DNA of 35,183 nucleotides from positions 1 through 35,183 of IMG/VR virus record IMGVR_UViG_3300042519_000268; one strand, given 5' to 3'. The translations under genes and the position numbers were made by a program. The first letter of the stretch is position 1, and every line of letters begins with the position of its first letter. Origin of the DNA: a virus. The notes beneath the pieces are model-generated. The model worked only from the letters and a program-made list of their open reading frames with translations. It ran no database searches and was not told where the DNA came from. Shown here one piece after another: positions 1-35,183 of this stretch.

Positions 1-683
1 CACCGTACCTGTTTCGTTCTACGATCAGGTGTTCCAGGTTGCACGTCTCGTTGGTCCCATGCTGGACACCTCCGAGATTTTCAACACCACTTCGGGTGAA
101 AACATCACTGTTCCGATTATGACCGCCTACAGCACTGCTGCGCTGACGACTGAGGGTTCGGCTATCAGTGAGTCCGACCCCACCTTCTCTAGCATCACGC
201 TGGGCGCTTACAAATATAGTTTCCTCATCGGTGTCAGTAATGAACTGATCGCGGATGCCGGATTTAATTTGGAAAGCCTCCTTGCTGAGCAGGCCGGTAA
301 CGCTATTGGCTTCACCGTCAACGGCGTTCTGACCACCGGAGATGGAAGCGACAAGCCTCGCGGTATTGTCACTGCTTCTGGTTCTGGTATCACTGGTGGA
401 ACCGCTGTTTCTGGCGCGTTCACCGCTGACAACCTGATTGACCTTATTTACTCGCTGGATGGCGCTGCGCGTCGTCTGCCGGGTGTGGGCTTCATGGCTA
501 CCACCTCTTCACTTGGTGCAATGCGGAAGCTCAAGGACAATTCGGGTCAGTACCTTTACCAGGTTGGTGTCGGACAGCCAGACTCGTTTGCTGGTTTCCC
601 CATCTTCGAAAACCCCGCAATGGCCGCTACGGCTCTTTCTGCGAAGAGCGTGATCTTCGGACACCTTCCTTCGTACAAGGTTC
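1..683. repeat. terminal direct repeat, left copy (circular-genome overlap)
   Basis: Bases 1-683 align without gaps to 34501-35183. I count 26 mismatches (about 96% identity): 20 within the first 316 bases and 6 after. Twenty-five lie in third codon positions of the capsid gene and one (base 117) is a second-position change. The simplest reading is the overlap of a circular or terminally redundant phage genome of about 34.5 kb. The mismatches mean that the two ends derive from different but closely related genomes or alleles. Confidence 0.9.
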
Positions 684-826
684 GTATGGCTGGCGGACTT
701 CAGGTTGCGTCAAGCACCGACTACGCATTCAACAAGGACCAGACTTTCTACCGGTTCTTGATGCGCGTCGATGGCGACCTGACTCACGCAGGTCACGTCA
801 AGCACTTCATCGGAAACGCTGCCTAG
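1..826 (+). CDS. major capsid protein (HK97 fold), 5' truncated by the window edge
   Basis: The reading frame is open from base 2 and stops at TAG 824-826; it has no start here because it begins before the window. The second, 5'-complete copy at 34172 shows that base 2 corresponds to residue 111, so the full protein would be about 384 residues, normal for an HK97-type capsid subunit. The visible part begins with the sequence that normally follows the cleaved N-terminal delta domain (VPVSFYDQVFQVARLVGPML) and continues with the usual capsid core. It differs from the second copy by one residue (Ile at codon 116-118 here, Thr there). A strong terminator follows, which fits separate high expression of the capsid gene. 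The family assignment is firm from sequence style and position after portal and protease. Confidence 0.93.
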   Translation, partial: TVPVSFYDQVFQVARLVGPMLDTSEIFNTTSGENITVPIMTAYSTAALTTEGSAISESDPTFSSITLGAYKYSFLIGVSNELIADAGFNLESLLAEQAGNAIGFTVNGVLTTGDGSDKPRGIVTASGSGITGGTAVSGAFTADNLIDLIYSLDGAARRLPGVGFMATTSSLGAMRKLKDNSGQYLYQVGVGQPDSFAGFPIFENPAMAATALSAKSVIFGHLPSYKVRMAGGLQVASSTDYAFNKDQTFYRFLMRVDGDLTHAGHVKHFIGNAA

Positions 827-842
827 TATTTGACGACACGCT

Positions 843-881
843 GAAGGGCCGGGGTGGTGGGTTGCCCCGGCCCTTCTGTTT
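843..881 (+). terminator. rho-independent terminator after the capsid gene
   Basis: A perfect 12-bp GC-rich stem (843-854 pairs with 865-876) with a 10-nt loop is followed by TGTTT. It lies 17 bases after the capsid stop and would limit read-through from the strongly expressed capsid gene into the glycosyltransferase cassette. Confidence 0.88.
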
Positions 882-883
882 GC

Positions 884-889
884 TAGGAT
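884..889 (+). promoter_or_regulatory. -10 element TAGGAT, near-leaderless promoter for the glycosyltransferase cassette
   Basis: TAGGAT ends 7 bases before ATG 897, directly after the terminator, so transcription would start at or next to the start codon. No clear -35 and only a weak Shine-Dalgarno are visible. It belongs to a family of TANNNT-start arrangements found at ten other starts in this genome (usually 6-base spacing). Confidence 0.5.
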
Positions 890-896
890 TCTGTGC

Positions 897-2105
897 ATGG
901 GAAAAAAGGGAAACCCTGCTCACAGGGAACAGTTAAAGGGCGCTATCGGTGTTTGGTCTAATTCTTATGACGCACCGACAGGTTATGGGCAGCAAGTAAA
1001 GTATCTGATTGACCGTATGGTTCGTCACGGGTTTGATGTCGCTAACCTTTCTAACTTTGGTCTTGAGGGCAAGATCGACACGATTAAAACACCGTATGGT
1101 GACGTGAAGCATTTTCCTCGTAGTTTTCACGGGTATTCGCAGGACAGTGCCCCGCTTGACTTTATGACGTGGGCCAATTCGGTTGGAAAGAAAGACTTGT
1201 TCTTTACTTTGTATGACGCTTGGGTTCTTGAGTCGCCAATGTACGAGAAGATGCGTCAGATTTGGTCTTGGATTCCACTAGATCACATTACTTTGCAGTC
1301 GCGGGTGAAAGAGTGGGCTCAACGGCCTAACGTGTTGCCGATTACTATGGCACCGCATGGCAAGCGCCAACTTGACCAGGCGGGTATTGAGAATGTTTAT
1401 ATTCCGCACGGTATTGATACAGAAACGTTGAAAGAGAGCTGGACCTTACCGACCGGCCAGGATGTTCGGGACTATTGGAAGACCCGGGATAAGTTTGTTG
1501 TGGGCGTGGTGGCTGCGAATAAAGCTTCTGGCCTTGTTCACCGTAAAGCATTCAGTGAAAACCTAATGGCCTTCAGCATCTTCAGGAAACGCCACGAGGA
1601 TGCTGTGCTTTACTTGCACACCGATTCGACCGGTAGTGGCATTGGCTGGAATCTTGTGGAGTTGTTGAGTTCTTTGAACGTGCCACAAGAGTCGGTACTT
1701 ATTGTGAACCCGTTGGAGTATCGTTACGGTTCTTCACGCGAGACCTTGGCGTCTTATTACACGGGTATGAATGTTTTGTTGGCTCCTAGCCTCGGTGAGG
1801 GCTTCGGTGTGCCGACGATTGAGGCTCAGGCGTGTGGAACGAGGGTAATTGCGTCTAACTGGGCTGCTTCGCAGGATTTGGTTGCCGAGGATGGTTGGCT
1901 TGTTCAGGGCACACCGTTTTGGGATGCCGGTCAGCACGCGTGGTGGCAGACACCTTCCGTTCCTTCGATTGTAGAAGCTTTGGAGGACGCTTACAAGACC
2001 GGTCAAGATAAGTCTGAAATTGCGGTTGCGTTTGCTAAAGACTTTGATGTTGAGACTGTTTGGGCTCGTGACTGGATGCCTTTGCTTAGGAAAGAATTTG
2101 GATGA
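897..2105 (+). CDS. glycosyltransferase, GT-B fold (group 1 / GT4-like)
   Basis: The 402-residue protein carries the C-terminal GT4 signature: a stretch reading PSLGEGFGVPTIEAQACG near residues 298-315, with the Glu residues that bind the nucleotide-sugar donor, followed by a TRVIAS strand. The N-terminal half has the acceptor-side features of GT-B enzymes (residues about 15-40, with a GYGQQ loop). It would transfer a sugar from an activated donor; substrate and acceptor are unknown. It is the first gene of a cassette of five overlapping genes placed between capsid and head-tail connector genes, expressed from its own promoter after the capsid terminator. The next ORF overlaps its stop (ATGA). 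The class assignment is secure; the role in virion, DNA or host-surface decoration is inference. Confidence 0.88.
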   Translation: MGKKGNPAHREQLKGAIGVWSNSYDAPTGYGQQVKYLIDRMVRHGFDVANLSNFGLEGKIDTIKTPYGDVKHFPRSFHGYSQDSAPLDFMTWANSVGKKDLFFTLYDAWVLESPMYEKMRQIWSWIPLDHITLQSRVKEWAQRPNVLPITMAPHGKRQLDQAGIENVYIPHGIDTETLKESWTLPTGQDVRDYWKTRDKFVVGVVAANKASGLVHRKAFSENLMAFSIFRKRHEDAVLYLHTDSTGSGIGWNLVELLSSLNVPQESVLIVNPLEYRYGSSRETLASYYTGMNVLLAPSLGEGFGVPTIEAQACGTRVIASNWAASQDLVAEDGWLVQGTPFWDAGQHAWWQTPSVPSIVEALEDAYKTGQDKSEIAVAFAKDFDVETVWARDWMPLLRKEFG

Positions 2106-2710
2106 GGCTAGCCCACTTTTATCATGTTTATGCTGATGGGGATTGGTTTACGCCAGCTGTTGAGCATTTAGAAGAGCTTGTTATGTCTGGGTTGATTGAC
2201 AACCTTGATGACATGTTTTTGGGCATTGTGGGTTCGCCCGCTAACCGCAAGAAGGTCAAGTTTGAGTTGCCGGGTGTTGTTGTTGCTGAGGCTGATGAGG
2301 GATGGGAGCAAGTCACCTTAGAAGCCGTACATAAATACGTACAAGATAGTGACGACGCAATCTTCTACGCTCACACTAAGGGTGCTTGGTCTAAGAGCCC
2401 GCTGGCTACTAATTGGCGTGTGTCTATGACGAATGACACTGTGACGCGTTGGCAAGAGTGTGTGACGGCTTTGCGCGACCATGATGCCGCTGGGCCTTTT
2501 TGGTTGAAATCGGTTGAGCGGGAACATGCTGAGCATGATTTCTTTTTTGCCGGCAACTTTTGGTGGGCTCGGTCAGACTATTTGCGCACACTGCCACCGT
2601 TGAAGGTTGAGAATCGGTTCCAGGCTGAGGGGTGGATTGGTTTACGTCAGCCCCGGGTGAAGGATATGCGTCCCGGCTTGGCGACTTGGGGGAACTTTTG
2701 GCAACCGTAA
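2102..2710 (+). CDS. putative glycosyltransferase-like protein of the sugar cassette
   Basis: The 202-residue protein starts at an ATG overlapping the upstream stop by 4 bases, implying translational coupling. I do not see a complete standard glycosyltransferase signature. The middle (YAHTKGAWSKSP near residue 92) and the later FFFAGNFWWARSDYL segment (near residue 148) resemble proteins annotated as glycosyltransferase or rhamnan-synthesis-F-like in phage and bacterial surface-polysaccharide loci, where an aromatic-rich 'GNFWWAR' segment follows a 'HTKG' motif. Position between two glycosyltransferase-type genes supports a sugar-transfer role. Function is inferred from resemblance and context only. 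Confidence 0.6.
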   Translation: MRLAHFYHVYADGDWFTPAVEHLEELVMSGLIDNLDDMFLGIVGSPANRKKVKFELPGVVVAEADEGWEQVTLEAVHKYVQDSDDAIFYAHTKGAWSKSPLATNWRVSMTNDTVTRWQECVTALRDHDAAGPFWLKSVEREHAEHDFFFAGNFWWARSDYLRTLPPLKVENRFQAEGWIGLRQPRVKDMRPGLATWGNFWQP

Positions 2711-3357
2711 TCCTTACATCTGTGTACGGCAACTTTGACCCGTTGAGGCCGTTGCCGAAGAACCACGGCTTCGACAGGGCTGTCTGTGTAACCGATAACC
2801 CTGACTTATCGGCTGACGGTTGGGAGATTGTTGTGGTGCCTAGCAATCTGTCGCCACGGTTGGCTGCGAAGCGCGCCAAGATGATGCCATTCGATTTCGT
2901 GAAGGCCGAGTTCGCTGTGTGGATTGATGCAGCGTTTGAGATTGTTGGTGACGGTTTTCGAGAGTTTTGCGAGAAGGCCATAGAGGGCAAGGATATTGTG
3001 GTGTGGGACCACCCCGACAGGCATATGCGACCTGACGCTTTTGCAGAAGCAGCGTACTCGCGCACTATGGCCAAGTATGGGGATCAGGACTTGGAAGGCC
3101 AGGCGGCTCACTATTTGAGTGATGGTTTGCTTGCGGGTTCTGGTTTGTGGGCCTGTGGGACGATTGTGTGGCGTAACCGTGAAAAGGCGCGAGAATTCGG
3201 TCGGCGCTGGTATGACGAGAATGTTAGGTGGACGATTCAGGATCAGATAAGCTTCCCTTATCTTGTGTGGAAGTTGCAACCCAACTTTGGCGTGTTTCCT
3301 GCGCACGAGTATGAGAATCCTTATTTGAGGTGGTGGATGCATGAGCGAAACGTTTGA
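2698..3357 (+). CDS. DUF616-like glycosyltransferase-type protein
   Basis: The protein shows the order typical of DUF616 (TOD1/MUCI70-like) proteins: an N-terminal TSVYGNFDPLRPL segment, CVTDNPDL, GWEIVVVP, then PRLAAKRAKMMPFDF and AVWIDAAFEI, where the acidic pair probably takes the DXD-like role. DUF616 is regarded as glycosyltransferase-like. The frame is open further upstream (GTG at 2632), but that would overlap the previous gene by 79 bases. TTG 2698 has a GGGGG stretch 5 bases upstream and gives a 13-base overlap, so I prefer it; the N-terminus is uncertain. It overlaps the methyltransferase start by 17 bases. Confidence 0.68.
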   Translation: MATVILTSVYGNFDPLRPLPKNHGFDRAVCVTDNPDLSADGWEIVVVPSNLSPRLAAKRAKMMPFDFVKAEFAVWIDAAFEIVGDGFREFCEKAIEGKDIVVWDHPDRHMRPDAFAEAAYSRTMAKYGDQDLEGQAAHYLSDGLLAGSGLWACGTIVWRNREKAREFGRRWYDENVRWTIQDQISFPYLVWKLQPNFGVFPAHEYENPYLRWWMHERNV

Positions 3358-3868
3358 GCGTATAGCGGCCGATCAGGTTGAGGCGCAGGCTGGGCACGTT
3401 TACCGGTACCTGTCGGCGTTGGACTGGATTGAACGCGATCAGAAAGTTATTGACGTGGCCTGCGGTGTCGGTTATGGCGCAAAGATTCTTGCTGAAAAGA
3501 ACGTTGACTATTTTGGTGTTGACAAGATTGAGGCCGACAAACAATACATTCGGTACGGCAACTGGCTGTTTGGTGTGGACTTGAACACTCACCGTTTGAA
3601 CTGGAAGGGCGATGTTGCTATCTGCTTTGAGACTCTTGAGCATTTAGAAAACCCACAACACTTGGCTGACGAGCTTATGGCTGCCGCCCCCGTAATTGTT
3701 GTTTCGGTTCCTACCCGGCCAACGAAACACATAAACGAATATCACTTGCATGACTTCACGGTTGATGACATTCTGGCAATGTTCGACAAGGTAGAACTTG
3801 TTCACCTTGAGGATCAACCAGAAGAACTGTCACACATCTTTGTCTTCAGGAAGCCTGATGCTGCCTAA
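3341..3868 (+). CDS. class I SAM-dependent methyltransferase
   Basis: The 175-residue protein has motif I VIDVACGVGYG (residues about 36-46) for S-adenosylmethionine, an acidic motif II residue in FGVDKIEAD, and the post-motif CFETLEHLENP typical of small Methyltransf_11-like enzymes. This motif set is common in O-methyltransferases acting on sugars, lipids or small metabolites, not in DNA methyltransferases (no PPY motif). Its place inside the sugar cassette suggests it may methylate a sugar made or attached by its neighbours; that is inference. It overlaps both flanking genes. Confidence 0.82.
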   Translation: MSETFERIAADQVEAQAGHVYRYLSALDWIERDQKVIDVACGVGYGAKILAEKNVDYFGVDKIEADKQYIRYGNWLFGVDLNTHRLNWKGDVAICFETLEHLENPQHLADELMAAAPVIVVSVPTRPTKHINEYHLHDFTVDDILAMFDKVELVHLEDQPEELSHIFVFRKPDAA

Positions 3869-4514
3869 CCTGATTGTGCCGGTGTTGAACCGGTACGACT
3901 TGTTGGACAGGATGATTGCGAGTATCGATTACCCGGTACGCGATCTGCTGGTTGTTGATAATGGTGGCGAGCTGACTTCTCTTTTATCAAACGATTTTAT
4001 TCACAATTTGCATGTTTTGAATATGCCGAGCAATCTCGGTGTGGCTGCTTCGTGGAATCTGGGCATAAAGTCGTTTTATGGTGACAGTTTGTGGTTTTTT
4101 GCTTCCAATGACATGTGGTTTAAGCCAGGTGCCCTTGAAACGCTTTCTACGGCCCGTAGAGACGAGATAAGCCTTGCAAGGGACTTTCCCTTTTGGCAAA
4201 CGTTTTCTATCGGTGACGAGGCTCTCGGCAAGCTCGGTTTGTTTGACGAGGGGTTTTTTCCCGCATATTTTGAGGACACGGAATACAAGCGCCGTGCGGA
4301 ACACTTTGGGGTGAATGTTCGGTTGCTTGACGTAGACACCGGACACGATAACTCGTCAACAATAAACAGCAACCCGGTTTATCGTTCGCAAAACGACAGA
4401 ACGTATAGCAACAATCAGGCCTATTTTGATAGGAAGGTTGCTAACAATGATTATGGTCCCGGTGGCTGGCTTTTAGAGCGACGGCGACTCAATGCCTGGG
4501 ACGCTCCGCGATAG
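3858..4514 (+). CDS. glycosyltransferase family 2-like (GT-A) protein
   Basis: The start is ATG 3858, which overlaps the upstream stop by 11 bases. The N-terminus LIVPVLNRYDLLDRMIASI and LLVVDNGG (residues about 4-35) are the typical GT2 nucleotide-binding start. NLGVAASWNLGIKSF (residues about 56-70) is the conserved GT2 segment, and FFASNDMWF supplies the DXD-like acidic position. A LGLFDEGFFPAYFEDTEYKRR segment in the second half matches the GT2 acceptor-side ED motif. At 218 residues it is short but complete in these motifs. It closes the glycosylation cassette; a 20-base gap with a strong Shine-Dalgarno then starts the connector gene. Confidence 0.85.
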   Translation: MLPNLIVPVLNRYDLLDRMIASIDYPVRDLLVVDNGGELTSLLSNDFIHNLHVLNMPSNLGVAASWNLGIKSFYGDSLWFFASNDMWFKPGALETLSTARRDEISLARDFPFWQTFSIGDEALGKLGLFDEGFFPAYFEDTEYKRRAEHFGVNVRLLDVDTGHDNSSTINSNPVYRSQNDRTYSNNQAYFDRKVANNDYGPGGWLLERRRLNAWDAPR

Positions 4515-4534
4515 ACTAGATACGGAGGTTTATT

Positions 4535-5131
4535 GTGACAATTATTAACGGCTATACCGATCTAAACACGTTGAAGCTTTCTTTGAAAATCACTGACACC
4601 GTGGATGATGCCTGGTTGACCATTTGTATCAACGCGGCATCACGCGCTATCGACAACTTTTGTGAACGTGTTTTCTATCAGACTTCAGCAACACGCGTTT
4701 ATGCACCTAACGACAATTTTGTAACAGAAATCGATGACCTGGTTACTTTGACCACGTTGAAGACATCCACTAACGTTGACGGTGTTTTTGATCAGACATG
4801 GAAAGCCAACGATTACCAGTTGGAGCCGTTGAACGGTATTGCTGGCGGTATTCCTAGTCCGCGCACGTTGGTTCGCGCCGTTAACGATTACTGGTTCCCT
4901 ACCGCTGGGCAGGAAGCTACCGTACAAATCGTCGGAACGTTCGGTTGGGCTGCTATCCCTGACGCGATTGAGCAAGCATGTATTTTGCAGTCCGCACGGT
5001 ACTTCAAGCGGGGCGATAGCCCGATGGGCGTGGCCGGCTTTGGTGAGGGAATGGGCGTTGTGCGGTTGTCACGTATTGACCCTGACATTGCAACTTTGTT
5101 GGAGCCGTATCAGCGCGTCAGGATGGCGTAA
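4535..5131 (+). CDS. head-tail connector protein (HK97 gp6-like)
   Basis: The 198-residue protein starts at GTG 4535 with a perfect GGAGG (4524-4528). The opening (YTDLNTLKLSLKI, then AINAASRAIDNFCERVF-like text) is the typical helical N-terminus of gp6/gp15-type adaptor proteins, which form a ring under the portal. A beta-rich middle and a final helical part (EQACILQSARYFKRGD) also fit. Gene order connector, neck, tail tube, tail chaperone, tape measure supports the call. It shares a base with the next start (TAATG). Confidence 0.75.
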   Translation: MTIINGYTDLNTLKLSLKITDTVDDAWLTICINAASRAIDNFCERVFYQTSATRVYAPNDNFVTEIDDLVTLTTLKTSTNVDGVFDQTWKANDYQLEPLNGIAGGIPSPRTLVRAVNDYWFPTAGQEATVQIVGTFGWAAIPDAIEQACILQSARYFKRGDSPMGVAGFGEGMGVVRLSRIDPDIATLLEPYQRVRMA

Positions 5132-5538
5132 TGTCTGTCGATATTCAGGCCATTAGGGAGCGCATAGCAGTCAACCTTGCGACTATCGCGGGTTTGCGCA
5201 CCGAAGAGAACGTGCCGGATGTGGTTAATCCCCCGGTGGCCGTTGTGGCTTTGGAGCAAATCGCTTACGACGGTGCTTTCCAGCAAGGTTTGACCACTTT
5301 AGAATTCAACATTTTTGTTGTTGTGTCACGCGCTTCGGAGCGTATGGCTCAACGCAAGCTCAACCAGTTCGTTGCACCTACCGGGACGTTCAGCATCAAG
5401 TCTGCGGTAGAATCGGATAGGAGGCTTAACAATCTCGTCGCGGATTTACGAGTTCGTAGCGTGACCAACATAGGCTCTCTGCAACTGGATGATCAAGAAT
5501 ATATGGCGGCTGAATTTGCTGTCGTTGTTTATGTATAA
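5131..5538 (+). CDS. neck / tail-terminator-like protein
   Basis: The 135-residue protein starts with an ATG overlapping the connector stop. It has no motif I can name with certainty, but size, an N-terminal helix (IQAIRERIAVNLATI) followed by alternating beta strands (LTTLEFNIFVVVSR, AEFAVVVYV), and its place between connector and tail tube gene match the head-closure or tail-terminator proteins of siphoviruses. Those proteins cap the tail tube and join it to the head. The function is from position and general architecture. Confidence 0.6.
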   Translation: MSVDIQAIRERIAVNLATIAGLRTEENVPDVVNPPVAVVALEQIAYDGAFQQGLTTLEFNIFVVVSRASERMAQRKLNQFVAPTGTFSIKSAVESDRRLNNLVADLRVRSVTNIGSLQLDDQEYMAAEFAVVVYV

Positions 5539-5549
5539 GGAGAAATAAA

Positions 5550-5960
5550 TTGGCAAAGTATGTAGTTACAAGCCAAAAGGTTAGTGTGAACGGAAATGAC
5601 GTTTCTAACGCTTGCGCCCGCGCTGAGCTTGTGCTTAACGCTGCCGAGGTTGAGACGACAGACTTTGGTTCCGCTGGTTGGACCGAGGTTGTCGGTGGTT
5701 TGAAGAGTGGTCAGTTGACCCTTGATTTCCACAGCGACTTTGGTGCTGGCGGGGTCTCCGCCCTCTTCCAAGACCTTGTTGGCACTATTGGTACGTTTGT
5801 GGTTATTGCTAACGGAACAGCCGCTTCGGCTCAGACGCCCGCATATTCCGCAACCGCGCTTATCAACAGCTTCACCCCCGTCGCCGGGGCAGTCGGAGAT
5901 TTGGCTACGTTCTCAGTGACGTTCCCAACCACCGGCGCTGTCGGCTACGGAACTGCTTAA
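5550..5960 (+). CDS. major tail (tube) protein
   Basis: The 136-residue, beta-rich protein starts at TTG 5550, preceded by AAGGAG at 5537-5542. It contains the order expected for a siphovirus tube subunit: an N-terminal strand with a small insertion (SVNGNDVSNACARAEL), a central TDFGSAGWTEVVGGLKSG segment, and a C-terminal strand pair ending in ATFSVTFPTTGAVGYGTA, which resembles actinophage major tail proteins. It sits immediately upstream of the frameshifted tail assembly chaperone, the standard position. Confidence 0.75.
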   Translation: MAKYVVTSQKVSVNGNDVSNACARAELVLNAAEVETTDFGSAGWTEVVGGLKSGQLTLDFHSDFGAGGVSALFQDLVGTIGTFVVIANGTAASAQTPAYSATALINSFTPVAGAVGDLATFSVTFPTTGAVGYGTA

Positions 5961-5966
5961 TTGTTG

Positions 5967-5972
5967 TAAGCT
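5967..5972 (+). promoter_or_regulatory. -10 element TAAGCT, leaderless start of the tail chaperone gene
   Basis: TAAGCT is followed by exactly 6 bases and ATG 5979, and no Shine-Dalgarno is present. This matches the leaderless arrangement seen at many other starts in this genome. Confidence 0.5.
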
Positions 5973-5978
5973 AACGGT

Positions 5979-6230
5979 ATGAGAATCAACCTACACATTC
6001 AGTTCGTGGACGGCACGGCAAAAACAGTTACCTGTGGCGCTGCTGACCTTGTTGCTTTTGAGGACAAGTACGGCATTAGCGTTACGAAGCTGGCTGAGGA
6101 AACTCGGATCGGCTGGTTGCTCTTTTTGGCGTGGCACTCGGAGAAGCGCACTGGCAGTACCAAAGCTGAATACGACAAATGGCTGGAAACAGTGGAAACT
6201 GTGGGGGAGTCTGAAGAAGACCCAAAATAG
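5979..6230 (+). CDS. tail assembly chaperone, short product (gpG-like)
   Basis: The 83-residue product terminates at TAG 6228-6230. Size and position between tail tube and tape measure genes match lambda gpG-type chaperones, which hold the tape measure protein during tail assembly. The last sense codons form the slippery sequence C CCA AAA directly before the stop, so a fraction of ribosomes shift to the -1 frame and make the longer product. No Shine-Dalgarno is visible; a TAAGCT box 6 bases upstream suggests leaderless initiation. Confidence 0.8.
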   Translation: MRINLHIQFVDGTAKTVTCGAADLVAFEDKYGISVTKLAEETRIGWLLFLAWHSEKRTGSTKAEYDKWLETVETVGESEEDPK

Positions 6231-6379
6231 TTGGCCTCGGTGAGGCTTCTGCTCACTGGTACATCGCTGGTATAGCTGCTGAGACGGGTATTAGTCCCAG
6301 AGAGTTGCTACAACTCGATGACAGGATGCTTTGGACAATCCAGAGATGGTTAGTCGCAAGGAACCTGCCTAGACACTAG
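5979..6379 (+). CDS. tail assembly chaperone, -1 frameshift product (gpGT-like)
   Basis: At 6221-6227 the heptamer C CCA AAA (X XXY YYZ) lets the ribosome slip back one base. Reading then continues ATA GTT GGC from 6227 to TAG 6377-6379, adding 50 residues (IVGLGEASAHWYIAG... ending LPRH) for 133 in total. The -1 extension has no start codon near its beginning and is a sensible protein (DDRMLWTIQRWLVARN near the end), typical of actinophage T-domain extensions. A UUCG-loop terminator follows 2 bases later. The slippery site, the intact extension and the location together make this strong. Confidence 0.88.
6221..6227 (+). other. programmed -1 ribosomal frameshift site CCCAAAA
   Basis: This is a canonical X XXY YYZ heptamer in the reading register of the short chaperone ORF, placed immediately before its stop codon. 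Slippage of both tRNAs by one base links it to the downstream open frame ending at 6379. Confidence 0.88.
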
Positions 6380-6381
6380 GG

Positions 6382-6410
6382 AACCGCCCCTTCGGGGGCG
6401 GTTTTCTTTT
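6382..6410 (+). terminator. rho-independent terminator with UUCG tetraloop
   Basis: A perfect 9-bp stem (6382-6390 with 6395-6403) is closed by the extra-stable C(UUCG)G loop and followed by TTCTTTT. It separates the connector/tail-tube/chaperone unit from the tape measure unit. A TAGAAT box at 6414-6419 just after it may be the -10 of the next transcript. Confidence 0.88.
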
Positions 6411-6442
6411 GGGTAGAATGGTTATAGGCGTTAGGCGGGTGT

Positions 6443-7081
6443 ATGTCGGAGTATCGCATTGATATCAATTACAGCGATTTGGCGCGCTTGGTGAACCGTC
6501 TTAATAAGATTGAGCCTGATCTTAGCCGTGTGATGCGATCTGAGTGGAAAGAGATTGTTGAGCCGGCTAGGGCGCGTTTGACGGCCAGTTTGAAAGCCGG
6601 GCCTAACCCGCCGTTGTCGGGTATGCGTAAGCGTGGTTCACCGGTGTCTAAGACGTGGAATAACCGTGGGCAGTCTAGCCGTGTTCAGGTACAGGTTCGG
6701 GCTGGCAACAAAGTTATTTCTCAGATGCGCAATCAGACCATGTTGCGACTTGTGATTCGGTCTGCCGCTACGATCATTGCGGATATGGCTGGCCGTGGCG
6801 GAAAGTTTATGACGCCTGCCGGGACAAAGACTGACTGGTATTTGTATACGAACCCGTTGTTTGCGAATACTTATGGGCCGAATAGTAAGCCTGGTTTCCG
6901 TCGCCATACTGTGACTAGCCAGGGTGAGATAATGATAAATAAGCTTAATGGCCGTTGGGGTGGTGGCCCTTCCCGTAAGGCCTACCCGACTGTTGAGAAG
7001 TCTTTGCCTTCGGTTCGGGAGAAGTTGGCTGAAAACATTGGTAAGTACGTTGAGTTGACTAACAGAGAGTTGGGTCCGTAA
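6443..7081 (+). CDS. putative tail component upstream of the tape measure
   Basis: The 212-residue basic protein lies between the tail chaperone and the tape measure gene, 2 bases before the latter. It starts with a helical segment (DLARLVNRLNKIEPDLSRVMRSEW) and has a basic middle rich in Arg/Lys, followed by GGGPSRKAYPTVEKSLPSVREKLAENI. The overall plan (N-terminal helix, 'arthritis of Arg', final helix) recalls gp10-type tail-completion proteins, but I cannot confirm that family. A structural or assembly role is inferred from position. The start ATG 6443 has a GGCGGGTG stretch just upstream. Confidence 0.5.
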   Translation: MSEYRIDINYSDLARLVNRLNKIEPDLSRVMRSEWKEIVEPARARLTASLKAGPNPPLSGMRKRGSPVSKTWNNRGQSSRVQVQVRAGNKVISQMRNQTMLRLVIRSAATIIADMAGRGGKFMTPAGTKTDWYLYTNPLFANTYGPNSKPGFRRHTVTSQGEIMINKLNGRWGGGPSRKAYPTVEKSLPSVREKLAENIGKYVELTNRELGP

Positions 7082-7083
7082 AC

Positions 7084-10035
7084 ATGGCTAAAGAACGACC
7101 GTTATCTATAGCCGTTGTCCTGGGTACAAAGGGTAAGGGTTTACAGGAAGCCATCAAGGACACTAAGCGCCTTGCAAGTCAGTTAACTGGGCTCGCGGAT
7201 ACTGCCGCCAAGGCTGCCGTTGGTTTTGCCGCGTTCAAGGGCGGTCAGCTTGTTGCTAACTTTGCGCGTGATTCGATTGAGGCTGGTCGTGATCTTCAGA
7301 CGAACTTGAATGGTTTGCAGTCTGTGTTTGGTTCTCTTACACCTCAGATGGTGGAGTTTACTAAGACGACTAATGGTATTGGTTTGTCGATGGCTGAGGC
7401 GGCCAAGGCTTCTACGTTTATTGGTTCGGTGCTAAAGCAGTCCGGTTTTGCTATGGACGAGGTTGCCGAGCAGACTCAACGTTTGACCCGTTTGGCTGCT
7501 GACCTTTCGCTGACGTTCGGTTACGATGTGCAAGAGTCGTTGCTTGCAATGACCGCGTTGTTCCGTGGTGAGTATGACCCGATTGAAAAGTTCGGTGTCG
7601 CCATGAAGCAGTCCGAAATTGATTCGGAAAAAGCTGCTAGGGGTCTTGATGGTTTGAAGGGTGCCGGTGAGCGTCTTGTTGACCAGCAGATTCGGTTGGA
7701 GTTGCTGTATCAGCGTGCTGGCGACTCTATGGGCGCTTATGAGCGTCAGGCGGGTAATCTTCGGGTAACGCAGGATACGTTGCGCGCTTCGTTTGCGACC
7801 ATGCAGCAGATTCTTGGTGCGGCAATGTTGCCGGCGGTTGCGGACCTTACCGCCTCTTTGATTCCGCTTATTGAGACTATTGGCCCGATCCTTGGTGCGG
7901 CTATGCAACAGATTGTGCCTTTGCTTGTGGCATTTTCTCAAAACACTGAGGGCATTAGCCGTACACTTGTAGATTTTATTAAGTCCGTTGCGGTTCTTAC
8001 AGTATTTATGGCGAACCTTGCCAAGGTAATCGTTGACAACATTGATTTCATCCGAGGTCTTGCTGTTGTTCTTGGTGTTTTGGCTACCGGTTTGTATGCT
8101 TTGCGTATTGGTGTTGCCGTGTTTGGCGCTTTGCAGGCGGCCGCATTGGCGTTTGGTATTACTGTCAACGGTGCGACTTGGGCCATTAGAGGTTTAAAAG
8201 TTGCTATTTTTGCCATACCTGTTGTCGGTTGGGCTTTAGGTCTGGCGAGCGTTGGTGTTGAGCTTTTCAACATCACTAAGAAGGCCGAAGACGTTGGCGA
8301 TAGCGTCAACGACATGCTTGACGTTGACTCGCTCATGGCAAGTATTGATGCTTCTAAAGCGCTTAACGAGGGTCTTGCTGGCACGGCTGATGCGTTTGAT
8401 GAGGTGGCGGCGGCGGGTGGCGGCGCTACCGATGCGGTAGTCGAGTTCTATAGCAACCTGTCTAAAGAGATTGCCAAACAGCAGGCTAAGCTTCGTCTTC
8501 AACAAATGGGCGCTTCTGAAGGCTTAATTTCCGCAATTCTTGGATCGGGCGCTGACTGGCAACGCGTATTCAATGATGTGGTATCGCGCGGTGTCGCCGG
8601 TGTTGCTGATGTTCAACGCATGTTCCGCGGCACTGCTGCCGGCTTCGATGAGGCTATGGCTCAGTGGGAAAAAGAGTATGGCGAGCCTTTCCGCAAGTTT
8701 AAAGAAGATGCTCTTGCTGCCCGTGATGCCCTGGTTGAGTTTACTAAAGGGATTCAGATTCTGCCTTCGGTTGCCGAAACTCTTGGCGAGTTCGAACGTA
8801 ATGCGGTTGACAGCCTTGCTTCTATTGAGGAAAAGCTTGAGGATGCTTTTGATAACGAATACTTGTTCCGTGATTCTTACGAAAATCTTCTTCAGTATGC
8901 ACGCAATGAGTTTAATGTTTTACGTCAGATTGAGCGTCAACGTGATGAGATTATTTCGCGTCGCAATGCCGCCGAGGCGCTTATCAATTCGGTTCAAAGT
9001 TCTATTAGGGGCAGCGGTCGCCTTGTAAGCCTGTTTGGTGAGGTTGAAAAGCAGGTGGCTGGCGTTGATGTTGTGGCTTTTGCCACACGCACCGTGTCGG
9101 CCAGCAGGCAGCTCAAAGAGTTCCGCACCGCCCTGATCACCAACTTTGTTGAGCCGATTGAGAAGGCCGCTTCTAAGGCTGACAAACTTGTTTCTAGTTA
9201 CCGTGCCGTTGTGGAGCGTACACGCGAGTTTGTTGAAAACCTCAAGACTTTGCGGTCGCTTGGACTTGACCCCATGCTGTTCAATCAGCTTGTTGAGGCT
9301 GGTGTTGAGGCTGGTGGCGCTACCGCACAGGCTTTGGTTGAGGGTGGCTCCGAGACTATTAACGAGCTGAATGGTTTGTTTAAGGAGCTTGATACTCTTG
9401 GTGCTGAGCTTGGCGAGAACACTGCGCAGGTTATGTTCGGTCAGGGCCAGAACTTTGTCAATGGCATTGTTGAGGGTCTTGAGGATCAGGCTGGCGAGCT
9501 TGAGCTTTCCGCCAAGTCGATTGCTGAGGCGTTTACTAAAACCTTTGAGCAAGTTCTCGTTGATGGTATCAACGCTGCTATTGATGCGGCTGAGGCCGCA
9601 ATTATGGCTCGGATGCCCCGCCTTGAAGACTTTATGCGCAACATGAACTTCGGTGGCCGTGGTGGTGGCGGTGGAGGCGGCGGCGATGTTACCGGCGCAA
9701 CTGGTGGCGCTTCTGTCAGGCCACCGCTATCCAATACTTTGCTAAATGCTGGGCTTAGCGCAGCAAGCACAACTTTTGGGGCTACTGGTTTTTCTGGTTT
9801 ATCGGCTCTTCAAAATGCCACGCCAAATCGCATTTCAACGCCATATAGCCCGTTGACTCCTGGGCCGAGTGGGCTTCTTGGGCCCGGTCGTGGCGCGGTT
9901 TACCAAACTAATTACAACATCACAACTTCCGCACTTACGCCACGTACATTGCAAAACGGCTTGACGGCGACGGCGAACCGTTCTGGTGTTGTTAGCACCA
10001 GTCGTCCGGGTGCGCTAGACAGGCGTGTCGGCTAA
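7084..10035 (+). CDS. tape measure protein
   Basis: At 983 residues this is by far the longest gene and follows the tail chaperone region, as in all siphoviruses. The N-terminal 250 residues are helical and start with a typical TMP segment (KDTKRLASQLTGLADTAAKA). Residues about 290-400 contain hydrophobic, membrane-like segments (LAVVLGVLATGLYALRIGVA and others). The second half is a long helical/coiled-coil region, and near residue 860 there is a Gly-rich linker encoded by repeated GGN codons. As a ruler at about 0.15 nm per residue it would imply a tail near 150 nm. It overlaps the next start by one base (TAATG). Confidence 0.93.
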   Translation: MAKERPLSIAVVLGTKGKGLQEAIKDTKRLASQLTGLADTAAKAAVGFAAFKGGQLVANFARDSIEAGRDLQTNLNGLQSVFGSLTPQMVEFTKTTNGIGLSMAEAAKASTFIGSVLKQSGFAMDEVAEQTQRLTRLAADLSLTFGYDVQESLLAMTALFRGEYDPIEKFGVAMKQSEIDSEKAARGLDGLKGAGERLVDQQIRLELLYQRAGDSMGAYERQAGNLRVTQDTLRASFATMQQILGAAMLPAVADLTASLIPLIETIGPILGAAMQQIVPLLVAFSQNTEGISRTLVDFIKSVAVLTVFMANLAKVIVDNIDFIRGLAVVLGVLATGLYALRIGVAVFGALQAAALAFGITVNGATWAIRGLKVAIFAIPVVGWALGLASVGVELFNITKKAEDVGDSVNDMLDVDSLMASIDASKALNEGLAGTADAFDEVAAAGGGATDAVVEFYSNLSKEIAKQQAKLRLQQMGASEGLISAILGSGADWQRVFNDVVSRGVAGVADVQRMFRGTAAGFDEAMAQWEKEYGEPFRKFKEDALAARDALVEFTKGIQILPSVAETLGEFERNAVDSLASIEEKLEDAFDNEYLFRDSYENLLQYARNEFNVLRQIERQRDEIISRRNAAEALINSVQSSIRGSGRLVSLFGEVEKQVAGVDVVAFATRTVSASRQLKEFRTALITNFVEPIEKAASKADKLVSSYRAVVERTREFVENLKTLRSLGLDPMLFNQLVEAGVEAGGATAQALVEGGSETINELNGLFKELDTLGAELGENTAQVMFGQGQNFVNGIVEGLEDQAGELELSAKSIAEAFTKTFEQVLVDGINAAIDAAEAAIMARMPRLEDFMRNMNFGGRGGGGGGGGDVTGATGGASVRPPLSNTLLNAGLSAASTTFGATGFSGLSALQNATPNRISTPYSPLTPGPSGLLGPGRGAVYQTNYNITTSALTPRTLQNGLTATANRSGVVSTSRPGALDRRVG

Positions 10036-11258
10036 TGACCGTACCAACCCTTAAAGTAGAAATCGGGTTTGACCTAACCGATAATCCGGTAGGCCCGTTT
10101 TTTAAACTTGACGACCCAATTCAAGGTCGCCTGGATAACGACATTTACCGTCTTGCTGGAACTCTTTTCTATGATGTGACAGATCAGGTTATTTCGGTTG
10201 ATATTCAACGCGGCAAGTCGGCTATTTTGAGCGAGTTCCCGCCAGGTGAGTGTAGTGTCACGTTTACCAATCACAACCGGTTCTTTGACCCGTTGTTTGA
10301 GGCGTCACCGTATTACCCGGAGATTGTGCCGAGGCGCGAAATCCGCGTAACCTCTGGCGGCGAACTGGTGTTCTCGGGTTGGGTTGAGGACTGGGATTTG
10401 GATTATCAGCCTAACGGTGATTCGGTTGCTGTTGCTAAAGCCGTTGATGCTTTAAGCATTATGGCTAACCAAACACTTGACGCTTTTACTCCTTCTGTTG
10501 AGAAGGCTGGCCCCCGTATTGAGGCGGTGTTGGATAGGCCCGAAGTTGATTGGCCTTCTACTTTGCGCGACCTTGATCCCGGCACTGTCGATTTAGCTGG
10601 CAACCCGGTATCGCAAGACGCTGATGTTTTACAGTATTTGCAAAACATTGCCGGCTCTGACCCTGGCTACGTTTTTGTGACCCGTGAAGGCAGGTTTGCT
10701 TTCCGTGACCGCCGTAAAGCACCAACATCGGCCGATCTTGTGTCGTTCGGTGAGGGCGGCATCCCCGTTGCGAGTATTGCTGTTACTTATGGTTCGGAAT
10801 TGTTGTTCAACCGTGTAACGGTGTCTCGTCAGTCTGGTGGGACGGCTATCGCTTCAGATATTGATTCGCAGGACAGTTACGGTATTCGTGACCTTGTGGT
10901 TTCTGAAACGCAGTTGGCTTACGATGATGACCTTGTTGACTTTGCCGTCGGTTACGCATCCTTGTATTCAAGGCCCGAATACAGGTTCGATAACGTCAGT
11001 ATTTCTTTGGAAAGCAAATCGCCGGCCAACCAAGCGGCAATCCTGGCCTTGGAAATCGGTGACATTTGCGAGTTTAGGTTCACACCGAACAACATACCGC
11101 CACAGATTGTGCGTTACGTTGAGGTGCGAGAAATCAATCACAACATTCAAACGTCGTTCCATACGGTTGAGCTTGGGTTTGAAGAAACAAGATACGCGCC
11201 TCTCATACTTGATGATGCAGTGTTCGGTAAACTAGATGTAGGCACTCTAAGCTGGTAA
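10035..11258 (+). CDS. distal / minor tail protein (baseplate hub-like)
   Basis: The 407-residue protein follows the tape measure gene, where distal tail and hub proteins are encoded. The early part (ISVDIQRGKSAILSEFPPGECSVTFTNHNRFFDP, in pieces) is the N-terminal fold shared by actinophage minor tail proteins: a description of an orthogonal scaffold with a conserved 'G-x-C/A-x-V-x-F/L-x-N-x-x-R-x-F-D-P' pattern. The remainder is mostly beta with a domain that ends in a conserved VELGFEE segment. It probably forms part of the tail tip that contacts the cell. Confidence 0.7.
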   Translation: MTVPTLKVEIGFDLTDNPVGPFFKLDDPIQGRLDNDIYRLAGTLFYDVTDQVISVDIQRGKSAILSEFPPGECSVTFTNHNRFFDPLFEASPYYPEIVPRREIRVTSGGELVFSGWVEDWDLDYQPNGDSVAVAKAVDALSIMANQTLDAFTPSVEKAGPRIEAVLDRPEVDWPSTLRDLDPGTVDLAGNPVSQDADVLQYLQNIAGSDPGYVFVTREGRFAFRDRRKAPTSADLVSFGEGGIPVASIAVTYGSELLFNRVTVSRQSGGTAIASDIDSQDSYGIRDLVVSETQLAYDDDLVDFAVGYASLYSRPEYRFDNVSISLESKSPANQAAILALEIGDICEFRFTPNNIPPQIVRYVEVREINHNIQTSFHTVELGFEETRYAPLILDDAVFGKLDVGTLSW

Positions 11259-11267
11259 GGATTACTT

Positions 11268-11522
11268 ATGCCCTATAAAATTTGGTCGGTCAATGAAATT
11301 TTGACCGCTGCCGACATGAATGTTTATGTTGGCGATCAGGTCATTGCGACCTTTGCTGGTACGGCTGCGCGTTCGTCTGCTATTGGTACTCCGGTTGAGG
11401 GGCAGTTCGCTTTCATGCAAGATACGGATACGTTGACCTACTATACTGGTAGTAACTGGACTAATTTTTCTGCTGGTGGTGCCAGCGGGTTTGAGCAAAC
11501 GTTTTTGTTGATGGGAGCATAA
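11268..11522 (+). CDS. small minor tail protein
   Basis: The 84-residue protein begins with an ILTAADMNVYVGDQVIATFA segment and continues with GTPVEGQFAFMQDTDTLTYY and a GSNW motif. This order recurs in small tail or fibre-associated proteins of actinophages. It starts at ATG 11268 after an AAGGA Shine-Dalgarno. Its place between hub and fibre genes fits a tail-tip or fibre-attachment part. The precise role is unknown. Confidence 0.6.
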   Translation: MPYKIWSVNEILTAADMNVYVGDQVIATFAGTAARSSAIGTPVEGQFAFMQDTDTLTYYTGSNWTNFSAGGASGFEQTFLLMGA

Positions 11523-11526
11523 TAAG

Positions 11527-11865
11527 ATGGCTAGTACCTATAAGGTTTTGGGTCAGGTTGATTTGCAGGCGGCAACTTTGACAACCCTTTACACGGTGCC
11601 TTCCGCGACTGAGGCCGTAATTTCTAGTGTGATTATTTGTAACAGGGGGACTGCGGCCACAACCTTCCGCCTTGCGGTGCGCCCCAATGGTGCCTCAATC
11701 GCAGATCAGCACTACATTGCTTATGATGTACCTATTGCGGCTAGTGACGCGACGACTTTGACGCTTGGTTTGACTTTGGATGCTGCGGATGTTTTGTCGG
11801 TGAACGCGGCTGGTACGGCTTCCCGGTTGTCGTTCAACGCGTTCGGTGCTGAAGTAACCGTCTAA
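11527..11865 (+). CDS. virion-associated tail protein, unknown role
   Basis: The 112-residue protein is almost entirely beta-strand: LYTVPSATEAVISSVIICNRG and FRLAVRPNGASI in the first half, and a final strand SFNAFGAEVTV. Small proteins of this sort, with a 'TVPS-T-x-x-V-I-S-S-I-x-I-C-N' start, are common next to tail fibre genes of environmental phages and are taken as virion proteins. The start has GGAG 9 bases upstream. Confidence 0.55.
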   Translation: MASTYKVLGQVDLQAATLTTLYTVPSATEAVISSVIICNRGTAATTFRLAVRPNGASIADQHYIAYDVPIAASDATTLTLGLTLDAADVLSVNAAGTASRLSFNAFGAEVTV

Positions 11866-11879
11866 GGGGGTAGCAACTA

Positions 11880-12779
11880 ATGGCTGTTACTCGCATGAGC
11901 GCGTCAAGCGTTTCTAACTTTAATAAATCGAACCGAGTAAGTGGAGCATCCCCGATTCCCAGTGCGCGAGTTTCAGGGGCCACGCCAATCATTGCTAATG
12001 GTTACGCTCACTACCTATTCAAGAGCAATGGCACGCTGACGGTTTTACAAACTGGGGTCGTAGACATTCTTGTTGTGGGCGGTGGTGCTGCCGGTGGTGG
12101 CAATAGGTTCACGGGTGCCGGTGGTGGTGCCGGTGGAATGTTTGATACTAGGAACTTTGTCCTGAACGCCGGTTCCTATTCACTTGTCATCGGCGCTGGT
12201 GGTGTAGGAGTGACAAGCGCTCCTGGAAGTATTGGTTCGACCACAAGTGTAGGAACCCTACTGGAAGTTCCTGGCGGTGGCGGTGGCGCTGCCAGCATTT
12301 CAAACGGAGGACCAGGCGGTTCTGGTGGCGGTGGCGAAAGCGGCACATTCATTGGGGGCATAGGTGTTGCCTACGGTAACAATGGCGGCAATGGGGCTGG
12401 CACTGGAAATACCTACGCCGCAGGTGGCGGTGGTGGCGCTGGGGCGACTGGTGCTAATGCTTCCGGAAACATCAACGGTGGTGACGGTGGAAATGGAAGC
12501 ACGACAGACATCATCACCACCACGATTGCCACAAGTGAATCTGTTGGTGAGGTTAGTGGTGGGCTTGTGTATTTTGCCGGTGGTGGCGGTGGTGGTGGTC
12601 GCGGTGGCACCGATGGCACTGGTGGACTAGGTGGCGGTGGTGACGCTAACAATAACGCAACTCCCACCGCTTCTCCGGCTAACACCGGCGGTGGTGGCGG
12701 GGGCGGAGGAACTGGTGTCGGCACAGATGTTGGTGGCACTGGGGGTTCTGGGATTGTAATTGTTAGGACGAAACTCTAA
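11880..12779 (+). CDS. glycine-rich tail fibre / receptor-binding protein
   Basis: In this 299-residue protein, about residues 60-295 are dominated by glycine runs (for example GGGAAGGGNRFTGAGGGAGG) interrupted by regular strands. This is the plan of Gly-rich tip domains that fold as polyglycine helix sandwiches in receptor-binding proteins. The sequence around YAHYLFKSNGTLTV and VDILVVGGG is the usual entry to this domain in fibre proteins. The repeated GGT/GGC codons make the DNA quasi-repetitive and give long proline-rich shadow frames on the other strand. Location at the end of the tail genes supports host recognition. Confidence 0.78.
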   Translation: MAVTRMSASSVSNFNKSNRVSGASPIPSARVSGATPIIANGYAHYLFKSNGTLTVLQTGVVDILVVGGGAAGGGNRFTGAGGGAGGMFDTRNFVLNAGSYSLVIGAGGVGVTSAPGSIGSTTSVGTLLEVPGGGGGAASISNGGPGGSGGGGESGTFIGGIGVAYGNNGGNGAGTGNTYAAGGGGGAGATGANASGNINGGDGGNGSTTDIITTTIATSESVGEVSGGLVYFAGGGGGGGRGGTDGTGGLGGGGDANNNATPTASPANTGGGGGGGGTGVGTDVGGTGGSGIVIVRTKL

Positions 12780-13174
12780 TGGCGCATTGGGCAAAAATAG
12801 ACGAGAACGGTTTGGTAGTAACCGTCACGGTTGGTAACAATGACCACCCCAATGAGGGCTACGACTGGCTAGTAGAAAATATCGGTGGCCTCTGGGTGAA
12901 GACTTCTTACAACACGCGAGGTGGAGTCCACTACACGGACGGCGAGCCAAGCGAAGACCAAACTAAAGCGCTCAGGTTCAACTATGCTGGCATTGGTTTT
13001 ACCTACGATGACGCGCGTGATGCCTTCATTCCGCCCAAGCCCTACGATTCTTGGGTTCTCGACGAGGACACTTGCTTATGGGTTCCACCCGTAGCGATGC
13101 CCGATGATGCTGACACTGTGGAATATGTCTGGGATGAAAATATTACCGACTGGGCAATTGTCTCTGACGATTAA
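12779..13174 (+). CDS. phage structural/tail-associated protein of a family common in aquatic phages
   Basis: The 131-residue protein starts with MAHWAKIDENGLVVTVTVG, continues with SYNTRGGVHYTDGEP and ends with FIPPKPYDSWVLDEDTCLW plus a final W-rich segment. I recognise this motif order from small proteins of marine and freshwater phages (cyanophages, pelagiphages, actinophages), annotated as virion or tail-associated without proven function. It shares a base with the fibre gene stop (TAATG). It ends 6 bases from the convergent gene at 13181 with no terminator hairpin between them. Confidence 0.65.
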   Translation: MAHWAKIDENGLVVTVTVGNNDHPNEGYDWLVENIGGLWVKTSYNTRGGVHYTDGEPSEDQTKALRFNYAGIGFTYDDARDAFIPPKPYDSWVLDEDTCLWVPPVAMPDDADTVEYVWDENITDWAIVSDD

Positions 13175-13180
13175 ATCGCT

Positions 13181-13870
13181 CTAGTTATATTCTTTCCGTA
13201 ACCAGTAGTTATGCCGGTAGGCGTTGCGGAACTTTCGCACAACTGAACTAATGGTTCGTTCAATCTGTTGGTTCGTCCCTGACACTATCTCCATTTGCCA
13301 CCGCTCGCGCTTTATGGGGATTACCTGCGCTAGTGGCGTCCCTGCTTCTATGATGCCCCTGAAGCCAGGTGGCGTTATGAATGGGAAGTGAACTGGAGCG
13401 ACAAACCTATCCGTGTCCACTAATCCGGCGAAGGTTGAAATAACTGGGGAGTCCTGATTTAGTGGGGGCACAAAGAGTGTGGAATATCCCGGAGGCGTTT
13501 CGACTGCCCAGGGGTTTAGGAACTTAGCTATTGAGTGGCCGCTGGTTATTGCGGAATGTGTTTTCGCTTGGTGGTTGGGGTGCATCGCGATTCCTAGTCC
13601 ACCTTGCCATTGGTAGTATGCGCCACCATCGCGCTGTGTCACGTTCACATCAAAAGAAGAAACGATTGTGTATCCGGTCATTATCGCGTCGAGCATTGGG
13701 AGGCAACGCTTAGCCGTATTGTTCGGTTCACCGTTTTCGCTCAGGTTGAACTGACCACCATCGTAGGGTTGCAACAACCTAAGCCATTCGGGTATATGAA
13801 CTTTCGCGGGTGTCGGGTTATATCGTTCCGGAACTTCTCCCGTTTGATCCGTAAACTGGATAGTAGGCAT
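13181..13870 (-). CDS. unknown conserved phage protein (DUF6065-like)
   Basis: The 229-residue protein is the only sizeable minus-strand gene in the structural half. Its C-terminal half has a recognisable series: ETPPGYSTLFVPPLN, LVDTDRFV, HFPFITPPGF, and AGTPLAQVIPIKRE. The same order occurs in a family of phage and bacterial proteins that I believe is DUF6065, of unknown function. The start ATG 13870 is preceded, with exactly 6 bases between, by TAGGAT on the minus strand, so it is probably transcribed leaderless from its own promoter. An independent, opposite transcription unit between tail and lysis genes resembles a moron-type insertion. Confidence 0.6.
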   Translation of the reverse strand: MPTIQFTDQTGEVPERYNPTPAKVHIPEWLRLLQPYDGGQFNLSENGEPNNTAKRCLPMLDAIMTGYTIVSSFDVNVTQRDGGAYYQWQGGLGIAMHPNHQAKTHSAITSGHSIAKFLNPWAVETPPGYSTLFVPPLNQDSPVISTFAGLVDTDRFVAPVHFPFITPPGFRGIIEAGTPLAQVIPIKRERWQMEIVSGTNQQIERTISSVVRKFRNAYRHNYWLRKEYN

Positions 13871-13876
13871 AAAGTA

Positions 13877-13902
13877 ATCCTATAGCGGTTTTCGGGTAGA
13901 AT
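13877..13902. promoter_or_regulatory. divergent leaderless promoter pair
   Basis: On the minus strand TAGGAT (13882-13877) lies 6 bases before ATG 13870. On the plus strand TAGAAT (13897-13902) lies 6 bases before ATG 13909. Both match a -10 box with the transcription start at the start codon. Only 38 bases separate the two starts. Confidence 0.55.
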
Positions 13903-13908
13903 AGTAAT

Positions 13909-13986
13909 ATGTTTAAGTGCGGCGCTTGCGAAGACAACCCTTTAAAGTGTGACGATTCCTCCTGCCCCCCTATCGGCAAGGAATAA
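13909..13986 (+). CDS. 25-residue cysteine-rich peptide upstream of the endolysin
   Basis: The short frame ATG 13909 to TAA 13984-13986 encodes 25 residues with four cysteines at 4, 7, 14 and 19 (CGAC...C...C), suggesting metal binding or disulphides. Evidence for translation: a TAGAAT box exactly 6 bases upstream with no other gene for that promoter to serve first, and the endolysin start following after 3 bases with its AAGGAAT Shine-Dalgarno inside this ORF's end. Alternatively it is just a leader for endolysin translation. Confidence 0.5.
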   Translation: MFKCGACEDNPLKCDDSSCPPIGKE

Positions 13987-13989
13987 CTC

Positions 13990-14682
13990 GTGAAACTCTC
14001 GCAGCCCTGGCCGGAGGGTTATTCGGTGAATCCGAATGGCAAGTATGGGATGCGTCGTCACCCTATTACGGGTAAGCAGACTAAGCATCGCGGTTTAGAC
14101 GTTGCTGGCGTTTTCCCGGTTACTTCGGCCGCACCCGGAGTTGTCGCCCACGTTGGTTGGTCTCCGAAGGGTGGCGGCCACACGGTTGTTATTGATCATG
14201 GGGAAGTTCACACGGCTTACTATCATGGTGGTTCGGCAACCAAGTTGAAGGTTGGCGAGAGGGTCGATGCTGGCACGTTTATTTACACTTCGGGTAATAC
14301 TGGTGCTTCTACCGGTAATCACCTACATTTTGAGGTTCGTAAACGTCGCAACTGGGGCACCGATGTCGACCCAACCCCGTACCTAAACGGTAATGCTTCG
14401 GTTCCAACGTTGAAGGTTTCTGGTTGGGGCGACAAGGCCACTTGGAAGCAGTGGCAAACGTGGTTGCAGGAGCAAAAGTTTTACACCGGCAGGGTAGACG
14501 GTGTGGCCGGCTCTATGACTTATAGGGCCATCCAAACGTGGGTTGGAACACCGCGTACCGGCGTACTTGATTTAGTCACTCGTAAGGCCGTACAAGCCCG
14601 CATAGGGGTGCCTGTTGATGGTGTGTGGGGTCGCAACACGTGGTCAACCATTCAACGCAAACTGAATGAAGGATCACTATGA
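13990..14682 (+). CDS. endolysin: M23 metallopeptidase with peptidoglycan-binding domain
   Basis: Residues about 15-130 are a LytM/M23 endopeptidase domain with zinc ligands H33 and D37 (HRGLD) and the catalytic H111-L-H113 motif, which cuts peptide cross-links of peptidoglycan. Residues about 145-228 are a C-terminal peptidoglycan-binding-type region (LQEQKFYTGRVDGVAGSMTY, then a second GVPVDGVWGRNTW repeat). No signal peptide is visible, so release through the holin is expected. The start is GTG 13990 with AAGGAAT upstream. The next gene overlaps the stop by 4 bases. The catalytic residues are complete. Confidence 0.92.
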   Translation: MKLSQPWPEGYSVNPNGKYGMRRHPITGKQTKHRGLDVAGVFPVTSAAPGVVAHVGWSPKGGGHTVVIDHGEVHTAYYHGGSATKLKVGERVDAGTFIYTSGNTGASTGNHLHFEVRKRRNWGTDVDPTPYLNGNASVPTLKVSGWGDKATWKQWQTWLQEQKFYTGRVDGVAGSMTYRAIQTWVGTPRTGVLDLVTRKAVQARIGVPVDGVWGRNTWSTIQRKLNEGSL

Positions 14683-14918
14683 ACGATGAACACATGGAAA
14701 CCGCGAGTGTGAAGGTGTCAATGCGGGATATTTATTTAGAGGTTCAACGGCAGGGTCGCCTGTTGGAGAAGATCGCTAATGCTTTGCCTGACTCGGAAGC
14801 GAAGATTGACGACCATGAAGTGCGTATTCGCAAGCTTGAGCAGCGCATGTGGCAAGCAATCGGCGTATTCGGTTTCCTGGCCGCAATCATCAGCCCGCTA
14901 GTGGCCATCCTCACATGA
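14679..14918 (+). CDS. holin-like membrane protein with coiled coil
   Basis: The 79-residue protein has an N-terminal soluble part with a coiled-coil segment (LEVQRQGRLLEKIANAL and HEVRIRKLEQRM) and one C-terminal membrane helix (AIGVFGFLAAIISPLVAIL), the plan of XhlA-type lysis proteins. It overlaps the endolysin stop by 4 bases and is overlapped by the next membrane protein (ATGA). A role in membrane permeabilisation with the endolysin is inferred from architecture and position. Confidence 0.65.
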   Translation: MNDEHMETASVKVSMRDIYLEVQRQGRLLEKIANALPDSEAKIDDHEVRIRKLEQRMWQAIGVFGFLAAIISPLVAILT

Positions 14919-15145
14919 GCAAACCGTCCTGGCGTATCCGCCGTAAAGTTATTTGGTCGTCGATTGTGGGCGGATTTGCGATGATCGGGCTTGGGGCTAT
15001 AGGTTTGTTCCAGGACAAAGTTACTGGTGAACTTGTTGTCGGGGGCGTCGCCCTTGTAAGTCTTGTCGCAAGCGCCTACCTTGGCTTTGCCACTTACGAC
15101 GACAAGGTTCATCACAAAGTAGATATGGAGAATCAAGATGGCTAA
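14915..15145 (+). CDS. small two-helix membrane protein of the lysis cassette
   Basis: ATG 14915 overlaps the previous stop as ATGA and gives 76 residues. A basic N-terminus (KPSWRIRRK) is followed by two hydrophobic segments (IVGGFAMIGLGAIGLF, then LVVGGVALVSLVASAYLGFA) and a charged tail. Start sites further upstream in the frame would run deep into the previous gene and lack a Shine-Dalgarno. Candidate holin or antiholin partner; no family motif recognised. Confidence 0.65.
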   Translation: MSKPSWRIRRKVIWSSIVGGFAMIGLGAIGLFQDKVTGELVVGGVALVSLVASAYLGFATYDDKVHHKVDMENQDG

Positions 15146-15344
15146 ATGGAAAGCGTATTGGACTTATGCGGGAGAGCGCGCAATCAAGACCATTGCACAG
15201 ACAGCTTTGGCTACGATCAGCGCTGTAGCGGTTGGTATTCTGGATGTGGACTGGGTTAATGTTGGCTCTGTTTCGGCAATGGCCGGAATCATGTCTTTGT
15301 TGACTTCGGTTCTTCAGTATGACCGCAAGCCGATTGAGGAGTAA
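15138..15344 (+). CDS. holin
   Basis: The 68-residue protein starts with a short amphipathic N-terminus (KWKAYWTYAGERAIKTIAQT), followed by two hydrophobic segments (ALATISAVAVGILDVDWVNV and VSAMAGIMSLLTSVLQY) and a charged end. This is the typical r1t/actinophage holin plan, with AERAIKT-like text before the first helix. It overlaps the preceding membrane gene by 8 bases. It would form the hole through which the M23 endolysin reaches the wall. Confidence 0.75.
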   Translation: MAKWKAYWTYAGERAIKTIAQTALATISAVAVGILDVDWVNVGSVSAMAGIMSLLTSVLQYDRKPIEE

Positions 15345-15346
15345 TC

Positions 15347-15427
15347 ATGGAAGACGTAGAGTTTGTTGGCGGGGTTGCCTGCCCTATCGACCCGGCCGAA
15401 GCAATGTTGTGCGAAAGCTGCCAATAG
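15347..15427 (+). CDS. 26-residue cysteine-containing peptide
   Basis: ATG 15347 follows the holin stop by 2 bases and has a GAGGAG Shine-Dalgarno (about 15336-15341) inside the holin's last codons. The 26-residue product has Cys at 12, 22 and 25, ending CESCQ. The tight coupling, strong Shine-Dalgarno and position just before a terminator argue for translation. A metal-binding miniprotein is possible; function unknown. Confidence 0.55.
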   Translation: MEDVEFVGGVACPIDPAEAMLCESCQ

Positions 15428-15464
15428 TGTTATAGTTGGAACGTTCATTTGTTTCCTTTCTGGA

Positions 15465-15505
15465 AAGCCCCCCGGCGCGGTATACACGTTTCGGGGGGTT
15501 TTCTT
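15465..15505. terminator. terminator of the lysis operon, between convergent genes
   Basis: CCCCCCG (15468-15474) pairs with CGGGGGG (15492-15498) and is followed by TTTTC; outer A-T and G-T pairs extend the stem. It ends the plus-strand lysis unit and lies at the 3' end of the minus-strand HTH gene, so it may serve both directions. Confidence 0.75.
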
Positions 15506-15710
15506 ATTCAATCCATTGGCGTATTGTTCGCCTGGTCACGTTAGACATTTTGGCAAGTTTGCTGACAGTCATCCCGGCAGCATGTTCTTCACGTACTTTG
15601 TCGCGGAGAACTTCTGTCACCATTTGAAGGCGTGACAGTTCTAGGTCGCGCATGTCAGCGATCAGCGCAAGCGAGTGTAAGGATAGGTGCGCTTTAGTCA
15701 TTTCCTGCAT
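15504..15710 (-). CDS. small helix-turn-helix protein
   Basis: The 68-residue protein has an N-terminal helical half (residues about 10-45) and a C-terminal HTH, AAGMTVSKLAKMSNVTRRTIRQWIE, which is the HTH_7/resolvase-tail or MerR-like type. It probably binds DNA as a small regulator or excisionase-like accessory factor. On the minus strand TAATAT lies exactly 6 bases before ATG 15710, with no Shine-Dalgarno, so leaderless transcription is likely. It is divergent from the membrane peptide at 15778 and may control that intergenic region. Confidence 0.68.
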   Translation of the reverse strand: MQEMTKAHLSLHSLALIADMRDLELSRLQMVTEVLRDKVREEHAAGMTVSKLAKMSNVTRRTIRQWIE

Positions 15711-15716
15711 AACGTT

Positions 15717-15771
15717 ATATTACAGGTTTAAGGTGTCAATCCTTGTGTTTGTCATACGTGTGTGATTTACT
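15717..15771. promoter_or_regulatory. divergent promoter region between HTH gene and early genes
   Basis: Minus strand: TAATAT (15722-15717) with 6 bases to ATG 15710. Plus strand: TTGTGT (15743-15748), 17-bp spacer, TTTACT (15766-15771), 6 bases to ATG 15778, a plausible leaderless promoter though the -10 is less perfect. The 67-bp interval is the natural place for an operator of the HTH protein. Confidence 0.5.
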
Positions 15772-15777
15772 GTCGCC

Positions 15778-15921
15778 ATGCAGAAAAGAGCAACTTTTAG
15801 ACACCCTAGAGGTGTTTGGATTAGTAAGGGCGGCTTTTTGGTCCTTGTTGGCGCTTTAGTGTTTTTTGCTACTAGCGCTACTGCTTTGGTTATTGTGATC
15901 GCTTATTTAGTAAGGGGATAG
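15778..15921 (+). CDS. 47-residue single-span membrane protein
   Basis: ATG 15778 to TAG 15919-15921 encodes a basic N-terminus (QKRATFRHPRGVWISKGG) and one membrane helix (FLVLVGALVFFATSATALVIVIAYLV). It stands behind a TTGTGT-17-TTTACT promoter and ends 2 bases before the next start, whose Shine-Dalgarno (AAGGGG) lies in its last codons. The composition is clearly that of a small membrane protein. Function unknown; early genes of this type often act on the host envelope. Confidence 0.65.
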   Translation: MQKRATFRHPRGVWISKGGFLVLVGALVFFATSATALVIVIAYLVRG

Positions 15922-15923
15922 AA

Positions 15924-16106
15924 ATGTACGAAGTTGAACGTGTAAACGATGAGCTTATTATTCGGTCTGACATCATGTGGGATGTGTCGCCTGATTTTCA
16001 CGAACTGGTTATGACTGTGCGGCAGGCAAGGAAACTTGCTGAGGTTCTGTTAGACGAAACCTTGGTGGTTCGTATGTTTGCTGATGAGGAGAAAGAGGAC
16101 GCTTAG
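15924..16106 (+). CDS. hypothetical acidic protein
   Basis: The 60-residue acidic protein starts at ATG 15924, 7 bases after an AAGGGG Shine-Dalgarno. It contains DELIIRSDIMWDV and a helical stretch SPDFHELVMTVRQARKLAEVLL. No family recognised. Its end overlaps by 4 bases with the convergent whiB gene's end. Confidence 0.6.
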   Translation: MYEVERVNDELIIRSDIMWDVSPDFHELVMTVRQARKLAEVLLDETLVVRMFADEEKEDA

Positions 16107-16363
16107 CGTTCTGTGGGGAGTGTGCCGCCCCAAATGCCGAACTCTTGCTTACTTGCTACCGCGTACATCAAGCATTTAACTTGGATGGGGCATTGTGAGC
16201 AAAGGTTTTTGGCCATCTGCGTTGCTTGTTTGCGCAGGTTCCCTACTGGGAGGTCGTCTGGGAAGAAGATTTCTGGGATGTCTCGGCAAGGTATATCGTC
16301 TGCTGCTTCGATCTCTGCGTAGAGTTCGGTGTAGTCGTATTCTATTTGTCGCCGGTTTGCCAT
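16103..16363 (-). CDS. whiB: WhiB-family iron-sulphur transcription factor
   Basis: The 86-residue protein has the four WhiB cysteines C26, C55, C58 and C64 (C-X28-C-X2-C-X5-C), which hold a [4Fe-4S] cluster. The turn GIWGG (residues 76-80) is the WhiB G[V/I]WGG motif, followed by a short basic tail. An IFFP segment follows the first cysteine, also typical. WhiB proteins are restricted to Actinobacteria and their phages and act by binding the sigma factor region 4; phage copies such as TM4 WhiBTM4 can interfere with host septation and cause superinfection exclusion. It is divergent from the exonuclease gene, with only 11 bases between the start codons. Confidence 0.93.
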   Translation of the reverse strand: MANRRQIEYDYTELYAEIEAADDIPCRDIPEIFFPDDLPVGNLRKQATQMAKNLCSQCPIQVKCLMYAVASKQEFGIWGGTLPTER

Positions 16364-16375
16364 AAGGTGAGTCTA
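16363..16375. promoter_or_regulatory. face-to-face leaderless promoters of whiB and the exonuclease gene
   Basis: Plus strand: TAAGGT (16363-16368) then 6 bases to ATG 16375. Minus strand: TAGACT (16375-16370) then 6 bases to ATG 16363. The two -10 boxes are separated by one base and each overlaps the other gene's start codon. AAGGTGA could also serve as a Shine-Dalgarno for the plus gene, but the minus gene has none. Confidence 0.6.
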
Positions 16376-17280
16376 TGAGAAACATTGAAAAGTTCAAAAC
16401 TCTTGACCAAGAAACTTTCAACGGCGCGTTGAATCTTGGTGTGTTTGATTCTGGGTCCGCCGAGTGGCATGACCTTCGTTCTCGGGGTATTGGTGGTTCT
16501 GAGATTGGGACGATCATGGGCTTGAACCCTTGGGAGTCTGCGTTTGCTTTGTGGGCTAAACGTACTGGGCAGATTCCTGACCCGCCTTTGACGGGTTGGA
16601 GTATCCGGTTTGGTAAAGCGTTTGAGCAGCCCGTGTTGGAGTTGTGGGCTGAGGAACACCCCGAGTATGAGGTGTTCTTGACGGGCACCTGGCAGCACCC
16701 TAAGTACGATTACATTCTTGCTAACCCTGACGCGTTAGCTAAGCATCGGGAGACTGGTGAGTGGATTGTGGTTGAGGTGAAGACTTCTCGTGGGACGTGG
16801 GGGGAAGACCCACCTAACTATGTTGCTCAGGTGTTGCACTACATGACGGTGTTGAACCTGAAGAAGTCTGTGATTGTCGCTGTGGCTGGTTGGAACTTTG
16901 AGGAGCGTTGGGTTGACTTTGATGAGTTCCAGGCTGACGCGCAACTTGCTGCCGCGACTAGGTTCTGGAATCATTTGCAGAACGTGGAGAAGCCTGAATG
17001 GGATGGTAGCAAGGCCACGTATGAGGCTGTGCGTTACATGAACCCTGACATTGAGGATGATGAAGTAGATTTGGATAAATTCGGTCAGATTCTTTTAGAT
17101 GCAAATAACAATTTTGGGCTGTCTGAAGCTTTGCTGAACGAAGCTAAGAGTACGGTGCTTGACCTGATGGGTAAGGCTAAGTACGGGTACATAATGCGCG
17201 ATGGCAAGAAGGTTGTTATTGCGCACAGGCAATCGAGGGGTCAGGGGAAGCCTTGGCTTGTAGTGAAAGGAAATAACTGA
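16375..17280 (+). CDS. YqaJ-type (lambda exonuclease family) recombinase exonuclease
   Basis: The 301-residue protein begins its fold with SAEWHDLRSRGIGGSEIGTI (residues about 27-46), the YqaJ signature with G-G-S-E. Then come WAKRTGQIPD, RFGKAFEQPVLELW with a catalytic Glu, LANPDALAKH with the Asp, and WIVVEVKTSR with the E-x-K of the PD-(D/E)XK nuclease, followed by the AQVLHYMTVL helix with its conserved Q. It would resect double-stranded DNA ends 5'-3' in phage recombination. The next gene, overlapping by 1 base, is the likely annealing partner. It is divergent from whiB. Confidence 0.92.
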   Translation: MRNIEKFKTLDQETFNGALNLGVFDSGSAEWHDLRSRGIGGSEIGTIMGLNPWESAFALWAKRTGQIPDPPLTGWSIRFGKAFEQPVLELWAEEHPEYEVFLTGTWQHPKYDYILANPDALAKHRETGEWIVVEVKTSRGTWGEDPPNYVAQVLHYMTVLNLKKSVIVAVAGWNFEERWVDFDEFQADAQLAAATRFWNHLQNVEKPEWDGSKATYEAVRYMNPDIEDDEVDLDKFGQILLDANNNFGLSEALLNEAKSTVLDLMGKAKYGYIMRDGKKVVIAHRQSRGQGKPWLVVKGNN

Positions 17281-17798
17281 TGGCGTACAACCCGAACGAT
17301 TATGAAATGGTGGAAGTCAGGATTCGCAAGTTCCTTGACGAGCATGTTGATGGCCGGCTTATTACTGAGCTTGTGCCTGATGATGAGAACTGGATTTTTA
17401 AGACGAGCGTGTTCTTGACTACAGCGGATCAGGATGGCGGTTGGGCTAAAGCGACCGGTTACGCCACGGAGAAGAAGGCTTCGTCTCAGTTCAGCGCGGA
17501 GGTTGCAGAGACCAGCAGCATTGGGCGCGCCCTGGCAAACATGGGGCTACACGGCAACAAGCGTGCTTCTCGTGAGGAAATGCGTAAGGTGCCTAACCCG
17601 TCTAGGGATTTTATCACCGAGGCCAGAGAGGCTAAGTCGGCGGATGAACTAAGGTTGTTATGGACAGAAGCGAAGGCTGCTGGTGCTAGTGCGAATGTTT
17701 TAGGTGAGGTGAAAAAGTATGCCGAGGGACTTAGCGATTCTGCGAGCGAGCGTGATGGAGGTTCTGCAAGCGTATCTGGAAGCCGTAAAAAGGGGTGA
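17280..17798 (+). CDS. putative single-strand annealing protein partner of the exonuclease
   Basis: The 172-residue protein shares a base with the exonuclease stop (TGATG). The segment ATEKKASSQFSAEVAETSSI with GRALANMGLHG next (residues about 62-95) recalls the 'E-T-S-A-I-G-R-A-L' motif of ERF/Rad52-like phage annealing proteins. The N-terminus (MVEVRIRKFLDEHVDGRL) and a following beta part ('WIFKTSVFL') also fit. The pairing exonuclease plus annealing protein is a standard two-gene recombination module. The C-terminal third is low-complexity Ser/Lys/Gly. Family is inferred from the motif and neighbour. Confidence 0.6.
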   Translation: MAYNPNDYEMVEVRIRKFLDEHVDGRLITELVPDDENWIFKTSVFLTTADQDGGWAKATGYATEKKASSQFSAEVAETSSIGRALANMGLHGNKRASREEMRKVPNPSRDFITEAREAKSADELRLLWTEAKAAGASANVLGEVKKYAEGLSDSASERDGGSASVSGSRKKG

Positions 17799-17910
17799 CA
17801 GTGATCAGATTACGTTTTGGCGATCTGTTTTGTTGGAGAGGATGGCGACCGTAAATGATGCCGTCAAATATCATCAGCGAGCTTCAGGAACTAATACAGA
17901 TAAACCGTAA
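17719..17910 (+). CDS. small hypothetical protein overlapping both neighbours
   Basis: The 63-residue frame has a plausible helical sequence (VMEVLQAYLEAVKRGDSDQI, then FWRSVLLERMATVNDAVKYH). Its ATG 17719 follows AGGTGA by about 11 bases. It overlaps the previous gene by 80 bases and the next by 56, so a later start (ATG about 17755) is possible. I keep it because the 57-base gap between its neighbours would otherwise be non-coding, and the protein looks like small actinophage replication-region proteins. Confidence 0.45.
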   Translation: MPRDLAILRASVMEVLQAYLEAVKRGDSDQITFWRSVLLERMATVNDAVKYHQRASGTNTDKP

Positions 17911-18181
17911 GGGTGTTGATGCTCTTTTTGAGGCTGAGCAGGAGCTTGCCGAGAAGGAGAACGCGCTGGATAAGGTTGAGTCGCAAGCGTTTTTGGATGC
18001 TCAGGGGACGGTCGCGGATAGGCAGGCGTTAGCCCGGTTGGAGGCTGCTGACGCACGGTTTGAGCGTGACTTGTCTAAGGCTAAGGTGAACCGGATCAGG
18101 ACTAAGTTGCGGGTTATCGAGTCTGCGATTATGGCGAACGCCACGATGTCTAAGATTATGCAGGCAGAAATGAAGCTATGA
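17855..18181 (+). CDS. hypothetical coiled-coil protein
   Basis: The 108-residue protein is almost wholly helical and charged (ELQELIQINRKGVDALFEAE, then EQELAEKENALDKVESQAFL), with heptad-like spacing over residues about 10-90. GAGGATGG lies about 10 bases before the ATG. No known family. It is overlapped by a 23-residue frame (ATGA). Confidence 0.6.
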   Translation: MMPSNIISELQELIQINRKGVDALFEAEQELAEKENALDKVESQAFLDAQGTVADRQALARLEAADARFERDLSKAKVNRIRTKLRVIESAIMANATMSKIMQAEMKL

Positions 18182-18249
18182 GCGAGCAGGATGTCTTGGC
18201 ATGGTTAGAGTGGTTGGACTCGTCTGAAGATGTTGACGAGCAGGGTTAG
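18178..18249 (+). CDS. 23-residue acidic peptide (possible)
   Basis: The ATG overlaps the previous stop as ATGA, the coupling used throughout this genome. The product is acidic (MSEQDVLAWLEWLDSSEDVD), the C-terminus being EQG. Nothing else supports it beyond coupling and composition, and it may be a chance frame. Confidence 0.35.
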   Translation: MSEQDVLAWLEWLDSSEDVDEQG

Positions 18250-18323
18250 GCCACCGTTTTACCACTTTATACGCTACCAAAATAACACTCCGACTGGCTG
18301 CAAAGTTCAAGCCTGCCTAGATG

Positions 18324-18329
18324 TAAACT
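18324..18329 (+). promoter_or_regulatory. -10 element TAAACT, leaderless start of the cupin gene
   Basis: TG-TAAACT is followed by exactly 6 bases and ATG 18336. No Shine-Dalgarno is present, and the 86-base gap before the gene (18250-18335) has no other recognisable feature. Confidence 0.55.
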
Positions 18330-18335
18330 GGGCGA

Positions 18336-18677
18336 ATGGAAAAGCCTTGGGGCAGCATGGTCGAGTGGTTTACTGGTGAACACTTCACAGTTGGCCAGTT
18401 CATCGTCCTAGAGGGCCGTAGAACGTCAATGCACTTGCATGAGAACCAGACACACTTCTGGTTTGTTGAGGCCGGCAACGGCGAACTGATGATTGATGAG
18501 ACGGTGTTCCTGGTTGGTCCCGGTGATTCGATTCACGTTGACCGTGAGCAAGTTCACAGGTTGTCGGCAAGTATCGGCAACATGCAAATCTTTTATGTTA
18601 CATCCGGTCTGATTGATCCTGATGATGTTGTTCGGTTTGAGGATGACTACGGCAGGGCTGATAAGGCGTTCGGCTAA
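18336..18677 (+). CDS. cupin, mannose-6-phosphate isomerase / ManC C-terminal-like
   Basis: The 113-residue protein is a single cupin domain. It opens with KPWG, then a metal-binding HLHENQTH segment (H33, H35, H40), FVEAGNGE, GPGDSI, and the second histidine H74 in QVHRL. The ending IDPDDVVRFEDDYGR is the hallmark of the type II phosphomannose isomerase/mannose-1-phosphate guanylyltransferase C-terminal domain. It may supply or modify a sugar phosphate for the glycosyltransferase cassette, but it lies far from it, in the replication region, and catalysis by a lone domain is uncertain. The promoter is probably its own. Confidence 0.78.
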   Translation: MEKPWGSMVEWFTGEHFTVGQFIVLEGRRTSMHLHENQTHFWFVEAGNGELMIDETVFLVGPGDSIHVDREQVHRLSASIGNMQIFYVTSGLIDPDDVVRFEDDYGRADKAFG

Positions 18678-19021
18678 TGGCTACCCCTAAAAAGATTGTT
18701 GCGCAGGCTTTAGCGCGCGACACTCACTGCTTTCACTGTGGGCAAACAGATGATTTGCAGCCCCACCATCGTAAAGGTCGCGGTATGGGCGGCTCAAAGG
18801 TTCTTGACCGTGTTGACAACATAATGATGGTCTGTGGCCTGTATAACGGTGGCATGGAGTCCGATCCTAAGTTAGCTAGTTTGGCCCGGGCCTGGGGTCA
18901 CAAACTGGCCCAGTGGGAAGACTTTGACAAAGCCGTGTTTGATGGTGTTGAGTTTCGGTGGTATGTTCTTACTTCGTCGGGAGAGAAGGTGGACGTAGAG
19001 TATCTCGACGAACCATATTAG
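18677..19021 (+). CDS. HNH-like endonuclease-fold protein
   Basis: The 114-residue protein shows a zinc-finger type start CFHCGQTDDLQPHHRKGRG (residues about 15-33) with a His-His pair, then LDRVDNIMMVC and YNGGMESD. This is the plan of small HNH proteins (C-x2-C, H-H, N, C) found in actinophage replication regions. The typical second HNH histidine is not clear, so nuclease activity is uncertain. It starts at ATG 18677, overlapping the cupin stop by one base. Confidence 0.65.
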   Translation: MATPKKIVAQALARDTHCFHCGQTDDLQPHHRKGRGMGGSKVLDRVDNIMMVCGLYNGGMESDPKLASLARAWGHKLAQWEDFDKAVFDGVEFRWYVLTSSGEKVDVEYLDEPY

Positions 19022-19033
19022 GAAGGGAAACAA

Positions 19034-19246
19034 ATGTGGGTAGTTCAGGATGAAAGGTTCGATTACTCTTACCGTCAGGTAAACGAGTATTTCCCGCCGA
19101 TTACTCCAAGGGACATGAAGCGTCGCCGCTGGCTGCTGTATTTACATGCCGGTCGGTACATTGAGGGCGCTCGTGACGGTAACGCCAAGTTGGCGTGGGG
19201 GTTGTATTTAGAAAGGGTAGACATTGGAAAGCGGAATTTTTCGTAA
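19034..19246 (+). CDS. hypothetical protein
   Basis: The 70-residue basic and aromatic protein starts at ATG 19034 after GGAAGGGAAACAA, the Shine-Dalgarno context this phage reuses at many starts. It contains EYFPPITPRDMKRRRWLLYL and a helical RYIEGARDGNAKLAWGLYLE region. It overlaps the next gene by 23 bases. No family recognised. Confidence 0.6.
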   Translation: MWVVQDERFDYSYRQVNEYFPPITPRDMKRRRWLLYLHAGRYIEGARDGNAKLAWGLYLERVDIGKRNFS

Positions 19247-19907
19247 CCGCCTGCCGGTTGATGATAACTTTACGATCGTTCCTAACGCGTGGTTGAGGAA
19301 CACTGGCCTGTCGGTCAACGCCAACTTTTTGTTGGTGTATTTGCTGTCGCATGAGATCGGTTATGAGATTCGGGTGAGGCAAATCACTGCTGAGACTGGT
19401 CTTGGTGTGAAGGGTTTTAGGGCTGCGTTGAAGGAATTGGAGACTGGTGAGTGGATACAGGTATTCAGGCCTAAAAACAGTGATGGGACGCTTGGTTGTT
19501 ACCGTTACGAGTTGAATCCATCCAGAGACCCCTCGGGCACTGTGGCTCAAGCCACTGTGGAGCAAAGCACTGTGGCTGAGGGGTCACTCTTAAGAAGAAA
19601 ACTAAGAGAAGACAAATATAGAGAAGATAACAAGAGAGCTACTAAGCTCCCTAGCGATTGGATTCCTTCTGAGAGGCTTTTGGAGATGTTCGATTCTAAG
19701 TGGCCTGACGTTGATCGGGACTTTGAGATTGAGCAGTTCCAAATGTATTGGTTGGGTACTGGTAAGGCAAAGGTTGATTGGGATATGACGTTTCAGGGTT
19801 GGATGGGACGTGTTCAGAAAAAGTCTGCGGGTGCTGGGTCTTCTGCTGCCAGGTTGAGGGCTGAAGCGCTTGCTGAGATGGAAAGGGAAAACAATGGGTT
19901 GGTTTGA
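19224..19907 (+). CDS. replication initiator-like protein (winged helix plus DnaT-like tail)
   Basis: The 227-residue protein starts at TTG 19224, 6 bases after GAAAGGG. Residues about 15-80 form a winged-helix domain of the replisome-organiser type (FTIVPNAWLRNTGLSVNANF, then ITAETGLGVKGFRAALKELE). A linker follows, then a C-terminal domain (LPSDWIPSERLLEMFDSKW, then FQMYWLGTGKAKVDWDMTF) that resembles the DnaT/DnaD-like segment of phage replication proteins, including the 'W-x-x-T-F-x-x-W' ending. It probably recruits host helicase to the phage origin. Stop overlaps the methyltransferase start. Confidence 0.68.
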   Translation: MESGIFRNRLPVDDNFTIVPNAWLRNTGLSVNANFLLVYLLSHEIGYEIRVRQITAETGLGVKGFRAALKELETGEWIQVFRPKNSDGTLGCYRYELNPSRDPSGTVAQATVEQSTVAEGSLLRRKLREDKYREDNKRATKLPSDWIPSERLLEMFDSKWPDVDRDFEIEQFQMYWLGTGKAKVDWDMTFQGWMGRVQKKSAGAGSSAARLRAEALAEMERENNGLV

Positions 19908-20658
19908 GCAAGAGATATTTGGTTCGGATATTGATTTAGATGTGATTTACAACGAGGACTGTCGAGATACAATGCGGCGAATTCCTGATGATTCAATTCA
20001 CTTGACTGTTACGTCGCCGCCCTATGATAATTTACGGGGTTACGAAGGTTATGACTTTCCTTTCCAGCATATTGCCGAAGAGCTGTACCGGATTACTTCA
20101 AAAGACGGCATGGTGGTTTGGGTTGTTGGCGACGCGACGATCGGGGGGGGGGAAACAGGCTCGTCATTTCATCAAGCGCTGTATTTCATGGAACTCGGTT
20201 TTAAATTGCATGACACCATGATTTACGAAAAAAATTCCAGCACTTTCCCCGCAAGACGTAAAAGTAATCGTTATACACAAATCTTTGAATACATGTTTGT
20301 GTTTGCTAAGGGCAAGGTAGAGGCCAGCCTTATTTGTGACAAGAAAAACAAATGGGCAGGCCATAAAGACTACAGTGGCAAGCTGAAGAATCCGGTGCCA
20401 GACTTCTCTCCTAGGAATAACATTTGGCGTTACGTGACATCAATGAATGGGGTTAAACACCCCGCGCCATTTCCAGAGGAACTTGCGCGAGACCATATTC
20501 TGACATGGAGTGAACCTGGCGCGATTGTGTACGACCCTTTTATGGGGTCTGGCACTACCGCAAAAATGGCCCTGCTTACAGACCGTCATTTTATTGGTAG
20601 CGAAGTTAGCGAAAAATATTGCGAGATTGCATATAAGAGATTGGATGGACTGCTATGA
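19894..20658 (+). CDS. DNA methyltransferase, beta-class N4-cytosine/N6-adenine type
   Basis: The start is ATG 19894 with GAAAGGGAAAACA upstream, giving 254 residues. Catalytic motif IV TSPPY is at residues 40-44, and the SAM-binding motif comes near the C-terminus as YDPFMGSGTTAKMAL, followed by HFIGSEVSEKYCEIA. This IV-before-I order defines the beta class; the S-P-P-Y form is frequent in N4-cytosine enzymes, though base specificity cannot be read safely. No restriction enzyme lies beside it, so it is probably for self-protection or regulation. A run of 10 G (20143-20152) in codons 84-87 makes it a frameshift-prone gene. It overlaps the next gene by 4 bases. Confidence 0.88.
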   Translation: MGWFEQEIFGSDIDLDVIYNEDCRDTMRRIPDDSIHLTVTSPPYDNLRGYEGYDFPFQHIAEELYRITSKDGMVVWVVGDATIGGGETGSSFHQALYFMELGFKLHDTMIYEKNSSTFPARRKSNRYTQIFEYMFVFAKGKVEASLICDKKNKWAGHKDYSGKLKNPVPDFSPRNNIWRYVTSMNGVKHPAPFPEELARDHILTWSEPGAIVYDPFMGSGTTAKMALLTDRHFIGSEVSEKYCEIAYKRLDGLL

Positions 20659-21065
20659 ATAAGGCTGAAGTGAAATTGCTGTTGGCTGATGTGGCTGCGA
20701 TTGATAACCGTCGGGTTACTGAGGAGACGGTGAACGCGTGGTCTGGTGTGTTGGGTCATTTGTCGTTGCCCGTTGCGCAACGCGCACTGATCATGGCACG
20801 CCAAGATGAGAAGGTTGATTACTTGGAGCCGAGGCACATTATTTCTCGGGCTCGTGACGCACGTATGGCGATTGACCGCACGGTGGAGGATAGGTCTGAG
20901 GAGGCTTCTTGGCGGTCCGGCCCGGAACCGATCTGTGTGACCCACAACAGCCGGATTACCAAATGTGATAAGTGTTGCGCGTTGTTGGCTCAGCACACCG
21001 AGTCGATGAGCATTGAGGCTCGCCACAGGTGGGCTATGCAAAACATCGGTTACGTGACGGTTTAG
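20655..21065 (+). CDS. hypothetical replication-region protein with zinc-finger-like end
   Basis: The 136-residue protein overlaps the methyltransferase stop by 4 bases. The first 75 residues are helical (VKLLLADVAAIDNRRVTEET, then PVAQRALIMARQDEKVDYLE, PRHIISRAR), a plan found in small actinophage helicase-loader-like or replication proteins. Near residue 92 a C-x3-H and C-x2-CC set (CVTHNSRITKCDKCC) suggests a metal site. I do not recognise a specific family. Confidence 0.6.
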   Translation: MNKAEVKLLLADVAAIDNRRVTEETVNAWSGVLGHLSLPVAQRALIMARQDEKVDYLEPRHIISRARDARMAIDRTVEDRSEEASWRSGPEPICVTHNSRITKCDKCCALLAQHTESMSIEARHRWAMQNIGYVTV

Positions 21066-21068
21066 GCC

Positions 21069-21074
21069 TACAAT
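21069..21074 (+). promoter_or_regulatory. -10 element TACAAT, leaderless start at GTG 21081
   Basis: TACAAT is separated by exactly 6 bases from GTG 21081. No Shine-Dalgarno precedes that start. Confidence 0.5.
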
Positions 21075-21080
21075 GGGTCG

Positions 21081-21344
21081 GTGGCTTGGATTGAGTGTGA
21101 ACGTTGTGGTTTCCGTTGGGACTCAGCGACCTCGAACCGCAACAACAGAAAATGTCAGTCGTGTCGCGCCACAAGGGCAAGAACGGTAAATAGTAATCTT
21201 GGTAAATGTCATCCTTGGCATAACGATTTTGCTGAGGATGAGATCACCCCGGTTGATGAGGATGGTATTCCGGTATTGACTGGGGTTAGGAAATGCGGTA
21301 AACAGGATTGTGTTAATCCTGAACATGTAGAAAGGGAAATGTAA
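21081..21344 (+). CDS. zinc-ribbon / HNH-like small protein
   Basis: The 87-residue protein starts at GTG 21081. An N-terminal zinc ribbon has C6, C9, C25 and C28 (ECERCGFRWD..., KCQSC). The C-terminal half reads KCHPWHNDFAEDE, VRKCGKQDCVNPEHVE, which recalls the end of HNH motifs (C-x-N-P-x-H). Members of this group are common beside ssb in actinophage genomes; a nucleic-acid-binding role is likely but not shown. It shares a base with the next start (TAATG). Confidence 0.6.
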   Translation: MAWIECERCGFRWDSATSNRNNRKCQSCRATRARTVNSNLGKCHPWHNDFAEDEITPVDEDGIPVLTGVRKCGKQDCVNPEHVEREM

Positions 21345-21712
21345 TGGCTGTAGATGTGAAGTTCGAAGGTTATGTAAACGGTATCCGCCAGTTTGAGTGG
21401 GGTGTTGTTTACGATGTTGCTCACAACCAGATGTTGAAGGACGATCAGGGTGAGTGGAAGGTTGATGGCAAGGACTACTTTTCGGTTACTGGCCCTGCCG
21501 GTTTCGCTGAGGGTGACAGGGTTGCCGTTGTCGGTCGTTTGAAGACGAAGCTGTTTGATAAGAAGGATGGCAGCAAGGGTGTCAGCTTGAACGTTCGCGC
21601 AAGCGAAATGTCTAAGGTTGAACGCCGTGGCGGTAGCCCGCAGGACACTCAGCAAGCGCTTGAGGGTGTCTTTGGTGCCGTGAAGAGTATCGACGACGAA
21701 GCACCGTTCTAA
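21344..21712 (+). CDS. single-stranded DNA-binding-like protein
   Basis: The 122-residue protein has an OB-fold-like series of strands (DVKFEGYVNGIRQFEWGVVY, FSVTGPAGFAEGDRVAVVGR, GVSLNVRASEM) and a low-complexity linker. It ends in the acidic tip SIDDEAPF, which matches the DDxxPF end by which SSB proteins bind replication partners. It sits just before the RusA gene in a recombination/replication neighbourhood. Sequence similarity to standard SSB is not strong in the core, so the call rests on fold pattern, tail and context. Confidence 0.68.
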   Translation: MAVDVKFEGYVNGIRQFEWGVVYDVAHNQMLKDDQGEWKVDGKDYFSVTGPAGFAEGDRVAVVGRLKTKLFDKKDGSKGVSLNVRASEMSKVERRGGSPQDTQQALEGVFGAVKSIDDEAPF

Positions 21713-21715
21713 ACT
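21710..21715 (+). promoter_or_regulatory. -10 element TAAACT, near-leaderless start of rusA
   Basis: TAAACT overlaps the ssb-like stop codon and lies 5 bases before GTG 21721; TAGAAT follows it directly. There is no Shine-Dalgarno for this GTG. Confidence 0.4.
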
Positions 21716-21720
21716 AGAAT

Positions 21721-22170
21721 GTGGAACTTTTCTTCGAGGTTTACGGCATTGCCGCACCGCAGGGTTCAAAGAAGTCGATTGGGAATGGTCGCTTCATTGA
21801 GGCCTCTAAAAAACTTCCGGCTTGGCGTAAAAGGGTCAAAGAGGCGGCTGCCGATGCTGTCGCTTCTGCGAACTGGGTTACGCTTTCTGGCCCTACGGAA
21901 CTCAGTGTCGTTTTTTTCTTACCTCGCCCGAAATCCGTTACCGCAACTAGAAGGCCACTTCCCACGGTCCCGCCCGACATCGACAAACTGGTTAGAGGCG
22001 TCTTTGACTCTTGCACAGATGCGGGAGTCTGGGAAGACGACTCGTTAGTGTGCAAGATCAGCGCACATAAAATGTATGACGATGCTCGGGAACCTGGGGC
22101 TTCCATTACCGTTCGTTCTCTATTAGACTTGGGCGTGTCGCTACCTGGCGTAGCAGACAATCTTGTTTAG
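21721..22170 (+). CDS. rusA: RusA-family Holliday junction resolvase
   Basis: The 149-residue protein shows the RusA series: an N-terminal APQGSKKS, then KLPAWRKRV, FFLPRPKS, and the acidic site PPDIDKLVRGVFDSCTDAGV with WEDDSLV next. D86, D88 and D107 are spaced exactly as the catalytic D70, D72 and D91 of E. coli RusA. It would cut branched recombination and replication intermediates before packaging. It starts at GTG 21721, probably leaderless, 8 bases after the SSB-like gene. Confidence 0.92.
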   Translation: MELFFEVYGIAAPQGSKKSIGNGRFIEASKKLPAWRKRVKEAAADAVASANWVTLSGPTELSVVFFLPRPKSVTATRRPLPTVPPDIDKLVRGVFDSCTDAGVWEDDSLVCKISAHKMYDDAREPGASITVRSLLDLGVSLPGVADNLV

Positions 22171-22194
22171 CGTTACGTTTGGAAAGGGAAACAA

Positions 22195-22416
22195 ATGCTT
22201 GAAGATTTGACACCACCGGTCAAGGTTTTTCCTTGCAAGGTGCGAGAAGTTACTCAAACGTTAGAAGAATCTGACGGTGCGATCTTTATGAAAGCAATCA
22301 GCGATGTTGCTGCTTGGTCGAACAATGGTCTTGCTTCTGAGCTAAACAAGCGCGGTGTTTACATTAGTGAGAAGTCGATTAGGAAGCACCGCAGGAAAGA
22401 GTGTTCTTGTGCTTGA
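22195..22416 (+). CDS. hypothetical protein, HTH-like
   Basis: The 73-residue protein starts at ATG 22195 after GGAAAGGGAAACAA. The second half (VAAWSNNGLASELNKRGVYI, then SEKSIRKHRRKECSC) looks like a helix-turn-helix recognition pair, as in small actinophage DNA-binding proteins that precede a phosphoesterase gene. It overlaps the next gene's GTG start by 8 bases, which suggests the two are made together. Confidence 0.6.
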   Translation: MLEDLTPPVKVFPCKVREVTQTLEESDGAIFMKAISDVAAWSNNGLASELNKRGVYISEKSIRKHRRKECSCA

Positions 22417-23563
22417 TGACTTGCAACCAGCAAGAAAGGTAGAAGCGCCTTCTGGGTTCCGTCCAGCTATCGAATTTGACGGCAACGAGGGTCTTGCTAC
22501 TACGGAGGGTCTATCCGATCTTCCAAACTTTAGTGACTTTCTTGCGGACAGGGGTTACTCTCCTGACGAGTATGAGATCGTAGGGTCGCCTCGTACTTCG
22601 CAGTGGCAACGGTGGGACGGGGAGTGGTTAACCTCGTATCGTTTTCACTTCCGCAAGAAGGTCACTGATGTTGACTTGCCCACGTTGTATGCGGAGGCCA
22701 AGAAGTTCAAGAAGGGTAAACCGCCTGTCAAGAAGAAGGCGACAAAGACTTACGTTATCTGCCCGGCTGATTTCCAGATTGGTAAGGGCGGGTCTCGCGG
22801 CGGACACTTGGAGTCTATTCAGCGCATCCATGAAGCTTATGCGCGCGTGGAAGAGAAGCTGAAGGTCGGCAACTACGATCACATTGTGATCTTGGACATG
22901 GGCGACATTGTGGAAGGTGTGAACAACAAGGCCGACATGGATCAGCTCATCACCAATACTCTTAGCCCGATGCAGCAAACAGATGTTGCGGCTGCGTTGA
23001 TTTGGGATTTGTTGAAGATGGCGTCAAAGTACGCCCCCCTGACTTACGGTTCGGTTGCTTCGAACCATTGCCAGTTCCGTGTGAACAAGGCGGCGGTTGG
23101 TAGGCCGGGCACGGACGACTGGGGCATTGTTATTCTTCAGCAGTTGCGTCGCCTCGCCACAGAGGTTGGCTTGCCTGTAGAGCGTTGGCTTGTTCCACAC
23201 GCCCACGATGAAGGGTTCGCCTTTGACGTGTTCGATGACGGGTCACACATTATCGGAGCCATTCACGGGCACCAGGTTGCCAGACCAGACTCTTTTCAAA
23301 GCTTCTGGACCAAAGCAGTGTTTAACAACACCTACTTGGCAGCAGCAAACCTTATGGTCTCAGGTCACTTCCACCACCACAGGGTCGAACAGTTCTCCGG
23401 CAGCGAGGGTAGGGAACGCTGGTGGGTTCAAGCGTCCACAATGGACAACGGTTCCGACTGGTTCACCCGCATGAACGGGGGAGGCGGGGACTCAACCCCA
23501 GCAATCACATGCTTCGAACTAGAAAAAGGTGTGCCTTTCCGCGGGAAGGTTGATCTGCTGTAA
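22409..23563 (+). CDS. calcineurin-like metallophosphoesterase
   Basis: From GTG 22409 (GGAAAGAG upstream) the product has 384 residues. Metal-binding motifs appear in the right order: D-x-Q in CPADFQIGKGG, GD in DMGDIVEG, N-H in VASNHCQ, an isolated H in IGAIHGHQ, and GHFHHH near the C-terminus. This is the metallophosphoesterase core. The first 110 residues hold no known domain. Such enzymes are frequent in actinophage replication regions and may remove 3' phosphates or act as nucleases; the substrate is unknown. The ORF is open upstream to 22355, but this would overlap the previous gene by 62 bases without a Shine-Dalgarno. Confidence 0.85.
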   Translation: MLDDLQPARKVEAPSGFRPAIEFDGNEGLATTEGLSDLPNFSDFLADRGYSPDEYEIVGSPRTSQWQRWDGEWLTSYRFHFRKKVTDVDLPTLYAEAKKFKKGKPPVKKKATKTYVICPADFQIGKGGSRGGHLESIQRIHEAYARVEEKLKVGNYDHIVILDMGDIVEGVNNKADMDQLITNTLSPMQQTDVAAALIWDLLKMASKYAPLTYGSVASNHCQFRVNKAAVGRPGTDDWGIVILQQLRRLATEVGLPVERWLVPHAHDEGFAFDVFDDGSHIIGAIHGHQVARPDSFQSFWTKAVFNNTYLAAANLMVSGHFHHHRVEQFSGSEGRERWWVQASTMDNGSDWFTRMNGGGGDSTPAITCFELEKGVPFRGKVDLL

Positions 23564-23580
23564 CTCGCCGGCCGTGTTGC

Positions 23581-23609
23581 TTGATTTTAGATAGCAAACG
23601 GTGTTTACT
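23581..23609 (+). promoter_or_regulatory. promoter TTGATT-17-TTTACT
   Basis: TTGATT (23581-23586) and TTTACT (23604-23609) are 17 bp apart. Transcription would start near 23616, giving a leader of about 30 bases with a GGAGGGG Shine-Dalgarno (23637-23643) for ATG 23646. Confidence 0.5.
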
Positions 23610-23645
23610 ATGACTAACACGTCACAAGGTTTATTTGGAGGGGAA

Positions 23646-23828
23646 ATGACCAGAGAACAAGAACTGTTGCAAGTAGCGAGTAACTATTCGCAGAAGCTTG
23701 GCAGCATAAAGACTAACCCGCCCGTTGAGAAGCGTTACAGTAACGACTCTAGGGATCGCATTGCAACTTCGATGCGCAGTTACTACAGGCAGGTTTCGGC
23801 ATTGTTGGTGTCGGAAGGTAAAAACTGA
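23646..23828 (+). CDS. small hypothetical basic protein
   Basis: I choose ATG 23646, which has GGAGGGG ideally placed, over the upstream starts of the same frame (ATG 23610, GTG 23601). The 60-residue product reads MTREQELLQVASNYSQKL and then KRYSNDSRDRIATSMRSYYR. It is basic and helical, has its own promoter, and is followed by a strong terminator, so it is a monocistronic unit. No family recognised. Confidence 0.6.
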   Translation: MTREQELLQVASNYSQKLGSIKTNPPVEKRYSNDSRDRIATSMRSYYRQVSALLVSEGKN

Positions 23829-23881
23829 AACAGTCTTCCATGAGATTGTCTTCCTTGAAATACAATTAAATATCGGTCAAC

Positions 23882-23925
23882 AAAAAAAAGGGGGGGGTCT
23901 CGCCCATGCGAGGCTCCTCTTTTTT
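23882..23925 (+). terminator. strong rho-independent terminator
   Basis: A long hairpin has core CTCGC (23899-23903) pairing with GCGAG (23908-23912) around CCAT. It is extended by G-C and G-U pairs between the 8-G run (23890-23897) and 23913-23921, and by A-T pairs between the 8-A run and the T tract 23920-23925. The A and T flanks make it potentially bidirectional. Confidence 0.85.
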
Positions 23926-23933
23926 GTGTCTTG

Positions 23934-24012
23934 GGGCGCGTTCTGGGTTCGACTGTTTGTAAAGCCCTTCACGGGAGCAGGCAAGAGCAGAGTTCGATTC
24001 TCTGCGCGTCCA
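23934..24012 (+). ncRNA. tmRNA-like mini-RNA: tRNA-like domain without the mRNA-like part
   Basis: A 7-bp acceptor stem (23934-23940 with 24005-24011) contains a G3-U70 wobble, the alanine identity element. It is followed by A73, with no encoded CCA. A perfect 5-bp T-arm (23988-23992 with 24000-24004) encloses TTCGATT. The 5' part reads TTCTGGGTTCGAC, the D-loop-like start of tmRNA, and GCAGGCAAGAG (23977-23987) resembles the segment before the tag-reading region in actinobacterial tmRNA as I remember it. No D-arm or anticodon arm fits. A whole tmRNA has about 350 nt; here the tag-coding region and pseudoknots are absent. It could be a functional mini-RNA, a decoy, or a relic of an ssrA attachment site. 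No clear promoter lies between the terminator and the element. Confidence 0.6.
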
Positions 24013-24031
24013 CAATGTTCGGTAAAAAAAA

Positions 24032-24091
24032 CATTCGGTCAGAAAAAATCTGTGGGGAAAACAAAATTTGGCAAGTTTGTGAACTTCCTGA
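24032..24091 (+). repeat. 60-bp intergenic repeat, copy R1
   Basis: It aligns with R3 (26472-26530) over its full length with a single gap, sharing ATTCGGT, TCT, GGG, AGTTTGTG and the final CCTGA. It precedes the HNH gene. Unlike copies R2 and R3 it is not followed by a LexA-type palindrome but by a TAAACT -10 box. Confidence 0.55.
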
Positions 24092-24092
24092 G

Positions 24093-24098
24093 TAAACT
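24093..24098 (+). promoter_or_regulatory. -10 element TAAACT, leaderless start of the HNH gene
   Basis: TAAACT is followed by exactly 6 bases and ATG 24105, with no Shine-Dalgarno. It directly follows repeat R1. Confidence 0.55.
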
Positions 24099-24104
24099 CT
24101 TCAT

Positions 24105-24425
24105 ATGAGTAACTTTCGGCAGCCGTGCCTGGATTGCGGTGTTGTGACCCGTAACGGTTCTCGCTGCCCGGAACATCAGCAGTCCCGTGACCGTTATGTG
24201 GATATGGCTAAGGCGGCCCGCAAGCGCGCGACTGGGCAATACTCTGGGGATTACCGCAAGCGCGCTAAAGCTGTGCGGGACTCAGCGAACATTTGTTGGT
24301 TGTGTGGTGGTGGTGCGCGCCCTAATGATCCTTGGCAGGCCGACCACGTTATTCCTGGTGATGCTGACTCTCCGTTGGCTCCGGCTCACCGCTCTTGTAA
24401 TGCGGCTCGGGGCAACAAAGTTTAG
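24105..24425 (+). CDS. HNH endonuclease
   Basis: The 106-residue protein has an N-terminal zinc-binding part (CLDCGVVTRNGSRCPEH) and a full C-terminal HNH motif: CWLCGG (residues about 65-70), WQADHVIPG with the catalytic His, and AHRSCNAARGNK with the N and the final metal residues. HNH proteins of this compact form are usually encoded near the terminase genes and act with them in packaging cleavage; here it lies about 4 kb upstream of terS, separated by the accessory block, which therefore looks inserted. It is probably transcribed leaderless from TAAACT. Confidence 0.87.
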   Translation: MSNFRQPCLDCGVVTRNGSRCPEHQQSRDRYVDMAKAARKRATGQYSGDYRKRAKAVRDSANICWLCGGGARPNDPWQADHVIPGDADSPLAPAHRSCNAARGNKV

Positions 24426-24443
24426 GTTTATTCGGCTCGGCTT

Positions 24444-24502
24444 AATTCGGTTAAGAAGTCTCTTAGGCTGACACAGATTTGGGCAGTCTGTGAGTTTTGT
24501 CG
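24444..24502 (+). repeat. 60-bp intergenic repeat, copy R2
   Basis: It shares AATTCGGTTAAG and GACACAGATTTG with R3 at the identical 26-base distance, and runs into a LexA-type box at 24500. The 207-base gap 24426-24632 also holds an 11-bp inverted repeat with one mismatch (24519-24529 with 24546-24556) and the promoter at 24562. Confidence 0.65.
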
Positions 24503-24515
24503 AACATTTGTTCGA
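24500..24515. promoter_or_regulatory. LexA (SOS) box TCGAACATTTGTTCGA
   Basis: This 16-bp palindrome matches the actinobacterial LexA consensus TCGAAC-N4-GTTCGA perfectly, with 7 of 7 complementary bases on each side. It lies about 47 bases upstream of a TTGACA-type promoter. Host LexA is the likely ligand; a phage-encoded repressor with similar specificity is the alternative. Confidence 0.75.
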
Positions 24516-24561
24516 ATAAGCGGCGTTTGATAACGGTTTGGTAAACAAAGGCCGCTGATCC

Positions 24562-24590
24562 TTGACACGCGTGTTGCGGGCGCTTACCGT
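24562..24590 (+). promoter_or_regulatory. consensus promoter TTGACA-17-TACCGT
   Basis: A perfect -35 TTGACA (24562-24567) is 17 bp before TACCGT (24585-24590). Transcription would start near 24597 and serve the overlapping gene series from 24633. It is the best two-part promoter seen in the window. Confidence 0.72.
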
Positions 24591-24632
24591 GTGTGTTATC
24601 CGCGCTAGACGCGGGCACGAAAGGAAAAACAA

Positions 24633-24854
24633 ATGACAATCGAAGATGAAAAAAAGGCGCAGCGGATCACGGTAACGTTTACGCAGAATGACGCCGACTG
24701 GCTGGCCGATTACCTCGGCGGAATGTGGGAAGTGTCCTACAGCGGCATAGACGAACTGGATTATTTTCTGCCTATGCTGACCACCTATAAGGCGCTGATC
24801 AACGCTGGCGCTGCCCCGTACAAAAATGAGCCGGTGAAGGCGGTGAGTGAGTAA
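24633..24854 (+). CDS. hypothetical protein, first gene of accessory operon
   Basis: The 73-residue acidic protein starts at ATG 24633 after GAAAGGAAAAACAA. It contains FTQNDADWLADYLGGMWEVSY and a helical LPMLTTYKALINAG. No family recognised. It shares a base with the next start (TAATG), the first of a chain of coupled small genes controlled by the promoter at 24562 and possibly by LexA. Confidence 0.65.
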   Translation: MTIEDEKKAQRITVTFTQNDADWLADYLGGMWEVSYSGIDELDYFLPMLTTYKALINAGAAPYKNEPVKAVSE

Positions 24855-25018
24855 TGACTTACCGACTCAGCGTGCGGCTTATCGCTAATGAAGTATTTAC
24901 TTCGGAAGAAAAAGCCCGTGATTTTGCGCATAAATGGTTAGATCGGCTTGCCGATCGTGATGAGCCCTATACGTGGGATAGTTGCGATTGGCAAATTTTA
25001 AGCGAGGCGGGCGAATAA
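24854..25018 (+). CDS. small hypothetical protein
   Basis: ATG 24854 overlaps the preceding stop by one base and its TAA 25016-25018 overlaps the next ATG by one base. The 54-residue product (MTYRLSVRLIANEVFTSEEK, then ARDFAHKWLDRLADRDEPY) is well-formed. Its tight coupling on both sides supports a real gene. Function unknown. Confidence 0.7.
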   Translation: MTYRLSVRLIANEVFTSEEKARDFAHKWLDRLADRDEPYTWDSCDWQILSEAGE

Positions 25019-25314
25019 TGAGTTACGCTAACCCGCTTGACACGCGCATTGTTCAAGTTGTTTTAGACGATTTGGAAGATAACAATGCTCACGCTATGTG
25101 CGATCTTTTGGCGTACTCTTACGGGTTGCCGTGGAGTGTGCCACAGGAAGTAGCGCGCGAAGCCTACGAACTAGCCAAAAACTATTTGATTGACTATCGC
25201 CTAAATGGGGCTCGCAGCGCTATTGTGCCTTGTCCTAAGCACGAAGGCGCGTTCGACTGTACGCCTTTTTGCGAAGTGTGTGAGGGCAATCAGGAAGTTA
25301 CGGTGACAGCGTGA
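25018..25314 (+). CDS. hypothetical protein with cysteine cluster
   Basis: I choose ATG 25018, coupled to the upstream stop. The 98-residue product has a helical middle (PQEVAREAYELAKNYLIDYR) and a C-terminal cluster of cysteines (CPKHEGAFDCTPFCEVCEG) that could bind a metal. It overlaps the next GTG start by 4 bases. No known family. Confidence 0.65.
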   Translation: MSYANPLDTRIVQVVLDDLEDNNAHAMCDLLAYSYGLPWSVPQEVAREAYELAKNYLIDYRLNGARSAIVPCPKHEGAFDCTPFCEVCEGNQEVTVTA

Positions 25315-25502
25315 CGGTTTGGCGTATTGACTACACGTATGTGTGTTGGAAGTGTCCTACACGCCACGAGTCAAGTTACACGGTGAACGCCCGGAATATG
25401 GTGGTCGCGTTTGACTCTTGGCTTAGCGATCTTAGGGGCGACTTTGGTGGCACTTGGAATTATGAACCCGTAGTAACAACAATCAGAAAGGAAACACAAT
25501 GA
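25311..25502 (+). CDS. small hypothetical protein
   Basis: GTG 25311 overlaps the previous stop (GTGA). The 63-residue product has a C-x2-C pair (YVCWKCPTRHE) and an aromatic C-terminal half. The Shine-Dalgarno of the next gene (GAAAGGAAACACA) lies in its last codons, and the stop overlaps the next ATG by 4 bases. Function unknown. Confidence 0.62.
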   Translation: MTVWRIDYTYVCWKCPTRHESSYTVNARNMVVAFDSWLSDLRGDFGGTWNYEPVVTTIRKETQ

Positions 25503-25723
25503 AGAAATATGAAGTAACCGGATACCTACAAATACCTGTTTTTGTGACTGTGGAAGCCGATAACGCGGCGGAAGCGTTGGAGAAGGGTAGTAATGAAATA
25601 GAACTGGGCTTTGGCGTACAAGGCGACCAGTATTGGCAGGATGACTACTTTGTTTGGGATATCGAAGCGGATCGCCCTGCCGACAATGAAATCGATTACA
25701 ACCTAGTAAGGGAAACAAAATGA
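25499..25723 (+). CDS. hypothetical protein with a ferredoxin-like (DpnD/PcfM-type) repeat feature
   Basis: The 74-residue acidic protein starts at ATG 25499. Its first half (KYEVTGYLQIPVFVTVEADN, then AAEALEKGSNEI) has a strand-strand-helix pattern in which 'v-x-A-x-x-x-x-E-A-x-x-x-a' is typical of small phage proteins such as the DpnD/PcfM group. The resemblance is weak and offered only as a hint. The stop overlaps the next start by 4 bases. Confidence 0.6.
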   Translation: MKKYEVTGYLQIPVFVTVEADNAAEALEKGSNEIELGFGVQGDQYWQDDYFVWDIEADRPADNEIDYNLVRETK

Positions 25724-25938
25724 AAGATGTAGTAGTTATCGAAGGTGAAGATTACAAATGGTTCTATGATTTCCTGTTTCGTATTAGTTTCGACAATGAA
25801 GCGCCTAACGGGGACGACCACGACCGTATTGCCGGGCTTATCCAACGAAACTCGTGCTGCCAGCGGTGTGAGGATAACTGGAACGCGCAGGCACTTGAAG
25901 ACGCCGGTTATGAAAAGAAGGGGGGGGTCAATGTTTAG
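25720..25938 (+). CDS. small hypothetical protein
   Basis: The 72-residue acidic protein is coupled to the previous gene (ATGA) with GTAAGGGAAACAAA upstream. It contains a CCQRC cluster (near residue 46) and VVIEGEDYKWFYDFLFRISF. The last codons hold an 8-G run (25920-25927) that also acts as Shine-Dalgarno for the next gene. No family recognised. Confidence 0.6.
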   Translation: MKDVVVIEGEDYKWFYDFLFRISFDNEAPNGDDHDRIAGLIQRNSCCQRCEDNWNAQALEDAGYEKKGGVNV

Positions 25939-26128
25939 GCCCGAAATGTTTGCGAAACCCGAATATGAGACGGTGGAAGATGGCTCGCCGGAAGCGTGGC
26001 GGGTTACTCTCACTAACTTTGGTAAGGGTTTGGTGTGGGTCGCGTGGATAACCGTGGGCCTTGTGGCCGCGTGTTTCTACTTTATTTGGATCGTTATTGC
26101 TAGCACTTTCAAGATTGGAAACTCATAA
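25931..26128 (+). CDS. small membrane protein
   Basis: ATG 25931 lies just behind an 8-G run. The 65-residue product has an acidic N-terminal half and one long membrane segment (GLVWVAWITVGLVAACFYFI plus WIVIAS). Frames extending further upstream cross the previous gene and lack a start signal. The stop shares a base with the next ATG (TAATG). It may act at the host membrane; function unknown. Confidence 0.65.
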   Translation: MFRPEMFAKPEYETVEDGSPEAWRVTLTNFGKGLVWVAWITVGLVAACFYFIWIVIASTFKIGNS

Positions 26129-26454
26129 TGGGTATGGTGACAGACTTTATCAAGTCGCTACTAGAGCAAACACCGGCTTACACGCCGGAAGAAAGCCGTA
26201 TGGCCGATTGGGCGAACGCCGTGACAAGTGACAACTGGGTTCTGCTCCACAAACTACGTATGGAAGAGAACCTAGACACGGGTGATTTCTTTATGCGGGT
26301 TGCTGAAGGTTACGCTCACGCTTATGCGGCGGGCCGTGAACCTACCCGTAACGCGGATTGGAGCGCCTTCAAGAAAACCTTGGAGAACCTTCATCACCCG
26401 TTGCTTGCGGACGCGGTGAAGTATCGTCACGACAACCGGACGGGCCGCGTGTGA
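26128..26454 (+). CDS. hypothetical protein, last gene of accessory operon
   Basis: The 108-residue mainly helical protein starts at ATG 26128, sharing a base with the upstream stop. Features are an N-terminal TDFIKSLLEQTPAYTPEESR and a second part with FFMRVAEGYAHAYAAGREP. No family recognised. The gene closes the coupled series that begins at 24633; a 344-base non-coding interval with repeat R3 and LexA boxes follows. Confidence 0.62.
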   Translation: MGMVTDFIKSLLEQTPAYTPEESRMADWANAVTSDNWVLLHKLRMEENLDTGDFFMRVAEGYAHAYAAGREPTRNADWSAFKKTLENLHHPLLADAVKYRHDNRTGRV

Positions 26455-26471
26455 TTTCGGTCAAGCAAAAT

Positions 26472-26530
26472 AATTCGGTTAAGTTGTTTCTATGGGAGAC
26501 ACAGATTTGACGAGTTTGTGTGTTCCCTGA
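26472..26530 (+). repeat. 60-bp intergenic repeat, copy R3
   Basis: AATTCGGTTAAG and GACACAGATTTG occur at the same 26-base distance as in R2, and the rest aligns with R1 with one gap. It is followed by the LexA boxes at 26536. R2 and R3 flank the accessory operon 24633-26454 exactly. Confidence 0.65.
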
Positions 26531-26535
26531 ACGGT

Positions 26536-26564
26536 TCGAACACTTGTTTCGAACACTTGTTCGA
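26536..26564. promoter_or_regulatory. tandem LexA (SOS) boxes
   Basis: TCGAACACTTGTTCGA at 26549-26564 is a perfect LexA-type palindrome. Directly before it TCGAACACTTGTTTCGA (26536-26552) is the same site with one extra T, overlapping the second by four bases. A 7-bp inverted repeat follows three bases later (AGGTAAG 26567-26573, CTTACCT 26575-26581). Confidence 0.72.
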
Positions 26565-26581
26565 GAAGGTAAGCCTTACCT

Positions 26582-26798
26582 AACCGGGCGGGGCGCGGGG
26601 GTGCCAGTAGGTGCCCCCGTAGCCGTGTCTGCCGCGTGTTTCTAATCACGCTGGAAGCGTTACCCGCCCAGAGTCCCGAAAATGGATTAGGCCGTTATCG
26701 TTACCGTTTTGTTATCAAAACGCGCCCTATATCCCGCCCGCCTCATTTAGTCTGAAGGCACGCGGCGGGGATCGCCCGCCCTAACTGAAGGGAACAAA
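26582..26798. other. non-coding interval with hairpin and inverted repeat
   Basis: No gene is visible between the LexA boxes and the GTG at 26799. A hairpin GGGGGTGCC/GGTGCCCCC with an AGTA loop (about 26599-26620, two G-U pairs) resembles a terminator stem without a T tract. CGTTTTG (26705-26711) and CAAAACG (26716-26722) form a perfect 7-bp inverted repeat around TTAT, operator-like. GAAGGGAACAAA precedes GTG 26799. Confidence 0.5.
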
Positions 26799-27515
26799 GT
26801 GGACACGACAACTCAACTAATGACAACAGCCGAGGCGTTGCACTATCAATGGCTGGAGCCCACCGGCGGGAGTATCCTTGACAGCGGCGGCACCTCTGGG
26901 CGCAATTGGCAGCGCAACCAAGGGAAGCCCGTGGAAGCTTGGACGGAAGCGCCCGAGGTTATCTGCGATGATTGGGGCGTAAGAGTAAATACGTTTCGCC
27001 TACTGCTAAAGCACCTCACGTACACGAAACGTAGCGATATCTTAACCCGAGGGTTCCGGGCTTATGTCGAGCGCCAACTGAAGGGTGAGGCGTATTACAA
27101 CACCCCCGATAGTGTCGAGGCTTGGCTGGAGGAAGCGCTGGGAATTGAGCCAACTAACACCTATAACACGTATAACTTCGAGTCTCTGCTGGATAGTACG
27201 CTGATGGTTGTTCACTTCGAAACTGTAGCGGGCCGCTATCTCGGATTGTCATATCACGGCGGGGCGGACGTGCGAGGGGGTTACACCGACTTCAAAGTAT
27301 ATGAAACCTGCGAGGACTACTGCCTTATGATGGGCTATGGTGACGCCTATATGCAATGCGCTAATGGTGACTGCGAGGTGAGGTACGACATACGCGGCGG
27401 CTATTCTGTGGACTACCAGGAGGGCACGGACAAGCAGATCGAAACAGACAAGCCCTGCCCTGAGTGTGGAAGCGCTTGGGAGGGTTCCACCTCCGAGTGC
27501 AATGGGGGCTGGTAA
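26799..27515 (+). CDS. hypothetical protein with C-terminal zinc-ribbon-like cysteines
   Basis: The 238-residue protein starts at GTG 26799 after TGAAGGGAACAAA. It is acidic and aromatic; the middle contains VVHFETVAGRYLGLSYHGGA and DVRGGYTDFKVYETCEDYC. Near the end a CPECGSAWEGSTSEC ribbon (residues about 221-235) suggests metal binding. I do not recognise a family. The base use (many GCC, GGC, CGC codons) is richer in GC than the structural genes. It shares a base with the next start (TAATG). Confidence 0.6.
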   Translation: MDTTTQLMTTAEALHYQWLEPTGGSILDSGGTSGRNWQRNQGKPVEAWTEAPEVICDDWGVRVNTFRLLLKHLTYTKRSDILTRGFRAYVERQLKGEAYYNTPDSVEAWLEEALGIEPTNTYNTYNFESLLDSTLMVVHFETVAGRYLGLSYHGGADVRGGYTDFKVYETCEDYCLMMGYGDAYMQCANGDCEVRYDIRGGYSVDYQEGTDKQIETDKPCPECGSAWEGSTSECNGGW

Positions 27516-27691
27516 TGAAACACTACCGGCTCACCCTATGGATCACACACGGCGATAACGCCGCCGCCCTATCGGTGGACACTTACGCGACTACACCCGG
27601 CCGCGCTATTGATCAAGCCCTAGACAAGTACCGCCTACCCGTTAGCGCCGTTATCGGGTGGCACACCATAACCAAGAGAGTGAGCAACTAA
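27515..27691 (+). CDS. small hypothetical protein
   Basis: ATG 27515 overlaps the previous stop by a base and gives 58 residues (MKHYRLTLWITHGDNAAALS and GRAIDQALDKYRL). The strand-helix pattern (basic strand, then A-x-x-A helix) resembles small ferredoxin-like phage proteins, without firm identification. Frequent CTA and GCC codons mark the change in base use in this block. Confidence 0.6.
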   Translation: MKHYRLTLWITHGDNAAALSVDTYATTPGRAIDQALDKYRLPVSAVIGWHTITKRVSN

Positions 27692-27694
27692 CTA

Positions 27695-28069
27695 ATGAGC
27701 AACACAGAAACCAAGCCCTGTGTGGAGTGTCTGGCCCCGGTGCCCGCCGATATACACGCCGAAGAACTAGGCTTCTGCCTGCCCTGTAGTAATGACTATT
27801 GGGGACACCTAGGCAAGTGGGAAGATACCCCGGTTGCCTACCGTGGGCCGGCTACGCGCCGGCGCTTGACAATACCAATAACACTAGGACTAACGCGTAC
27901 ACCTAGCGCCTATGCCGTTACCGTTACCGCGTTGATCACGGCTAGCGCGGTGGCAGCAACATTAGAACCGCCCACCGCCTACCTAGTACCCCTAGCCGCT
28001 ATAGCGTGGGCCGTGGCCCTATGGGGCTATAGGCGGGAGAGTCAACCGCGATACAAGCGCAACCAATAA
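27695..28069 (+). CDS. zinc-finger membrane protein, unknown function
   Basis: The 124-residue protein starts at ATG 27695, 3 bases after the previous stop. An N-terminal C-x2-C ... C-x2-C motif (CVECLAPVPAD..., FCLPC) is a probable zinc ribbon. Residues about 72-112 form two adjacent membrane helices (YAVTVTALITASAVAATLE and AYLVPLAAIAWAVALWGY). The plan, zinc ribbon plus two helices, is seen in small host-takeover or membrane-anchored phage proteins, but no name can be given. A terminator follows at once. Confidence 0.6.
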   Translation: MSNTETKPCVECLAPVPADIHAEELGFCLPCSNDYWGHLGKWEDTPVAYRGPATRRRLTIPITLGLTRTPSAYAVTVTALITASAVAATLEPPTAYLVPLAAIAWAVALWGYRRESQPRYKRNQ

Positions 28070-28088
28070 CTAAACACAACTAACACAC

Positions 28089-28130
28089 CTAAGCCCCCGC
28101 GCGCCACACCCGGCCCGGGGGTTTAGTGTT
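28089..28130 (+). terminator. terminator-like hairpin ending the accessory block
   Basis: CTAAGCCCCCG (28089-28099) pairs with CGGGGGTTTAG (28116-28126) over 11 positions with one G-U pair. It is followed by TGTT, a weak T tract, so efficiency is uncertain. It lies 20 bases after the last accessory gene. Confidence 0.6.
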
Positions 28131-28457
28131 GCCCGGAAGAAACACACCCGCCCCCGTAGCACCGCGCGCCCCGTGTCTATCTGATTAGACAACTAGCCCC
28201 CGGCCACACCGCGATCAAGCCCGCCCCGCTACACGCCCCCCTAACGGCCCCACAATTTAGCCCCGCGGTACACACCGGCCCCCAAAATAACGCGCTCAGA
28301 CAAGCGCACAGCGCCGAACAACAGCGCCACAGAAACACACCCCCCGCCACCGGGTACACGGGGGACAAACGGGGGGGTACCCACAACCTAAGCGTGACAA
28401 GCATCGACACCCCGGCCCCGACTGCTTGTAGTTTTCCGCAGTTCAAACAAAAAGTGC
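28131..28457. other. C/A-rich non-coding region before the terminase genes (candidate cos/pac or origin)
   Basis: No convincing gene occurs in these 327 bases. The plus strand is strongly C- and A-rich with few T. It carries many ACAC and CCCC runs, a repeat of CCGCGCGCC (about 28162; also in the terminator loop near 28098) and a GGGGGAC...GGGGGGG stretch (about 28360-28377). Its position directly upstream of terS is where packaging sites commonly lie. A minus-strand open frame here looks like chance. Confidence 0.35.
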
Positions 28458-28463
28458 TAGGGT
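28458..28463 (+). promoter_or_regulatory. -10 element TAGGGT, leaderless start of terS
   Basis: TAGGGT is followed by exactly 6 bases and ATG 28470. There is no Shine-Dalgarno at a usable distance. Confidence 0.55.
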
Positions 28464-28469
28464 AGAAAA

Positions 28470-28907
28470 ATGCCTAATCCAGCGAAACCGCTTGAGATGA
28501 AACGTTTGACTGGCAATCCGGGTAAGCGTTCGTTGCCATCTTTGAATGACACTTTTGAGCTTGAGGGCGGTTATGTGCCCCCACATCGGGATTTAGGTGA
28601 CGCCGGCCTGGCTTTGTGGGATCGGGTGTTTTCGCAGGGTAAGACTTGGGTTAGCAGGCAGTCGGATACTGAGGCGTTGATGATTGTGTGTAAGCAGCTT
28701 GACCGGCAGGTGATGTTGGAGCGTCAGGTTGATGCGGCTCCTGATGACTTTCATTTGTTGCGTCAGTTGCTTGAACTTGAGAAGGCGATTATGTCTGGCC
28801 TTGGTCAGCTTGGGTTTACGGTTGAGGCTAGGTCGCGTTTGGGTCTTGCGGAGATTAAGGCGAAGTCGGCGTTTGAGACTTTGATGGCTGAGAGGGCGCG
28901 TGACTGA
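28470..28907 (+). CDS. terminase small subunit (P27 family)
   Basis: The 145-residue protein begins with MPNPAKPLEMKRLTGNPGKR, the diagnostic N-terminus of P27-type small terminases (K-x-L-x-G-N-P-G-K-R). An alpha-helical body follows (LALWDRVFSQGKTWVSRQSD, then DFHLLRQLLELEKAIMSG) and a final GLAEIKAKSAFETLMAER helix. It recognises the packaging site and hands DNA to the large subunit, whose GTG start overlaps its end by 8 bases. Probably transcribed leaderless from TAGGGT. Confidence 0.9.
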   Translation: MPNPAKPLEMKRLTGNPGKRSLPSLNDTFELEGGYVPPHRDLGDAGLALWDRVFSQGKTWVSRQSDTEALMIVCKQLDRQVMLERQVDAAPDDFHLLRQLLELEKAIMSGLGQLGFTVEARSRLGLAEIKAKSAFETLMAERARD

Positions 28908-30414
28908 GCCACGCTGGTTGACGCCTGTTCCGCCTGAATCTGTAGAACGCGGTGACGGTGATTTCATTGTGCGGTTTGCTGACGCGTTCGCCACGATCAC
29001 TAAAGACTCTGTTGCCGGGCGTGCCGGTAGCAAGATGGTGTTGCGTGATTGGCAGAAGCGTTTGCTCGGCGACTTGTTTGCACGCGATGAGGACGGTCTG
29101 CTCAGGCATCGCGTTTCTCTGGTCGGAGTTCCGAGAAAGAACGGTAAGTCGAGCATTGGTTCACTGATTGCTGCTTTCGCCTTGGTGGACTTTAAGACGC
29201 AGGGTGCGGAAATCTATTCGGTTGCCGCTGACCGCAACCAGGCGAAGATTGTGTTTGAGGATACGAAGAAACTGATTCGCAACTCGGAGCTTATAGAGCA
29301 TGTAAAGATTTTCCGAGATCACTTGTATGTTCCGGCAACGGGCAACGTGTATCGGGTGTTGTCGGCCGACGCCCCCAGGCACGAAGGCTTGTCGCCCACG
29401 CTCGTTCTGTTCGATGAGCTTCACGCCCAACCCAATCGAAAGCTCTTCGATGTTATGTCTTTGGCTCAGGGTGCGCGTGGTAAGCAGGCCACGATGATTG
29501 CGATTACAACCGCTGGCGTCAAAACAGAGTCGCAGACTGGACGCGACACTATAGCTTATACGCTATATCAGTACGGCAAGAAAATCATCTCGGGCGAGGA
29601 AGAAGACCCGACTTTCTACATGTGCTGGTATGAAGCGGATATGGAGTCGGATCATAAGGCAGAGCAGACGTGGCGTGACGCTAATCCTGGCTTTGATGAC
29701 ATTGTGGCGAAGTCTGACTTCGAATCAGCGGTGAAACGTACACCTGAAGCCGAGTTTCGTACAAAGCGATGCAATCAGTGGGTTTCGGCGCAGCAAGCAT
29801 GGCTTCCAACGGGTGCTTGGACAAAGCTGGCGGGTGATGTGGAGATTGGGCCGGATGAGGACTACGTTTTGGGCTTTGATGGTTCGTATGCGAACGACTC
29901 AACCGCCATTTGTGCCGTAACAGTGCCAAAGGGCGATGAACTACCCAAAGTGAAGCTTGTGAAGGTGTGGGAGAAGGACTTTGAGCGTGATGACGACACT
30001 TGGCGTGTTCCAATCGAAGAAGTCAAGCAAACAATCATCGAATACGTCCAAAACAACCCTCAGTGCCGTGAGATAGCGTGTGACCCGTACCGTTGGGCTC
30101 AAATGATGCAGGACTTGGACGAATTGGACTATCCAATCGTCGAATACAAGACCAATCTGCTCAATTTGATGATTCCGGCTACTCAGAAAGTGTTTGAAGC
30201 GGTCACGGAAGAGCGTTTATTGCACGATGGCAACCCTGTGTTATCTCGGCATATCGACAACTGTGTCATTAAGATTGACCACCGTGGGCAACGTGTCACT
30301 AAAGAGTCGGCAACGTCTCGAAAGAAGATTGACGCCGCGATTGCGTTCATTATCGCCTATGACAGAGCGACAGCAAGTAGAATAGAAGAGGGAGTGCCGG
30401 AGTTTTTCTTCTAA
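28900..30414 (+). CDS. terminase large subunit
   Basis: The 504-residue protein has the Walker A GVPRKNGKSS (K83), Walker B LVLFDE (168-173) followed by LHAQ, and the ATPase coupling segment AITTAGVK (201-208). The C-terminal nuclease domain starts with DYVLGFDGSYANDSTA (D327) and closes with KKIDAAIAFIIAYDRAT with a conserved acidic residue. This is the Terminase_1/HK97-like large subunit, which drives DNA into the prohead and cuts it. GTG 28900 overlaps terS by 8 bases. Confidence 0.96.
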   Translation: MTEPRWLTPVPPESVERGDGDFIVRFADAFATITKDSVAGRAGSKMVLRDWQKRLLGDLFARDEDGLLRHRVSLVGVPRKNGKSSIGSLIAAFALVDFKTQGAEIYSVAADRNQAKIVFEDTKKLIRNSELIEHVKIFRDHLYVPATGNVYRVLSADAPRHEGLSPTLVLFDELHAQPNRKLFDVMSLAQGARGKQATMIAITTAGVKTESQTGRDTIAYTLYQYGKKIISGEEEDPTFYMCWYEADMESDHKAEQTWRDANPGFDDIVAKSDFESAVKRTPEAEFRTKRCNQWVSAQQAWLPTGAWTKLAGDVEIGPDEDYVLGFDGSYANDSTAICAVTVPKGDELPKVKLVKVWEKDFERDDDTWRVPIEEVKQTIIEYVQNNPQCREIACDPYRWAQMMQDLDELDYPIVEYKTNLLNLMIPATQKVFEAVTEERLLHDGNPVLSRHIDNCVIKIDHRGQRVTKESATSRKKIDAAIAFIIAYDRATASRIEEGVPEFFF

Positions 30415-30421
30415 GGACATT

Positions 30422-30556
30422 ATGTTGGTAAATATCTTGCAAATAGGGGGCGCTGTCGCAATTAGCGTTGGCGCAGCCCTGATCTACCCACCATTGGGGT
30501 TGATTATTCTTGGCGCTTTTGCGATTGTGTTCGGTTTGAGTCTGGAGCGTAAGTAA
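30422..30556 (+). CDS. 44-residue membrane protein between terminase and portal
   Basis: ATG 30422 follows AAGGA, 7 bases after the terminase stop. The product is two hydrophobic segments (ILQIGGAVAISVGAALIY, then GLIILGAFAIVFGLSL) and a short ERK end. Its TAA overlaps the portal start by one base (TAATG), so it is coupled on both sides. Small two-helix proteins occur here in several actinophages. Function unknown. Confidence 0.7.
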   Translation: MLVNILQIGGAVAISVGAALIYPPLGLIILGAFAIVFGLSLERK

Positions 30557-31920
30557 TGCTGAATAATCTTTTTTACGATGGCGAGGAGCGTGCCATCTCG
30601 TTTCAAACGGTTTGGGGTTCAGGTGACTTCCTGGAACTTGAAAGCCAGTCCGCCACTGTCGTCAACCAAGAAACCGTCTTCACGGTAAACGCAATCTTCT
30701 CCGCTGTCAGTCTTATCAGCGACACTATTTCAACACTGCCCGTAGATTCTTATATTCGCCTTGATGGCTTGCGCCGCCCTTTCCGTCCTCGCCCCGCTTG
30801 GGTTACGAAACCGGACGTTGACACGACCAAGGAAGCCTTCTATGGCGCTGTTATCGTTTCCATGCTTCTTGACGGTAACGCTTTCATTCGCGTCTACTCA
30901 AACAGGCGTGGCGAAATCAATAACCTTGTCGTTCTGAACCCTATTGATGTGGAGATTCGCCGTAACGGCGTTGGACGCGTCATGTACGAAGTCAAGGGTG
31001 AGAGCCGGATGCTTTCATCCGAGAACGTCATCCACGTTCCCGATGTCGTTCGTCCGGGAGCAATCCGTGGCGTATCACGCGTCGAAGCACTTAAGGAAGA
31101 CTTTGGCCTTGCCATTGCGCTTCGCTCCTACGCGGCGCGTTTCTTCGGCTCTGGTGCAACCACTCAGGGCATTATCGAATACCCGAACAAGCTCACTGGC
31201 GAACAAGCCAAGATGTTGCAGGAGAACTTTGATTCTCGCCACAAGGGTTGGAAGCGTTCGCACCGCACCGGCATTCTGTCTGGTGGGGCAACGTACAAGA
31301 CCACGAGCGTAACTAACGATCAGGCACAGTTCATTGATTCCCGCCGTATGGCTGTTGAGGATGTGGCTCGCGCGTTCAACGTTCCACCTCACCTTCTTGG
31401 CCTTCCTGGCACTAACTCTTATGCTTCGGTTGAACAAAACAACCTGGCGTGGGTTATCCACTGCCTGCGTCCTATCGTACAAAAGCTTGAGTCGGCGTTC
31501 TCGCCTCTCATGTCGCGCTACCCCGGCGGCGAGACAGCGTTTATCAAGTTCAATCTTGACGGTTTGCTTCGCGCCGACATTAACTCGCGTATGAGCGCTT
31601 ACAGCACTGGTTTGCTTTCCGGTTTCCTGACTATCAACGATGTTCGCCGTCTTGAGGACTTGCAGGACATTGATGACCCGTCAGCGAACACTGTTCGGGT
31701 GCCTTTGGCTAACGTGAACGTTGCTGCGGCTAACTTGAAGGAAGAAACCGAGAAGGTTGACATGGCTCAGCGTCTTATCCAGGTTGGTTTTGATCCTGCC
31801 GGCACTTTGGCTGCTTTGGGTCTGCCTGCGATTGAACACACCGGTTTGCCTTCGGTTCAGTTGCAACCGACCTCGCAGATTGATCCGACTGATCCTAACT
31901 CGGAGTATGTGGTCGAATAA
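30556..31920 (+). CDS. portal protein (HK97 family)
   Basis: The 454-residue protein contains the family's features in order: FTVNAIFSAVSLISDTISTL near residue 36, the AFIRVYSNRRGEI and VLNPIDVEIRR strands, VIHVPDVVRPG, then RRMAVEDVARAFNVPPHLLG (near residues 257-276), the diagnostic helix-turn of HK97 portals. The C-terminal third is helical, then acidic and disordered-looking. It forms the dodecameric DNA gate. Start shares a base with the preceding stop; the next gene starts on its stop (TAATG). Confidence 0.95.
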   Translation: MLNNLFYDGEERAISFQTVWGSGDFLELESQSATVVNQETVFTVNAIFSAVSLISDTISTLPVDSYIRLDGLRRPFRPRPAWVTKPDVDTTKEAFYGAVIVSMLLDGNAFIRVYSNRRGEINNLVVLNPIDVEIRRNGVGRVMYEVKGESRMLSSENVIHVPDVVRPGAIRGVSRVEALKEDFGLAIALRSYAARFFGSGATTQGIIEYPNKLTGEQAKMLQENFDSRHKGWKRSHRTGILSGGATYKTTSVTNDQAQFIDSRRMAVEDVARAFNVPPHLLGLPGTNSYASVEQNNLAWVIHCLRPIVQKLESAFSPLMSRYPGGETAFIKFNLDGLLRADINSRMSAYSTGLLSGFLTINDVRRLEDLQDIDDPSANTVRVPLANVNVAAANLKEETEKVDMAQRLIQVGFDPAGTLAALGLPAIEHTGLPSVQLQPTSQIDPTDPNSEYVVE

Positions 31921-32192
31921 TGCCTTTGTATAGCAATTTGGTTACGTTGGGGACAGCGGCAACCCTGGTTGTTCCACCGAGGACGATGGGCCAGGAAGTG
32001 CATTTGCACAATGCCACTAAAAGCTCAAACCACTATATTCACCTCGGTGGGCCAGGCATTACAGTAAACAACAGTATCCATATCGATCCGGGCGAGAGCA
32101 TCACTATTACTCTTGGCCCCGGCGATGATCTCTATGCTCTTTCAGACCCTTCGGGGTTGAAGTTGGGGGTTTTGGCGGTGACGCAGGACTAA
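31920..32192 (+). CDS. small beta-rich putative virion protein
   Basis: The 90-residue protein shares a base with both flanking genes (TAATG at each junction). It is a beta protein (LVTLGTAATLVVPPRTMGQE, VHLHNATKSSNHYIHLGG, GESITITLGPGDDLYAL), the pattern of small head-decoration or fibre-attachment proteins. Position between portal and protease supports a virion role, but none has been shown here. Confidence 0.55.
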   Translation: MPLYSNLVTLGTAATLVVPPRTMGQEVHLHNATKSSNHYIHLGGPGITVNNSIHIDPGESITITLGPGDDLYALSDPSGLKLGVLAVTQD

Positions 32193-33814
32193 TGCCTTAC
32201 TACATTTCTGATTCTGCTGAGGGTTGCTCTGGTTGGGCAACGATTAAGGAGGATGGCGAGGTTATGGGTTGTCACGCCACAAAACAAGACGCAATCGATC
32301 AGGCGCTTGCTATTGCGCAGGCTGAGGACTCAACGTTTGAGGGTGAACGTGCCATGCCTGGCACTTTGAAGCCCGGTAACTTTGTTTCTTGGAAAGACCA
32401 CGGCGAAACTTATCAGGGCCGCATCCGCGAAGTTGTGACCTCGGGCACTATTGACATTCCCGGTTCGGGTGTGCAAATTGCTGGCACGTTTTTTGACCCC
32501 GCCGCTTTGGTGCAAATGTATGAGCAGGTTGATGGCGAATGGGTTGAGGCTTCAACGTTCTTGGGCCTTTTGTTTTCACAGCTCAGTGGTATTAGCGCTT
32601 TGGTTGACGATGAGATGGCCGAGTTTGATTATGAAGAAGATTTACTGGATGATTCACCAGATGATGAAGATGACAGTGACGACGAGGATGATTTGGTTGG
32701 AGAAAACCGACAAGTCAACCTGGAGGCTCCTGCTTACATGCGGGCTGCCGCGCGTCAGGGTTTGAAGTATTACGAAGAGGGTTTGGCTGGCGACGGTCTT
32801 GTTGAGCGCACAGTTCGTGAAGCTAGGGCAATGGCCGAGGGCAATGTGACCGCCGACAAGTGGGTTCGCATAGCAGCGTGGATTGCTAGGCACCTGGTTG
32901 ATCTTGATGCTCCAGCGGCTAACCCTAACAGCGAAGATTACCCTTCTGCCGGTGTTGTTGCGCACCTGCTGTGGGGTTCGGGGCCATCTAAGCGTGCCGC
33001 CCGCAGGGCGTTAGAGTACGCCGAAGGTGTTGTAGGTAGACTAGAAGAAGAAAATCGTCAACGCGTGAGCGTGGAGGCTAAAGAGATGGCAAAGATAGAA
33101 ACCAGAACTAACAGCGCCCGTTTTGAGGTGCGAGAACTCGATGGTGGCGGGATGACCTTCACTGGTTATGCTGCAGTATTCAACGCGCCAAGCGAACCCC
33201 TGCCCTTCATTGAGCGTATTGCCCCCGGGGCTTTCAAGCGCTCTTTGGATTCCCGTAATGACATCAAGTTGCTGTGGAACCACGATACTGGTGTGGTTCT
33301 CGGTTCTCGCCGTGCGGGAACTTTGCGTCTTGAGGAAGACAACTATGGTTTGCGCGTTAGTGCCGATCTGCCCGACACTCAGGCCGGCCGTGACGCCGCC
33401 TACCTCATTAAGCGTGGCGATGTTGACGCAATGAGCTTCGGTTTCTCCGTGCCCAAGGGCGGCGACGAGTGGGTCTCCGACAACGAGCGTGTTTTGCGTT
33501 CGGTCAGGCTTATCGAAACATCGGTTGTGCCATTTCCTGCGTATTCGCAAACCTCTGGTTCGACTTCTGTGCGAGGACTTGACAAGGTTGCTCGCCGCGC
33601 TTCGGTTAACGCTGACGCGCTTGCAGACGCGATTGTTGCTATCGAATCCGACAGCGACTTGACTGAAGAGCAAACCGAGCTTTTGGCCAAGGTTATTAGT
33701 GAACTTGGTCCCAAGTCTGAGGAACCTGCTGAGACTGTTGAAAGCGAAGAGCTTGATGCGGACATGTTGGAGCTGAAGAAAAAGAAGCTTGAGCAACTAC
33801 TGAAAAGGATTTAA
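32192..33814 (+). CDS. HK97-type prohead protease fused to N-terminal accessory domains
   Basis: At 540 residues this is much longer than a normal prohead protease (about 200). Residues about 1-45 (ISDSAEGCSGWATIKEDGEV) and 52-115 (a hypervirulence/SH3-like GNFVSWKDHGETYQGRI fold) precede an acidic linker (about 150-170). Residues about 178-290 hold a helical domain (YMRAAARQGLKYYEEGLAGD, then VAHLLWGSGPSKRAARRALE) known from other phage protease fusions. The U35/S78 protease begins near residue 299 with H364 (LLWNHD) and S415 (AMSFGF) as catalytic residues. An internal GGAGG plus ATG at 33086 could make the protease alone. The protease matures the capsid. Confidence 0.88.
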   Translation: MPYYISDSAEGCSGWATIKEDGEVMGCHATKQDAIDQALAIAQAEDSTFEGERAMPGTLKPGNFVSWKDHGETYQGRIREVVTSGTIDIPGSGVQIAGTFFDPAALVQMYEQVDGEWVEASTFLGLLFSQLSGISALVDDEMAEFDYEEDLLDDSPDDEDDSDDEDDLVGENRQVNLEAPAYMRAAARQGLKYYEEGLAGDGLVERTVREARAMAEGNVTADKWVRIAAWIARHLVDLDAPAANPNSEDYPSAGVVAHLLWGSGPSKRAARRALEYAEGVVGRLEEENRQRVSVEAKEMAKIETRTNSARFEVRELDGGGMTFTGYAAVFNAPSEPLPFIERIAPGAFKRSLDSRNDIKLLWNHDTGVVLGSRRAGTLRLEEDNYGLRVSADLPDTQAGRDAAYLIKRGDVDAMSFGFSVPKGGDEWVSDNERVLRSVRLIETSVVPFPAYSQTSGSTSVRGLDKVARRASVNADALADAIVAIESDSDLTEEQTELLAKVISELGPKSEEPAETVESEELDADMLELKKKKLEQLLKRI

Positions 33815-33816
33815 TT

Positions 33817-34017
33817 ATGGCAACCAAGGATGAAATCAAAAAGGTTATTCTCGATGTGGCCGGCAACCCCGAGTCAGGTGTTGTAAAGCAATACGCTGAC
33901 GCGTGGGCTCAGGCGATCGTGAACATAGATGCCCCTGCTGAAGCGCCTGAAGTTGAGCGCGAGGTTGTGGAACCGGTCAAAGAAACCCGCATTCTTGGTG
34001 TCGCAGAGAAGCGATAG
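33817..34017 (+). CDS. small acidic protein between protease and capsid genes
   Basis: The 66-residue protein starts at ATG 33817, 2 bases after the protease stop, with AAAAGGA upstream. It has a helical N-terminus (KDEIKKVILDVAGNPESG, then VKQYADAWAQAIVNI) and a proline- and glutamate-rich tail (APAEAPEVEREVVEPVKE). Similar small proteins lie before capsid genes in actinophages. Possible assembly or decoration role; unproven. A terminator follows. Confidence 0.6.
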   Translation: MATKDEIKKVILDVAGNPESGVVKQYADAWAQAIVNIDAPAEAPEVEREVVEPVKETRILGVAEKR

Positions 34018-34024
34018 CGGGTTT

Positions 34025-34058
34025 CCCCTCCCGTTCCCCTTTCCGGGAGGGTCTTTTG
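34025..34058 (+). terminator. rho-independent terminator before the capsid gene
   Basis: CCCTCCCG (34026-34033) pairs perfectly with CGGGAGGG (34044-34051) and is followed by TCTTTT. It stops the terminase-protease transcript and isolates the capsid gene, which has another terminator after it. Confidence 0.87.
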
Positions 34059-34087
34059 TTACTTCAGTGTGGATACTGCGGTAAAAT
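34059..34087 (+). promoter_or_regulatory. promoter of the capsid gene
   Basis: TTACTT (34059-34064) lies 17 bp before TAAAAT (34082-34087). Transcription from about 34094 gives a leader of roughly 78 bases with a strong AGGAG (34163-34167). A leader plus Shine-Dalgarno contrasts with the leaderless genes and fits high capsid expression. Confidence 0.55.
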
Positions 34088-34171
34088 TAAAGCTACGGTT
34101 GAGTGTTAGCACCACCGGGTATGGGTCTGCGTTAGCGCGACTGTAATTGTAATCACATAAATAGGAGAATC

Positions 34172-35183
34172 ATGTCTGAGTATATTAAGTCTCAGTCGGA
34201 ACTTCGCGCATCTCTCATTAAAGACATTCAGACTACTCTGGATGTTGCTGAGGAGCGCGGCGGTCTTGACGCAGACGCAAAAACCAAAATCGACGCTCTT
34301 GAAACTGACATCCGTGCCGCCGACGAGGCTATCGCAGTTTTCAAGCGTCAGGAAGAGCGCAAGGCTGAAGCAGCCGAGGCCGCTCGTGGCTTCGTTCCTT
34401 CGGGAGAAGCTCGTACCGAGGTTGACGTTCTTCGTGCGATTGGTCGCGGTGAAATCCGTGAACACACGTTCGAGCAGCGCGCACTCGTAACATCCAGCAA
34501 CACGGTCCCTGTCTCGTTCTACGACCAGGTGTTCCAGGTTGCTCGTCTCGTTGGTCCTATGCTGGACACTTCCGAGATTTTCAACACCACTTCGGGTGAA
34601 AACATCACCGTTCCGACCATGACTGCCTACAGCACTGCTGCGCTGACGACTGAAGGTTCGGCTATTAGTGAGTCTGACCCCACGTTCTCTAGCATCACGC
34701 TGGGAGCTTACAAATATAGTTTCCTCATTGGTGTCAGTAATGAACTGATCGCGGATGCCGGATTTAATTTGGAAAGCCTTCTCGCTGAGCAGGCCGGTAA
34801 CGCTATTGGCTTCACTGTCAACGGCGTTCTGACCACCGGAGATGGAAGCGACAAGCCTCGCGGTATTGTCACTGCTTCTGGTTCTGGTATCACTGGTGGA
34901 ACCGCCGTTTCTGGTGCGTTCACCGCTGACAACCTGATTGACCTTATTTACTCGCTGGATGGCGCTGCGCGTCGTCTGCCGGGTGTGGGCTTCATGGCTA
35001 CCACCTCTTCACTTGGTGCAATGCGCAAGCTCAAGGACAACTCGGGCCAGTACCTGTACCAGGTTGGTGTCGGACAGCCAGACTCGTTTGCTGGTTTCCC
35101 CATCTTCGAAAACCCCGCAATGGCCGCTACGGCTCTTTCTGCGAAGAGCGTGATCTTCGGACACCTTCCTTCGTACAAGGTTC
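34172..35183 (+). CDS. major capsid protein (HK97 fold), 3' truncated by the window edge
   Basis: ATG 34172 follows AGGAG at 34163-34167; the frame stays open to the end of the window. Residues 1-110 form the helical, charged delta domain (SEYIKSQSELRASLIKDIQT, ETDIRAADEAIAVFKRQEE), which the prohead protease removes. Residue 111 onward (VPVSFYDQVFQVARLV and so on) is the capsid core and equals the frame at 1-826, with Thr in place of one Ile. Own promoter, own Shine-Dalgarno and flanking terminators make it a separate, strongly expressed unit. Confidence 0.95.
   Translation, partial: MSEYIKSQSELRASLIKDIQTTLDVAEERGGLDADAKTKIDALETDIRAADEAIAVFKRQEERKAEAAEAARGFVPSGEARTEVDVLRAIGRGEIREHTFEQRALVTSSNTVPVSFYDQVFQVARLVGPMLDTSEIFNTTSGENITVPTMTAYSTAALTTEGSAISESDPTFSSITLGAYKYSFLIGVSNELIADAGFNLESLLAEQAGNAIGFTVNGVLTTGDGSDKPRGIVTASGSGITGGTAVSGAFTADNLIDLIYSLDGAARRLPGVGFMATTSSLGAMRKLKDNSGQYLYQVGVGQPDSFAGFPIFENPAMAATALSAKSVIFGHLPSYKV
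34501..35183. repeat. terminal direct repeat, right copy (circular-genome overlap)
   Basis: It aligns without gaps to bases 1-683 with 26 mismatches. See the left copy. The last 127 bases are identical. Confidence 0.9.

Follow-up and report, generated by a model that had tools for sequence, protein, structure and literature searches.

The tmRNA of mycobacteriophage DS6A (tmID 11587) has been classed as "TLD only," that is, as a tmRNA tRNA-like domain (Hudson, Lau and Williams 2014, PMC4131195). The same paper cites Mao et al. 2009 for strong inhibition of tmRNA by a molecule of this sort, chargeable or not, which it attributes tentatively to titration of SmpB, and a 2025 tmRNA database paper repeats the statement on DS6A and inhibition (PMC11915505). 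The RNA partner of SmpB in co-crystals was an artificial TLD in which the 5' 25 nt and the 3' 34 nt were joined by a UUCG loop (reviewed in PMC3929946). According to the summary in PMC2481249, Shimizu and Ueda 2006 showed that a TLD-only tmRNA together with SmpB is enough for binding to the ribosome and for peptidyl transfer; in a reconstituted system, TLD plus SmpB is described as yielding polyalanine in the absence of mRNA (PMC2481249; PMC3929946).

Here we describe a class of phage RNAs, the mini-tmRNAs, that resemble the DS6A molecule in being phage-encoded, in having little beyond the TLD and no tag frame, and in being proposed inhibitors of host tmRNA. DS6A, compared here by its published description, is the one case found in the literature, whereas we collected at least 130 sequences from many phage types. 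The plastid tmRNA genes of Mallomonadaceae (PMC11915505) also lack a coding part, but they are plastid-encoded, ~65 bp long, and a matter of organellar reduction. Full-length phage tmRNAs (mycobacteriophages Bxz1 and Cali; permuted forms in Melnitz and cyanophage) likewise supply a phage-borne TLD but, unlike mini-tmRNAs, have a tag message and pseudoknots. The artificial Thermus TLD (T. thermophilus, PDB 2CZJ) shares the architecture of a TLD with a capped P2, but it is a man-made construct, whereas mini-tmRNAs are natural and most have a conserved internal loop and apical hairpin. The mascRNA/menRNA family (RF01684) also consists of small tRNA-like RNAs with no anticodon arm, although these are eukaryotic and lack the tmRNA D-loop and the alanine/SmpB signature. 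The kind of molecule is therefore known from DS6A; new here are how widespread TLD-only tmRNA is, its phage specificity, and its strict alanine identity.

A complete tmRNA tRNA-like domain without a message

The window analyzed here is the whole 35,183-nt stretch of IMG/VR virus record IMGVR_UViG_3300042519_000268. Positions 23934..24012 on its plus strand are a complete, message-less TLD, a mini-tmRNA (TLD-only tmRNA) whose mature form runs to A73, CCA not being encoded (ACAA). The 5' strand of the acceptor stem, GGGCGCG (23934..23940), forms seven of seven pairs with 24005-24011; the 3' strand, CGCGTCC, is followed by the discriminator A73 at 24012 (24005..24012 together), and the third pair, G23936-U24009, is G3-U70. 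The tmRNA-type D segment TTCTGGGTTCGAC (23941..23953) comes next; the tmRNA D-loop TGGNTTCGAC is present, and, as in other tmRNA TLDs, the D segment GGNUUCGAC has no D stem. The P2 stem pairs TGTTTGT (23954..23960) with GCAGGCA (23977..23983) and is capped by an apical 3-bp hairpin, CCC-TTCAC-GGG (23965..23975), atop an A-rich internal loop. A linker, AGAG (23984..23987), which is GGAG in the nearest relatives and GGAN in 119 of 131 members, leads into the T-arm, CAGAG TTCGATT CTCTG (23988..24004), with five of five base pairs. As in a tmRNA TLD, the T-arm has 5 bp and a TTCRANT loop, and a P2 stem separates the D segment from the GGAN-type linker. A phage-encoded TLD with nothing else, the arrangement described for DS6A, is what the window holds.

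The 7-bp acceptor stem, G3-U70, A73, and 5-bp T-arm with TTCGATT on which the original prediction rested were all read in the window sequence. Its view that the T-arm follows the 5' part directly needs correction: 34 nt separate the D segment from the T-arm, and all of them are stem, loop, or linker (P2, the 3-bp hairpin, and the 4-nt linker). Similarly, GCAGGCAAGAG, earlier taken for the segment that precedes the tag region, consists of the linker and, before it, the 3' strand of P2, and co-varies with the 5' strand in relatives. These 34 nt contain no tag reading frame with a stop, and the window element has no room for PK1-PK4, the pseudoknots of a full tmRNA. A protein-coding reading of the element was considered and rejected. 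An ordinary or suppressor tRNA-Ala was also rejected, there being no D stem, no anticodon arm with a 7-nt loop, and no ARAGORN call.

The apical part of the P2 hairpin differs from member to member. An A-rich asymmetric loop with a CCGCACGCGG-like hairpin, as at 23961-23976 in the window, is common to most, and alternative apices are a plain hairpin in loci L333 and L345 and a AACATTAATTTA-type apex in L277 and L326.

Detection by covariance models

The covariance search with the Rfam tmRNA model that had been proposed as a check does match the window element. RF00023 (tmRNA) was the sole significant Rfam match, at 15.7 bits (E 1.6e-4) in local mode, accompanied by a weak match to mascRNA (RF01684). 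Scored end to end, RF00023 gave 41.7 bits over model positions 1-374 (E 4e-17), but short tRNA-sized matches in one bacterial genome also reach 15-33 bits in this mode, and because such matches extend to 33 bits we do not rely on this score. By itself the single-sequence score is suggestive; the decisive evidence is comparative.

Rfam at its gathering thresholds missed the window copy, as did ARAGORN, which reported no tRNA in the window. Several other members, 77-88 nt long, score 52-71 bits against Rfam's 47-bit cut-off, which suggests that some may already be listed as plain tmRNA by automatic annotation. Neither BLASTN with the 250-nt region nor megablast with 15 kb gave a useful match among named phages. 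Members score 48-90 bits with model R1, except that a divergent second copy in L295 scores 42; matches of tRNA size in the inspected loci, which were tRNA-array loci, reach at most 27 bits. In the R1 training alignment, A4, row L247 was entered minus one D-spacer base, which leaves the 131-member counts given below unaffected.

Conservation at the same genomic place

The search for the same element in related phages, also proposed at the outset, found it at the same place: loci L002-L009 and L015 hold it in the same interval as the window, with compensatory changes. Acceptor pair C4-G is replaced by G-C and C6-G by U-A, the fourth T-stem pair changes from A-U to G-C, and P2 is altered on both strands (e.g., GTCTG..CAGAT in L015). 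Constant across these same-place relatives are G3-U70, A73, TTCGAC, and TTCGATT. L008 has a single A-C mismatch, at acceptor pair 4, and CCA is encoded in L008 and L009. The element is patchy, most relatives that have the HNH gene lacking a match at the RF00023 level. At L008:4381-4910 ARAGORN calls a 530-nt tmRNA with a tag peptide, the 3' end of which is that of the mini-tmRNA; this call is probably an artifact, and one that annotators could repeat.

Distribution of mini-tmRNAs

A first pattern, consisting of the D segment and the T-loop with a short gap, matched 28 stretches in IMG/VR, and in the majority the match was an element with this form, on unrelated contigs; an over-strict earlier pattern had zero matches in IMG/VR, and a loosened version gave matches. 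A second pattern, in which the acceptor stem, P2, and position 70 were all unconstrained, matched at least 120 IMG/VR stretches, and all loci new to it except L304 and L371 showed proper acceptor and T-arm pairing. Altogether, 131 distinct mini-tmRNA sequences of common anatomy were collected. Applied to 257 Gb of bacterial and archaeal genomes, the second pattern matched 36 stretches. Proper folding was seen in nine of them, at least six of which (L393, L395, L400, L409, L410, and L416) adjoin terminase, portal, head protease, or head morphogenesis genes. On this evidence the class is essentially phage-borne. A further copy lies on a 27-kb Pseudonocardia plasmid that also carries an integrase and a phage gene of the HK97 gp10 type. 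Model R1 found no member in 200 Microbacteriaceae genomes, which is weak evidence of absence, the positive control having used laxer scoring.

Named carriers are Pontimonas phage phiPsal1 and the Streptomyces phages Shaeky, pSt2308, BRock, Alone3, LuckySocke, and GiJojo, in none of which is the element annotated as a mini-tmRNA. Matches in cyanophages were rejected as mini-tmRNAs, being parts of a permuted full tmRNA. Synechococcus phages S-CAM1 (L268, ~980-1100) and S-SSM7 (L271, ~1000-1060) have an apparent two-piece tmRNA of this sort, with the 3' half directly followed by the 5' half and not annotated as tmRNA in the records.

Two loci deserve separate mention. On the phage contig of L295, two different mini-tmRNAs (5-84 and 1317-1395) lie 1.3 kb apart, and the first, with altered D and T loops, may be decaying or diverging. 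L249 carries a Pistol ribozyme (706-767; 51 bits, above the Rfam cut-off) about 200 nt upstream of its mini-tmRNA (971-1050).

Covariation across 131 sequences

Members were admitted with at least 11 of 12 acceptor and T-arm pairs, and because this pairing served as the filter, independent evidence comes from P2 and from which bases form pair 3. The outer six pairs of P2, which were never filtered, are paired in 82-98% of the 131 members, and among 92 representatives (<85% identity) P2 pairing is 80-98%, compared with 41-53% after shuffling. All eight modeled pairs of the P2 helix show two-sided changes. In alignment A5 (95 sequences), which was fitted to model R1 and so leans to the R1 structure in a way that the position-based P2 count does not, 96.6% of structure cells are paired versus 63.0% when shuffled, and the covariation score is 0.809, compared with 0.162 shuffled and 0.08-0.11 with partners slid. 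MAFFT misaligned the acceptor stem (D spacers differ and flanks are unequal), so stems were aligned by position or by R1.

G3-U70 and A73 are present in 131 of 131 distinct members, U70 being fixed by its distance from the T-loop, so that the small bonus for G3/U70 in choosing the acceptor start cannot move it. Acceptor pairs 4-6, in contrast, each occur as four to six pair types. This invariance amid variable neighbors points to a putative AlaRS identity element. The 131-member comparison and the RF00023 match bear out the earlier proposal of a tmRNA-derived, alanine-type TLD with no reading frame.

Genomic context and transcription

The window, an IMG/VR virus record, has the gene set of a tailed phage, circularly permuted. 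Both terminase subunits, small and large, lie within 28470-30414, the portal gene at 30556-31920, and the head protease/major head protein at 32192-33814, with further major head sequence at 29-826; the tape measure gene lies at 7084-10035. Upstream of the mini-tmRNA on the same strand is a phage exonuclease gene of PHROG 284 (22355..23563), and downstream, also on the plus strand, is an HNH endonuclease gene (24105..24425); a small open reading frame (23601-23828) lies between the two. The closest named relative of the exonuclease is that of Pontimonas phage phiPsal1 (43% identity), and on that ground the probable host is an aquatic member of the actinobacterial family Microbacteriaceae. Glycosyltransferase genes (897-4514) separate the major head protein gene from the head-tail adaptor genes, an arrangement also found in phiPsal1. 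The phiPsal1 copy of the mini-tmRNA is flanked by a small gene on one side and the major capsid gene on the other.

A tRNA gene lies within 300 nt in 20 of the 92 representatives, and in Shaeky, BRock, pSt2308, Alone3, LuckySocke, and GiJojo the element is inside a tRNA cluster, either unannotated or, in GiJojo, under a CDS call. This proximity to tRNA genes makes transcription and tRNA-type processing plausible. The GiJojo call, gene 44 (L432:399-641), is a hypothetical protein gene annotated over the mini-tmRNA and is probably not a real gene. Relative to controls placed at random within the same loci and not matched for intergenic sequence, a -10-like TANNNT at -18..-9 is found in 26% of members versus 8%, and a strong hairpin ending close upstream in 24% versus 4%. 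Clear TATACT or TATAAT boxes precede the copies in L172, L190, L200, L218, L290, and L301. The window copy is of the hairpin kind: a terminator-like hairpin with an A-tract and a T-tract (23886..23925, plus strand; -26.5 kcal/mol, z -5.75), kept in relatives, ends 8 nt before the mini-tmRNA. Strong terminator-like hairpins just before the element were also seen in L357, L379, L282, L302, L318, L340, and L410.

Proposed function

Starting from the observed sequence, structure, conservation, and phage specificity of the element, we consider it fairly probable that the mini-tmRNA is a functional phage RNA gene whose product is charged by AlaRS, bound by SmpB, and enters stalled ribosomes in competition with host tmRNA. 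From its structure and by analogy with published TLD biochemistry, the transcript would be trimmed like a tRNA, by RNase P at the 5' end and with CCA added to the 3' end; host AlaRS would charge it with alanine through G3-U70 and A73; host SmpB would bind it through the tmRNA D-loop and linker; and entry into the A site of ribosomes that have stalled with no mRNA would then take place with EF-Tu, in competition with host tmRNA. With no tag message, the nascent chain would receive alanine and no degradation tag, and trans-translation would be blocked or diverted. Less certainly, the benefit to the phage would be inhibition of host tagging. As the original prediction had also suggested, a decoy or modulator of ribosome rescue is the most likely role, with DS6A as the precedent. 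Standing against this reading in the window copy are the terminator-like hairpin 8 nt upstream and the failure to find a sigma-70-type promoter there. The patchy occurrence of the element among relatives also counts against it. A farther-reaching account, which we put forward tentatively, is that of a phage-specific class of alanine-accepting, message-less tmRNAs in phages of several bacterial phyla, in which entry with SmpB and EF-Tu would lead to untagged or alanine-tailed release in place of tag-and-destroy.

Non-templated alanine tailing, in which alanyl-mini-tmRNA and SmpB would pass the nascent chain along successive mini-tmRNAs and so add an alanine tail at stalled ribosomes, as a phage-made alternative rescue system, seems unlikely. 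It would accord with the alanine identity pair conserved in 131 of 131 members and with the mRNA-independent polyalanine synthesis described for TLD and SmpB (PMC2481249, PMC3929946), but that reaction was shown solely in vitro with artificial TLDs, and no route for chain release is apparent.

Improbable, in our judgment, is a sponge that merely titrates SmpB, with charging irrelevant. The reported inhibition of tmRNA by a TLD-like molecule, chargeable or not and perhaps through SmpB titration (Hudson et al. 2014, PMC4131195), would fit it, but G3-U70 and A73 are invariant in the 131 members while other acceptor pairs vary freely, and a pure sponge should need neither. Because the published inhibition is reported to be independent of charging, a decoy effect alone does not explain the invariant G3-U70; the invariance suggests instead selection for charging, and hence for ribosome entry over mere titration. 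The strict alanine identity thus favors an alanylated competitor that would enter ribosomes over a plain SmpB sponge.

It is very improbable that the element is chiefly punctuation, a tRNA-like structure cut by RNase P to leave a hairpin-protected mRNA 3' end. mascRNA is a tRNA-like RNase P cut signal of this type on MALAT1, and both the weak mascRNA match and the excess of hairpins just upstream, the window included, agree with the idea. RNase P, however, does not require the conserved G3-U70, the tmRNA D-loop, or the GGA linker, and among other members some are preceded by a -10-like box of their own and some sit inside tRNA arrays. Punctuation is possible as a side role, which would leave the tmRNA-specific positions unexplained.

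A relic of attP, or of host ssrA captured by an ssrA-integrating ancestor, is scarcely credible even though both halves are tmRNA-derived and ssrA is a common integration target, because the element keeps its place in relatives and covaries in all stems across the 131 sequences, which contradicts the relic alternative offered originally; nor does it share more than 11 nt exactly with tmRNA loci of the presumed (inferred) host family or have an integrase among the window proteins scanned, and the earlier judgment that attP is a poor explanation stands. An attP site as such would call for a longer identical stretch in common with ssrA of the host, and for an integrase close by, and was rejected on these two counts.

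Conclusions

Mini-tmRNAs are probably a viral tool that interferes with, or rewires, the host's rescue of stuck ribosomes. Phage interference with trans-translation by an RNA mimic had previously been suggested from one mycobacteriophage; here it would be the work of a class that is widespread, under strong selection, and for the most part absent from current annotation: tRNA finders are silent, some copies, that of the window among them, fall below the Rfam cut-off, and one is annotated as a protein gene. Cultivable systems are available in the Streptomyces phages LuckySocke and Alone3 on S. lividans and in phiPsal1 on Pontimonas salivibrio. If the proposal is true, mini-tmRNAs would be a viral counterpart of decoy tRNAs, directed against the rescue machinery, and compact tmRNA inhibitors could be obtained from nature.
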